Below are positions 1 through 52,943 of a stretch of DNA of 52,943 nucleotides, piece by piece. A program made the position numbers and the translations under genes. The DNA comes from Guyparkeria sp. (GTDB lineage: Bacteria; Pseudomonadota; Gammaproteobacteria; Halothiobacillales; Halothiobacillaceae), in the NCBI GenBank assembly GCA_024636755.1, contig JAGXGL010000057.1, forward strand, positions 1-52,943, given 5' to 3'. The notes below the pieces were generated by a model that made no database searches, had not been told where the DNA came from, and saw only the letters and a program-made list of their open reading frames with translations. Every line of letters begins with the position of its first letter. The stretch's first letter is position 1.

Positions 1-125
1 ACCTTGACCAGGCCGCCACCGGACTGGCCTTCGACTTCCATCTTGGCGACTTCTTCCTGCATGCGCTGCATGTTTTCCTGCATCGCCTGCGCCTGCTTCA
101 TCAGGTTGCCCATTCCACCTTTCAT
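1..125 (-). CDS. ybaB: YbaB/EbfC nucleoid-associated protein, N-terminal part
   Basis: Only the first 41 codons lie in the window; the gene continues past base 1. The N-terminus is the Gly/Met/Gln-rich start typical of YbaB/EbfC ([18 protein letters not shown]), followed by a predicted amphipathic helix and the [10 protein letters not shown] turn found in this family. These proteins are small dimeric nucleoid-associated DNA-binding proteins. An AGGAG ribosome site lies 8-9 bases before the ATG. The gene follows dnaX with a gap of about 20 bases, the usual dnaX-ybaB(-recR) order in gammaproteobacteria; recR would be expected just outside the window. The fragment is short, but its composition and position make the call safe. 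Confidence 0.9.
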
Positions 126-145
126 TTGCCGATGTCTCCTGCTGG

Positions 146-1981
146 CTAACGTTCGTTGACTACACCGTGATCGTCGATGGAACGCACGGATTCTCGAATC
201 AGTTCGGCCCCGGCGCGCTCTGCGATGACGCGAGCGGCCGGATGATCGCGTAACGATTGCTCACGCGCCGCGGCGTCCGCTTGCTCGTTGCGTTCCCGGA
301 TTTGCGCCGGGGTTTCCACCGGAGCGGCCGGTGGCGTTGACGACTCGGGCGGTGCCCCGGTTGACCCGGTTGGCCCGGTTGCCTCGACTGCGTCGACCGG
401 CTTAGTTCGCACCGGCGGTGCCGCGGCCGACGTGTCACCGACCTCGAAACGCACCGGCTGATGCACACCCAGTCGTTTCAGTTGCGCGACCAGCCGTTCC
501 TGCGTGGCCTTCGAGGCCATCGAGAGGAACCCGGGGTCAATCACCAACACGGCCGCGCCGTCGTCGTTGATCGCGTGACAGCGCTCGGCGAGGCTACGGG
601 CCGGCATGGACAGTTGTGCGACGATCTCAAACCAGTTTTCCGGCGTAATCGTTTGGCCACGACTCGCCGAACTCGCGCCCGCATCGGGTGCCTCGACAGC
701 CCCTACGTCGGCGACAGTGCCCTGCCCTTCCTCAGCCGGGGCGATCGTCGGTACCGCCTCGCCTGGGACGGCCCCGTCGGCACGACAATCGACAGGCTCC
801 CGATCGGCGACACCGGCCGGCGCCTGGGGTGTTTCTCGAGGGGCCGCTGGGGTGGCCTCCTGCCTCGACGGCGCTTGCCCTGAAACAGCGGACACTGTCT
901 GATGTGACGACGGCGCCTCGACTCCCCGGTCCGTACCTGGCACGAAGGCCAGCATCCGCAGCAAAGTCATCTCCAGGCCCACGCGCGGCGAGGGCGCCCA
1001 GCCAAGATCACGGCGACCGGACAAGGCAATCTGGTACCAGAGCTGCAGGGTGGCGGCATCCGCGTTCAGTGCCGGTGCATCGGTCGGCAGCCATTGTGCC
1101 AGCGCCGCCTGGTGGACAGTCTCGGCGAGTTCTGCCAACAGACGCGCCGGGTCCACCGATCGCTCCAGCGCCTGATCCACCAGGGAAAACACCCCGTCGG
1201 CATCGCCGGCGGCCAGCCGCTCGAGCAACCCATGTAACAGACGGCGATCGGTCACGCCGAGCATGTCGGCGATCGCGTCGGTCTCAAGCCGGCCATCGCA
1301 AAAGCCGATCGCCTGATCGACCAGGCTCAGGGCATCGCGCATCGAGCCGCCGGCGGCATCCGCGACCAGTCGCAGGGCTTCCGAATCGGCCTCGATACCC
1401 TCGCGACCGAGAATGTCGGCGAGATAGGTCTGGATATGTGCTTGGGGGAGCGCGCGCAGGTTGAACTGCAGGCAGCGGGAGAGCACCGTCACCGGCAGCT
1501 TCTGCGGATCGGTGGTCGCCAGCAGGAACTTGACGTGCTCGGGCGGCTCTTCCAGCGTCTTCAACAGGGCGTTGAAGCTCGCCTGGGAGAACATGTGCAC
1601 TTCGTCGATCAGGTAGATCTTGAAGCGGCCCTTGACCGGCAGGTAGACGACGTTTTCCAGCAGGTCGCGGGTGTCGTCGACCTTGGTGCGCGAGGCGGCG
1701 TCGACCTCGATCAGGTCGACAAATCGACCCGAGTCGATCTCAAGGCAGGCCCCGCATTCGCCGCAAGGGTGACTGGAGACGCCCTGCTCGCAGTTGAGTG
1801 CCTTGGCGAAGATGCGGGCAACCGTCGTCTTGCCCACCCCGCGAGTCCCGGTGAACAGATACGCGTGGTGGAGACGATCGCGATCCAGCGCGTTAGTGAG
1901 TGCCTGGAGCACGTGACTCTGGCCGACCATGTCGTCGAAACGCCGGGGTCGCCACTTGCGTGCCAGTACCAGATAACTCAT
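146..1981 (-). CDS. dnaX: DNA polymerase III subunit tau (clamp loader ATPase)
   Basis: 611 residues, the tau-type clamp-loader subunit that loads the beta clamp and links polymerase cores at the replication fork. Visible are Walker A GTRGVGKT (45-52), the zinc module cysteines C64, C73, C76 and C79, Walker B LIDEVH (124-129) and the SRC arginine-finger motif (168-170). An Ala/Pro/Glu-rich linker (about 365-450) leads to the C-terminal tau domain. E. coli makes the shorter gamma protein by frameshifting on an A-rich heptamer. I see no A6/A7-type slippery run anywhere in this gene, so a gamma form made that way is unlikely. It lies downstream of ffs and just upstream of ybaB. The ATG at 1981 gives the family N-terminus [11 protein letters not shown]. 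Confidence 0.97.
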
Positions 1982-2000
1982 AGCGCGGGATCCAATTGGG

Positions 2001-2114
<114 letters not shown>

Positions 2115-2226
2115 TTGGGTGGCGTCGAGGCCGGCCCGTTGCTGGCCAGAACGCGAGCGAAGAATAACACGCAGGCCGAACCGAAAACAGGCCGCAAGGG
2201 ATATCTGCACGAATACCCCAGGCACA

Positions 2227-3318
2227 TCAGCCCTCGGCGAGGATCTCGTCAAGGGCCGCAAGCAGGGTCGCGTTCTGCCCCTCGTTACCGATGGTGATCC
2301 GCAGGTGATCGCCGATCCGGGCGCGATCGAAGTGGCGCACGATCACCCGCCGGTCCCGCAGCCCCGCAGCAAGCGTCGCGCCGGCACAGGTCGCGTGACG
2401 GGCCAGCACGAAATTGGCCGCCGACGGCACCACCTCGAAGCCCCGCGCCTCCAGATCGGCGCCGAGTTGGTCGCGCATGGCAATAATTGCGCGCCGCGTC
2501 TGTTCGAAGTACGCGTCGTCCTCGTAGGCGGCAATGGCGCCGGCGCTGGCCAGGCGGTCGACGGGGTAGGAATTGAAGCTGTCCTTGACCCGCGCAAGCC
2601 CGTCAATCAACCCGGCATCGCCGATGGCAAACCCCAGCCGCAAGCCGGCAAGCGAACGCGACTTGGACAGCGTCTGCGTGACCAGCAAGTTGGGGTAGCT
2701 GTCGACCAGCCCGATCGCCGACTCGCTGCCGAAATCGACATAGGCCTCGTCGATCACGACCGCGCAGTCGCCGAAGTGCGCCGCCAGTCGTTCGACCTGG
2801 TCGATCGCCAGCAGCCGACCGGTGGGCGCGTTCGGGTTGGGCAGGATCACCCCGCCCACGCTCGACGGATCGATCGCACACATCGCCTGGACGTCCACGG
2901 CCAGTTCCTCGTCCAGGGCGACCGTGCGCGGCTCGATGCCGAACAACCGGCAGTAGACCGGGTAGAACGAGTAGGTGATGTCAGGGAACACCACCGGCCG
3001 GCCGCGCTGGAATAACGCCCGGAACAGGAAACCCAGCACCTCGTCCGAGCCGTTGCCGACGAAGACCTGCTCGGCCGTGACGCCGTGGTAATCGGCAAGA
3101 CATTCGCGCAACGCCTGACTGGTCGGATCCGGGTAGAGTCGCAGGCCATCGTCGGCGGCGGCGCGAACCGCCTCGATCACCCGCGGCGACGGGCCGAAGG
3201 GGTTTTCGTTGGTGTTGAGCTTGACCAGGTCGTCGATCTTCGGCTGCTCACCCGGCACGTAGGGCGATAGATTGCCAAGGTCATCCGACCAGAAACGGTT
3301 TGGCGCGTCGGCGGCCAT
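2227..3318 (-). CDS. hisC: Histidinol-phosphate aminotransferase
   Basis: 363 residues, a class I/II PLP aminotransferase of histidine biosynthesis that converts imidazole acetol phosphate plus glutamate to histidinol phosphate. The N-terminal family motif [12 protein letters not shown] (34-45), the [11 protein letters not shown] substrate loop (158-168) and the PLP-binding lysine K219 in [15 protein letters not shown] are all present. It is the last of three his genes: hisD ends 3 bases upstream, so the two are co-transcribed. The his genes are the distal part of the mla-murA-hisGDC block. The remaining his genes are not in the window, so the pathway is split over the chromosome, as is usual in non-enteric gammaproteobacteria. 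After the stop there is a roughly 110-base gap to ffs. Confidence 0.96.
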
Positions 3319-3321
3319 CGT

Positions 3322-4623
3322 TCAACCCTCGGCCTCGACCCGATAGCGAGCCGACTGCGCGTGTGCCTCGAGCCCTTCGGCCCGAGCGAGACGGTCAGCG
3401 ATGCGGCCCAGTTCCGCGGCACCGGCCGGGGAACAGTGGATGATGCTGGAGCGCTTCTGAAAGTCGTAGACCCCCAGCGGCGAGGAAAAGCGCGCCGTGC
3501 CCGAGGTGGGCAGCACGTGATTGGGACCCGCGCAGTAATCGCCCAGGGCCTCGGCGGTGTAACGACCGACGAAGATTGCCCCGGCATTGCGGATCTCGCC
3601 CAGACGCTTCTCGGCGCCCTCGAACGACAGCTCCAGGTGCTCGGGGGCGATCCGGTTGATCAGTTCGATGGCGTGATCGATGTCGGCGACCTCGATCAGC
3701 GCGCCACGGGTCTCCAGCGCCTTGGCGATGATCTCGGCACGCGGCTGATCGGGCAACAGACGCTCGATCGAGGCGGCAACCGTATCGAGGAAATCGGGGT
3801 CGTGGGCGAGCAGGATCGATTGCGCCTGCTCGTCGTGTTCGGCCTGTGAGAACAGGTCCATCGCGATCCAGTCGGGGTCGGTGTGACCGTCGCAGACGAT
3901 CAGGATCTCGGACGGCCCGGCGATCATGTCGATGCCCACCCGGCCGAAGACCTCGCGCTTGGCGGCGGCGACAAAGATATTGCCCGGGCCGACGATCTTG
4001 TCCACCGCGGGGATCGTCTCGGTACCGAAGGCCAACGCGCCGATCGCCTGCGCTCCGCCGACGGTGAACACGCGATCCACCCCGGCGATACGCGCCGCGG
4101 CGAGTACGGTGTCGTTCTGTACGCCGTCGGGAGTTGGCACCACCATGATCACCTGCTCGACCCCGGCAACCTTGGCCGGGATCGCGTTCATCAGCACGGA
4201 CGACGGGTAGGCCGCCTTGCCGCCGGGGACGTAGAGCCCCGCCCGGTCGAGCGGTGTCACCTGCTGGCCAAGGACGTTGCCGTTGGCCTCCGTGTACGTC
4301 CAGCTCTCGCCCTTCTGCCGCTCCGCGTAGGCCCGCAGGCGTTCGGCGGCCAGTTCGAGCGCCTCGCGCACATCGTCCGGAATCGCTTCGAGGGCGGCAT
4401 CGAGTCGCTCGGCAGACAGTTCCAGTTCGGCCGCCGAGGTTACCTCGAGTCGGTCGAGACGGCGGGTGTGCTCGACCACGGCAGCATCGCCGCGCTTGCG
4501 CACGTCGGACAGTATCTCGCGGACGATGCCCTCCACCCGCTCGTCCGCCATGCCGGACCAGTCCAGAAGCTCGTCGAGCTGGCTATCGAAACCCGCGGCG
4601 CGGGCATTCATGCGACGGATCAT
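3322..4623 (-). CDS. hisD: Histidinol dehydrogenase
   Basis: 433 residues from the ATG at 4623. The enzyme oxidises L-histidinol to histidine in two NAD-dependent, zinc-assisted steps, the last step of the pathway. Family landmarks include [44 protein letters not shown] and RIAPEHLEL. The stop of hisG and this start overlap as TGATG, which suggests translational coupling. A GTG one codon upstream (4626) is possible, but the GGAGG site is better spaced for the ATG. Length is usual for the family. Confidence in function is high; the start is uncertain by one codon. Confidence 0.96.
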
Positions 4624-5264
4624 CACTTGCCCTCCAGGTACTGCTCCACCCGATCGACGAAATCGCTTACCCGCGCGTGCTTGAGCTTCTGCGCTGCGCG
4701 ATTGACGATCAGGCGCGAGGAAATCTCGGCGATGTGCTCGAGCGGCTCCAGGCCGTTGGCGCGTAGCGTGTTACCGGTATCGACCACGTCGACGATGCAG
4801 TCGCCCAGATCGACCAGCGGGGCGAGTTCCATCGAGCCGTACAACTTGATCAGCTCGATCTGACGACCGCGATCGGCAAAGTACGATTCGGCGGCGCGGG
4901 TGTACTTGGTCGCCACCCGGATACGGCCGGACCGGTCGAGCGCCCCCGGCTTGCCCGCCACCATCAGCTTGCACTGCGCGATCTTGAGATCGACCAGTTC
5001 GAACAGGCCATCGCCGCCGTGTTCGAACAGCACGTCCTTGCCCGCGACACCGATATCGGCGGCTCCGTGCTGGACGTAGGTCGGCACGTCCGAGGCACGC
5101 AGGATCAACAGGCGCACGCTCGGGTCGCTGGTCTCGAGGATCAGCTTGCGGCTCTTGTCCGGGTCCTCGAGCGGCTCGATGCCCACGGAGGCCAGCAGCG
5201 GCAGGGTTTCCTGGAAGATGCGCCCCTTGGAGAGCGCGACGACGATCTGGTCAGATTGGGACAT
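4623..5264 (-). CDS. hisG: ATP phosphoribosyltransferase, short (HisZ-dependent) form
   Basis: 213 residues, joining ATP and PRPP in the first and feedback-controlled step of histidine synthesis. The length identifies the short HisG class: the C-terminal regulatory domain of long HisG is absent. Known short HisG enzymes need the HisZ regulatory subunit for activity and histidine feedback, and no hisZ lies in this window. Motifs include [11 protein letters not shown] at the N-terminus, [21 protein letters not shown] around 58-78 and the PRPP loop [14 protein letters not shown] around 159-172. It starts 5 bases after the murA stop and overlaps hisD, so it is part of the murA-hisGDC transcription unit. 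Confidence 0.96.
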
Positions 5265-5269
5265 GGTGA

Positions 5270-6870
<1,601 letters not shown>

Positions 6871-6890
<20 letters not shown>

Positions 6891-7527
6891 TCTGCTCCCG
6901 CAGGGTTCGGATCAGCCCGTCGATGCCATCGCGCTGGATCTTCTGCGCGAAGCTGCCGCGATAGTTGTTGACCAGGCTGATGCCATCGACCATGACATCG
7001 TAGGACTTCCACGCGCCGTCGACCGGCGCCATGCGGTAGGCCACCGGCACGGTGCCCAGATCACCACCGGAAACCTCGGACTCGACCACCAACTCGTCGT
7101 CCGCGCCGCCCGGCTTGGTACCGATGATGCGGATTTCCTGGTCGCCCAACTCGGACAGGGGACCGGCGTAGGTACGCACCAGCAATCGCTGGAATTCCTC
7201 GGTGAACTGCTCGCGCTCGGCGGCGCTGGCCTGCCGGTAATAACGCCCAAGCACCAATCGGGTCATGCGCTCGGAGTCGACATGCGGCAGCAGCAGACGG
7301 TCGACAATCTCGAGCAGCGTCTTCGGTTCGGCCTCCACGGCGTCCCGATTGTCGCGAATCTCGGCAATCACCGCCTTGGCGGTCGATTCCACCAGTTCAC
7401 AGGCATCCGCCTCGCTGGGCTCGGCACGCGCCGTCATGGCAAGACTGGTCAGCAACAACCCGATGACGGCAAGGCCGGGCCAACCGGCACCAGAGCGACG
7501 GGAAAACAGGGACATGGCAAAACTCAT
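6871..7527 (-). CDS. mlaC: Periplasmic phospholipid-binding protein MlaC
   Basis: 218 residues from the ATG at 7527. The N-terminus is a signal peptide: a short basic start, a hydrophobic core GLAVIGLLLTSLAM and an ARA cleavage site. The mature protein has the MlaC/Tol-toluene-tolerance (Ttg2D) pattern, with TMTRLVLGRYYRQAS-like and FQRLLVRTYAGPL segments followed by the beta-rich lipid pocket ending in SLVNNYRGSFAQKIQRDGIDGLI. MlaC shuttles phospholipids between outer-membrane MlaA and inner-membrane MlaFEDB. The open frame extends upstream to 7641, but that part is not signal-like. A 70-base gap separates it from the TolC-like gene upstream, the widest gap inside the mla cluster. Confidence 0.93.
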
Positions 7528-7597
7528 GGGAATCTCACTGATGGGATGACAGGGGTGCCGCGCAAACAGGCCGATCCGGGCTTGGCGGCGCGCGGGC

Positions 7598-9007
7598 TTA
7601 CTGGGGGTAATCCCCCGTCGCGATCGCCAGCCTGGCGACACTCATGTTGTAGTCGTTGATGGTACGGAAGTACTCGGCCTGCACCTCGGTGTTGGCCTTG
7701 ACCGCATCGGCCAGGTCCCCGCCCTCGGCGAGGCCCGCCTGATAATCCATGAAGGTCGACACCATCCACTTGCGGGTATTGCCCTTGGCCGCGTCCAGCG
7801 CCCGGATCTGTTGCTTCAGGCCGCGTGCTTGATGATAGGCCTCCGCGACCTGGAACGGGATGCCCTGACGGGCCAGTTTGGCCTTGGCCACCACGCCCTG
7901 GAGCTGGGCCTCGGCATCGCTGACGTTCGCGCGCATCACGCCCGGGTTGAACTCCCACTGCAAGCCAACCACCGGCGCGGCGTAGGCCTGGTTGAGCGGC
8001 TGGTTGATGTACGGGTTGTTCAGCCGATCGCGACCCGGTGTATAGGTCGCCCCGGCGATCAGCCCGGCATAGAGGTTCGGGTAGCGCTCGCTCTTGCGCG
8101 CGGCGACGTAATTGCGCATCGCCGCCTGGCCATTCTCCGCCATGGCCATCTCCGGGCGCTGGGCCAGGGCGCGATCGGCCAGTTCTCCAACCTCACCGTC
8201 AGGCAGGGCAACCGGCTTGATGCCGGAGTCGGCCAACTCGAGGTTCGCATCGATCGGCACGCCGATGATGGTCTTGAGTCCGTCGATCGCGATCGATTCG
8301 ACACTGCTCGCCTCGGCCAGGTAGCGCTCGAGCTGGGACACGCCGCTTTCCAGCGCGTACAACTGGCGCATCGGCACCTCGCCGGCCTCGGCATCCTTGC
8401 GCATGTCGTCACGCGTGCGATCCACCTGCTGCTTGACCCCTTCGAGCATCTGGCGCGTGTCACGGGCGGCCAGATAGCCCCAGTAGGCCCGACGCACGGT
8501 CAGCCAGGTCTCGCCACGGGCCAACGCCACTTCGGATGCCTTTACGTCACGGTTCAGGCGGGCCGCGTCGCCGTAATTCTCCAGCTTGCCGAAGGTATAC
8601 AGCGGCTGAATAATCGAGGCGGTCAGGCCACTGCTGACGCTGAAACCCTGGTCGAGTTCGTTGCCATCATCTCGCAGCGTGCAGGATTCGCCGGCCGGAC
8701 AGGTATTGCTGCCGTTGGTGAAGATGCCGTCGCCAGCCTTCGGCGCCAGCCCCACGAACAGGTTGGCCGAGACCCGCGGCCCGCCCTCGCCTTTGACGCG
8801 CTCGATCGCCACCTGGGCGCGCGCGACGTTGGCGCGCTGCTCCTCGATGCGCGGATCGGTGTGCAGCGCCATCTCGGTGGCCTGCTCCAGGGTAATCGGC
8901 GCAGCCGGAACCCCCTCGGCCCGAACCGTACCGCCTGCCAGGGCAACCAAAGCCGCCATCACGACCAGCGATCCGCCCCGCTCAATGATTCCGTCTCGAT
9001 TCTTCAT
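7598..9007 (-). CDS. TolC-family outer-membrane efflux protein inside the mla operon
   Basis: 469 residues with a signal peptide (hydrophobic VVMAALVALAGGTVRAE) and two outer-membrane-efflux-protein repeats. The first begins at ITLEQATEMALHTDPRIEEQRANV (about 38-61), the second near GEVGELADRALAQRPEMAMAE; both have the long alternating helices of TolC barrels. A cysteine pair in the loop NTCPAGESCTL (about 105) could form a disulphide. TolC proteins are trimeric outer-membrane channels that usually work with ABC or RND pumps. The ATG overlaps the mlaD stop (ATGA), so it is translated as part of the mla message, between mlaD and mlaC. E. coli and Pseudomonas have mlaC directly after mlaD. Its role with Mla is inferred from position only. 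Confidence 0.9.
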   Translation of the reverse strand: MKNRDGIIERGGSLVVMAALVALAGGTVRAEGVPAAPITLEQATEMALHTDPRIEEQRANVARAQVAIERVKGEGGPRVSANLFVGLAPKAGDGIFTNGSNTCPAGESCTLRDDGNELDQGFSVSSGLTASIIQPLYTFGKLENYGDAARLNRDVKASEVALARGETWLTVRRAYWGYLAARDTRQMLEGVKQQVDRTRDDMRKDAEAGEVPMRQLYALESGVSQLERYLAEASSVESIAIDGLKTIIGVPIDANLELADSGIKPVALPDGEVGELADRALAQRPEMAMAENGQAAMRNYVAARKSERYPNLYAGLIAGATYTPGRDRLNNPYINQPLNQAYAAPVVGLQWEFNPGVMRANVSDAEAQLQGVVAKAKLARQGIPFQVAEAYHQARGLKQQIRALDAAKGNTRKWMVSTFMDYQAGLAEGGDLADAVKANTEVQAEYFRTINDYNMSVARLAIATGDYPQ

Positions 9008-9462
9008 TCTTTTGCCTTGTCGAACAAAAACTTGGAAACCATGCTTTCGAGAATGATCGCGGATTGGGTCATCGTGATCCGGTCGCCATCCTCGAGCGAC
9101 TCCAGTGCACCACCGGGTGAGATCTCGACGTATTGAGACCCCAGCAGGCCAGACGTGTAGATGTTGGCGAAGGAGTCCGTCGGCAGGTTGTCGTACTGAT
9201 CATCGATCACCATGCGCACCTCCGCCTGGAACGTCTCCGCATGAATCTCGATCGAGTCCACCCGGCCGATGGTCAGACCGGCCAGCTTGACCGGTGATTT
9301 CACCGTCAGCCCGCCGACGTTGTCAAACCGGGCCGTGACTTCATAGCCCGCCACGCGACTGCTGCCGAAGTTGCTCCACTGAAGCGCCATCACCATCAGA
9401 GCGGCGATCCCGGCGAGCACGAACAGCCCCACCACCAGCTCGACTCCGCGTTGCACATTCAT
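9004..9462 (-). CDS. mlaD: MlaD, MCE-domain subunit of the phospholipid ABC transporter
   Basis: 152 residues from the ATG at 9462. One N-terminal membrane helix (GVELVVGLFVLAGIAALMVMAL, about 6-27) anchors a periplasmic MCE domain with the family core FDNVGGLTVKSPVKLAGL (about 46-63) and SGLLGSQYVEISPGG (about 104-118). MlaD hexamers form the lipid channel on top of MlaE and hand phospholipid to or from MlaC. A TTG five codons upstream is possible, but the ATG gives the usual N-terminus. The mlaE stop lies 4 bases upstream and the start of the TolC gene overlaps its stop. Confidence 0.95.
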   Translation of the reverse strand: MNVQRGVELVVGLFVLAGIAALMVMALQWSNFGSSRVAGYEVTARFDNVGGLTVKSPVKLAGLTIGRVDSIEIHAETFQAEVRMVIDDQYDNLPTDSFANIYTSGLLGSQYVEISPGGALESLEDGDRITMTQSAIILESMVSKFLFDKAKE

Positions 9463-9466
9463 TCCA

Positions 9467-10255
9467 TCACGCCCCAAACATGAAAGCCGTCATTACAAAA
9501 TCCAGTCCCAGCACGGCAAGCGAGCTCAGGACCACGGTCTGCGTCGTCGCGCGCGCCATGCCACTGGCGGTCGGTTCGGCCCGGCAACCCTCGTAAACCG
9601 AGATCAGAGCGATCACCGCGCCAAAGGCCAGCGACTTGATGGCACCGCCGCCGACATCGTCCCAGGCCTCCATCTGCTCGTGGATCTGGCCCCAGTACGA
9701 CGACCCGTCGACACCGAGCACCACGACCCCGATCAGGTAGCCACCAACGATGCCGACCAGCGAAAACATCGCCGCCAGCAACGGCACCGAGATCATCGCG
9801 CCCCAGAAGCGTGGACCGATCACCCGCCGCATCGGATCGACCGCCATCATCTCCAGCGCGGCGAGTTGCTCGGTGGTCTTCATCAGGGCGATCTCGGCGG
9901 TGATCGCCGACCCGGCCCGCCCCGCAAACAGCAGCGCCGCCACTACCGGCCCCAGTTCGCGGACCAGGGACAGGGCCACCATCACACCGAGCGATTCGGT
10001 GGCATTGAAGTTCGACAGGATATTGTAGCCCTGCAACCCCAGCACCAGCCCGACGAACCCACCGGCGACGAGAATGATTACCAGCGAGAGCACGCCGGCG
10101 GCGTAGACCTGCTGCAGGATGTCCCGCGGGCGCGACCAGGTCGGAATCAGCACCCAGGCCAACTCGATCGCAAACAGTGCCATGGAGCCGGCGTGCTGCG
10201 CCCCGTCGAGGACCGACCGGCCAAGCCGGGCAATCGAATTCAGGACCGCATTCAT
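9467..10255 (-). CDS. mlaE: MlaE, permease of the phospholipid ABC transporter
   Basis: 262 residues, the usual MlaE length, with five to six hydrophobic segments. Family signatures are LVLGLQGYNILSNF, the conserved LVRELGPVVAALLFAGRAGSAITAEIALMKTTEQ (about 98-131) that contacts the ATPase, and EMMAVDPMRRVIGPRFWG. MlaE is the inner-membrane permease that sits under the MlaD hexamer. Its start overlaps the mlaF stop by 4 bases, so the two should be made in step. Outward versus inward transport direction cannot be judged from sequence. Confidence 0.96.
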   Translation of the reverse strand: MNAVLNSIARLGRSVLDGAQHAGSMALFAIELAWVLIPTWSRPRDILQQVYAAGVLSLVIILVAGGFVGLVLGLQGYNILSNFNATESLGVMVALSLVRELGPVVAALLFAGRAGSAITAEIALMKTTEQLAALEMMAVDPMRRVIGPRFWGAMISVPLLAAMFSLVGIVGGYLIGVVVLGVDGSSYWGQIHEQMEAWDDVGGGAIKSLAFGAVIALISVYEGCRAEPTASGMARATTQTVVLSSLAVLGLDFVMTAFMFGA

Positions 10256-11079
10256 TGCCCGCCTCCCAGGCCGAGGTCGACCGACAGCGGGGCCTCGTCT
10301 TCAGCCGCGTTGAGCGGCCCATCGGCAGCCCCGTCGAGAAATTGCGCCAGGGCCGGTTCCTGCTCGCGCTGCGCACGCACCTCGTCAGGGGTGCCTTGGC
10401 CGATGACCCGGCCGCCCGCGATGACGATCACCTGATCGGCGATGCTCATCGCCTCCTTGACGTCGTGGGTCACCACGATGCTGGTCAGGCCCAGGGCGTC
10501 GTTGAGCCGACGGATCAACCGCAACAGCACGCCCATGCTGACCGGGTCCTGGCCCGCGAAGGGCTCGTCATAAAGCATGATCTCCGGGTCGAGCGCCATC
10601 GCTCGGGCCAACGCGGCGCGGCGGGCCATCCCGCCGGAGAGCTCGGCCGGGTACTTGTCCCGGGCGGAACGCAATCCGACCGCCTCGAGCTTGAACAGGA
10701 CGATGCGCCGAATCAGCGCCTCGTCCAGACGGGAATGGGCGCGCAACGGGAAGGCGACGTTTTCACCCACCGTGAGGTCGGTAAACAGGGCCCCGTTCTG
10801 AAACAGCACGCCCATGCGCCGGCGCAGGGCGTATAGCGCCTTGCGGCGGGCACGCGACACCTCGGTGCCGTCGACGAGCACCCGGCCACTCGCCGGGCGC
10901 ACCTGCCCACCAATCAGACGCAGTAGTGTCGTCTTGCCGGTGCCCGAGGGGCCGAGTACCGCGGTGACCTCGCCGCGGCCGAAGCGCATGTCGACACCGT
11001 CGAAGATCACCTGGTCGCCACGGGCGAAATGCACCGCGTCGAGCTCGATCATGCCGGTGGTGGTACGTGAATCACTCAC
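10252..11079 (-). CDS. mlaF: MlaF, ATPase of the phospholipid ABC transporter
   Basis: 275 residues. The nucleotide-binding domain has Walker A GPSGTGKT (about 43-50), the Q-loop in LFQNGALF, the signature LSGGM and Walker B IMLYDEPFAGQDP, followed by the switch HD in VVTHDVKEA. The LSGGM variant is the usual Mla/Ttg2A form. It powers MlaE together with the MlaB STAS protein. The start is a GTG overlapping the stop of the upstream gene (GTGA). The last roughly 30 residues are acidic and Gly-rich and extend past the E. coli protein. Confidence 0.95.
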   Translation of the reverse strand: MSDSRTTTGMIELDAVHFARGDQVIFDGVDMRFGRGEVTAVLGPSGTGKTTLLRLIGGQVRPASGRVLVDGTEVSRARRKALYALRRRMGVLFQNGALFTDLTVGENVAFPLRAHSRLDEALIRRIVLFKLEAVGLRSARDKYPAELSGGMARRAALARAMALDPEIMLYDEPFAGQDPVSMGVLLRLIRRLNDALGLTSIVVTHDVKEAMSIADQVIVIAGGRVIGQGTPDEVRAQREQEPALAQFLDGAADGPLNAAEDEAPLSVDLGLGGGQ

Positions 11080-11564
11080 CGTCCCATCAACTCCGTCAGG
11101 GTGCGCAACCGGTCGACCGTGGCCACCGAGGGCGGCTCGCCGTCAACGAACAGGGCGGCCTCGGCGGGCGCCTGGTCGAGAAAAGCCGACAGCCAGGCAT
11201 GCAGATCGGCCGGCTGGTCACTGGCCGGCACCAGGCCCACCACCGCCGGCTTACCGTGGGTATCGGGACGCCAGATCGGCGTATCACCCGTCAGGCGCAC
11301 CACGGCATGGTCGCCGGCATCAGCCAGTGCCTGCCACGCCGGCGACCAGGCGGGCTTCTCGACCACCACGAACACCTCGCCGGGGGACTCCTCCAACTCG
11401 GCGAGTACGGTCTCGACATCCGGGTCGTCACCGGCCACCCACAAAGCGTCCTGCTCGTTGAGCAGGAAGGCCACGCGCCAGTCAGCCGGCATCTCGGGAT
11501 CGAAGAAACTCGATTCGAGCGCCGGCGAACGCCGGAAACGCAGACCAAGATGTGTCGCCTTCAT
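11076..11564 (-). CDS. Protein of unknown function heading the mla cluster
   Basis: 162 residues; I do not recognise a family with confidence. It is a soluble acidic protein with no signal peptide or membrane segment, and with several Trp residues (ADWRVAFLLNEQDALWV near 27-43, KPAWSPAWQAL near 70-80). The ending PPSVATVDRLRTLTELMGR resembles short single-domain proteins near DUF72, but this is only a weak impression. The 4-base overlap with mlaF indicates co-translation and so a possible link with phospholipid transport. A GAGG site sits 12 bases before the ATG, somewhat far. A 50-base gap separates it from the SUMF1 gene upstream on the same strand. Confidence 0.75.
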   Translation of the reverse strand: MKATHLGLRFRRSPALESSFFDPEMPADWRVAFLLNEQDALWVAGDDPDVETVLAELEESPGEVFVVVEKPAWSPAWQALADAGDHAVVRLTGDTPIWRPDTHGKPAVVGLVPASDQPADLHAWLSAFLDQAPAEAALFVDGEPPSVATVDRLRTLTELMGR

Positions 11565-11614
11565 CGCGGGTGGCTACCTCGGAAAATCAATCGACCGCGC
11601 ATGATACACGTCGC

Positions 11615-12475
11615 TCAGGCCCCGATCTCGCGCAGCAAACGAAAACCCAGATTCAGGTCGAATTCGTCCTGGTGGCGACGGGCCCGCGAGCCGCTACGGC
11701 AGGCCCCTGGCGGATCGAACCACGACCCACCGCGCACCGCGCGCAGGTAACGGTATTTCCGATCGATGCTCCGATACGCCCGATCACCGGGGCGCGGCCC
11801 GTCGGCAAAGGCATCGCGCCAGTGATCCAGGGTGAATTCCTGCAGGTTGCCGTGCACCTCGAACAAGCCCCAGGCATTCGGCGGCAGGCTCCCCACGGGG
11901 ACCGGCTTGCCCACGCCACAGAGGAACAACCCGCGGGTGCAATGCAGACCGCCGGCACAATTGACCTCCTGTCGGCGGATTCGGTCGCCGAAACAGAACA
12001 TGGTGTCGGTGCCCGCGCGGGCGGCGTACTCCCACTCGGCTTCCGTGGGCAGGCGATAGCTGTGCCCGGTGACCTCGCTCAGCCACCGCGCGTAGGCCTC
12101 GGCATCGCGCGCCGAGACGTTGTACATGGGAAATTCCGGATCGTTCCAGCTGAAGGGGCGTGGCCGGCGATGCCCGCTCGCCGCGAGGAACGCAGCATAC
12201 TCGCGACGACGTATTGCCCCCCGGGTGATGGCAAAGGCGCGCTCAAAATGCACCTCGTGCCGCGGCTGCTCGACGGGGCGCGCACCATGTTCACTGGCCC
12301 GGCTACCCATCCAGCACCCACCGGGCGGAATCACGGCCACCTCGGGCGCCGGCTCGCCACCGGCATGGCCATCCCGGAAAAACACCTCCAGGCCACGATG
12401 GCGAGCCGCCTCGCGTTGTCGCTCGATCACCGCATCAACAAGATCGGCCTGAATGGCCGTGGCATCCGGCTGCAT
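11615..12475 (-). CDS. SUMF1/FGE-like (C-type-lectin-fold) domain protein
   Basis: 286 residues from the ATG at 12475 (a GGGGGTG site lies 5 bases upstream; a longer frame reaches 12529). The fold signatures are VIPPGGCWMGS, YRLPTEAEWEYAARAGT, NAWGLFEVHGNLQEFT and RAVRGGSWFDPPG ending in LGFRLLRE. This is the formylglycine-generating-enzyme family. True FGE has two active-site cysteines after RGGS; here the first is Asp (WFDPPGAC) and only the second Cys remains, so sulfatase activation is unlikely. Related proteins without the pair include NirV, PvdO and other maturation or binding proteins. There is no signal peptide. It lies between the divergent mla and kds-lpt clusters; its substrate is unknown. 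Confidence 0.85.
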   Translation of the reverse strand: MQPDATAIQADLVDAVIERQREAARHRGLEVFFRDGHAGGEPAPEVAVIPPGGCWMGSRASEHGARPVEQPRHEVHFERAFAITRGAIRRREYAAFLAASGHRRPRPFSWNDPEFPMYNVSARDAEAYARWLSEVTGHSYRLPTEAEWEYAARAGTDTMFCFGDRIRRQEVNCAGGLHCTRGLFLCGVGKPVPVGSLPPNAWGLFEVHGNLQEFTLDHWRDAFADGPRPGDRAYRSIDRKYRYLRAVRGGSWFDPPGACRSGSRARRHQDEFDLNLGFRLLREIGA

Positions 12476-12592
12476 TCGCTCACCCCCAGGACAGAAACGG
12501 ACTGACGTCGGAACCGGATAGATCGCCACCTGTCTTCACCGCCGCCTGTTCTAAAAGGTGCGACAAGCCACGGCGGTCCGTTCGCGTCGGAC

Positions 12593-12601
12593 TGATATAC
12601 T
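12593..12601 (+). promoter_or_regulatory. Candidate extended -10 promoter of the kdsD-lpt operon
   Basis: The sequence TGATATACT contains a TATACT -10 box (5 of 6 matches) preceded by the TG of an extended -10 element. It would start RNA about 33 bases before the kdsD ATG. No good -35 hexamer is seen 16-18 bases upstream, as is common for extended -10 promoters. It lies in the 165-base divergent gap between kdsD and the SUMF1 gene. Assignment is from the motif only. Confidence 0.45.
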
Positions 12602-12640
12602 TCGAGCCCCAAAAATCTTAGCACGCCAACCGGATACCCC

Positions 12641-13627
12641 ATGGAGCCCAACGCCCTGCATCCCGACAACCTGCTGCGCATGGCCCGCGAGGTGATCGAT
12701 ATCGAGCGGCAGGCCATCGACGCGCTGCCCGCAAGACTCGACCAGGCCTTCGTCGACGCCTGCCGTCTGATGCTCGATTGCGAGGCCCGGGTGATTGTTA
12801 CAGGCATGGGCAAGTCCGGTCATATCGGCGGCAAGATCGCCGCCACATTGGCGAGCACCGGCACCCCGGCCTTCTTCGTCCACCCGGGCGAGGCGAGTCA
12901 CGGCGATCTGGGCATGATTACCCAGCGCGACGTGGTCATCGCCCTATCTAACTCCGGGGAAACGGGCGAGATGTTGGCCATCCTGCCGGTGATCAAGCGT
13001 CTCGGCGTGGGTTTGATCGCCATGACCGGCCGTCCGCAGTCGACGCTCGCCCAGGCGGCCGACGTGCATCTGGACGTCGGCGTCGACCGCGAGGCCTGCC
13101 CCCTCAACCTTGCCCCGACCGCGAGCACCACCGCCACGCTCGTCATGGGCGATGCCCTCGCCGTCGCCCTGCTCGACGCCCGCGGCTTTCAGCCCGAGGA
13201 TTTCGCCCTCTCCCATCCGGGTGGCTCGCTGGGCCGGCGCCTGCTGCTGCACGTGCGCGATGTGATGCATACCGGCGAGCAGCTGCCGCGGGTGGGGCCT
13301 CGGCACAGCGTCAAGCAGGCGTTGCTGGTGATGTCCTCGGGCGGGCTGGGCATGGCGGCCGTCGTCGATGAAGACGATCGCTTGCTCGGACTGTTTACCG
13401 ACGGCGATCTGCGTCGCCTGCTCGATCAAAGCGATTTCGACCTCGACTGCCCGATCGAACGGGTGATGACCCCCGATCCGCGCACCTGCCCGGCCAACGT
13501 GCTCGCCGCCGAGGCGATGGCGATGATGGAGCGCGACAAGATCAACGGCCTGCTGATCGTCGACGAGAAAAAGCACCTGGTCGGCGCCCTGAATATGCAC
13601 GATCTACTGCGGGCGGGAGTGGCGTAA
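12641..13627 (+). CDS. kdsD: D-arabinose 5-phosphate isomerase
   Basis: 328 residues, the usual length. It converts ribulose 5-phosphate to arabinose 5-phosphate, the first step toward KDO for lipopolysaccharide. An N-terminal SIS domain carries VIVTGMGKSGHIGGKIAATLASTGTPAFFVHPGEA (about 49-83) and the sugar-phosphate loop ALSNSGETGE (about 103-112). Two CBS domains follow (about 208-328), ending with the KINGLLIVDEKKHLVGALNMHDLL repeat. The ribosome site is weak. The stop overlaps the start of kdsC (TAATG). First gene of the LPS-export operon. Confidence 0.96.
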   Translation: MEPNALHPDNLLRMAREVIDIERQAIDALPARLDQAFVDACRLMLDCEARVIVTGMGKSGHIGGKIAATLASTGTPAFFVHPGEASHGDLGMITQRDVVIALSNSGETGEMLAILPVIKRLGVGLIAMTGRPQSTLAQAADVHLDVGVDREACPLNLAPTASTTATLVMGDALAVALLDARGFQPEDFALSHPGGSLGRRLLLHVRDVMHTGEQLPRVGPRHSVKQALLVMSSGGLGMAAVVDEDDRLLGLFTDGDLRRLLDQSDFDLDCPIERVMTPDPRTCPANVLAAEAMAMMERDKINGLLIVDEKKHLVGALNMHDLLRAGVA

Positions 13628-14160
13628 TGGCCGGGCATGACACGACATGGATTGAACGGGCGCGGCAGGTCCGGCTGCTGGTGCTCGATGTGGACGGCGT
13701 GATGACCGACGGCCGCCTGCACCTGACCGAGGATGGCGAGGAACACAAGATATTTCACAGCCGCGATGGCCACGGCATCAAGCTGATCCAGGAACTGGGC
13801 GTCGATGTCGCGATCATCACCGGGCGTTCGTCGCCCGCGGTCAGCCAACGGGCCAAGTCACTGGGCATCCAGCACGTGGTGCTCGGCGCCACCGACAAGG
13901 GCCAGGCGATCGAGGAACTGGCGCAGTTGCTTGAAATCAGCCTCGACGAGATCGCCGCGATGGGCGACGACGTCCTGGACCTGCCGATGCTCAATCGCGC
14001 CGGACTGTCCGCGACGGTCAGCGACGCCCCCATGGTGATCCGCAGCCGGGTCGACTGGATCAGCCCGGTTCCCGGCGGCTACGGGGCGGTGCGGGCGCTC
14101 ATCGACACGCTGATCGATGCGCGCGACCAATGGGGTGAAGTACTGGCGCGGTACCGCTGA
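13627..14160 (+). CDS. kdsC: KDO 8-phosphate phosphatase
   Basis: 177 residues, a minimal cap-less HAD phosphatase that releases KDO from KDO 8-phosphate. The motifs are LLVLDVDGVMTDGRL (D21 and D23 of the DxD catalytic pair), ITGRSS (motif II) and AMGDDVLDLPML (motif IV acidic pair). It overlaps kdsD by one base and lptC starts 2 bases after its stop, so the three are co-translated. Substrate assignment rests on family and on kdsD next door. Confidence 0.96.
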   Translation: MAGHDTTWIERARQVRLLVLDVDGVMTDGRLHLTEDGEEHKIFHSRDGHGIKLIQELGVDVAIITGRSSPAVSQRAKSLGIQHVVLGATDKGQAIEELAQLLEISLDEIAAMGDDVLDLPMLNRAGLSATVSDAPMVIRSRVDWISPVPGGYGAVRALIDTLIDARDQWGEVLARYR

Positions 14161-14162
14161 TC

Positions 14163-14786
14163 ATGCGCTGGCCGCTCTCCTCACGGGTCAATCGCGGCCT
14201 GGTCGCCATCGCCGGGCTGGGATTGGTTGGCTGGCTGGCGTGGCAGAACCTCGCCGACGAGCTGGCCCAGCCAACCGATACAGCCGGCGGCTACGCCCAG
14301 CGCCTCGACAATGCCACCACCTGGCAATACGACGAGGCGGGCCAACTTGCCTATCGGCTTGAGAGCTCGCAGGCCATTCACCTCGACCAGACGACCACGG
14401 GAGACCACTACGAGCTCGACTCCCCGCGTGCCACCCTGCTGGATGCCGATCCGACCGTGCCGCCTTGGACACTGCGCGCCGAACGCGGCACGGTGACGGA
14501 GCGAGGCGAGACGGTCGAACTGGCAGGGTCGGTTCACGCGCAGCGCCAGCCGCACCAGGAGCGCGGATTGCTGGAACTGACCACCGAACAGCTTTGGCTC
14601 TATCCGGCACAGCGCCAGGCGCGCACCGACGTCCCGGGGCGTTTCAGCGAGACCGCGCCGGACGGCACGCCCCGCTGGCACAGTAACGCCGAGCAGCTCG
14701 CCCTCGACTGGGGCGACAAGATCCTGACCCAGACCGGGCAGGTCCGCGACGAAATCCAACCCGGCACGACCGACAAAACCGACTAA
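14163..14786 (+). CDS. lptC: LptC, inner-membrane anchored LPS-transport bridge protein
   Basis: 207 residues. An N-terminal membrane anchor (GLVAIAGLGLVGWLAW, about 11-26) is followed by a periplasmic beta-jellyroll with repeating LPS-transport motifs (YRLESSQAIHL, LRAERGTVTERGETVELAG). LptC takes LPS from LptB2FG and passes it to LptA. Sequence is weakly conserved in this family, so the call leans on topology and on its place between kdsC and lptA, the invariant gene order. Slightly longer than E. coli LptC (191). Confidence 0.9.
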   Translation: MRWPLSSRVNRGLVAIAGLGLVGWLAWQNLADELAQPTDTAGGYAQRLDNATTWQYDEAGQLAYRLESSQAIHLDQTTTGDHYELDSPRATLLDADPTVPPWTLRAERGTVTERGETVELAGSVHAQRQPHQERGLLELTTEQLWLYPAQRQARTDVPGRFSETAPDGTPRWHSNAEQLALDWGDKILTQTGQVRDEIQPGTTDKTD

Positions 14787-14851
14787 CCCACCCGACTCGG
14801 CACGGCAGCTACGCCACCCCGACGCCGGCGAGAAGGCAGGAAGATCACACC

Positions 14852-15406
14852 ATGCAGATTCCAACGTATTCCAACCACTCAAGCCGCAACCACGCAACCT
14901 GGCTCGCGACAGTCGGCCTGTCACTGATGATCGGCCTGGGCACCCAGCCTGCATTGGCGGCACAGGCCGACCGGGCGCAGCCGGTCAAGGTCCAGGCGGA
15001 CAAGAAGGTGACCCGTTACCAGGAGGGCACCAGTGTCTACACCGGTAGCGTGGTGATCGACCAGGGCAGCCTGCATGCCACCGGCGACCGCGCGACGCTC
15101 TATCTTGAGGAGGGCGAGCTGGTGCGGGCGGTGCTCGTGGGTCACCCCGCCACCTTCCGCGAGCGCGATGACGAAGGCAACTGGGTCGAGGGCGAGGCGC
15201 GCGAAGCGGACTACCGCACCGCCGAAGGCAAGATCGAGCTGACCGACGAGGCCTGGCTAAAGCGCAGCGGCGACGACATCCGCTCCGATCGCATCACCTA
15301 CGACCTGGAAAGCGAGGTGGTCGAGGCCGGCGAGGAAGGCGGCAACGCACGTGTCGAGATGACCCTGCAGCCACGCAACAAGAAAGAAGACAACGGTGGG
15401 GACTGA
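14852..15406 (+). CDS. lptA: LptA, periplasmic LPS-transport bridge protein
   Basis: 184 residues with a signal peptide ([22 protein letters not shown], cleaved near residue 37) and an OstA/LptA jellyroll: repeated [32 protein letters not shown] and [15 protein letters not shown] strands. LptA polymerises into the bridge that carries LPS across the periplasm to LptDE. The AGGAAG site lies 8 bases before the ATG. A 65-base gap follows lptC. The Lys/Asn/Asp-rich tail is polar and probably disordered. Confidence 0.94.
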
Positions 15407-15413
15407 CGCAACG

Positions 15414-16190
15414 ATGACCGCGGCAACCACCCAATCGCGCACTGCCTCCACCGAACAACGGCACCCCGCCCTGCTCGAGGTGCGCAGCCTGTCGAAGAGT
15501 TACGGGGCTCGTCCGGTCGTGCGCGATGTGTCATTGAGCGTCGAGGCCGGTGAGATCGTTGGCCTGCTCGGCCCCAACGGGGCCGGCAAGACGACCAGCT
15601 TTTACATGATCGTCGGACTGGTCGGGGTCGACCAGGGCGGGGTCTATCTCGATGGACACGACATCACGCACACGCCGATCGATCGGCGCGCACACCTCGG
15701 CCTGGGTTACCTGCCGCAGGAACCCTCGGTGTTTCGCAAGCTGACCGTGCGCGAGAACATCCTCGCCATCCTCGAACTGCGCCGCGATCTCAACGGGGCG
15801 ACTCGCCGACGCGCGCTCGACGACTTGCTCCAGGAACTCAACATCACCCACATCGCCGGCTCCAAGGGCCAATCCCTGTCCGGTGGCGAGCGACGTCGCG
15901 TGGAAATCGCCCGGGCGCTGGCCGCCAACCCCCGCGCCATGCTGCTCGACGAGCCATTTGCCGGTATCGACCCGATCTCCGTGATCGACATCCAGCGCAT
16001 CATCGAGCACCTGCGCGATCGTGGCATCGGCGTGCTGATCACCGATCACAACGTCCGCGAGACCCTCGGCGTGTGCAAACGCGCCTACATCGTCTCCGAC
16101 GGCACAATCCTCGCCCACGGCACCGCCGACGAGTTGCTGGCAAACCAGTCGGTGCGGGACGTCTACCTCGGCCACGATTTCACGCTGTGA
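15414..16190 (+). CDS. lptB: LptB, ATPase of the LPS export transporter
   Basis: 258 residues from the ATG at 15414; a GTG at 15396 would overlap the end of lptA and is also possible. The ABC ATPase core has Walker [21 protein letters not shown], the LptB-type [15 protein letters not shown]-loop region, signature [15 protein letters not shown], Walker [15 protein letters not shown] and the switch His in [11 protein letters not shown]. LptB dimers power LptFG extraction of LPS from the inner membrane; lptFG are not in this window. The first 20 or so residues are an extra Ala/Thr-rich N-terminus compared with E. coli. Confidence 0.96.
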
Positions 16191-16405
16191 TTCGTCTTGC
16201 CGAACCACCGATCGACCCAATCGGCGTTCGGCGTCCGCGGCAAAATCGTTGGCACAGTGCGCCTCCATTCGGCTAAACTGAACCTCATGCAAATTGCGTG
16301 CGCAACCTCACTTCATTACCCCACACCGGGCTCGGCAACACCCATGCCAGCCAACCACCTGGCCCGCATCACACCCGACGCTGACTCCACCGCGGGAGGC
16401 ATGAC

Positions 16406-17890
16406 ATGTCCGGTATGAAGGCAGGACTCGAACTTCGCCTGGGCCAGTCACTGGCCATGACGCCACAGCTACAGCAGTCGATTCGACTACTGCAACTCTC
16501 CACCCTGGAGCTGAGCCTAGAGATCCAGCAGGCGCTCGACACCAACCCGTTGCTCGAGGTCGGCGAAGACGAGCATCCCGAGGAAGAGACGGCCGAGCAG
16601 GAGGCCAAGGAAGAGCAGGACCCCGGCCTCCAGGCCGGCGAGGAACTCCTTGATGACCGCAAGGACAAGTCGGCCGATGACGACCTGGTGGTGGACTCGA
16701 CCTGGGACGACTACTACGAGTCCGATGGCAGCACCCCCCTGAGTGCCAACGCCCCCGGCGACGACTACGACCCCTTCGCGACGCAATCGACCGGCGAAGA
16801 CAATCTTCGTGATCACCTGCTGAGCCAGATCCATCTCGCCACGCTGTCGGAAACCGACCGGCGGATCGCCACCGCCCTGATCGAATCGATCGAACCGTCC
16901 GGCTATCTCGACGAATCCCTCGAGGAACTCGTCGCCCTGCTGAAAGACGAGTTGCCGGGGATCGATGCCGAGGAAGTCGAAGCCACGCTTCACTACATCC
17001 AGCGACTCGATCCACTGGGCGTCGGCGCCCGCTCGCTGGCCGAGTGCCTGATCATCCAGATCGACCATCTTCATGCCGACGACCCGGCCGCCGCGGATGC
17101 CCGCGCCGTGCTCGAGGGCAACTGGCTCGAAGCGATCGCCCGGCGTGAGCTGCCGCAGGTCACCAAGGGGCTGGGCATCAGTCGCGAACGCCTCGAGGCG
17201 GCGCTGGGGCTCATCCAGTTGCTCGACCCCCGCCCCGGGCTTGCGATCGGAGACACGACGGCCGACTACATCAAGCCAGACGTGATTGTCACCCATCGGG
17301 AGGACGGCTGGCACGTCGACCTCAACCCGGAAATCGCGCCGCGACTGCGAGTGAACCAGACTTATGCCAGCCTGATCGATCGATCCAGCCGCGGCAAGGA
17401 TGCCACCTACATCCGCAACCACCTGCAGGAAGCCCGCTGGTTCATCAAGAGCCTGCGCAGCCGCAATGAGTCCCTGCTGAACGTGGCACGCGAGATCGTG
17501 CGCCGGCAGATCGAGTTCTTCGAGCACGGCGAGATCGCGATGAAGCCCCTGGTGTTGCGCGAGATCGCCGAGACACTCGAACTGCACGAATCGACGGTCA
17601 GCCGGGTAACCACCAACAAGTACATGCTCACCCCCAGGGGCGTGTTCGAGTTCAAGTACTTCTTCTCCAGCCATGTCGGCACCAGCGACGGCGGCGAGTG
17701 CTCGGCGACCGCCATCCGGGCGCGCATCAAGAAGCTGGTCGAGGAAGAAAATCCCAAGAAGCCCTTGAGCGACGCCAAGATTGCCACCATGCTGGGAGAT
17801 GAGGGGATCGACGTCGCAAGACGGACGATCGCCAAATACCGCGAGGCGATGGGAATTGCCTCATCAACCGACCGCAAGCGACTGATATAA
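16406..17890 (+). CDS. rpoN: RNA polymerase sigma-54 factor
   Basis: 494 residues. Region I is Gln/Leu-rich (LRLGQSLAMTPQLQQSIRLLQLSTLEL, about 11-37) and binds enhancer activators. An acidic region II (about 55-115, long Glu/Asp runs) follows, then the core-binding domain, a HTH (LREIAETLELHESTVSRVT) and the C-terminal RpoN box ARRTIAKYREAMG that reads the -24 element. A GGGAGG site precedes the ATG by 7 bases. It follows lptB after 215 bases with no gene, so it may have its own promoter, although I could not identify a convincing one. A sigma-54 activator is encoded at 38911-39882. Confidence 0.97.
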   Translation: MSGMKAGLELRLGQSLAMTPQLQQSIRLLQLSTLELSLEIQQALDTNPLLEVGEDEHPEEETAEQEAKEEQDPGLQAGEELLDDRKDKSADDDLVVDSTWDDYYESDGSTPLSANAPGDDYDPFATQSTGEDNLRDHLLSQIHLATLSETDRRIATALIESIEPSGYLDESLEELVALLKDELPGIDAEEVEATLHYIQRLDPLGVGARSLAECLIIQIDHLHADDPAAADARAVLEGNWLEAIARRELPQVTKGLGISRERLEAALGLIQLLDPRPGLAIGDTTADYIKPDVIVTHREDGWHVDLNPEIAPRLRVNQTYASLIDRSSRGKDATYIRNHLQEARWFIKSLRSRNESLLNVAREIVRRQIEFFEHGEIAMKPLVLREIAETLELHESTVSRVTTNKYMLTPRGVFEFKYFFSSHVGTSDGGECSATAIRARIKKLVEEENPKKPLSDAKIATMLGDEGIDVARRTIAKYREAMGIASSTDRKRLI

Positions 17891-17911
17891 CGAACTTATA
17901 AGGAGCGGCTC

Positions 17912-18205
17912 ATGCAGATCGACATCACCGGTCATCACGTCGACGTCACCGAGGCCCTCAAGGCCCACGTCCACGAGAAGTTCACTCGACTCGAACGTCA
18001 CTTCGACAAGCTGGTGGATATCCACGTCATTCTGACCGTGGAGCGCAAGGAAGCGCAGAAGGCCGAGGCGAACCTGCACGTCAGCGGTCAGGACATGCAT
18101 GCCGACGCGACCACCGACGACATGTATGCCTCCATCGATGCCATGATCAACAAGCTCGACCGGCAGATCGTCAAGCACAAGGAAAAGCTGACCAGTCACC
18201 GCTGA
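17912..18205 (+). CDS. hpf: Ribosome hibernation-promoting factor, short form
   Basis: 97 residues, HPF/YfiA family: MQIDITGHHVDVTEALKAHVHEKF at the N-terminus and DMYASIDAMINKLDRQIVKHKEK at the C-terminus. The short form lacks the dimerisation domain of long HPF and in E. coli works with RMF to form 100S ribosome dimers. The AAGGAG site is strong. It sits 21 bases after rpoN, the usual rpoN-hpf-ptsN order. Confidence 0.95.
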   Translation: MQIDITGHHVDVTEALKAHVHEKFTRLERHFDKLVDIHVILTVERKEAQKAEANLHVSGQDMHADATTDDMYASIDAMINKLDRQIVKHKEKLTSHR

Positions 18206-18385
18206 GCCCCCTCCGCCGGGCCACTCGTCGGCGGATGACGTGAAGGCAGCGACCAATCGCCCCCTTCACGACGTCGGAATCGGTGTTGCACAGCCGGCGC
18301 AACACGCTATGATGCGCGCCGATTCAACCATTCCCGCCCCGACCCGCGAGTGATCCTCGCGACCAGTCGACCGACAGGGTGCTTA

Positions 18386-18868
18386 ATGAATACTGCCGAG
18401 CTATTTCCGATCCACCACATCCGGATCGACGAGCTGTACCAGAGCCGCAAGCGGGTTCTTGAGGTCCTTTCCGGCCTACTCGCCGACGATGAGCTCGGCG
18501 GCGAACAGGCCACCCGCATTTTCGAGGCGCTCGTCGCTCGAGAGCGGCTGGGCTGCACGGCAATTGGCCACGGCATTGCCGTTCCCCACGGTCGCGTCGA
18601 CGATATCCTCACCCCGCGTGGGGCGCTGATCCGACTTCGTGAAGGCGTGGATTTTGGCGCGCCCGACGGCGCCCCGGTCACGCTGGTGATCGGCTTGGTC
18701 ATCCCCGAGGATTGCCCGGAGCAACACCTGGAAATCCTCGGCCGACTGGCTCGTCACCTCAACGATGCCGACGAGCGGGAAACCATCATGGAGACCCAAA
18801 GCGCCGAGCGCGTGCAGGCCCTGATGGTAGAATGGCTCAAGGACGGCGCGGAAGCGACTGCGAGCTGA
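18386..18868 (+). CDS. ptsN: PTS nitrogen-regulatory protein EIIA-Ntr
   Basis: 160 residues from the ATG at 18386; a longer frame from 18350 adds 12 residues that do not match the family. The PTS EIIA-2 fold has the phosphorylatable His68 in IGHGIAVPHGRVD. EIIA-Ntr ends a regulatory phosphorelay (no sugar transport) and in other bacteria controls potassium uptake, stress and cell-envelope responses. It is separated from hpf by about 180 bases. hprK, rapZ, EIIA-Man and HPr genes follow, so most of a regulatory PTS is grouped here. Confidence 0.95.
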   Translation: MNTAELFPIHHIRIDELYQSRKRVLEVLSGLLADDELGGEQATRIFEALVARERLGCTAIGHGIAVPHGRVDDILTPRGALIRLREGVDFGAPDGAPVTLVIGLVIPEDCPEQHLEILGRLARHLNDADERETIMETQSAERVQALMVEWLKDGAEATAS

Positions 18869-18901
18869 CCCGGGCTGCGAGCCCGATCACAGGGGCAGGC
18901 C

Positions 18902-19867
18902 ATGATCCCAAGCTTCACCTATCAGCACCTTCCCTCGGACGCCGGCGATAGCGACTGGCAGCGGGCGCTTCCCGATAGCTGGGACGCGCCCGTTGCCGGT
19001 GACCAACGCCTGATCGGCTCGGCAAACCCCTGGATACCCACGCGCGTCGCGCTGATCTCCCCGTCGCTGCGTCATTACCTCCAGTGTGGCGAGGAGTGTC
19101 TGCAGCGGGCAAACGGACCGGTGGCGGCGATCAGCCCGCCCCGGGTCATCATTCTCAGCCGGGCACATGCCGACGTGCTCGCCGACTGGCTCGACCAGCA
19201 CGCCACGGCCACCAGCACGGCGGCCGACATCCATATCCTGAGCACCAGCGAGGACGACGAGACCGTCGTTCGGCGGTTGCGACGGTTATGTGGCCACACT
19301 GACGAAGACTGGCGCCATGGCGTGTTCATGGAGGTCAGCGGGTTGGGGGTGCTGATCCGCGGCTCAGCGGGCATTGGCAAGAGCGAGGTGGCACTCGAAC
19401 TCCTCAGCCGCGGGCATCGACTGATCGCCGACGACGCGCCCTGCTTCACCGCTCACGGGGAGGAAGTCACGGGCTCCTGCCCCGATCGTCTGTTCGGCCT
19501 GCTTGAAGTCCGGGGCATCGGCATCGTCGACATCCGCGAACTCTTCGGCAGCAACGCGATCAAGGCGCGCAAATACCTTCGTCTGATCGTCGACCTCTAC
19601 CCCGCCGATGCCGGCCGTCCCATCGGTGCCGAGGAGCGCCTGTTCGGCGACCGTGGCAACGAGCCGGTTGCCGGGCAGACCATTCCCGTCTGGCGCATGC
19701 CGGTGGCACCGGGGCGCAACCTTGCGGTCCTGCTGGAAACGATCGTGCGCCAGCGCAACCTCGAGCGACAGCGCGGCGGCCAGCCGGCCAGCCCGCAAAT
19801 CGCGCGGCTGTTCGCCGACGGCGAGATTCCGCCGCGCCCCGATGAAAGGCCGGAGCCCTGGTCATGA
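18902..19867 (+). CDS. hprK: HPr kinase/phosphorylase
   Basis: 321 residues. The N-terminal domain (about 1-130) is followed by the kinase domain: Walker A GSAGIGKS (154-161), LIADDAP, and the HprK signature LLEVRGIGIVDIRELFG (about 199-215). The enzyme phosphorylates or dephosphorylates HPr on serine. Its target is in the same operon: the HPr at 21231-21521 keeps a Ser53 site. Enteric bacteria lack hprK; it occurs in many other proteobacteria. The stop overlaps the start of rapZ (ATGA). Confidence 0.95.
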   Translation: MIPSFTYQHLPSDAGDSDWQRALPDSWDAPVAGDQRLIGSANPWIPTRVALISPSLRHYLQCGEECLQRANGPVAAISPPRVIILSRAHADVLADWLDQHATATSTAADIHILSTSEDDETVVRRLRRLCGHTDEDWRHGVFMEVSGLGVLIRGSAGIGKSEVALELLSRGHRLIADDAPCFTAHGEEVTGSCPDRLFGLLEVRGIGIVDIRELFGSNAIKARKYLRLIVDLYPADAGRPIGAEERLFGDRGNEPVAGQTIPVWRMPVAPGRNLAVLLETIVRQRNLERQRGGQPASPQIARLFADGEIPPRPDERPEPWS

Positions 19868-20745
19868 CCGCCCCCTTGCCGCGCTTGATACTCGTCACGG
19901 GGCAATCCGGCTCGGGCAAGTCCGTGGCCCTGGCGGCCCTGGAAGACAGCGGGTTCTACTGCATCGACAACCTGCCGCCGGACCTGCTCGACCACCTCGC
20001 CGAAAGCTACCTGGAAGGCAGCATCGTCGCGCGCGGGATTGCGATCAGCATCGATGCGCGTGCGCCCGAGCAATCGCTGGCCAACCTTCCCGACCGCATC
20101 GACCGACTCAGGGAACGCCTGCCGCAACTGCAGATCAGCAGCCTGTTCCTCGAGGCCGATCGTCAACGGCTGATCACCCGGTTTTCCGAGACCCGGCGGC
20201 GGCACCCACTCTCCTACCAGATCGAGAACCTGGTCGAGGCGATCGCGCGCGAGGGGCAACTACTGATGCCGATCCGCGCCTACGCGGACCTGGTCATCGA
20301 CACCAGCCTGACCACCGTCCACCAACTGCGTGAGGACGTGCGCTCACGCCTGATCGGTGAAAAGGAGGCCGGGCCGCGCATCCTGATCCAGTCGTTCGGC
20401 TTCAAGTTTGGCATTCCCCTCGACTCGGACTTTCTCTTCGACGTGCGCTTTTTGCCCAATCCGCACTGGTCGGCAGCGCTACGTTCGCACAGCGGACTCG
20501 ATCAACCGGTGGTCGAGTACCTCGAACAGCATCCGGTGACGCACGAGACCCGCACGCGCATCGCCGAGTTCCTCGCTCACATGCTCACCGAGGCAAGCCA
20601 TAGTGATCGCAGTTACCTCACCTGCTCGATCGGCTGCACGGGCGGCAAGCATCGCTCGGTCTACGTCGTCGAGCAGATCGCCCGCGACCTGCGGCCCACC
20701 TTCGGCAACCTGGTGGTCCGCCATCGTGATCTCGGCAACCACTGA
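19864..20745 (+). CDS. rapZ: RNase adaptor protein RapZ (P-loop ATPase)
   Basis: 293 residues. Walker A GQSGSGKS (about 13-20) and the family segments DSGFYCIDNLPPDLL, FGFKFGIPLDSDFLFDVRFLPNP and SYLTCSIGCTGGKHRSVYV are present. In E. coli RapZ binds the sRNAs GlmZ and GlmY and steers RNase E to control GlmS, linking envelope precursor supply to the cell wall. The C-terminal RNA-binding/phosphate-binding half is intact. It overlaps hprK, and the next gene starts 84 bases after it. Confidence 0.96.
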   Translation: MTAPLPRLILVTGQSGSGKSVALAALEDSGFYCIDNLPPDLLDHLAESYLEGSIVARGIAISIDARAPEQSLANLPDRIDRLRERLPQLQISSLFLEADRQRLITRFSETRRRHPLSYQIENLVEAIAREGQLLMPIRAYADLVIDTSLTTVHQLREDVRSRLIGEKEAGPRILIQSFGFKFGIPLDSDFLFDVRFLPNPHWSAALRSHSGLDQPVVEYLEQHPVTHETRTRIAEFLAHMLTEASHSDRSYLTCSIGCTGGKHRSVYVVEQIARDLRPTFGNLVVRHRDLGNH

Positions 20746-20829
20746 CCGCGATGGCGCACCCCCTGTCTCGGGCCCGTTTTTCGGTATGATGCGTTTTTTG
20801 CCGACCGCGACCGAGGAAGCACTCCCGCA

Positions 20830-21234
20830 ATGACCGTCGGAATCCTGCTGATCTGTCACAACGACATCGGGGGCCAGTTGATCGAAACGGCCACCGATAT
20901 GCTAGAACGCCTCCCTACCCGGCTCGACCACCTCGACGTGCGCCAGGACGACGACCCGATCGATCTGCTCAATGCCGCCCGACGGCGGGTGGCCGACCTC
21001 GACAGGGGCGAGGGGGTTTTGGTATTGACCGACATGTACGGCTCGACCCCGTCGAACATCGCCCACCGCTTGCGCGATCAGCACGATGTGCAGGTACTGT
21101 CCGGCGTGAATCTCCCCATGCTGGTTCGCGCCCTGAACTATCCGCGCCTGTCGCTCGACGAGATGACGGCCAAGGCCTGCAGCGGGGGTCGCGAGGGTAT
21201 CATTCAGGAAGGAGCGACCGAGGAGCGGTCATGA
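20830..21234 (+). CDS. PTS EIIA component, mannose family
   Basis: 134 residues with the EIIA-Man fold. The phosphorylatable His10 lies in GILLICHNDIGGQL; VLVLTDMYGSTPSNIA (about 64-79) and LSGVNLPMLVRALNY follow. In proteobacteria that have HprK this single-domain EIIA is usually found without EIIB/C permease partners and is thought to be regulatory. None of EIIB, EIIC or EI is in this window. The stop overlaps the start of ptsH, so HPr and this EIIA are made together. Confidence 0.93.
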   Translation: MTVGILLICHNDIGGQLIETATDMLERLPTRLDHLDVRQDDDPIDLLNAARRRVADLDRGEGVLVLTDMYGSTPSNIAHRLRDQHDVQVLSGVNLPMLVRALNYPRLSLDEMTAKACSGGREGIIQEGATEERS

Positions 21235-21521
21235 GCGAGAACATTCCTTCCGTCGTCCAGAGAGAATTGACGCTGCGCAATCGTCGCGGTCTGCACGCCC
21301 GCGCCGCCGCACGTTTCGCCGCGACGGCCGAACAATACGCAAGCGAGATCGAAGTCGCGTTCAACGACCGCCAGGTCAACGGCAAGTCGATCATGGGCCT
21401 GATGATGCTGGCCGCCGCCTGTGGCAAGACGATCACCGTCACCGCCACCGGCGACGATGCCGCCCAGGCCATCGAGGGGATCGCCGATTTGGTCGATGCC
21501 CGTTTTCACGAATCCGAATAA
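21231..21521 (+). CDS. ptsH: Phosphocarrier protein HPr
   Basis: 96 residues. The catalytic His22 in GLHARAAARFA accepts phosphate from enzyme I. The regulatory Ser53 in VNGKSIMGLMMLAA is the site used by HPr kinase, which is encoded upstream. Both sites are intact, so the protein can be read by two inputs (PEP via EI, ATP via HprK). It has an extra 7-8 residues at the N-terminus compared with classical HPr. EI (ptsI or ptsP), which often follows, is absent here: the next gene is an unrelated small protein and then a terminator. Confidence 0.95.
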   Translation: MSENIPSVVQRELTLRNRRGLHARAAARFAATAEQYASEIEVAFNDRQVNGKSIMGLMMLAAACGKTITVTATGDDAAQAIEGIADLVDARFHESE

Positions 21522-21538
21522 GAGAGACGGAGTACAAC

Positions 21539-21868
21539 ATGCAGCGTAGAGGCAACTCAGCAAAAGACGGTTACGTCGGGATCGACAACGATGGTGATGG
21601 GGGCATGACCTTCCACGGCCGCCTGATCCTCGATGCCCGCGTGTTCGGCCTGATTCCGGAAGACGAGACCTGTGAAGGTTGGGAACTTGGGCGTCTGCAG
21701 GGACTGGCCGACCGGGTCAATGCCGAATGGGACAAGCATGGCGGCGGCATCCCGAGCCAGCTGCCCGATGACCTGCGCCGTCGCCACGCAGAAGCCTACG
21801 AGAAGCAGATGCAGAAGGCCCGCGAGGATGGCTGGGATCCGGACGCGAACCTCGAAGACGAACAGTAA
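21539..21868 (+). CDS. Conserved small protein of unknown function
   Basis: 109 residues, acidic, no signal or membrane segment. It resembles a small conserved hypothetical family that I recall only from its pattern: GGMTFHGRLILDARVFGLIPEDETCEGW near 21-48, LPDDLRRRHAEAYEKQM near 76-92 and GWDPDA at the end. A GGAG site lies 6 bases before the ATG, and it starts 17 bases after ptsH, so it is the last gene of the PTS operon before a strong terminator. No function can be assigned. Confidence 0.85.
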   Translation: MQRRGNSAKDGYVGIDNDGDGGMTFHGRLILDARVFGLIPEDETCEGWELGRLQGLADRVNAEWDKHGGGIPSQLPDDLRRRHAEAYEKQMQKAREDGWDPDANLEDEQ

Positions 21869-21922
21869 GGCAAACCGCTTCGCCGACCGGGCACGAAGTC
21901 CACTTCGGCCCCACAGACGTTA

Positions 21923-21958
21923 AAAGGTCGCCGGAACCCTCGTTCCGGCGACCTTTTT
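21923..21958. terminator. Strong bidirectional intrinsic terminator
   Basis: A near-perfect hairpin of 14-15 bp (AAGGTCGCCGGAAC, loop CCTC, GTTCCGGCGACCTT) is followed by a T run on the plus strand, and by its mirror on the minus strand. It lies between the convergent PTS operon (plus) and the hemL end (minus, stop at 22002), so it can stop transcription from both sides. Confidence 0.92.
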
Positions 21959-22001
21959 ACTGCCCGGCCCCGCAAGCGGGCCCCGGGATCTTTCCAGGCA
22001 T

Positions 22002-23291
22002 TCAACCCGCCATGCGAGCGAAGACGCGCTCGGCCGCGTCGATGGTCGCATCGATCTCGGCCTCGCCGTGGGCCATCGAGACAAACCCGGCCTCGAACGA
22101 CGACGGCGCGAAATACACGCCCTCGTCGAGCATGCCGTGGAAGAATGCCTTGAAGGCCTCCTTGTCACAGGCGGTCGCGTCATTGAAGTTGGCCACCCGG
22201 TCCTTGTCGGTGAAGAACAGGCCGAACATGCCGCCGACGTTCTGGGTGATCATCGGGATGCCATGTGCCTTGGCCGCGGCGGACAGACCATCGCAGAGCG
22301 CCTGGGTGCGACGGGCCAACACGTCGAAGAAGCCGGGCACGCTGATCAATTCAAGCGTCTTGACGCCGGCGGCCATGGCCATCGGGTTCCCCGACAGCGT
22401 GCCCGCGTGGTAGACCGGTCCCATCGGCGAGATCATCTCCATGATCTCGCGTCGACCGCCGAAGGCACCCACCGGCATACCGCCGCCGATCACCTTGCCC
22501 ATGGTGGTCAGGTCCGGCTTGATGCCATAGTGCTCCTGTGCGCCGCCCAGCGAGACGCGGAACCCGGTCATCACCTCGTCGAAGATCAGCACCGCGCCGT
22601 ACTCATCGCAGACCTGGCGCAGCCCCTCGAGAAAGCCCGGCTCGGGCGGGATGCAGTTCATGTTGCCGACCACCGGCTCGACGATGATCGCGGCGACCTC
22701 GTCACCCACCTCGGCAAACACCTCGCGCACCTGATCGAGGTGGTTGTATTCGACCGTGGTGGTCAGGTCGGCGAAGGCCTTGGGCACACCCGGCGAACTG
22801 GGTACCCCGTGGGTCAGCGCCCCCGAGCCGGCCTCGACCAGCAGGGAATCGGAATGGCCGTGGTAGTTGCCCTGGAACTTGACGATGCGGTCACGACCGG
22901 TAAAGCCACGCGCCAGGCGAATGGCGCTCATGGTCGCCTCGGTACCCGACGAGGTCAGGCGCACCAGGTCCATCGACGGCACCAGATCGCAGAGCAGGTC
23001 GGCCATGCGCGTCTCGTTGACCGTTGGCGCACCGAAGGACAGGCCGCTCTTGGCCGCCTCGCGGACCGCGTCGATCACGTCGGGATGCGCGTGCCCCAGG
23101 ATCATCGGCCCCCAGGAGCCGACGTAATCGATGTAGGGTTTGTCGTTCTCGTCGAAAAAGCGTGAGCCCTCGGCCCGCTTGACGAAGACGGGATCGCCGC
23201 CGACCGAGCCAAAGGCACGCACCGGCGAATTCACCCCGCCGGGGATGTGGGCCTGGGCACGTTCGAACAGCTCGTGGTTGGATGCGGTCAT
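22002..23291 (-). CDS. hemL: Glutamate-1-semialdehyde 2,1-aminomutase
   Basis: 429 residues, a PLP enzyme that makes 5-aminolevulinate from glutamate 1-semialdehyde in the C5 route to haem. Family motifs are [13 protein letters not shown] (15-27), [18 protein letters not shown] (about 112-129), NYHGHSD (142-148) and the PLP lysine K266 in [18 protein letters not shown]. It starts one codon after the thiE stop (TAG then ATG), with a GGAG site inside the end of thiE, so it is co-translated with thiE. The thiE-hemL pairing is common in proteobacteria. Confidence 0.97.
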
Positions 23292-23990
23292 CTAGGGATT
23301 CTCCGGATCGTGATTGATTCTTGAATTGGATTGAGCCGGGTTTTGAACCCGGCCGGCCGCCATGGCCCGCGTCAGGGACTCGGCGGCGGCCCGAATGTCG
23401 GCGGCGGCGAACACCTCGCTGATCACCGCGATCATGTCGGGGCGATGCGGCATCAGGTCGGCCACGTTCGCCGCCGTGATACCACCGATGCCGCAGACCG
23501 GCCGGCCGAGCCGCTCCCGGGCCCAGCCCAGCACCTCTGCAGGCGCGCCGGGGGCATGCGGTTTGGTTGGCGACGGGAACATCGCGCCGAAGGCCAGGTA
23601 ATCGGCCCCCTCTGCCGCGGCGCGTTCGGCCCGAAGCCGATCAGCATAGCAAGACACACCGATGATCGCATCGAGCCCCGCGGCCTCGAAACGGGCCCGC
23701 GTGTCGGTCAACGGGGCATCCTCACGGCCGAGATGCACACCATCGGCGCCGACCGCGATCGCCAGCGCCACGTCGTCGTTGACGATAAAGACACGATCGT
23801 GATGCCGGCACAGCTCGGCGAGTGCCGCGGCCTCGTCACGGCGCCGCTCGGAATCCGTGTTCTTGTCCCGGTACTGGACAATCCGCGCCCCGCCCCCAAT
23901 GGCCTCGCTTGCCGCCTCGACCAGCGCCTCGCGCTGAAACCGGGTGGTATCGGTGATCACGTACAGCCCGTTCAGATCGTCCCGGCTCAT
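23292..23990 (-). CDS. thiE: Thiamine-phosphate synthase
   Basis: 232 residues from the ATG at 23990; a much longer frame upstream is only the shadow of glucokinase. The enzyme joins HMP-PP with the thiazole phosphate to give thiamine phosphate. The TIM-barrel motifs are GLYVITD, IVQYRDKN, IVNDDVALAIAVGADGVHLGRED and AFGAMFPSPTKPHAPG (phosphate/PP loop), then VCGIGGITAANV. The tail after about residue 205 is a polar extension. Its start overlaps the glk stop (ATGA). No TPP riboswitch is seen, as expected for an internal operon gene. Confidence 0.95.
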   Translation of the reverse strand: MSRDDLNGLYVITDTTRFQREALVEAASEAIGGGARIVQYRDKNTDSERRRDEAAALAELCRHHDRVFIVNDDVALAIAVGADGVHLGREDAPLTDTRARFEAAGLDAIIGVSCYADRLRAERAAAEGADYLAFGAMFPSPTKPHAPGAPAEVLGWARERLGRPVCGIGGITAANVADLMPHRPDMIAVISEVFAAADIRAAAESLTRAMAAGRVQNPAQSNSRINHDPENP

Positions 23991-25009
23991 CGTTCCACCC
24001 TGGTTGAATCCATTTCCTGCTCGGCCAATCGCCGCGCCCCGGCGAGACCGAGATTGCCGTCGGCAACCACCCACAGCGGCAGACGGCCGAGCATGGTCGC
24101 AAACCGCCCCTTGTCGAGAAAGGCCTCCAACGTCTGCTCGCGCACGAACGGCATAATGTGCCCGACGATGGCCCCGGCGATAAAGACCCCACCGGTGGGT
24201 AGCGACTTGAGCGCAAGATTGCCGGCCTCCGCCCCGAGGATCCGGGCGAACAGCCGACAGGCGATCACCGCGCATTCGTCCTCGCCGCGGTTCGCCCACT
24301 GGGTGACCAGGGCATTGGGGTCCGAGGCCGCCGAGAGCTGCCCATCGGCACCCGGGGTCGGGCGGCCAAGCTCCGCATGGCGCGCAAAGGCATAGAGCGA
24401 GGAAAAACCGTCGCCACTGAGAATGCGCTCGTAACTGACGTGACCACCGAACCGCCCACGCAGGTAGCTCAGCAAGGCCGCCTCGCGCTCGTCGTTGGGA
24501 CCGAAGTCGCAATGGCCGCCCTCGCTCGGCATCGGGTGGTGGCGGTCCCCATCATGGAAGAACAAGGCCTCGCCCAGCCCGGTGCCCGGCGCGATCACGG
24601 CGGCATGCCCCGTGGCCGGCGTGGCCTCGGGATTAAGGTTCACCCGCCGGTCGAGCGGGCTTGCCAACGCACCCAGACCCACGGCGATCAGGTCATTGAC
24701 CAGCCGAACACGCGCGCCGCCGAGGGCCTGGCCAATCGTCGCCGCGTCCAAGGTCCAGGGCAGATTGGTTGCCTGCACCCGCGCCGCGTCGCCCTCGCCT
24801 TGCACCGGTCCGGCGATACCGAACGCGGCCACTTCGATCCGCCCGTGGTCGTGCCGACCGGCAAGCTCGAGGAAGGACGAGAGCATCGCGGCAAAGCCCG
24901 CGTAATCCTGACTGGGCAAGGTCTGCTCGAATCGAGCCGCGGGCTCGCCGGCGACGAACAGCGCCAGGCGCGAGCGTGTCCCGCCGATATCACCCGCCAG
25001 AATCATCAT
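23987..25009 (-). CDS. glk: Glucokinase (proteobacterial Glk family)
   Basis: 340 residues. ATP-dependent phosphorylation of glucose is indicated by LAGDIGGTRSRLALF (phosphate-1 motif), FGIAGPV, TNLPWTLDA, VNDLIAVGLG, VIAPGTGLGEALF and SEGGHCDFGP, the Glk family set. I chose the ATG at 25009, 4 bases after GGAGG; the next codon is also ATG. The longer frame to 25171 lies inside the upstream gene. The start is 20 bases inside the end of the phosphorylase-kinase-like gene, so the two are probably co-translated. A second, ROK-type sugar kinase is at 47437-48360. Confidence 0.95.
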   Translation of the reverse strand: MMILAGDIGGTRSRLALFVAGEPAARFEQTLPSQDYAGFAAMLSSFLELAGRHDHGRIEVAAFGIAGPVQGEGDAARVQATNLPWTLDAATIGQALGGARVRLVNDLIAVGLGALASPLDRRVNLNPEATPATGHAAVIAPGTGLGEALFFHDGDRHHPMPSEGGHCDFGPNDEREAALLSYLRGRFGGHVSYERILSGDGFSSLYAFARHAELGRPTPGADGQLSAASDPNALVTQWANRGEDECAVIACRLFARILGAEAGNLALKSLPTGGVFIAGAIVGHIMPFVREQTLEAFLDKGRFATMLGRLPLWVVADGNLGLAGARRLAEQEMDSTRVER

Positions 25010-28000
25010 TTGCCTCCTCCAAAACGGGAACCGCGTCGACGTCCGCTGCGAGCAGGTAATCCAATGCGGCACCCACCCAATGGGCAACGGCCAGTGGCGA
25101 TCGATGGTAGAACGCCTGCCAGGCATCTGCTCGTGACTCGTCGTAACGCCCCCCGTCTTCGGGATGCTCATGGAGCCAGGCCAGACGGACGGCGTGCCCG
25201 ATCACCACGTCGAGCACCAATGGTTCCTCGATCGACAGCTCCGGGGAGTGCGTCACGATCTCGATCAGTGCGGCGATCGCCTCGACGTTCAACTCCCGGT
25301 ATTCGGGGGCATCAATTCGATTGAGCCGATGCTCGACGGCCAGGGCGAAGTTGTGCTCCCGGGCGGTCGACTGGCCCCGATAGAGCGCGCTGTCGAGCAC
25401 GTTGCGTGGATCGAACCGATTGCCGATCACCAAGGTCGGGACATGACCCAGTAAGTCCCACACCCCCTCGTAAAAGCGCTCGGGCAGGCGACTCATCGCC
25501 CCGCCGATCTCACGACGGTGGTACCAATCCACCGTGCGCGCCGTATCTTGCCCAGCCGCCGGCTCTCCCGACCCATCTCCACTCAGCACCGAGGCGGTCG
25601 GCGAGGTCGGCGGCTCACCCTCGGCCTGCGGGGTCGGCGGGCGGGCGGTATCGCGTCGATGCAGCGCCTCGAGCCGTTCGGGCTGATCCCGCCAGTCGAT
25701 CGCCTCACGCAATCGTTCGCGCAAGGCATGCGGCGCCATGCCGACAAGCTCGTCCAACGCCTGCGACGGCGGAATCGCCGCCTCGCGAGCGCGCAGGGCC
25801 ACCAGGATCTGCAGCAGCGGGCCGGTACGCAGGGTAATCACGTTGCAGAACAGGTCCGGCTCGGCACGCAACCAGGCACCGAGGTGAATCACGAGTTCCT
25901 GGGTCAGGGAGCGTTCCCGCGGATCGTCATCGCAATAGGCGTGGATCCGGCGCAGGATTTCGCGATTCGAGATCGGGGCGTCGATCACCGCCGCTCGGCT
26001 GTAGGAACGCCCCACGGCCAGCCGCTTCTGGCGCACGACCAGATCCATCAAGGCGACCTCGAGAAACCCGTCGACCACGCCGGCGAGATCCGCCGCCAGG
26101 CGCATTACCCGCCAGGCACCCACCCGCTGGGCCAGCCGTAACAGGGCAATACAGTGACCGTTCCAGTCGCGCAGCTCGCCGTCGACATCGGCAAACGTCT
26201 GCTCGGGGGCCAATGCACTCCGCGCCAGCCACTCGAGCAGCATCAATCGTTCATCCAGCGCGGTGGCGCGCCCAAAGACCGCGATCAGCTCGTCGACCGA
26301 ATCGGCTTCGCCCAGTTCGGCGGCAATCGCATCGACATCACCACCCCACTCCCATCTGCCGCAGCGAACCGGTTCGCTAACGGGCGCGTCGGGTAGCTGT
26401 CCGGGCAGTCGCCACTTCGATGCCGCCTGCACCAGCTCGTCCAGGCGTCCGAGCCGAACCCGGTCAACCCGGCCGCTCGTCAGCTGGTCGAAGAAGGCCA
26501 ACACCGTCGCGCCCCCCGGGCCATCGAGCATCCAGTCGAAAATCGGGATTGCCCATAGGGCGTGCCCCGGACCGCGGGCGTATCGGGCCAGGTAAGCCAG
26601 GCTGGTACGAACCTCGTGGATCAGCAATTCGGCATCCCGACCAAGCAGAAAGGTGTCGGTGTCGAACAGTGACGGGATCACGGCCGAGTCGCCCCTATCG
26701 CTGACGATCACCCGGTCCGCCGACAGGCCCAGCAGCCGCCGCTTCGTGCGCCCCGTCAACGCGAGGTGCCCATTCGTCCCCACCGAGGCCAGTCGCTCGA
26801 CCAGGACATCGGCCGGGATCACGGCCGTCTGGGTCTGTTCCGGCCACGAGACCGGCCCGATACCGGCGGCCTCGAGTCGCTCGGCCACGGACGGCGTCTG
26901 AGCGAGCAGCGCCACGTTTATTTCGACGCTGGAGGATTCCAGCCTGGGCCGATGACGACCGATCGGATCCATGTCCGACGGTTGAATGTGCCCCGCCAGT
27001 AACAGCCGACCGACCACCCACAGGCTCTGGGCCCAGACTAGTGGTCGGTTTTCATTTGCCAGGCGATCGGTGGCGCCGGGGGTGTGACGCTCGGTCTCGA
27101 TCGACTCGGTCGGCACGTAATAGAGCTCGGGCAACACCGGTGCGCCGCATTCGCACACCGCCACCCGCTGGATCTGCCGATGGATCGACGCGGCTGCCGC
27201 GCGATCCCCGGAAAAACAGGCATTGATCAGTCGATAGGTGAAAAACAGCGGCCACTCGCACTCGATGTGGGCAAAGGCCTCGAGTTCCTCGGGGTCGTAG
27301 TGGAGCTTGGTTTCATCCTCGATCGACGTCTGGTGTCCATCGCGCAGAAAACGCTTGTAACCGTAGCGCCCGGCCAGCCGTGTCTCGATGCGTTCACCCA
27401 CCTCCTCGGCCTTGTCACCGGCGGCAAAGGCCGGAAAACCGATCACGGCGAGCAGCGCCGAATCGATTTCCTTGGAGGCCGATTCCCGGGGGAGGATCGA
27501 ATCCAGACACTGCTGCACCCGGGCGATATCGTCGGGCACCACCTGCAACCGACTGGCGTCATCGCCCTGTTCGCCGAACAGATCAAAGCCGTCGGCCGCC
27601 TCCAGTGCAGCAAGCACCAGGCCGAGTGAGCTGGCATTGAGCTCACGCATACCATGGTTGATCTTGTTGCCACGCTCCCAGATGCCGTAGTCGGGAATCA
27701 CGTACGCCCGCGACAGGTACCAGACGAGGTTCTGGACGAAATCCACCTCGTCACGCCCCTGCACGATCGTCAGCCCGCCCGCGGTCATCTGCACCAGCAT
27801 CAGCAGGAACAGCGAAGTGGCATCCAGTTGCAGGTGCCCCCACTCCTCGTCACCCACCACCGCCTCGCCGGTCGCGGTGTCGTATTTGGCATGCAACGCA
27901 TCGATCGGGTCGAGGCTGTGCTTGAAGCGCTCGACCCGATCGGCCTGACGCATCATGGCCAGCAGGAGCCCGCGCATGTTGCGGACGACCGCCTGTTCGA

Positions 28001-28280
28001 GCTCGAAGGCCTGGGCCGATTGTCCGGCACGACGGCAGGCAATGCCGAGTGCCCAGGGGCCGAGGATGCTGTAGACGTTGTCGCGCACCCAGGCGTCGGT
28101 GTAGTCGCCATGGGCGGTCACCGCCGTACTGGCAGGCAGCAGCCCCGAGATCGGGTGTTGGCGGTCGAGGATATGGCGACGGACTTCGCCAAAGAGGGTA
28201 TCGAGTGATATCTCGTCGATAACAGGATCGACGGCGGTGTTGGAATGGGGCGAAGTGTCGGAGGCGAGACCGGACGTCAT
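24990..28280 (-). CDS. GH15-like protein, full-length homologue of phosphorylase kinase alpha/beta subunits
   Basis: 1096 residues from the ATG at 28280 (GTG at 28289 also possible). Residues about 40-430 form a GH15 (glucoamylase-fold) domain very like eukaryotic PHKA: LLPAS, DAWVRDNVYSILGPWALG, FELEQAVVRNMRGLL, WGHLQLDATSLFLL, ELNASSLG, LHYDPEELEAF and ECEWPLFFTY. Glutamates matching the catalytic acid (IWERG, about 202) and base (LPELYYVP, about 385) are present. The C-terminus also matches PHKA (WYHRREIGGAMSRLPERFYE near 919, then EHRLNRIDAPEYRELNVEAI). The middle holds helical repeats and a Pro/Thr linker near 890-915. There is no signal peptide, so it is cytoplasmic. It overlaps glk by 20 bases, which points to alpha-glucan or glucose handling. 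Whether it hydrolyses glucan or regulates an enzyme is unknown. Confidence 0.9.
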   Translation of the reverse strand: MTSGLASDTSPHSNTAVDPVIDEISLDTLFGEVRRHILDRQHPISGLLPASTAVTAHGDYTDAWVRDNVYSILGPWALGIACRRAGQSAQAFELEQAVVRNMRGLLLAMMRQADRVERFKHSLDPIDALHAKYDTATGEAVVGDEEWGHLQLDATSLFLLMLVQMTAGGLTIVQGRDEVDFVQNLVWYLSRAYVIPDYGIWERGNKINHGMRELNASSLGLVLAALEAADGFDLFGEQGDDASRLQVVPDDIARVQQCLDSILPRESASKEIDSALLAVIGFPAFAAGDKAEEVGERIETRLAGRYGYKRFLRDGHQTSIEDETKLHYDPEELEAFAHIECEWPLFFTYRLINACFSGDRAAAASIHRQIQRVAVCECGAPVLPELYYVPTESIETERHTPGATDRLANENRPLVWAQSLWVVGRLLLAGHIQPSDMDPIGRHRPRLESSSVEINVALLAQTPSVAERLEAAGIGPVSWPEQTQTAVIPADVLVERLASVGTNGHLALTGRTKRRLLGLSADRVIVSDRGDSAVIPSLFDTDTFLLGRDAELLIHEVRTSLAYLARYARGPGHALWAIPIFDWMLDGPGGATVLAFFDQLTSGRVDRVRLGRLDELVQAASKWRLPGQLPDAPVSEPVRCGRWEWGGDVDAIAAELGEADSVDELIAVFGRATALDERLMLLEWLARSALAPEQTFADVDGELRDWNGHCIALLRLAQRVGAWRVMRLAADLAGVVDGFLEVALMDLVVRQKRLAVGRSYSRAAVIDAPISNREILRRIHAYCDDDPRERSLTQELVIHLGAWLRAEPDLFCNVITLRTGPLLQILVALRAREAAIPPSQALDELVGMAPHALRERLREAIDWRDQPERLEALHRRDTARPPTPQAEGEPPTSPTASVLSGDGSGEPAAGQDTARTVDWYHRREIGGAMSRLPERFYEGVWDLLGHVPTLVIGNRFDPRNVLDSALYRGQSTAREHNFALAVEHRLNRIDAPEYRELNVEAIAALIEIVTHSPELSIEEPLVLDVVIGHAVRLAWLHEHPEDGGRYDESRADAWQAFYHRSPLAVAHWVGAALDYLLAADVDAVPVLEEANDDSGG

Positions 28281-28373
28281 GCGATACACCGGGTGATGTT
28301 TAGGGACAGGCCGGGAAAAGCGCCCAGTATGGCCGCCTTCACGACTGCCGCCCAGAGGCCGACAGCATCGGAT

Positions 28374-29339
28374 TCAATGACGGGTGGACTCTGCCGGTGC
28401 GACGCTATCGCTGGTAAGCAATTGCTCGACATCGACCCGGTCAAAGCGATACAGGCTGCCACAGAAATCACAACGAATTTCGATCAGCTCCGACGTCTCC
28501 TCGCTGTCGAGTGTCTCTTCGAGTTCCTGCCGCCCCAGGCTCGCGAGCATCTGGCCGACACCCTCCCGGGTACAACCGCAGTTGAACGAAACGCGCGCCA
28601 CATCCTGGATGCGCAACGCCTCCTGGTGGAACAGCCGGTGCAGCAGTTCCGGCGCCGACACCGTTCGCATCTCCTGACGTCCCTGTTCACCGAGCAGGGT
28701 ATCCATCAGCTTGCCCACATGCTCGAAGCCCGACGCCGCGGCCCCGCGGCTCGGCATGATCCCGCCGGTCTCGGGCATTTGCTGGACGAGCATGCCCGCA
28801 GTCACATCGCCGGTGGCGCTCAGCACCAGTCGGGTCGGCAACTGCTCGGATTGCTGGAAATATCCCTCGATGGCGTTTTCCAGACCAGCACCGGCGATCG
28901 GGACCAGCGACTGGTACCGCGCGCCCTCGTCGGGCTCGATCGTCAACACCAATTGACCCCGGCCGAGTTGGTCCTCGAGATGATCGCCAGCAACGGCCAG
29001 ACGGTCGTCGTCCCACTTGGCCATGCAACGAAAGCGGCGATCGGAGGTCACCTGCACCACCAGCAGACTGATCGGGCCGCCTCCGGCGAACTGCATCACG
29101 AGACGTCCCTGGAACTTGAGGCTCGCGACCATTAGCACGGCCCCGGCGACGGCCTGTCCCAGCAGGCTCGCCACCGACGCCGGGTAGTCATGGTTCTCGA
29201 TCGCTGCCTGCCAGGTGGGCTCCAGGCGCAGGGAGACCCCGCGCACCCGCCCATCCTCGAAGGAAAAGCGGAACAGCTCGTCGCCCTGGGGCAGGTTGTG
29301 CCAATCGATGGATTCGGACTTGCCGGTCATTTCGCTCAT
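28374..29339 (-). CDS. hslO: Redox-regulated chaperone Hsp33
   Basis: 321 residues from the ATG at 29339 (GGGGGA site 6 bases upstream). Hsp33 is a cytoplasmic holdase switched on by oxidation and unfolding. The C-terminal zinc site is the CxC...CxxC set: FNCGCTREG and IRCDFCGSLY. The N-terminal domain carries FSFEDGRVRGVSLRL and LGQAVAGAVLMVASLKFQGRLVMQFAGGGPISLLVV. It follows gatB closely (the gatB stop is 29 bases upstream) and is followed 93 bases later by the phosphorylase-kinase-like gene. Confidence 0.96.
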   Translation of the reverse strand: MSEMTGKSESIDWHNLPQGDELFRFSFEDGRVRGVSLRLEPTWQAAIENHDYPASVASLLGQAVAGAVLMVASLKFQGRLVMQFAGGGPISLLVVQVTSDRRFRCMAKWDDDRLAVAGDHLEDQLGRGQLVLTIEPDEGARYQSLVPIAGAGLENAIEGYFQQSEQLPTRLVLSATGDVTAGMLVQQMPETGGIMPSRGAAASGFEHVGKLMDTLLGEQGRQEMRTVSAPELLHRLFHQEALRIQDVARVSFNCGCTREGVGQMLASLGRQELEETLDSEETSELIEIRCDFCGSLYRFDRVDVEQLLTSDSVAPAESTRH

Positions 29340-29368
29340 GGGGTTCCCCCGGGTTGCTGCACGACGGC

Positions 29369-30838
29369 TCAATCCCCGTCCAGGCGGCGCTTGAGCACGT
29401 CGTTGACCGCCTGCGGATTGGCCTTGCCCTTGGCCGCCTTCATCACCTGGCCGACGAAAAAGCCGAACAGCTTGTCCTTGCCGCCCCGATAGGCCTCGAC
29501 CTGGCCGGGGTTGGCGGCGATCACCTCGTCGACCATCGCCTCGATCGCCCCGGTGTCCGAGATCTGCTTGAGGCCGCGAGCCTCGATGATCTCGTCGACC
29601 GAGCCACCCTGCTCGGCCAGCGCCTCGAAGACCTCGCGACCGAGCTTGTTCGACAGCGTGCCATCGGCAATCCGTTCGAGCAGGTCGGCCAGTTTGTCGG
29701 CCGGGACGGGGCACGCGCCGATCTCGCACTCGAGCCGGTTGAGCAGTGCGGCGACCTCGCCCATCACCCAGTTCGCCGCCAGCTTGGCATCCGCACCCTC
29801 GCGGGCGACGACCGCCTCGAAGTACTCGGCCGTGGCGCGGCTCGAGGTGAGCACGCCGGCGTCATAAGCGCTCAGCCCGTACTCGGACTGGTAGCGCTCA
29901 GCCTTGGCATCCGGCAACTCGGGCAATTCGGCTCGCCAGGACTCGATGGTCTCGTCATCGACGACCACCGGCAGCAGGTCCGGGCAGGGGAAGTAGCGGT
30001 AGTCGTCCGCCTCTTCCTTGGTGCGCATCAGGCGGGTCTCGTCGCGATCCGGGTCGTACAGGCGCGTGGCCTGGACCACCTCGCCGCCGGTCTCGAGCAG
30101 GTCGATCTGGCGTTCGATCTCGAACTCGATCGCCCGCTGCAGAAAGCGGAATGAGTTGACGTTTTTGACCTCGGTGCGAGTCCCCAACGTCTCGTCGCCC
30201 TCGGGGCGCACGGAGACGTTGGCATCCACGCGGAACGAGCCTTCCTGCATGTTGCCGTCGCAGATGCCCAGGTACTGGACGATCGCGTGGACCTTGCGGG
30301 CATAGGCCACCGCCTGCTCGGGGTTGCGCATGTCCGGCTCGGAGACGATCTCGATCAGGGGCGTGCCGGCTCGGTTGAGATCGATGCCGGTCATGCCGTG
30401 GAAATCCTCGTGCAGCGACTTGCCGGCATCCTCCTCGAGGTGGGCGCGGGTCACGCGGATGGTGTCCTCGCGGGCCTGCTTGCCCTCACCGGTGGTCACC
30501 GTCACCGAGCCACCCACCACGATCGGCCGGGCCAGTTGCGTGGTCTGGTAGCCCTTGGGAAGATCCGGGTAGAAGTAGTTCTTGCGGTCAAAGCTCGAGA
30601 CCCGCGATATCTCGGCGTCGATGGCCAGGCCAAACAACGAGGCCATGCGCACCGCGCCCTCGTTGAGCACGGGCAACACGCCCGGCAAGCCGAGATCGAC
30701 GGCGCAGGCCTGCGCGTTGGGCTCGGCGCCGAAGGCGGTGGATGCCCCGGAGAAAATCTTCGACCGGGTGGCCAGCTGGGCGTGGATCTCCAGACCGATG
30801 ACCACTTCCCAGCCCGAAGGGATTGCGAATTGACTCAT
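29369..30838 (-). CDS. gatB: Asp/Glu-tRNA amidotransferase subunit B
   Basis: 489 residues. GatB activates misacylated Glu-tRNA(Gln) or Asp-tRNA(Asn) with ATP and transfers ammonia from GatA. The motifs [60 protein letters not shown] and [14 protein letters not shown] are typical, and the C-terminal YqeY/tRNA-binding domain is complete. Last of the gatC-gatA-gatB genes; gatA ends 11 bases upstream. Presence of GatCAB implies that at least one of glutaminyl- or asparaginyl-tRNA is made indirectly. Confidence 0.97.
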
Positions 30839-30849
30839 TGGTGCTGTCC

Positions 30850-32340
30850 TTACCCTTCGCGGTTATCGTTGGCGGAGTCGGCAGCGAACGACGGCATGCG
30901 CTCATGCCAATCCACGCGCTGCTGATACTGATGCGCGACGTTGAGCAGTCGCGCCTCGTCGAAGTGCCGACCGATCAGTTGCAGACCGACCGGGCGACCC
31001 TCGACGAAACCGGCCGGCACCGACATGCCGGGCAGGCCGGCGAGATTCACCGGAATGGTGAAGATATCCTCGAGGTACATCTTGGCCGGATCGGCGCTGT
31101 GCGCACCGCGGTCGAAGGCCGGGGTGGGCGTGACCGGTCCGGCAATCACGTCGCACTGCTCGAAGGCGCGCTGGAAGTGGTCGGTGATCAGTCGACGGGC
31201 CTTCTGTGCACGGCGGTAGAACGCGTCGTAGTAACCGGCGGACAGTGCGTAGGTCCCCACCAGGATGCGGCGCTTGACCTCCGAACCAAAGCCCTCCGAG
31301 CGGGTGCGCTCGTAGAGGTCCTGCAGGTCCTTGGGGTCCTCGCAGCGGTAGCCAAAGCGCACGCCGTCGAAACGGGACAGGTTCGAGGAGGCCTCGGCCG
31401 GCGCGAGCAGGTAGTAGGCGGCCAACGCGATGTCGGCATCCGGCAGGTCAATCTCGACGGTTTCGGCACCGGCGGCCCGTAACTCGTCGATGGCCACCGT
31501 AACGGCATCACCCACGGCCGGGTCCAGCGCGTCCGAGAACCATTGCTTCGGGATGCCGACCCGCAGACCACGGATCGACTCGTCCAGGCCGGCGACGTAA
31601 TCCGGCACGGGCCGATCGGCCGAGGTGGAATCGCGTTCGTCGAACCCGGCCATCTCACCGAGCACCAGCGCGCAGTCGGCGGCTGACTTCGCGATCACGC
31701 CACCCTGATCAAAGCTCGAGGCATAGGCGATCATCCCGTAGCGAGAGACCCGCCCGTAGGTCGGCTTGATACCGGTCACGCCGCAGAAAGCAGCCGGCTG
31801 GCGAATCGAACCGCCGGTATCGGTGCCTGTGGCGAACGGCACCAGCCGGGCGGCGACCGCCGCGGCCGAACCGCCCGAGGAGCCACCCGGTACAGCGTTC
31901 GTATCCCAGGGGTTGGCCACCGCGCCAAAATGGCTGTTCTCGTTGGACGAGCCCATGGCGAACTCGTCCATGTTGGTCTTGCCCAGCAGCACCGCCCCGC
32001 TTTGAGTCAGACGCTCGTGGACGGTCGCATCGTAGGGCGCGACCCAGTCAGCGAGCATCCGCGAACCGCAGGTGGTGCGCGTGCCCTTGGCGCAGAAGAT
32101 GTCCTTGTGGACGAATGGAATGCCGGCAAGCCGTCCGGTGGACGACGCCGGCTCGACCGGCTCGACGCGGCTGACCAGGCTGTTGAGGGAGGGATCGATC
32201 GTCTCGATGCGCCGGGCAAAGACGGCGGCCAGATCGGCGACCGTGTACTCGCCGGCCGACAGCCCATTACGCAGTTGGGCAATCGAGGCGTTGATCAGCG
32301 CGGCATCCCCGCCGCGTTGCGGTGTATCACTCGTGGACAC
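30850..32340 (-). CDS. gatA: Asp/Glu-tRNA amidotransferase subunit A
   Basis: 496 residues, amidase-signature family; it releases ammonia from glutamine for GatB. The catalytic Lys-Ser-Ser triad is visible: Lys in [13 protein letters not shown] and the serines in [17 protein letters not shown] and [16 protein letters not shown] chose the GTG at 32340 because an AGGGGA site lies 9 bases upstream; a TTG at 32376 would add 12 residues. A 74-base gap follows gatC. Lacks nothing needed for activity. Confidence 0.97.
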
Positions 32341-32414
32341 GTAAGGTGTTCCCCTGGCAGGCAATGTGGGCGTCAATACTCGACGCGGACCGGCTTGCGC
32401 CGACCGCAGGCGAT

Positions 32415-32702
32415 CTACTCGATGACCTTCGGCACAAGAAACAGGCCCTGCTCCTGGGCCGGCGCGCCGGCCATCAGGGTCTCGCGCTTATCGGTCTCGG
32501 TGACCGTGTCGGGGCGCAGTCGTTGTACCTGGTCGAGCGGGTGGGCCATCGGCTCGAGATCGTTGAGCCTTGGGTCGTCGAGACGACCGGCCTGTTCGAG
32601 AATGCCATTGAGATCCGAGCGCAATGCCTCGGTCCACTCCGGCTCGACGGCAATCCGGGCGAGATGCGCCACGGTTTGTAACTGATCATTGGTCAACGAC
32701 AT
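32415..32702 (-). CDS. gatC: Asp/Glu-tRNA amidotransferase subunit C
   Basis: 95 residues from the ATG at 32702, where a GAGGGG site is well spaced (the in-frame GTG at 32711 is too close to it). GatC is the small belt that stabilises GatA-GatB. Motifs are [10 protein letters not shown] near the N-terminus and [17 protein letters not shown] in the middle, with FLVPKVIE at the C-terminus. First gene of the gat operon, divergent from mreB. Confidence 0.95.
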
Positions 32703-34147
<1,445 letters not shown>

Positions 34148-34158
34148 CGGCGCCGGTC

Positions 34159-35124
34159 GTGGCGCTTTTCGATTCCCACCGTCCCGGCCTCAACCTGCTC
34201 CTGGTGCTGGCGGTGATCTCGATCGCCCTGATGAGCCTCGACCGGATCGGCACCCGCTGGGTCAGTCAGCTCGACCAGGGACTGGGCGGTGCCACCGACG
34301 GCATCGTCAAGGCCATTCACCAACCGGTGGTGATGGCGCGAGGCGTCGGCCAATGGTTTGTCGAGCACAGCGATCTCCAGGCGGAGGTCGAGCGCCTGCA
34401 TGAAGAAAACATGCTCCTCCGTGGCCAAATGCAGCAGTTCGTCGCGTTGCAGCGCGAAGTCGACGAGTTGCGCGCCATGCTTGACGGCGAGGCCAGCACG
34501 ATCCCGGGCGTGCTGCTTGCCCGTCGCGTCGGTCACCCCCCCAGTCTGCACGGCAATCTGTTCACCATCGGCCGCGGCCACGGCGACGACGTGCGTCCCG
34601 GCGACCCGGTCATCGATGCGTACGGGGTGGTCGGTCAGATCCTGCGCAGCACGCGCAGCGGCGCGACCGTCATCCAACTGACCTCGCGCGACCACATCCT
34701 CTCGGTCATCCTGGGCGACACGGGTCGCACCACCCTGCTCCGCGGCACCGGCAACCGTCAGTTGATTGCCGAGCGTGTGCCCGAGCGCACCGCCATCGAA
34801 CCCGGCGACCTGCTGAGCACCTCCGGCATCGACACCGCCTTTCCGCGCGGCTACCCGGTGGCACGAGTGACCGACATCGAGATGGACGAGGCCCAGGGCT
34901 TTATCCGGCTGATCGCCGAACCGGTGGCCGATCTCGAGCGTCTCGATCACGTCCTCGTGATCACTGAGGCGCCGGACGCACCGCCCGACCCGAGTTCCGC
35001 ATCCGATTCCGTCCTCGAGCACCCAACCATCACGCCACCCACCGATGGCCACACCGCCGACGAGTCCACGGCAGCCGATGTCCCGGCTGCCACGGGAGCC
35101 ACGGGAGCCACTGATGACGACTAG
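34159..35124 (+). CDS. mreC: Rod shape-determining protein MreC
   Basis: 321 residues starting at a GTG. A membrane helix (LNLLLVLAVISIALMSL, about 11-27) is followed by a coiled coil (about 65-110, DLQAEVERLHEENMLLRGQMQQF) and the two beta-domains of periplasmic MreC (SPS-like GDPVIDAYGVVGQILRS; GDLLSTSGIDTAFPRGYPVARVT). The C-terminal 45 residues are an acidic Pro/Ala/Thr-rich tail. MreC couples MreB to RodA/PBP2; mrdA/mrdB are not in this window. Overlaps mreD by 11 bases. Confidence 0.95.
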   Translation: MALFDSHRPGLNLLLVLAVISIALMSLDRIGTRWVSQLDQGLGGATDGIVKAIHQPVVMARGVGQWFVEHSDLQAEVERLHEENMLLRGQMQQFVALQREVDELRAMLDGEASTIPGVLLARRVGHPPSLHGNLFTIGRGHGDDVRPGDPVIDAYGVVGQILRSTRSGATVIQLTSRDHILSVILGDTGRTTLLRGTGNRQLIAERVPERTAIEPGDLLSTSGIDTAFPRGYPVARVTDIEMDEAQGFIRLIAEPVADLERLDHVLVITEAPDAPPDPSSASDSVLEHPTITPPTDGHTADESTAADVPAATGATGATDDD

Positions 35125-35587
35125 TTGGTTTGCCATCATCCTGACCAGCATCGCGGCGCTGGCATTGACCCTGTTGCCCCTGCCCGCGACGATGCAGGTG
35201 CACAATCCTCAGTGGCTGCTTCTCACGGTCATCTTCTGGTCGCTCTATCGCCCGGCGCAGGCGGGGCTGATCTACGCCTGGATCGCCGGCCTGATGCTCG
35301 ATGTGGCGACCAATGGCCTGCTGGGCCTCAACGCCCTGCTGTTCACGATGACGGCCTTCCTCTTTCTGTCGTTGCGCCAGCGATTCGGGGTGGCGCCACT
35401 GCTGTCTCAAGCCCTGGTGATCGCGGGCTTCACCCTGGGCTATCTGATGGTGGCCCTGTGGGTGGAAGGCGTGGCCACCGATCTGGTGTCCATGGCCACC
35501 TACCTGTCACGCGCAATCAGCAATCTCGCGGCCTGGCCCGTGGTGTTCTTCCTGCTCAGCCGATTCGCTCGCATCTCCGAGCGCTGA
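35114..35587 (+). CDS. mreD: Rod shape-determining protein MreD
   Basis: 157 residues from the ATG at 35114, which has a GGGAG site. A polytopic membrane protein with about five hydrophobic segments (FAIILTSIAALALTLLPLP, WLLLTVIFWSLYRPAQAGLIYAWIAGLMLDV, LLFTMTAFLFLSL and others). The motif PAQAGLIYAWIAGLMLDVATNGLLG is typical of MreD. The start lies within the end of mreC, indicating translational coupling. Convergent with dgkA: the two stops are 12 bases apart and no terminator is visible between them. Confidence 0.93.
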   Translation: MTTSWFAIILTSIAALALTLLPLPATMQVHNPQWLLLTVIFWSLYRPAQAGLIYAWIAGLMLDVATNGLLGLNALLFTMTAFLFLSLRQRFGVAPLLSQALVIAGFTLGYLMVALWVEGVATDLVSMATYLSRAISNLAAWPVVFFLLSRFARISER

Positions 35588-35599
35588 CGCGGCATCGTT

Positions 35600-35962
35600 T
35601 CAGTCGAACAGCAGGAATCCCCAGACCACCGCGGCGATCACGATCGCCATCAGGACGGCCGCCGAGCCGACATCCTTGGCGCGCCCCGACAACTTGTGTG
35701 GATCGTGGCCGATGCGATCGACCACCGCCTCGATGCCGGTGTTGAGCAACTCCACCATCAACACCTGGAGCACCACCGCAATCAGCACGGCTCGCTCCAG
35801 CGCACTCTCGCCAACGAACCACGCCAGCGGCACGGTCAACATCACGACCACGACTTCCTGCCGGAAGGCCTCTTCCTTGCGCCAGGCCGCGCGCAACCCT
35901 TGCAGGGAATAGCGCAGCGCGTACCACACGCGCCGCAGCCCGTAGTTCTGTTCGGATGCCAT
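35600..35962 (-). CDS. dgkA: Diacylglycerol kinase
   Basis: 120 residues from the ATG at 35962 (GGGAG site 8 bases upstream; the frame extends to 36025 without family match). A small trimeric inner-membrane kinase with three membrane helices that recycles diacylglycerol to phosphatidic acid. Conserved segments are YSLQGLRAAWRKEEAFRQE near the N-terminus and ELLNTGIEAVVDRIG, the catalytic signature. It follows gcvH after about 70 bases on the same strand. Confidence 0.95.
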   Translation of the reverse strand: MASEQNYGLRRVWYALRYSLQGLRAAWRKEEAFRQEVVVVMLTVPLAWFVGESALERAVLIAVVLQVLMVELLNTGIEAVVDRIGHDPHKLSGRAKDVGSAAVLMAIVIAAVVWGFLLFD

Positions 35963-36031
35963 GAGTTTGTCTCCCGGCTGAGGGGCGAGCGAACCGTCCA
36001 CGACGGCTCGCCGGTGCAGCGCCAAAGGCGG

Positions 36032-36412
36032 TCAGTCGGTTGACTCGAGCATCCGACCGTACTCGTCCGGGCTCATCCACTCGGCCGGCTCGCCTTCCAT
36101 GCGGATCTTCAGGATCCAGCCCTCATCGAGCGGATCGTCGTTGATCAGCTCCGGGCTGTCCTCGAGCGCCTCGTTGATCTCGAGCACCTCGCCGTCCACC
36201 GGGCAGAGTACGTCGGAAGCCGCCTTGACCGACTCGAGCGTGGCGCAGGGCGCGCCTTCGGAGACCGCCTGCCCCACGTCGGGCAGATCGGCGAACACCA
36301 CGTCGCCCAGCATTTCCTGCCCCTGCTCGGTCACCCCCACCGTGATCACGTCGTCTTCGACCGTGTACCACTCGTGGGTTTCGCCGTAGCGCCGATCCTG
36401 CAGAATTTCCAT
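36032..36412 (-). CDS. gcvH: Glycine cleavage system H protein
   Basis: 126 residues. The lipoyl-lysine site is in ATLESVKAASDV (K near residue 64), with GVTEQGQEMLGDVVFADLP before and NEALEDSPELINDDP after it. The H protein carries the aminomethyl group between the P, T and L proteins. No gcvP or gcvT is near, so it stands alone with dgkA. In some sulfur oxidisers GcvH-like lipoyl proteins serve other complexes, but this sequence looks like ordinary GcvH. A GGAG site is spaced 6 bases before the ATG. The 5' gap is shared with the divergent TonB receptor. Confidence 0.95.
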   Translation of the reverse strand: MEILQDRRYGETHEWYTVEDDVITVGVTEQGQEMLGDVVFADLPDVGQAVSEGAPCATLESVKAASDVLCPVDGEVLEINEALEDSPELINDDPLDEGWILKIRMEGEPAEWMSPDEYGRMLESTD

Positions 36413-36502
36413 GGGCGACTCCTTCGTCGGGTTAAGCGGATAAACAGGCCCGCGATTCTGGCATAAACCGCCAACCTTCTCGATTGTCTCTCATCGCCCG
36501 AT

Positions 36503-36536
36503 TGCGGCATATGCCACAACGCATGCGGCATCTGCC
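36503..36536. promoter_or_regulatory. Direct repeats with palindrome upstream of the copper receptor
   Basis: TGCGGCATATGCC (36503-36515) is repeated as TGCGGCATCTGCC (36524-36536), 12 of 13 bases identical and exactly 21 bases apart, two helical turns. The first copy is also the centre of an 18-base near-perfect palindrome, TTGCGGCATATGCCACAA (36502-36519). It sits in the 241-base divergent gap between gcvH and the receptor gene, 118 bases before the receptor start. This is what a two-site operator looks like. The binding factor is not known to me, and gcvH could be the target instead. Confidence 0.55.
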
Positions 36537-36653
36537 CCATTCCAGGGGTCACCGATAACCGTAAATCAATAGCTTACCGGTGGCCCGTTTCCTGCTGTGT
36601 AGGGCGGCAACCCGTCCCGCCATACCGACAACACAGTGAGGAACGATTCCCGC

Positions 36654-38714
36654 ATGACTGCCGCTCGCCTGCATCACCGCCCCACTCGTCTGCACGCCAC
36701 CATTCTGGTTAGCCTCGCCAACCTGGCCACCATCGCAGCCGGCACCCAGCCCGCCGCCGCTCAGGGTCTGGACACGATCCTGATTACCGCCCCGGAACCG
36801 GTGGCGATCGACCAACCGGTCACGCTGACGGCCGAGGACACGGCGCCACGCGCCGACCTGGCCGAAGTACTCCGCGAGATCAACGGTGTCAACGCCGGAC
36901 GCATGTCCGGTCATGGTCTGGACCCGATCATCCGCGGGCAGCGTGAACACCAGCTCAACGTGCTGCTCGACGGGGCGGGCATCGCCAACGCCTGCCCGAA
37001 CCGCATGGACCCGCCCACCAGTTTCGGCAATCTGGCCGGCTACGACACCGTCGAGGTGCGCAAGGGCGTGACCACGCTGACCCGCGGACCGGGGGGTAGC
37101 GGCGGCAGCATCGAGCTCACCCGCAACACCTTCGAACGTGCCGCTGAAACCGGCATCCAATCTCGGTTCGGCTTTGCCACCAGCAGCAACGGCCTGACCG
37201 ACCAGGGCAGCGCCGACGTGCTGATGAGCAACGGCCATGCCTACGCCCGAGTGATCGGCCAGATCGCCAACGGCGAAAATTACGAGGATGGTGAGGGCAA
37301 CGGGGTGCCGTCGTCATTCAAGCAGCGCAGCGGCACCATCATCGGCGGCTACCGCGTCAGTGACGAGACCGGCATCGAGGTGTCGATCGACCGCAACCGC
37401 ATGCTCGACACCCGCTATGCCGGCACCGGCATGGACTCGATATTCGACAACGCCACCATCTATCGCCTCGACGGCCGGCTGGGGGATCTCGACGGCCCGG
37501 TCGACACGCTGCGCCTGGAGGTCTCGCGCGCCAATGTCGACCATCTCATGGACAACTACAGCCTGCGCGAGTTGACCGCCCCCATGCGGATGGAGGCCCC
37601 GGCGGAGTCCCACACCACCACCGCCCGCCTGACCGCGTCCTCACGCATCAACGGGGTCGAAATCGATTACGGCCTCGACTTCCAGCGCGTGCAGCAAGAC
37701 GCCCAGGCGGTCAATGCGATGACCGACATGCTCATGTTTCGCCAATGGCCGGATGGCCAGACGGACCAGGTGGGGGCTTTCCTGGAAGGTGACTGGGAAC
37801 TGGATGACCGCAACGTGATACGCGCCGGCCTGCGAGTCGATCGCTTCGACAGCGAGATCGATTCCAGCCTAGACAAGGGCATTGCCACCCACATGAAGGT
37901 CCCGGCCGCCATCCGCGCTGCGGCGACCGAGACCAAGAGCGACACCGAGATCGGTGCCCTGCTTCGCTACAGCCATACCTTTGACTCGAACCTCTCCGGC
38001 CACGTCGGCATCAGCCGCACCGCGGTCGCCGCCAACCTGACCCAGAAGTACTTCACCCTGTTGATGAACGGCATGCTGGCGAAGGTGGGCAACCCGGACC
38101 TGGAACCGGAAATCCATCACCAGATCGAGACAGGTCTGTCGTGGCAGAACAAGCGACTGTTAACAAACGCCAACCTGTACGTCGATCAGGTCGACAACTA
38201 CATCCTGCAGGACCGGCAGATCGCGGGCCTGATGCCGATGACCACGACCTATCGCAATGTCGACGCCCGCCTCTACGGTGGCGAGCTCGACCTGCGTTAT
38301 GCCGTGACCGACTGGCTGGCGACCGAGGCGCAGCTGGCCTACGTCCGTGGGCGCAACACCAGCGACTCGCGCGACCTGCCGCAGATCCCGCCGCTGTCCG
38401 GCAACCTCGGGGTGCGCGCCGAGCGAGGGGCGCTGGACGCCGCCGTAATCATGCGCTGGGCGGCTCGAGCCGAGGCCATCGACAAACAGAGCGGACTGGA
38501 CACCACGGAAACGGCCGGATACGCCGTGCTCGATCTCAATGCGGGCTATGCCCTCAGCAAGAACTGGCGGCTGGAGGCCGGAGTCGACAACGTCTTCGAC
38601 CGCACCTACGCCCAACACGTCAACCGGGCCTACAGCGGCGCATTCGGTGACCCGACCGCCCGGATCAACGAGCCGGGACGCACCGTTTGGGCACGTCTCA
38701 CTGCGACCTTCTGA
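36654..38714 (+). CDS. oprC: TonB-dependent outer-membrane copper receptor, OprC type
   Basis: 686 residues from the ATG at 36654 with a signal peptide ending near QPAAAQG. A TonB box-like stretch and plug domain follow (LAEVLREINGVNAGRMSGHGLDPIIRGQ; LDGAGIANACPNRMDPPTSFGNL; YDTVEVRKGVTTLTRGPGGSGGSIEL), then a 22-strand barrel ending in FGDPTARINEPGRTVWARLTATF. The plug has CPNRM (C114, M118), the CxxxM copper ligand pair of Pseudomonas OprC, and the neighbouring MDPP motif is typical of this subfamily. Its role is therefore import of copper, or of a copper carrier, across the outer membrane. A GAGGAA site lies 10 bases upstream. A GTG six codons upstream is less likely. Two hairpin terminators follow. 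Confidence 0.85.
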   Translation: MTAARLHHRPTRLHATILVSLANLATIAAGTQPAAAQGLDTILITAPEPVAIDQPVTLTAEDTAPRADLAEVLREINGVNAGRMSGHGLDPIIRGQREHQLNVLLDGAGIANACPNRMDPPTSFGNLAGYDTVEVRKGVTTLTRGPGGSGGSIELTRNTFERAAETGIQSRFGFATSSNGLTDQGSADVLMSNGHAYARVIGQIANGENYEDGEGNGVPSSFKQRSGTIIGGYRVSDETGIEVSIDRNRMLDTRYAGTGMDSIFDNATIYRLDGRLGDLDGPVDTLRLEVSRANVDHLMDNYSLRELTAPMRMEAPAESHTTTARLTASSRINGVEIDYGLDFQRVQQDAQAVNAMTDMLMFRQWPDGQTDQVGAFLEGDWELDDRNVIRAGLRVDRFDSEIDSSLDKGIATHMKVPAAIRAAATETKSDTEIGALLRYSHTFDSNLSGHVGISRTAVAANLTQKYFTLLMNGMLAKVGNPDLEPEIHHQIETGLSWQNKRLLTNANLYVDQVDNYILQDRQIAGLMPMTTTYRNVDARLYGGELDLRYAVTDWLATEAQLAYVRGRNTSDSRDLPQIPPLSGNLGVRAERGALDAAVIMRWAARAEAIDKQSGLDTTETAGYAVLDLNAGYALSKNWRLEAGVDNVFDRTYAQHVNRAYSGAFGDPTARINEPGRTVWARLTATF

Positions 38715-38733
38715 CCCCCTTTACCTCCAGACT

Positions 38734-38780
38734 GCCACGCGACAGCGTGGCCTTGCGGCAGCTTCGGCTGCCGTTTTTTT
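38734..38780 (+). terminator. Tandem hairpins terminating the copper receptor gene
   Basis: GCCACGC-GACA-GCGTGGC (38734-38751) is followed by CGGCAGC-TTCG-GCTGCCG (38756-38773) and seven T residues. The second is a textbook intrinsic terminator with a UUCG tetraloop; the first is a 7 bp hairpin just before it. Confidence 0.9.
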
Positions 38781-38841
38781 GGGGCGCAACGGGACGGGCG
38801 ACGACATCAATAACTAGGCCCCATCGCAACGCGACCAACGC

Positions 38842-38879
38842 AAAGGCCCCGTCTCAGACAATGCCGAGACGGGGCCTTT
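38842..38879 (-). terminator. Terminator for the sigma-54 activator gene
   Basis: A perfect 14 bp stem AAAGGCCCCGTCTC / GAGACGGGGCCTTT with a 10-base loop lies 31 bases beyond the stop of the minus-strand activator gene. The T run is short (three), so it may act weakly, or as a bidirectional backup for the receptor terminator. Confidence 0.75.
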
Positions 38880-38910
38880 AGGATTCGAGACAAGATCCGT
38901 TGGTCAGTCG

Positions 38911-39882
38911 CTATTCAATGGCGAACTTCTTCAGACGATAGAGGAACGTGTCACGCGAGAGGTGCAGCAGGCGAGCGGCATGCGACTTGTTGCCGCCCGT
39001 ATGGGCCAGGGCCTGGCGCAGAAGATCGCTCTCGACGGCCTCGAGATCGACGCCACCTTCCGGCAGCACGAAGCCCGGCGCAAGCGGACCACCGCGTTCG
39101 CTTTGTGCCGCCGACCGCATCGCCGGCGGCAGGGCTTCGACGTCGACCACGCCGCCTGGATGAAAGATCACCAGCCGTTCGGCCAGTTGCTTGAGTTCGC
39201 GAATATTCCCCGGCCAGCGGTATCGACGCAGCACACCGGTGGCCCGCGCCGTCAGGCGAGGCATCGCCACGCCACTGCGGGTAGCATTCTCTTCCAGGAA
39301 GCGAGCGAAGAGCCAGTCGACGTCACCCTGACGGTCACGCAACGGCAGCAATTCGACCGGTACGCCGGCCAGCCGGAAGTACAGGTCGGCGCGGAACTCG
39401 CCGGCCTCGACCATGGCGGCAAGATCCCGGTGCGTCGCCGCGACCACGCGCAGATCCACTCGACGGGTACCTGTCTCGCCCACCGCCCGGGTCTCGCCGT
39501 TCTCGAGCAGGCGCAACAATTTCGCCTGCAGGGCCTGGGGCAATTCGCCCAGTTCGTCGAGAAACAGCGTGCCGCCGTCGGCCTGGTCGACCAGGCCCGG
39601 CTGGTCGGCGAGCGCGCCGGTGAAGGCGCCGCGCCGATGGCCGAACAGCGTTGATTCGGCCAGCTCGTCCGGGATGGTGGCGCAATTGACCGTCACCAGC
39701 GGACGATTGGAACGCGACGAGCCGGCATGGATCGCGCGCGCGGCCAATTCCTTGCCGGTGCCGGTCTCACCCGTGATCAGCACCGTCGCCTCGGTCGCCG
39801 CCACCAGCCCGATGCTGCGCAGCATGGACTCGAAACGTGGCGACTGGCTTTGCAATGCCTCAAGATAGGGGTTCGCGTTCAT
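38911..39882 (-). CDS. Sigma-54-dependent transcription activator, PspF-like, no sensor domain
   Basis: 323 residues, nearly all AAA+ plus a Fis-type HTH, as in PspF. Walker A GETGTGKE (38-45), the sigma-54 contact loop GAFTGA (85-90), Walker B GGTLFLDELGELP, and the arginine-finger region FRADLYFRLAGVPVELLPLRDR are present. The HTH is at GGNKSHAARLLHLSRDTFLYRLKKF. There is no receiver, PAS or GAF domain before the AAA+ core, so control must come from a partner protein or from its own level. No psp genes are nearby; the neighbours are cca and the copper receptor. Its targets are unknown. Confidence 0.9.
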   Translation of the reverse strand: MNANPYLEALQSQSPRFESMLRSIGLVAATEATVLITGETGTGKELAARAIHAGSSRSNRPLVTVNCATIPDELAESTLFGHRRGAFTGALADQPGLVDQADGGTLFLDELGELPQALQAKLLRLLENGETRAVGETGTRRVDLRVVAATHRDLAAMVEAGEFRADLYFRLAGVPVELLPLRDRQGDVDWLFARFLEENATRSGVAMPRLTARATGVLRRYRWPGNIRELKQLAERLVIFHPGGVVDVEALPPAMRSAAQSERGGPLAPGFVLPEGGVDLEAVESDLLRQALAHTGGNKSHAARLLHLSRDTFLYRLKKFAIE

Positions 39883-39991
39883 GGCGATCGGTCCATAACG
39901 TGACGAGGATGACGGCCAGTCTACCGCTAGCAGCCGTCACGATAAAGCCAGTTTTGCCGCCCCAAACCCGACTCAATCACCCGGAGATACG

Positions 39992-41239
39992 ATGCCCGAT
40001 ACGGTCACCGACAACCTCGAGTGCTACATCGTCGGCGGCGCCGTGCGTGACCAGTTGCTCGGCCGCCAGGTGGTCGACCACGACTGGGTGGTCGTCGGCG
40101 CCACGCCCGAAGAGATGCTCAGCCGCGGCTTTCGCCAGGTGGGTGCGGACTTCCCGGTGTTCCTGCACCCGGAGACCGGCGAGGAATACGCGCTGGCCCG
40201 CACCGAGCGCAAGCAGGGACGCGGCTACCACGGCTTTGCGGTGCATGCGGCCCCGGAGGTGACGCTCGAGGATGACCTGGCCCGCCGTGATCTGACCATC
40301 AACGCCATGGCGATGCGGGAAAACGGCGAACTGGTCGATCCGTTCGGCGGTCGCAAGGACCTCGATGCTCGCCGGCTGCGCCACGTCGGCCCCGCCTTCG
40401 TCGAGGATCCGGTGCGCGTGCTGCGCGTGGCACGTTTCGCCGCCCAGCTGGGCGCGCATGGATTCGAGGTCGCCGAATCCACCGCCGCGCTGATGCGGCA
40501 GATGAGCGCCAGCGGGGAGCTTGCCGATCTCGTCGCCGAGCGCGTCTGGACGGAGACGGTCAAGGCGCTGGGCACCAAAGGGCCGTCGCGCTATTTCACG
40601 GTGCTCCACGAGGTCGACGCCCTGGCCGAGACGTTTCCCGAGGTCGAGGCACTGTTCGGCGTGCCCCAGCCCAAGGAACATCACCCCGAAATCGACACCG
40701 GCATCCATACCCTGCTGGTGCTGGACGCCGCCGCCGGCCTGAGTGATTCCATCGGCGTGCGCTTCGCCGCGGTCTGCCACGACCTGGGCAAGGCACTGAC
40801 GCCGCGCGAGGAGTGGCCGCGCCACATCGGCCACGAACGTCGCGGGGTCGAGCCCACGCGGGCACTGTGCGAGCGCCTGCGCACCCCCAAGGCAATCCGC
40901 GAGCTAGCCCTGACCGTGACCGCCCAGCACGGTCGCATCCACCGGGCGCTGGAAATGCGCGACACCACGCTGGTCGACCTGATCGACGAGCTGGACGCCC
41001 TGCGTCGCCCGGAGCGCTTCGAGGAGATTCTGATCGTCTGTCACGCCGACTCGCGCGGCAGGCCCGGCAAGGAATCGGTCGAGTATCCGGAGGGCGACTG
41101 GTTGCGCCAGGTGCGTGAAACGGTGGCCGCCATCTCGCCGCAGCCCCTGCTTGAACAGGGGATTCGCGGCAAGGCGCTGGGCGAAGCGCTCCGGCGCGAA
41201 CGCATCCGGGCGGTCGCCGCACTGCAACACCCGGATTGA
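39992..41239 (+). CDS. cca: tRNA CCA-adding enzyme with HD domain
   Basis: 415 residues. The N-terminal class II nucleotidyltransferase has YIVGGAVRDQLLGR and the catalytic DxD in VDHDWVVVG. The RRDLTINAMAM and EDPVRVLRVARFAAQLG helices follow. The C-terminal HD phosphohydrolase domain is visible as HHPEIDTGIHTLLVLD and AAVCHDLGKALTP (metal-binding HD). It adds or repairs the CCA end of tRNAs; the HD part acts as a phosphatase/phosphodiesterase in E. coli. A GGAG site is 6 bases upstream. Genes on both sides are on the opposite strand. Confidence 0.96.
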   Translation: MPDTVTDNLECYIVGGAVRDQLLGRQVVDHDWVVVGATPEEMLSRGFRQVGADFPVFLHPETGEEYALARTERKQGRGYHGFAVHAAPEVTLEDDLARRDLTINAMAMRENGELVDPFGGRKDLDARRLRHVGPAFVEDPVRVLRVARFAAQLGAHGFEVAESTAALMRQMSASGELADLVAERVWTETVKALGTKGPSRYFTVLHEVDALAETFPEVEALFGVPQPKEHHPEIDTGIHTLLVLDAAAGLSDSIGVRFAAVCHDLGKALTPREEWPRHIGHERRGVEPTRALCERLRTPKAIRELALTVTAQHGRIHRALEMRDTTLVDLIDELDALRRPERFEEILIVCHADSRGRPGKESVEYPEGDWLRQVRETVAAISPQPLLEQGIRGKALGEALRRERIRAVAALQHPD

Positions 41240-41273
41240 CCGCGTCGAGGCAGCGGGCCCTTACTCGGTGGCC

Positions 41274-42158
41274 TCACTCGGTCATCGCGTGCGCCGGCCC
41301 GGTTGGCGGCACCCGACCGAGAAACCGCGATACCGTCGACAGGATCTGGGCGTCGAAAGGGAATACGTTCGACAGGCTGACCACCACCCCGGCATGACGC
41401 AGATTGTCGACCCGCAACAGATCGACCGGCACGCCGAGCTGTTTGAGGCGCTCGGCCATCCGCTCGGTATTGCGTGGATCGACCACCGGGTCATCGGCGC
41501 TGACCACCAGTAACGTCGGCGGCACCTCGCTGTCGACCCAGTTGATTGGCTGGCTCGACTCGAGCGGGTCGGCGGGCTCGAAGATACGCTCGAGCTTGGG
41601 GTCATTCAGCGGCAGGAAGTCATAGGGCCCCGCGAGCCCCGCCCAGCCCGCAATCCAAGATCGCTCGCCGCCCGCTGCTTCGAGATATCGGCCGTCGGAC
41701 ACCAGCATGGCCACGTTGTAGGCCCCCGCCGAATGCCCCATCAGTGACAAGCGCTCCGGATCGGCACCGTAATCTCCCGCATGCTCGCGTGCCCAGGCCA
41801 CAGCACGAGCCGAGTCATACAGGAAGTCGGGGTAGCGCACCTCGGGGTAGAGGCGATAGTCGGGGATCATCACCACGAACCCCCGACTGGCCAACGTCCG
41901 ACCGAGGAACGCATAAGTGGAGCGGTCGCCCGTCTGCCAACTTCCGCCCCAGAAGAACACCACCAACGGAGCGTCTTGCGAGTCGTTGGGGCGATAGACA
42001 TCCAGCGCAAGATCGCGCTCGACATCGAACACCACGCCCTGGGTCACCGAGACCGACTCGCTGGGCGCAAGCGACTCGAGCACCTTCGCCCCGGAGCAGG
42101 CCGTCAGGGTCAGCAGGGTGACCGTCGCGGCCGTTATTACGGTCAGAAATCGTTTCAC
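41274..42158 (-). CDS. Lipoprotein alpha/beta hydrolase (esterase, COG0657 type)
   Basis: 294 residues from the GTG at 42158 (GGAG site 7 bases upstream). The N-terminus is a lipoprotein signal (FLTVITAATVTLLTLTAC), with Cys21 as the lipid-bearing residue and Ser at +2, the outer-membrane sorting form. The hydrolase domain has the oxyanion motif FWGGSW (about 69-74), nucleophile GHSAG (S143), and likely Asp and His in SADDPVVDPRN and NLRHAG. The pattern is that of carboxylesterase/feruloyl-esterase-like proteins (BD-FAE). The substrate is unknown. It lies just downstream of metE on the same strand; the longer frame to 42248 lacks any signal peptide. Confidence 0.88.
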   Translation of the reverse strand: MKRFLTVITAATVTLLTLTACSGAKVLESLAPSESVSVTQGVVFDVERDLALDVYRPNDSQDAPLVVFFWGGSWQTGDRSTYAFLGRTLASRGFVVMIPDYRLYPEVRYPDFLYDSARAVAWAREHAGDYGADPERLSLMGHSAGAYNVAMLVSDGRYLEAAGGERSWIAGWAGLAGPYDFLPLNDPKLERIFEPADPLESSQPINWVDSEVPPTLLVVSADDPVVDPRNTERMAERLKQLGVPVDLLRVDNLRHAGVVVSLSNVFPFDAQILSTVSRFLGRVPPTGPAHAMTE

Positions 42159-42234
42159 GATATGGCTCCGCGGTGATGGCGCGCTGTCTTCAGGTGCGCG
42201 GAGTGTAGACCCCGCCACGCCCACGTGAATCGCT

Positions 42235-44529
42235 TTATTCGCGACCATAATCGCGGCGCAGATCGACCGCCGCAGCGACCAGATTTTGCAGCGCGGCTCT
42301 CACTTCCTCCCAGCCGCGTGTCTTGAGACCGCAGTCGGGATTCACCCACAGCCGTTCCACCGGCACCTTGTCCAGTGCCAGACGCAGGCGATCGACCATC
42401 TCCTCCACGCTCGGCACCAATGGAGAGTGGATGTCCCAGACACCCGGACCGATCTCGTTGGGGTACTCGAACTCGGCAAACGCATCCAGCAGCTTCATGT
42501 TCGAGCGTGTCGTTTCGATGGTGATCACATCGGCATCCAACCCGGCAATCGCATCGATGATGTCGTTGAACTCGCTGTAGCACATATGGGTGTGGATCTG
42601 GACGTCATCCGGTGCCACCGCGGTGGCGAAGCGAAACGCGCGCACCGCCCAGTCGAGATAGCCGTCCCAGCCGGCGCGGCGCAGCGGCAACCCTTCGCGA
42701 AAGGCCGGCTCGTCCACCTGGACCGCCGCAATGCCGGCGGCGCTGAGATCCGCGACCTCTTCGCGCAATACGGCCGCGAGTTGATACGCCACCTCCTCAC
42801 GCGACAGGTCATCGCGAACGAACGACCACGAGAGCATCGTGACCGGGCCGGTAAGCATTCCCTTCACCGGTCGGTCGGTGAGTGACTGAGCATAAGTGCT
42901 CCAGTCGACGGTCAGGGGACGAGGCCGAACCACGTCGCCCCAGATGATCGGCGGCTTGACGCATCGCGAGCCGTACGACTGCACCCACCCGGCGCGGGTG
43001 AAGGCAAAGCCCTCCAACTGCTGGCCGAAATACTCGACCATGTCGTTGCGCTCGGGCTCGCCGTGTACCAGTAGATCGAGGCCCAATGACTCCTGCTCGC
43101 GGATCGTGTCGGCGATCGCCTCGCGCATCGCCTGCTCGTAGGCAGTGGTATCGATTTCCCCGCGGCGATGTGCGCGGCGTGTCGCACGAATCGCGTCGGT
43201 CTGCGGAAACGAACCGATGGTCGTGGTGGGAAGGGTCGGCAGGTTCAATCTCGCGCGTTGTGCCGTCGCCCGTTCGGCATACGGACGCGCACGTGCCGGT
43301 TTCTCGGTGAGCGATCGGGCCAACTGCTCGCGCCGCACCGTATCCTGGCGGCCATCCAATGCCTCCAACCGTAGACGGGCCTCGGTGGTCGCCTCGATCT
43401 CGTGCGCGATCGCCTCGCGGCCCTCGGCCAGCCCGCGGGCCAGCAACGCCAACTCGTCGAGTTTCTGCCGAGCAAAGCTCAGGTTCGCGGCCAACGCGGG
43501 CGGCAAATCGGTTTCCTCACCGGCATCCAGCGGCAAATGCAAAAGCGAACAGCTCGGCGCCAACCACAGGCGTTCGCCCAGCCTCTCGTAGAGCGGCTCG
43601 AGTCGATCGAGCAGCGCGGGCAAGTCCGCCCGCCAGATCGAACGCCCGTCGAGGACGCCCGCGGAGAGCACCTTGAACGCCGGGAGCCGATCCGCCAGGG
43701 CGTCGAGATCATCACCGGCGGACACGTCGACATGCAACCCATCGACCGGCAAGGAGGCCAGCAGGGCCAAGCGCCCCTCGATCGGCGAGAAATAACTGGC
43801 CAACAGCAGCCGCAGCCCCGGCGTTTTCAGACGGTGGTAGACCGGTTCGAATGCCGCCAGCCAATCCGCTGGCAAATCCAGCCCCAGGATCGGCTCGTCG
43901 AGCTGGACCCACTCGGCGCCGAGGGCTGCAATTTCGCTCAATAGCGTGGCGTAGGCATCGGCGAGCTCCGGGGCGCGCCGCAGGCGTTCTTCGCGACTGA
44001 CACCCGCGCTGAGCCAAAGGAAAGTCAGTGGACCGATCAGCACCGGCTTGCTGGCCGGGTCATCAGCGAGCGATTCGCGTATCTCCGTCAGCAGCCGATC
44101 GGCATCGAGTCGAAACGGGCGGGTCGCATCGAGTTCGGGCACCAGGTAGTGGTAGTTCGTATCAAACCACTTGGTCATCGCCACCGGCGCGAGACTGCCC
44201 TGCTCGGACGGCTTCCCGCGGGCCAGGGCAAACAACGAGGCGATATCGTTGGGCAGGTCGCCGAAGCGATCGGGCGCCTGCCCGAACAGCAGGCAGAGGT
44301 CCGCCATGCCGTCGTAGAAGGTGAAATCACCGCACGCCGGTCGCTCGACGCCCGCCCCGCGAAACCACTGGCGTGACTCGGCCCGTACCTCACGGGCGGC
44401 GTGCTGCAGGGCATCGGCGTCGATCTCGCCGCGCCAGTGGCGTTCCAGCGCCCACTTGAGCGCGCGCTCACGTCCGATGCGGGGAAAACCCAGGATGTGC
44501 GTAACGGGGTACGTGGTCGTAGCGGGCAT
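42235..44529 (-). CDS. metE: Cobalamin-independent methionine synthase
   Basis: 764 residues. It methylates homocysteine with 5-methyltetrahydropteroyltriglutamate without B12. The N-terminal half holds LGFPRIGRERALKWALE and TKWFDTNYHYLVPE; the catalytic C-terminal half holds TTIGSFPQTDAIR, LVHGEPERNDMVEYFG, and zinc ligands in HTHMCYSEFN and NPDCGLKTR. Domain order and length match the family. A palindrome and possible promoter lie just upstream (44572-44586). Downstream the esterase start is 77 bases away; read-through is possible. Confidence 0.97.
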   Translation of the reverse strand: MPATTTYPVTHILGFPRIGRERALKWALERHWRGEIDADALQHAAREVRAESRQWFRGAGVERPACGDFTFYDGMADLCLLFGQAPDRFGDLPNDIASLFALARGKPSEQGSLAPVAMTKWFDTNYHYLVPELDATRPFRLDADRLLTEIRESLADDPASKPVLIGPLTFLWLSAGVSREERLRRAPELADAYATLLSEIAALGAEWVQLDEPILGLDLPADWLAAFEPVYHRLKTPGLRLLLASYFSPIEGRLALLASLPVDGLHVDVSAGDDLDALADRLPAFKVLSAGVLDGRSIWRADLPALLDRLEPLYERLGERLWLAPSCSLLHLPLDAGEETDLPPALAANLSFARQKLDELALLARGLAEGREAIAHEIEATTEARLRLEALDGRQDTVRREQLARSLTEKPARARPYAERATAQRARLNLPTLPTTTIGSFPQTDAIRATRRAHRRGEIDTTAYEQAMREAIADTIREQESLGLDLLVHGEPERNDMVEYFGQQLEGFAFTRAGWVQSYGSRCVKPPIIWGDVVRPRPLTVDWSTYAQSLTDRPVKGMLTGPVTMLSWSFVRDDLSREEVAYQLAAVLREEVADLSAAGIAAVQVDEPAFREGLPLRRAGWDGYLDWAVRAFRFATAVAPDDVQIHTHMCYSEFNDIIDAIAGLDADVITIETTRSNMKLLDAFAEFEYPNEIGPGVWDIHSPLVPSVEEMVDRLRLALDKVPVERLWVNPDCGLKTRGWEEVRAALQNLVAAAVDLRRDYGRE

Positions 44530-44571
44530 GTCGATTCCTTTGTGATTCGGGCGATAACGTCACCCTATCGG

Positions 44572-44586
44572 AATGCAACATGCATT
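44572..44586 (-). promoter_or_regulatory. Palindrome in the metE leader, candidate operator
   Basis: AATGCA-ACA-TGCATT is a perfect inverted repeat (6+3+6), 43 bases upstream of the metE ATG. It is extended by one near-matching base pair on each side. A TACAAT box (minus strand, near 44605-44610) with a weak TCGTCA -35 is a possible promoter, which would put the palindrome just after the start site. Many metE genes are controlled by MetR or by SAM/SAH-sensing repressors; which one acts here is not shown. Confidence 0.45.
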
Positions 44587-44627
44587 TCGTCGCACACTAT
44601 TCCTTGATTGTATTATTTCTATTCATC

Positions 44628-46883
44628 TCATGACGAGCCAGTCGGGTTCTCCAGGTCCGTGTGGAAGGCAACCGACTCGTCCTTTGCCCCCTTGGCCCCC
44701 TTGGCCCGATACATGGCGGCATCCGCACGGCGCATCAGGCCCTCGAGGGTGTCGGCATCTTCGGGGAAGCGAGCGAAACCGATCGATGCCTGGACGTGGA
44801 CCAATTGCGCCGTGCCACTGAGCACCATGGGCTCGCGCAACTGCTCGAGCAGCGACTCGCCCAACCGGGCAATGTCCTCGTTACCGTAAACGCCATAGAA
44901 CACCACCACGAACTCGTCGCCACCCAGGCGCGCAACGATATCCTCCCGCCGACCTACCTGGGAAAGGCGCCGTCCGACTTCCCGCAACACCTCGTCACCG
45001 ACGTGATGGCCGAGGGTGTCGTTGATGGGCTTGAAGTCGTTCAGATCAACAAACGCCAAGGCGATGCCCACGCCCTCGCGAATCGCGTGCAGGCGAGCCT
45101 GCTCGCAGCGCTCCTCGAGGCCGGCGCGGTTAAGCATGCCGGTCAACGGATCATGTAGCGCACGATGGTGCATGGCCTGCATGCGGCGATGACGGGTCGT
45201 GACATCACTGATCACGGCAACGTAGCGACTCACGCGTTGTTGATCGTCACGGTTCAGGTCCACCGACCAGGCCAGAACACACTCCCGCCCATCCGGCAGT
45301 CGACAAGCCACTTCCTCGATCCAGCGGCCCCGCTCTCGCAACCCGCGCACGCAGGACGCAAGCCGTCGCCGACTGCGATCCAGCGGTTCGGGAATGGTCA
45401 GCCGCTCGCCGACCAGTGCCTTGCTCGAATGGCCCAGCAATCGCTCGAAGGCCGGATTGACCGCCAGTACCCGGCGATAACGGTCCAGAATGATGATGGA
45501 ATCCCCCGCCCCTTCGAACACCGCGGTAGCCAGCCCCTCCAACTGCTCTAAGGCCTGCCGATCGGACAGATCGATCAGGGTGCCGACCAGCCCCGCTTGC
45601 CCGAACGACGCCGCCGTCACCGGCTCGACTCGCATCTCGGTCGGGACCACCGTCCCGTCGCTGTGTATCAGGCGAGTCGCCAGCACCACCCGGTCACTAA
45701 GCGAGGGACCGGATGGGACTTGTTCGGGCTGACGCATCCGCTCGGTGGCCTCACGGATCGTACGCCGCTCGTCTGCAGGGAACAGATTCAGCCACTGCTC
45801 CCCGATCACTCCCTGCGCGGAGCGACCGACCATGCGCTCGTACGCCGGGCTGATATAGATCAACTGCCCTGTCCCGTCCGTGCGGAACACCGCGTCACTG
45901 ACGTTCGAGGTAACGTCGCGCAGCAGACGCTCGGAGTCGACCAACAGCCGTTGCTGCGCCTGCCAGCGCACGGCGAGCCACATCACGAGCAGCCCCACCA
46001 GCAGAGACACCAGCTCGACGATTCGAATCAACCGGGTGACCATCGTGCTCGGTTGACTGAGCTGCATGGCAAACTGCCATTGCCCATCCAGCGCAATCAC
46101 CGGCGCTTTCAAGGTATCGTCGTGCCCGAAAAGCTCAGGGGGACCAAGAAAAACCGCTCCCTCGGCCCCAAGGCCATCCATCCCCCGCACGGCCAGCGTG
46201 CCCTGGGCCAGCCGGTCGGACACACCGGCCGCCTCGAACAGGCGCATCAGGTCGATCGGGGTGGAAACCATGCCCCAATACTCTTCCTCCCCGTTCCCGT
46301 CCCCGTCACCATCGAAATACACCGGCACCCGGTGGATGACAGCGTAGCCGCCCTTTGCCAGTTCATAGGGGCCACTGAGCACGGGCTTACCACTTTGCAT
46401 CACCCGTCGCACCAACTTCCCCTGAACCGGATCGGCCGCGATATCCGTGCCAATCGCCAGCTCGTGACCCGCCAGCGGGATGCTGACCTGGATCACGTTG
46501 TCCGGTGCAAGGGAGATGGATCGAATACCGGGGGTGTGCTCGAGCATGCGCTGGGCAACGGCTCGCACGGCAGGTTGGTCCAGCCCGCGGTTGGCCTCGA
46601 TCATCGCCCCGACCCCCACAGACACCTTGGAGGCCTGATTGAGCTGGGATTCGATGCGGGTACGGATCTGAGCCAAACTGTTGAGATCGGCCTGCAAGGC
46701 CGCTGTGGTCAGCTGCCGTTCGACCACCCAAGTGGTCGCAAGCAATACGCCACTGACCACGAGGCCCGCTGCCAGCGGCGGCAGCGCCCGACTCAGGCGG
46801 GCAAAAAAGGGCCAGGGGCCGGGCCTGGACGACGGCGAGTTGCGCTGATTTTCGACCGACTGGCCGGCGTCGAGGCTACCCAC
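44628..46883 (-). CDS. Diguanylate cyclase with CHASE, two PAS and GGDEF domains
   Basis: 751 residues starting at a GTG (GGGAG site 7 bases upstream). Two membrane helices (about 33-53 and 288-306) bracket a periplasmic CHASE sensor (about 85-250). Two PAS domains follow (about 320-450 and 455-580), then the GGDEF domain (about 590-745) with the intact active site RLGGDEFVVVF. The RxxD product-inhibition site (RRED) lies five residues before GGDEF, so the enzyme should be c-di-GMP feedback inhibited. No EAL domain. An Asp/Gly run (FDGDGDGNGEEE, about 190-201) resembles a calcium-binding loop inside the sensor. A TATAAG box at 46931-46936 (minus) is a candidate -10. Signal sensed is unknown. 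Confidence 0.93.
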   Translation of the reverse strand: MGSLDAGQSVENQRNSPSSRPGPWPFFARLSRALPPLAAGLVVSGVLLATTWVVERQLTTAALQADLNSLAQIRTRIESQLNQASKVSVGVGAMIEANRGLDQPAVRAVAQRMLEHTPGIRSISLAPDNVIQVSIPLAGHELAIGTDIAADPVQGKLVRRVMQSGKPVLSGPYELAKGGYAVIHRVPVYFDGDGDGNGEEEYWGMVSTPIDLMRLFEAAGVSDRLAQGTLAVRGMDGLGAEGAVFLGPPELFGHDDTLKAPVIALDGQWQFAMQLSQPSTMVTRLIRIVELVSLLVGLLVMWLAVRWQAQQRLLVDSERLLRDVTSNVSDAVFRTDGTGQLIYISPAYERMVGRSAQGVIGEQWLNLFPADERRTIREATERMRQPEQVPSGPSLSDRVVLATRLIHSDGTVVPTEMRVEPVTAASFGQAGLVGTLIDLSDRQALEQLEGLATAVFEGAGDSIIILDRYRRVLAVNPAFERLLGHSSKALVGERLTIPEPLDRSRRRLASCVRGLRERGRWIEEVACRLPDGRECVLAWSVDLNRDDQQRVSRYVAVISDVTTRHRRMQAMHHRALHDPLTGMLNRAGLEERCEQARLHAIREGVGIALAFVDLNDFKPINDTLGHHVGDEVLREVGRRLSQVGRREDIVARLGGDEFVVVFYGVYGNEDIARLGESLLEQLREPMVLSGTAQLVHVQASIGFARFPEDADTLEGLMRRADAAMYRAKGAKGAKDESVAFHTDLENPTGSS

Positions 46884-46997
46884 TACCGATCTCCCTACTT
46901 GACGCTAATTAACCTATCGAAAGAGTCTAGCTTATAGCGGAGGGATTACTGATAGCCTGACTGCCATGGTCGGGATTAGTTGCCTGCACCAGACATA

Positions 46998-47029
46998 ACA
47001 AAGCCGACGCCTGAAAGCGCCGGCTTTGT
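46998..47029 (-). terminator. Hairpin downstream of the 51-residue gene
   Basis: ACAAAGCCG-a-CGC pairs with GCG-c-CGGCTTTGT around a CTGAAA loop, a 12 bp stem with one mismatch. On the minus strand it is followed by TTATG rather than a long T run. It lies between the small membrane protein gene and the diguanylate cyclase gene. Confidence 0.6.
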
Positions 47030-47034
47030 CGACT

Positions 47035-47066
47035 CGTGGGCTGAACCCTTCGTGGGCTGAACCCTG
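47035..47066. repeat. Perfect-register 16-base tandem duplication
   Basis: CGTGGGCTGAACCCTT (47035-47050) is repeated as CGTGGGCTGAACCCTG (47051-47066), 15 of 16 bases identical and directly adjacent. It lies in non-coding DNA between two hairpins. It may be a recent slip duplication. Confidence 0.8.
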
Positions 47067-47075
47067 GCCGTGAAG

Positions 47076-47124
47076 AAATGGCCGGGCAGACCTGAAAGCC
47101 TCAAGCCTTTCCAGCCATTTTTTT
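47076..47124. terminator. Compound hairpin with a T run on the plus strand
   Basis: AAATGGC (47076-47082) pairs with GCCATTT (47114-47120), and an inner GAAAG/CTTTC stem folds the middle. The plus strand continues with seven T residues; the minus strand continues with TTTCTTC. It could terminate the small minus-strand gene, or a plus-strand transcript that I cannot otherwise see. Confidence 0.55.
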
Positions 47125-47134
47125 CGGGCCCGTG

Positions 47135-47290
47135 TCAGCTGTGCGGATGTTGGTGTTGCTGTTCGTCTTCCTGGGCGTGCTTGGCTTCGCCGGACCTTTT
47201 CCACAGCACCCAGAACGCGTACAGCGGCATGCCAACGATGCCGATCATGGCGATGATGCTGATAAGTAAAATTTGCAGCTCGATATCCAT
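47135..47290 (-). CDS. Small single-pass membrane protein with His-rich tail
   Basis: 51 residues from the ATG at 47290, with a GGAG site 10 bases upstream; a longer frame to 47320 is less likely. One hydrophobic helix (QILLISIIAMIGIVGMPLYAFWVLW, about 6-30) is followed by a polar tail rich in His, Gln and Glu (HAQEDEQQHQHPHS). The gene is flanked by hairpins and is not a shadow of another gene, which argues that it is real. I recognise no family. A His-rich tail might bind metal, but that is a guess. Confidence 0.6.
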   Translation of the reverse strand: MDIELQILLISIIAMIGIVGMPLYAFWVLWKRSGEAKHAQEDEQQHQHPHS

Positions 47291-47436
47291 GACAATCAAT
47301 CTCCAATTGTTTGATCGCATGACCGCCTAGGGTCAGGCCGGGTCATCTCTCTGAATCTAGACCCTGCTTATGGACCTATCAACCCAGAAGATCACTGAGG
47401 TATTTAGCAACCGAGTTCCACTGGCTCCAAATGGCG

Positions 47437-48360
47437 TCAACGCAGGCGTCTACCAATGGAGTCACCCAGAAAAGCCGCGCCGCGTACGCCACTGGAATCA
47501 CCGAAACGAGGGGCGACCAACCGGGTGGTAATCGGGTCGGAGAACACGAACCCGTCCCACTGCCGCGGCACGCTTTCATACAGCCGCTCGACGTTGGACA
47601 TCCCGCCTCCGAGCACGATCACGTCCGGGTCGAACAGGTTGATCACGTGGGCCAGTGCGCGGGCCAGTCGCGCTTCATACCGCGACAGGCTCGCTTGTGC
47701 CGCCGTGTCCCCTTCCAAGGCACGGGCAACGATGGCTTCGCCATCCAGACGCTCACCGGTCCGCTTGGCGTGGTCCCGCTCGAATGCCGGCCCGGAGAGC
47801 CATTGTTCGATGCAACCGCTCAGGCCACACCAACAGGCCGGACCGGGCGACTCGGCCTCATCGGGCCACGGCAGCGGGTTATGTCCCCATTCGCCGGCAA
47901 TCGCATTGCGGCCGACCAGCACGCGGCCATCGACCACCAGGCCGCCGCCCACGCCGGTGCCCAGGATCACGCCGAACACCGACTCAGCACCCGCCGCGGC
48001 CCCGTCATCCGCCGATTCGGACAACGCCAGGCAGTTGGCGTCGTTGGCCATCAGCACCTCGCGTCCCAGGCGCGCTTCGAGGTCACGTTTCAGCGGTCGA
48101 TCGTTGAGCACCACCGAGTTGGCGTTCTTGACCAGGCCGGTCCGCGGCGAAATCGTGCCGGGGGTGCCCACCCCGATGCCGTCGGATCGTCCGCATTCGC
48201 GCTCCGCGCGTTCGATCAGTGCGGCCATGGTCTCGACCGTGCCGGCATAATCGCCCTTCGGCGTGGGCTCACGTTCCCGCCAGCGTATGCGGTTATCGGA
48301 GGCAAGCACCGCGACCTCAATCTTGGTGCCCCCCAGGTCGACACCCAGTCGGTTGCTCAT
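47437..48360 (-). CDS. mak: ROK-family sugar kinase, Mak fructokinase-like
   Basis: 307 residues from the ATG at 48360. ROK motifs are LGVDLGGTKIEVAVL (phosphate 1), GVILGTGVGGGLVVDG and the zinc site GEWGHNPLPWP...CWCGLSGCIEQWLSG, with the closing DPDVIVLGGGMSN. The GEWGHNPLPW and GDSSGVRGAA stretches are very like E. coli Mak (fructokinase), but ROK enzymes vary in substrate and this could be a glucose or N-acetylglucosamine kinase. It is downstream of tpx on the same strand with a 122-base gap. A Glk-family glucokinase lies at 23987-25009. Confidence 0.85.
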   Translation of the reverse strand: MSNRLGVDLGGTKIEVAVLASDNRIRWREREPTPKGDYAGTVETMAALIERAERECGRSDGIGVGTPGTISPRTGLVKNANSVVLNDRPLKRDLEARLGREVLMANDANCLALSESADDGAAAGAESVFGVILGTGVGGGLVVDGRVLVGRNAIAGEWGHNPLPWPDEAESPGPACWCGLSGCIEQWLSGPAFERDHAKRTGERLDGEAIVARALEGDTAAQASLSRYEARLARALAHVINLFDPDVIVLGGGMSNVERLYESVPRQWDGFVFSDPITTRLVAPRFGDSSGVRGAAFLGDSIGRRLR

Positions 48361-48482
48361 TGGCTCGTCCCAATTGATCGAAAACAAGTCGGCCCGGTCG
48401 CGACCCGGATTGTCATCCGCTCACGTGCCGGGCCTGATATCAACCACGCGCCCCGCTGTTGCCGGGCACGGCCTGACTCGGA

Positions 48483-48980
48483 TCAGAGCGCGCCAAGGGC
48501 GGCATCGTAATCCGGCTGGTCGGCAATCTCGCCGACCTGCTCGACGTAGCGCACGGTGTTGTCGGCGTCCAGCACCACGACGGTACGGGCCGCCAGGCCG
48601 GCCAGCGGACCATCGGCGATGCGCACACCGTAATCGTCGAGAAAGGCCGGGTGACGGAAGGCCGAGAACATGGCCATGTTCTCCACGCCCTCTGCCTCGG
48701 CGAAACGGCCTTGGGCAAACGGCAGATCCATTGAGATGCCGAGCACGACCGTATCGTCAAGCTCGCCGGCACGGCGATCGAACTCGCGTACCGATTTGGC
48801 ACAGGTGCCCGTGTCGAGGCTCGGGAAGATGTTCAGCACCTTCTTCTTGCCGGCAAATGCCTCCAGCCCCTTGTCGGCGAGATCGCTCGCGGTCAGCGAG
48901 AAGGCGGGTGCCTTGTCACCCACGGATGGCAGTGTGCCGGCGACGTTGACGGGCGAACCTTTGAATGTGACTTGGGACAT
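48483..48980 (-). CDS. tpx: Thiol peroxidase Tpx lacking the resolving cysteine
   Basis: 165 residues, whole-length Tpx. The peroxidatic cysteine is C60 in [14 protein letters not shown]. The resolving cysteine (C95 in E. coli, in PFAQ-RFC-AEG) is Ala94 here ([12 protein letters not shown]), and the protein has no other Cys. It should therefore work as a 1-Cys peroxidase needing an external thiol. The rest is canonical: [21 protein letters not shown] and [12 protein letters not shown] strong AAAGGAG site precedes the ATG. It stands alone, with a hairpin between it and the HAD gene. Confidence 0.94.
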
Positions 48981-49043
48981 GTGTTGTCTCCTTTATCTTG
49001 GCCAGTGGTACTGGCTGAAATGACTGTTGGAATCGTACGAAAT

Positions 49044-49072
49044 GGCGGCGACCATCGGTCTGGGTCGCCGCC
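49044..49072 (-). terminator. Stem-loop between the HAD gene and tpx
   Basis: A perfect 10 bp GC-rich stem, GGCGGCGACC / GGTCGCCGCC, with a 9-base loop lies directly after the stop of the HAD-protein gene. Only a short T-containing tail (ATTTCGT) follows on the minus strand, so it may be an attenuating terminator or an RNA 3'-end stabiliser. Confidence 0.6.
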
Positions 49073-49077
49073 CGATA

Positions 49078-49548
49078 TCAGTTGCGCAGCGTCGCGATCA
49101 GCCGCTTGGGTTTCAAGAGTAGATCAAGGGCGCTGTTGATGTCCGGACAGATCACGTCACAGGCATCGAGCGCATGCCGCGAGAGCCCTTCGGGCTGCAT
49201 CACGCCGAGACCGAGCACGGCCTCGGCCAACATCAGTGCATCGTTGCGGCCATTGCCGATGGTGACGCACTCGCGGGCCGAGAGCGTGCGCACGTAACGT
49301 TGCTTGGCCTCGTCCTGGAGATGATCGGTCAGCGTGGAGAGCGTCACCGGCAGATCGACCAGTCGCGCTTCGACGTCACCGTAGGTGTCGGCGGTGATCA
49401 CGTGCACGTCCATGTGCTTGGACAACTCGTGTAGGCGCTCGCCCACGCCTTCGACCAGGGCGCCGTCGAGCGCCAGTGTGCCGTTGTAGTCGAGCACCAG
49501 GTGCGACAGGTTCAGGACACCCCGACTGGGAACTGTGATTTCCAGCAT
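49078..49548 (-). CDS. HAD-family soluble P-type-ATPase-like protein (COG4087 type)
   Basis: 156 residues. The HAD nucleophile motif is LVLDYNGTLALDG: D20 is kept, but the second acid (Asp in DxD phosphatases) is N22, the form seen in soluble P-type-ATPase-like proteins. VHVITADTYGDV (motif II) and CVTIGNGRNDALMLAEA (motif IV) follow. The lack of the second Asp suggests it is not an ordinary phosphatase. It starts 2 bases after the mrp stop, so it is in one unit with mrp and perhaps ppsA. Its substrate is unknown. Confidence 0.85.
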   Translation of the reverse strand: MLEITVPSRGVLNLSHLVLDYNGTLALDGALVEGVGERLHELSKHMDVHVITADTYGDVEARLVDLPVTLSTLTDHLQDEAKQRYVRTLSARECVTIGNGRNDALMLAEAVLGLGVMQPEGLSRHALDACDVICPDINSALDLLLKPKRLIATLRN

Positions 49549-49550
49549 GT

Positions 49551-50663
49551 TTACTCCTCGATGACGATTTCTGGTCCGGTCTGATCCTGTGAGCGCACCG
49601 CCCGCCCGAGGCCGGCGGCCAACCGGCGGGCGGCCTGCCGATACGTGCCGGCCAAAGCACCGGTTGGGTCCTTTGCGACCGTCGGGGTGCCGGCGTCCAG
49701 GTCCTCGCGGATCCGCAGGTCCAAGGGCAGACGACCCAGCAATTCGGTGCCGTACTGGCGGGCGATCGCTTCGCCGCCGCCCTCGCCGAAGATCGCCTCG
49801 ACGTGACCGCAGTTCGAGCAGACGTGCGTCGCCATGTTCTCGATCACGCCGAGGATCGGCACGTTGACCTTGTTGAACATGTTGATCGCCTTGCGCGCAT
49901 CCAGGGTGGCGATCTCCTGGGGCGTGGTCACGATCACGCTGCCGGCCACCGGCACCTTCTGCGCGAGTGTCAGCTGCACGTCACCGGTGCCCGGCGGCAT
50001 GTCGACGATCAGGTAGTCCAGACCGTCCCAACGGGTGTCGTTGAGCAACTGCATCAGGGCCGAGGTCACCATCGGCCCGCGCCAGACCATCGCCGATTCC
50101 TCGTCGACCAGGTACCCGATCGACATGGTCTGCAGGCCATGGGCCTCGACCGGGGCCATCGACTTGTCGTCCACCTGGCGCGGTTTCTCGTTGCTACCCA
50201 GCATGCTCGGCTGGCTCGGGCCGTAGATGTCGGCATCCAGCAGGCCCACCCTGGCCCCATCGGCCGCCAGGGCCAGGGCGAGATTGATGCTGGTGCTGGA
50301 CTTGCCCACACCGCCCTTGCCGGAGGCCACCGCGATGATGTTCTTCACGCCGGGCAGTGGCTTGCCGTGCATGGCCGAGCCCTCGGGGGCAACAAAGGCC
50401 ACCGTGACGGCGGGGTCGACCGAGGCATCGACGGTCGCGACGGCCTCACGAACCCGACTGGTCAACTCGGCCTCCCAGTCACCCGGCGGGTAGTCGAGCA
50501 CGATATCGATCTGACACGACTTGTCGCGGCACTCGACGCGCTCGATCACCCCCGCCTCGGCCAGCGTCTGGTCGTTGTTGGGATCGTGAATCGCCTCCAC
50601 CGCACGCTGGATCTCGGCGTTTCGGTCGTCGTTCACGTTGCGCTTCTTGCCGAACAGGCCCAT
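49551..50663 (-). CDS. apbC: Iron-sulfur cluster carrier protein Mrp/ApbC
   Basis: 370 residues from the ATG at 50663 (GGGG 11 bases upstream; GTG and ATG at 50675 and 50672 also possible). An N-terminal DUF59 (MIP18) domain of about 100 residues is followed by the deviant Walker A ASGKGGVGKSSTSINLAL and the MinD/Mrp fold, VDMPPGTGDVQLTL. The CxxC motif HVCSNCGH binds the cluster. It delivers Fe-S clusters to apoproteins in the cytoplasm. Its start lies 66 bases after the ppsA stop. Confidence 0.94.
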   Translation of the reverse strand: MGLFGKKRNVNDDRNAEIQRAVEAIHDPNNDQTLAEAGVIERVECRDKSCQIDIVLDYPPGDWEAELTSRVREAVATVDASVDPAVTVAFVAPEGSAMHGKPLPGVKNIIAVASGKGGVGKSSTSINLALALAADGARVGLLDADIYGPSQPSMLGSNEKPRQVDDKSMAPVEAHGLQTMSIGYLVDEESAMVWRGPMVTSALMQLLNDTRWDGLDYLIVDMPPGTGDVQLTLAQKVPVAGSVIVTTPQEIATLDARKAINMFNKVNVPILGVIENMATHVCSNCGHVEAIFGEGGGEAIARQYGTELLGRLPLDLRIREDLDAGTPTVAKDPTGALAGTYRQAARRLAAGLGRAVRSQDQTGPEIVIEE

Positions 50664-50729
50664 CAATATCATCACCCCAATGTAAATGCGTCAGCGACAG
50701 GGTAGCAAAATCGGACCAATTTGGTCTTG

Positions 50730-52943
50730 TTATGCCAACCGCTTTTCGGCCTCGAGCACGGTCTGCTGCATGGGCAGGAGGCTGTCGGGATTGAGCGACA
50801 GGCTCGAGATGCCTTGCTCGACCAGCCACTCGCTGATCTCGGGGAAATCCGAGGGCGCCTGGCCGCAGATACCGATGTACTTGCCCTGCTCGCGGCAGGC
50901 GGCGATCGCCATGGCCATCAACTTGAGCACGGCGGGGTTACGCTCGTCGAGCCCTTCGATCAGCGAGGAGTCGCGATCGACGCCCAGGGTCAACTGCGTG
51001 AGATCGTTCGAGCCGATGGAAAAACCATCGACGTGCTCGAGGAATTCCTTGGCCAGTAGCGCATTGGCCGGGATCTCACACATCAGGTAGACCTTGAGGT
51101 CATGTCGCCCGCGCTCGAGCCCCGCCTTGGTCATCAGGGCGAGCACCCGGTCGACCTCCTCGACACTGCGCACGAAGGGCAGCATCACCTGGGCGTTGGT
51201 CAGCCCCATCCCCTCGCGCACCCGCCGCAAGGCCTCGCACTCGAGCACGAACGACTCGGCAAACGACTCGGCGTAGTAACGAGACGCACCACGGAACCCG
51301 AGCATCGGGTTTTCCTCGTGGGGCTCGAAGCCCGCCCCACCCACCATCGCGGCGTACTCGTTCGATTTGAAGTCCGACAGGCGCACGATCACTGGCCGCG
51401 GGTGGAAGGCCGCCGCAATCGTGCCCACGCCCTCGGCGAGCTTCTGGATATAGAACTCGCGGCGATCATCGAAGCCCACGGTATGCCGATCGATCTCGGC
51501 CTGCGTCTCGGCATCCAGCTGGTCGTATTCGAGCAACGCCCGGGGGTGAATCCCGATGCGGTTGTTGATGATGAATTCCAGGCGCGCCAGGCCCACTCCC
51601 GCCGCCGGCAATGAGGACAACCGGAAGGCCTGTTCGGGATCGCCGAGATTGATCATCAGATCGGTGCGCGTGGTTTCCGTCACCGAGTGGTCGATCCGCT
51701 CGACCGTGAACGGCAGCACGCCGCGATAGACATGTCCGGTGCTGCCCTCGGCGCAGGAGACGGTCACCTCCTCGCCATCGGGCACGCACTTGGTGGCATC
51801 GCCGCAACCAACGATCGCCGGGATGCCCAGTTCCCGGGCAATGATCGCCGCGTGACAGGTCCGTCCACCCCGGTTGGTCACGATCGCCCCGGCACGCTTC
51901 ATGATCGGCTCCCAGTCGGGATCGGTCATGTCGGTGATCAGGATTTCGCCGTCGTCGAGCTTCGCCATTTCCGCCGAGGACTCGATCGTCCGGGCCCGGC
52001 CGGCTGCAATGCGCTCGCCGACGCTCTTGCCTTCCACCAGCACCTCGCCCCGTTCCTCGAGTCGATAGGTGGCGTGGGTGGCCGCCTCGCGCTGCGAGTG
52101 GACCGTCTCGGGGCGGGCCTGGAGGATGAACAGCTCACCGCTGTCACCGTCCTTGGCCCACTCGATGTCCATCGGGCGGAATTCCCCGGCCTGCTCGCTG
52201 TAGTGGCGTTCAATCTCCACGGCAAAGCGTGCCAGCGTCAGCACCTCTTCGTCGGTGATCGCGAAGCGTTGACGCTCATCGACCGGCACATCGACGTTGC
52301 GAGTGGACGCACCGTGACGGGCATCCTCGGTGTAGATCATGCGAATCGCCTTCTCGCCCAGCTGGCGCGAGACGATCGGGCACAGGCCCTCCTTGAGCAT
52401 CGGCTTGAACACGTAGAACTCGTCCGGGTTGACCGCCCCCTGCACCACGTTCTCGCCCAGGCCGTAGGCCGCGGTGATGAACACGGCATCCCGGAAGCCC
52501 GACTCGGTATCGATGGTGAACATCACCCCCGAGGAGGCCTTGTCCGAGCGCACCATCTTCTGCACTCCGGCCGACAGGGCCACCGCCATGTGATCGAATC
52601 CCTGGTGCACGCGGTAGGAGATCGCCCGATCGGTGAACAGCGAGGCGAACACGTGCCGGATACTGTCGATCAGGGCCTCTTCACCGGCGATATTGAGGTA
52701 GCTCTCCTGCTGGCCGGCGAACGAGGCGGTGGGCAGGTCCTCGGCGGTGGCCGAACTGCGCACGGCGACATCCGTGTTCTCGCCATAGTCGTGACCCAGT
52801 TCCCGGTAGGCAGCGACGATCTCCTCGGCCAAATCCTCCGGCACCTCTCCCTCGGCAATCCAGCGGCGGATCTGCCGACCGGCCTTCTCCAGCGCGGTCA
52901 CGTCGTTGGTGTCCAGCGCGCCGAGCTCCTCGGTGATCCGATC
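50730..52943 (-). CDS. ppsA: Phosphoenolpyruvate synthase, N-terminus cut by the window
   Basis: 737 codons are visible; compared with E. coli PpsA (792 residues) roughly the first 60-65 residues lie beyond the window end, and no start can be assigned. The ATP-grasp part has VAVRSSATAEDLPTASFAGQQE. The mobile phosphohistidine loop is NRGGRTCHAAIIARELG. The PEP-binding domain has GVGLARLEFIINN, IVRLSDFKSNEYA, FSIGSNDLTQLTLGVDRDS and the catalytic Cys in GICGQAPSD. It makes PEP from pyruvate and ATP (AMP and phosphate released), so it supports gluconeogenesis and sugar-phosphate synthesis. The visible part is intact. A short insertion near HYSEQAGEFRPMDIEW differs from E. coli. Confidence 0.96.
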   Translation of the reverse strand, partial: DRITEELGALDTNDVTALEKAGRQIRRWIAEGEVPEDLAEEIVAAYRELGHDYGENTDVAVRSSATAEDLPTASFAGQQESYLNIAGEEALIDSIRHVFASLFTDRAISYRVHQGFDHMAVALSAGVQKMVRSDKASSGVMFTIDTESGFRDAVFITAAYGLGENVVQGAVNPDEFYVFKPMLKEGLCPIVSRQLGEKAIRMIYTEDARHGASTRNVDVPVDERQRFAITDEEVLTLARFAVEIERHYSEQAGEFRPMDIEWAKDGDSGELFILQARPETVHSQREAATHATYRLEERGEVLVEGKSVGERIAAGRARTIESSAEMAKLDDGEILITDMTDPDWEPIMKRAGAIVTNRGGRTCHAAIIARELGIPAIVGCGDATKCVPDGEEVTVSCAEGSTGHVYRGVLPFTVERIDHSVTETTRTDLMINLGDPEQAFRLSSLPAAGVGLARLEFIINNRIGIHPRALLEYDQLDAETQAEIDRHTVGFDDRREFYIQKLAEGVGTIAAAFHPRPVIVRLSDFKSNEYAAMVGGAGFEPHEENPMLGFRGASRYYAESFAESFVLECEALRRVREGMGLTNAQVMLPFVRSVEEVDRVLALMTKAGLERGRHDLKVYLMCEIPANALLAKEFLEHVDGFSIGSNDLTQLTLGVDRDSSLIEGLDERNPAVLKLMAMAIAACREQGKYIGICGQAPSDFPEISEWLVEQGISSLSLNPDSLLPMQQTVLEAEKRLA

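Follow-up and report, generated by a model that had tools for sequence, protein, structure and literature searches.

A bacterial member of the phosphorylase kinase alpha/beta family, overlapping glucokinase in Guyparkeria, as a candidate alpha-glucan hydrolase

The presence of a glucoamylase-like domain in the regulatory subunits of phosphorylase kinase (PhK) is so far unexplained. A 2024 paper on the structure of the kinase described the alpha site as apparently intact, reported no activity, and called for more work. In the window analyzed here, which is the whole stretch of 52,943 nucleotides from the sulfur-oxidizing bacterium Guyparkeria, a gene for a PHK alpha/beta-like protein (PHK-like protein) runs into a glucokinase gene (glk), raising the question of whether a bacterial relative of these subunits releases glucose or regulates its use.

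The family is already represented in databases: bacterial PHK-like proteins are recognized by Pfam KPBB_C, and KO K07190, which we take to be PHK alpha/beta, appears in two microbiome papers. No study of bacterial members, or of their linkage to glucokinase or glycogen genes, was found in the literature searched, where subscription papers are sparsely covered and absence is unproven; the accessible part of a review from 2024 on prokaryotic alpha-glucan enzymes says nothing about phosphorylase kinase. Within this literature, the gene couplings and the contrast between bacterial and human active sites appear to be unreported.

Homology and fold of the PHK-like protein

The open reading frame encodes 1096 aa, starting at an ATG at 28280, with an in-frame GTG three codons upstream, and ending with a TGA (Table 1). 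When PDB sequences were searched with phmmer, human PHKA1 (8jfk_M) matched the PHK-like protein with E=3.1e-168 over three collinear stretches (residues 29-621, 725-865, and 892-1011), and human PHKB (8jfk_B) matched with E=5.2e-136, the collinear matches to both starting close to the N terminus and ending close to the C terminus. When 40 bacterial homologues were combined in a profile, it scored 1073 bits against PHKA1 and 908 bits against PHKB, with no match in the PDB sequences beyond the chains of these two proteins. Pfam GH15 (3.4e-62) and KPBB_C (9.5e-72) were both found far over cut-off in the single chain, and neither match was weak.

The fold was consistent with these results. The AlphaFold model (mean pLDDT, 79.6) matched PhK alpha with a Z of 43.8 over 762 residues, and the likeness to PHK alpha/beta continued collinearly from the GH15-like D1 through D2-D5. 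The GH15 domain shared 48% identity with PhK alpha over 405 residues in the fold alignment, and residues 916-1081 matched the C-terminal domain of PhK alpha (Z 18.4). A sequence-only reading of the window had proposed that homology to PHKA spans more than the glucoamylase domain, and this proposal was borne out. The protein is a member of the PHK alpha/beta family but probably does not function as a subunit of phosphorylase kinase. Neither this homology nor the catalytic-glutamate match and glk overlap described below is due to chance.

Table 1. Positions of the PHK-like gene, its predicted active-site codons, and the glk junction in the window
Feature	Position	Strand	Evidence
PHK alpha/beta-like gene	24990..28280	-	ORF, phmmer, Pfam, 40-homologue profile
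D1, GH15 (alpha/alpha)6-barrel, residues ~23-432	26985..28214	-	Pfam, fold matches
KPBB_C, phosphorylase b kinase C-terminal domain	25041..25784	-	Pfam
Y60, GH15 Tyr contacting the general base, in invariant HG-x-Y loop	28101..28103	-	Alignments
R66-D67, subsite -1	28080..28085	-	Alignments
E202, predicted general acid (human PHKA1 E185)	27675..27677	-	Alignments
E385, predicted general base (human PHKA1 E371)	27126..27128	-	Alignments
W416, invariant, aligned with Trp of the GH15 LTWSY motif	27033..27035	-	Alignments
glk (glucokinase of 340 aa), starting within the PHK-like gene that precedes it	23987..25009	-	ORF, family models
Overlap of PHK-like gene and glk, 20 bases	24990..25009	-	
Shine-Dalgarno-like GGAGGAGG preceding glk, within the PHK-like coding sequence	25013..25020	-	Strong ribosome-binding-like site

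Active site of D1 and its conservation

The nearest enzyme folds to D1 were those of GH15, with isomaltose glucohydrolase of Kribbella (Z 28) followed by the glucoamylase of T. thermosaccharolyticum (Z 25). The GH15 general acid and base Glu and the subsite -1 Tyr, Arg-Asp, and Trp are all present in the PHK-like protein, and in a profile-profile alignment with sixteen ordinary GH15 proteins, Y60, R66, D67, E202, R310, and E385 superposed on GH15-invariant residues. The catalytic glutamates that had been placed at about 202 and 385 from the sequence are E202 (WERG) and E385 (PELY) and coincide exactly with E185 and E371 of human PHKA1, which have been named as its two catalytic Glu (PMC10978961). 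In glucoamylase, glucodextranase, and isomaltose glucohydrolase, Tyr337, Tyr326, and Tyr48, respectively, hydrogen-bond the general base, and Asp 344, 333, and 56 hold glucose (PMC12446779); two of these three enzymes have the same Tyr-to-Asp spacing, 7, as Y60 and D67. The active-site loop 199-212 had a pLDDT of <50 in both models of the protein. F311 aligns with a GH15 Tyr, and its putative equivalence to F290 of the Kribbella enzyme (KfIG) is taken only from the name of the F290Y mutant.

Inverting GH15 enzymes have Gln after the general base (PMC12446779), whereas this residue is L386 in the PHK-like protein and Leu or Val in all 40 rows of the alignment of bacterial homologues. The Gln is usual in inverting GH15 but does not define the family, being Ser in dextran dextrinase, a retaining GH15 homologue. 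That enzyme is also a near fold to D1 (Z 24.6), and its authors consider the two mechanisms inseparable by sequence alone, so a transglucosidase that remodels alpha-glucan instead of hydrolyzing it has to be weighed; we regard it as very improbable, as inverting members have a similar Pro before the base and, if the correspondence holds, a similar Ala to the invariant one that follows the motif Trp.

In the 40-row alignment, all 14 subsite -1 and catalytic columns inspected were invariant (Y60, W64, R66, D67, G148, Q151, D153, W201, E202, R310, F311, D314, E385, and W416; p of about 1e-7 given the background rate in D1). The subsite -1 and catalytic residues were also kept in ten divergent bacterial members checked later, with the exception of A417, which was Thr in two; no bacterial member examined had lost any of the GH15 subsite -1 residues, among them the Tyr that contacts the catalytic base. 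Invariant columns made up 33% of D1, 4-7% of D2-D4, and 15% of D5, as would be seen in an enzyme for which the catalytic domain counts most. This pattern bears on the alternative that the protein is a glucan-binding regulator that performs no hydrolysis, with D1 binding glycogen ends and D3-D5 signaling their occupancy to Glk or a glycogen enzyme, as is imaginable for PhK. Retention of the full D2-D5, a D5 that folds like the gamma-contacting domain of PhK alpha (Z 18.4), the inactivity of human alpha, and the replaced Gln would all suit a regulator. However, D2-D5 are the least conserved parts and the catalytic residues never vary, and the features lost in the human subunits (the HG-x-Y loop, N411, and, in beta, the base) are exactly those that the bacteria keep. 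A regulator of this type is considered unlikely.

Gene neighborhoods, distribution, and glycogen genes

The overlap of the PHK-like gene with glk, also noticed in the earlier reading, was confirmed, the glk ATG at 25009 preceding the PHK-like TGA at 24992-24990. In the 21 family regions fetched (the window and L029-L048), glk was directly downstream of the PHK-like gene in every case, the distance between the two genes being estimated at -20 to +84 bases. Because the surrounding gene order is also shared across the family, the linkage there represents one inherited arrangement. In other proteobacterial families, glk was also directly downstream at L139, L144, and L145; at L139 and L145, the pair lies in different surroundings, and the L144 protein groups with that of Halothiobacillus. 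No glk linkage was found beside cyanobacterial PHK-like genes. Beside the PHK-like/glk pair of L139, and divergent from it, lies a gene for a 1,099-aa protein with both protein kinase and AAA domains (L139:11514-14810, plus strand), maybe by coincidence. In the window, the opposite flank of the glk cluster (18902-21521, plus strand) holds what looks by eye like a run of PTS regulatory genes, HPr kinase/RapZ/EIIA/HPr, and a bacterial small SRP RNA (Rfam RF00169, 65.9 bits) is located at 2008-2104 on the minus strand.

The PHK-like gene occurred in 27/27 genomes of Guyparkeria's family and was patchy elsewhere in Gammaproteobacteria (14 of 369 sampled, including four of its own genus). It was found in 8 of 398 genomes in the phylum sample, its own included, and, past the family cut-off, in 45 of 194 sampled cyanobacterial genomes; Synechococcus elongatus is among the carriers. 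In the trees, cyanobacterial sequences split from most proteobacterial ones, while the placement of human PHKA and PHKB was not firm, with long branches and shifting topology, and their position on the cyanobacterial side (94/89) was obtained in one tree only.

Glycogen genes adjoin the PHK-like gene at four loci: glgB-glgX-malQ-PHK on one strand at L265, PHK-glgB-glgX at L267 and L268, and PHK divergent from glgB-glgX-glgC at L147. NCBIfam models scoring above cut-off identified glgX and malQ at L265 as well as glgB and glgX at L267 and L268, and tblastn similarity identified glgB of L265 and the glg genes of L147. These loci are independent support for a link between the PHK-like protein and glycogen. 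Three of the four members concerned fall in a divergent second subgroup from Pseudomonadota (L265-L269; KPBB_C, 85-106 bits). No conserved carbohydrate neighbors of the cyanobacterial genes were found, the one weak glycogen-gene match being 7 kb away.

The same loci bear on the substrate. Sugar osmolytes are used by halophiles and many cyanobacteria, and the nearest enzyme fold is that of isomaltose glucohydrolase, which would suit an enzyme that hydrolyzes some small alpha-glucoside (trehalose, isomaltose, or a glucosylated osmolyte) and not glycogen. Trehalases and isomaltose glucohydrolase, moreover, both belong to GH15 (PMC12446779). However, the operon partners, where found, are glycogen genes, and the NCBIfam trehalase model scored the PHK-like protein at 11 bits against a cut-off of 820, leaving a small substrate decidedly improbable.

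Gene content indicates that Guyparkeria's family makes glycogen: GlgA was detected in 26/27 genomes, GT35 phosphorylase in 23/27, and a glgC-glgB-glgA-GH57-malQ cluster is present. A strong GDE_C match was missing from 24/27 genomes, and most had a single GH13 locus, the one typed being GlgB. A glucose-releasing or branch-trimming hydrolase would therefore be wanted in the family. The window's genome and two relatives do encode a GDE_N_bis/GDE_C protein (L255:1282-3438, minus strand, in the window's genome), for which most of the family gave no strong match. The idea that the PHK-like protein is the family's only debranching enzyme was weakened by this protein and by the GH57 enzyme of the glycogen cluster; the GH57 enzyme, MalQ, and the GDE_C protein of the window's genome could also share in glycogen breakdown. 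A 733-aa protein with no NCBIfam match abuts glgA (L223:11720-13918, plus strand) and is conserved downstream of glgA in Guyparkeria.

Proposed function and comparison with known systems

Of the two branches left open by the earlier reading, the active one, in which alpha-glucan is converted to glucose 6-phosphate, is favored over a glucan sensor because of the conservation and the glycogen-operon context. The PHK-like protein, with its whole PHK alpha/beta architecture of a D1 GH15 barrel followed by D2-D5, is probably an active cytosolic alpha-glucan hydrolase of GH15 that releases glucose, with Glk trapping the product. It would cut glucose from the nonreducing ends of glycogen or of oligosaccharides derived from it by phosphorylase and MalQ, and possibly also remove the alpha-1,6 stubs that phosphorylase leaves behind. 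Glucokinase, translated off the same message via the overlap, would convert the freed glucose to glucose 6-phosphate. A catabolic role has a parallel in Sulfolobus, where a GH15 null mutant contains excess glycogen, as expected if the enzyme is catabolic (PMC11046441). Against the hydrolase stand the inactivity of human PHKA1 with both Glu, the replaced Gln after the base, the low model confidence at loop 199-212, the cyanobacterial genes without linkage to glk or, beyond the one weak match, to glycogen genes, and the other enzymes that could share in glycogen breakdown. The gene overlap, the recurring linkage to glk or glycogen genes, the homology, the fold, and the active-site residues are documented, and the activity, substrate, translational coupling, and direction of evolution are what we infer.

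Such a hydrolase may add an unrecognized step of glycogen use in cyanobacteria and sulfur oxidizers. A family of bacterial proteins that shares the PhK architecture, has a fuller active site that is invariant, and is encoded in glycogen and glucokinase operons would also suggest the likely ancestral function of the PhK subunits, offer the remodeled Tyr loop as an explanation for the loss in humans, and supply simple proteins for testing. Animal PhK alpha and beta would have descended from such an enzyme, keeping the scaffold and losing the activity. That the bacterial family is a living form of this ancestor, a hydrolase and allosteric scaffold in one that relays the binding or cleavage of glucan by D1 via D3-D5 to a bound partner (here glucokinase) and that was silenced in human alpha by the remodeled loop, is a speculative and rather doubtful extension.

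Among known systems, Kribbella flavida isomaltose glucohydrolase (5Z3A), the best enzyme fold match with a Z of 28 across about 335 residues, shares the acid and base Glu, the Tyr before the RD motif, and the Pro before the base. It is only 18% identical to the PHK-like protein, is without D2-D5, and has Gln where the latter has Leu after the base. GH15 glucoamylases and glucodextranases (1LF6, 1UG9, and 3EQA) share the (alpha/alpha)6 barrel and the subsite -1 residues, whereas the PHK-like protein has Phe (F311) in place of their Tyr and carries the additional PHK-type D2-D5.

PHKA and PHKB share full-length collinear homology, the D1-D5 fold, and KPBB_C with the PHK-like protein, and alpha also shares both catalytic Glu. 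In identity over D1-D2, human alpha is closer to a Calothrix protein (53%) than to the window protein (42.6%) or human beta (41.5%); by this measure, the bacterial members nearest the animal subunits are cyanobacterial. Human PHKA1 keeps both Glu, yet its glucoamylase activity is undetectable (PMC10978961). Compared with the bacterial proteins, a 6-residue deletion in human alpha removes the HG-x-Y loop carrying the base-contacting Tyr, N411 is replaced by K, and A417 is replaced by G; PHKB additionally is without W64, R66, and the general base E385. The bacterial site, in contrast, is complete. The remodeled Tyr loop may explain why human alpha is inactive despite both Glu, and the loss of the Tyr is an alignment-based inference only, because the Tyr of the human PASY segment, 9 residues before the Asp compared with 7 in bacteria, could in principle replace Y60. 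Human alpha and beta undergo CaaX farnesylation (PMC10978961), whereas a CaaX box sought at the C terminus of the PHK-like protein was not found, the chain ending in NDDSGG. Finally, the neighbor of the PHK-like gene encodes a glucokinase and not a protein kinase.
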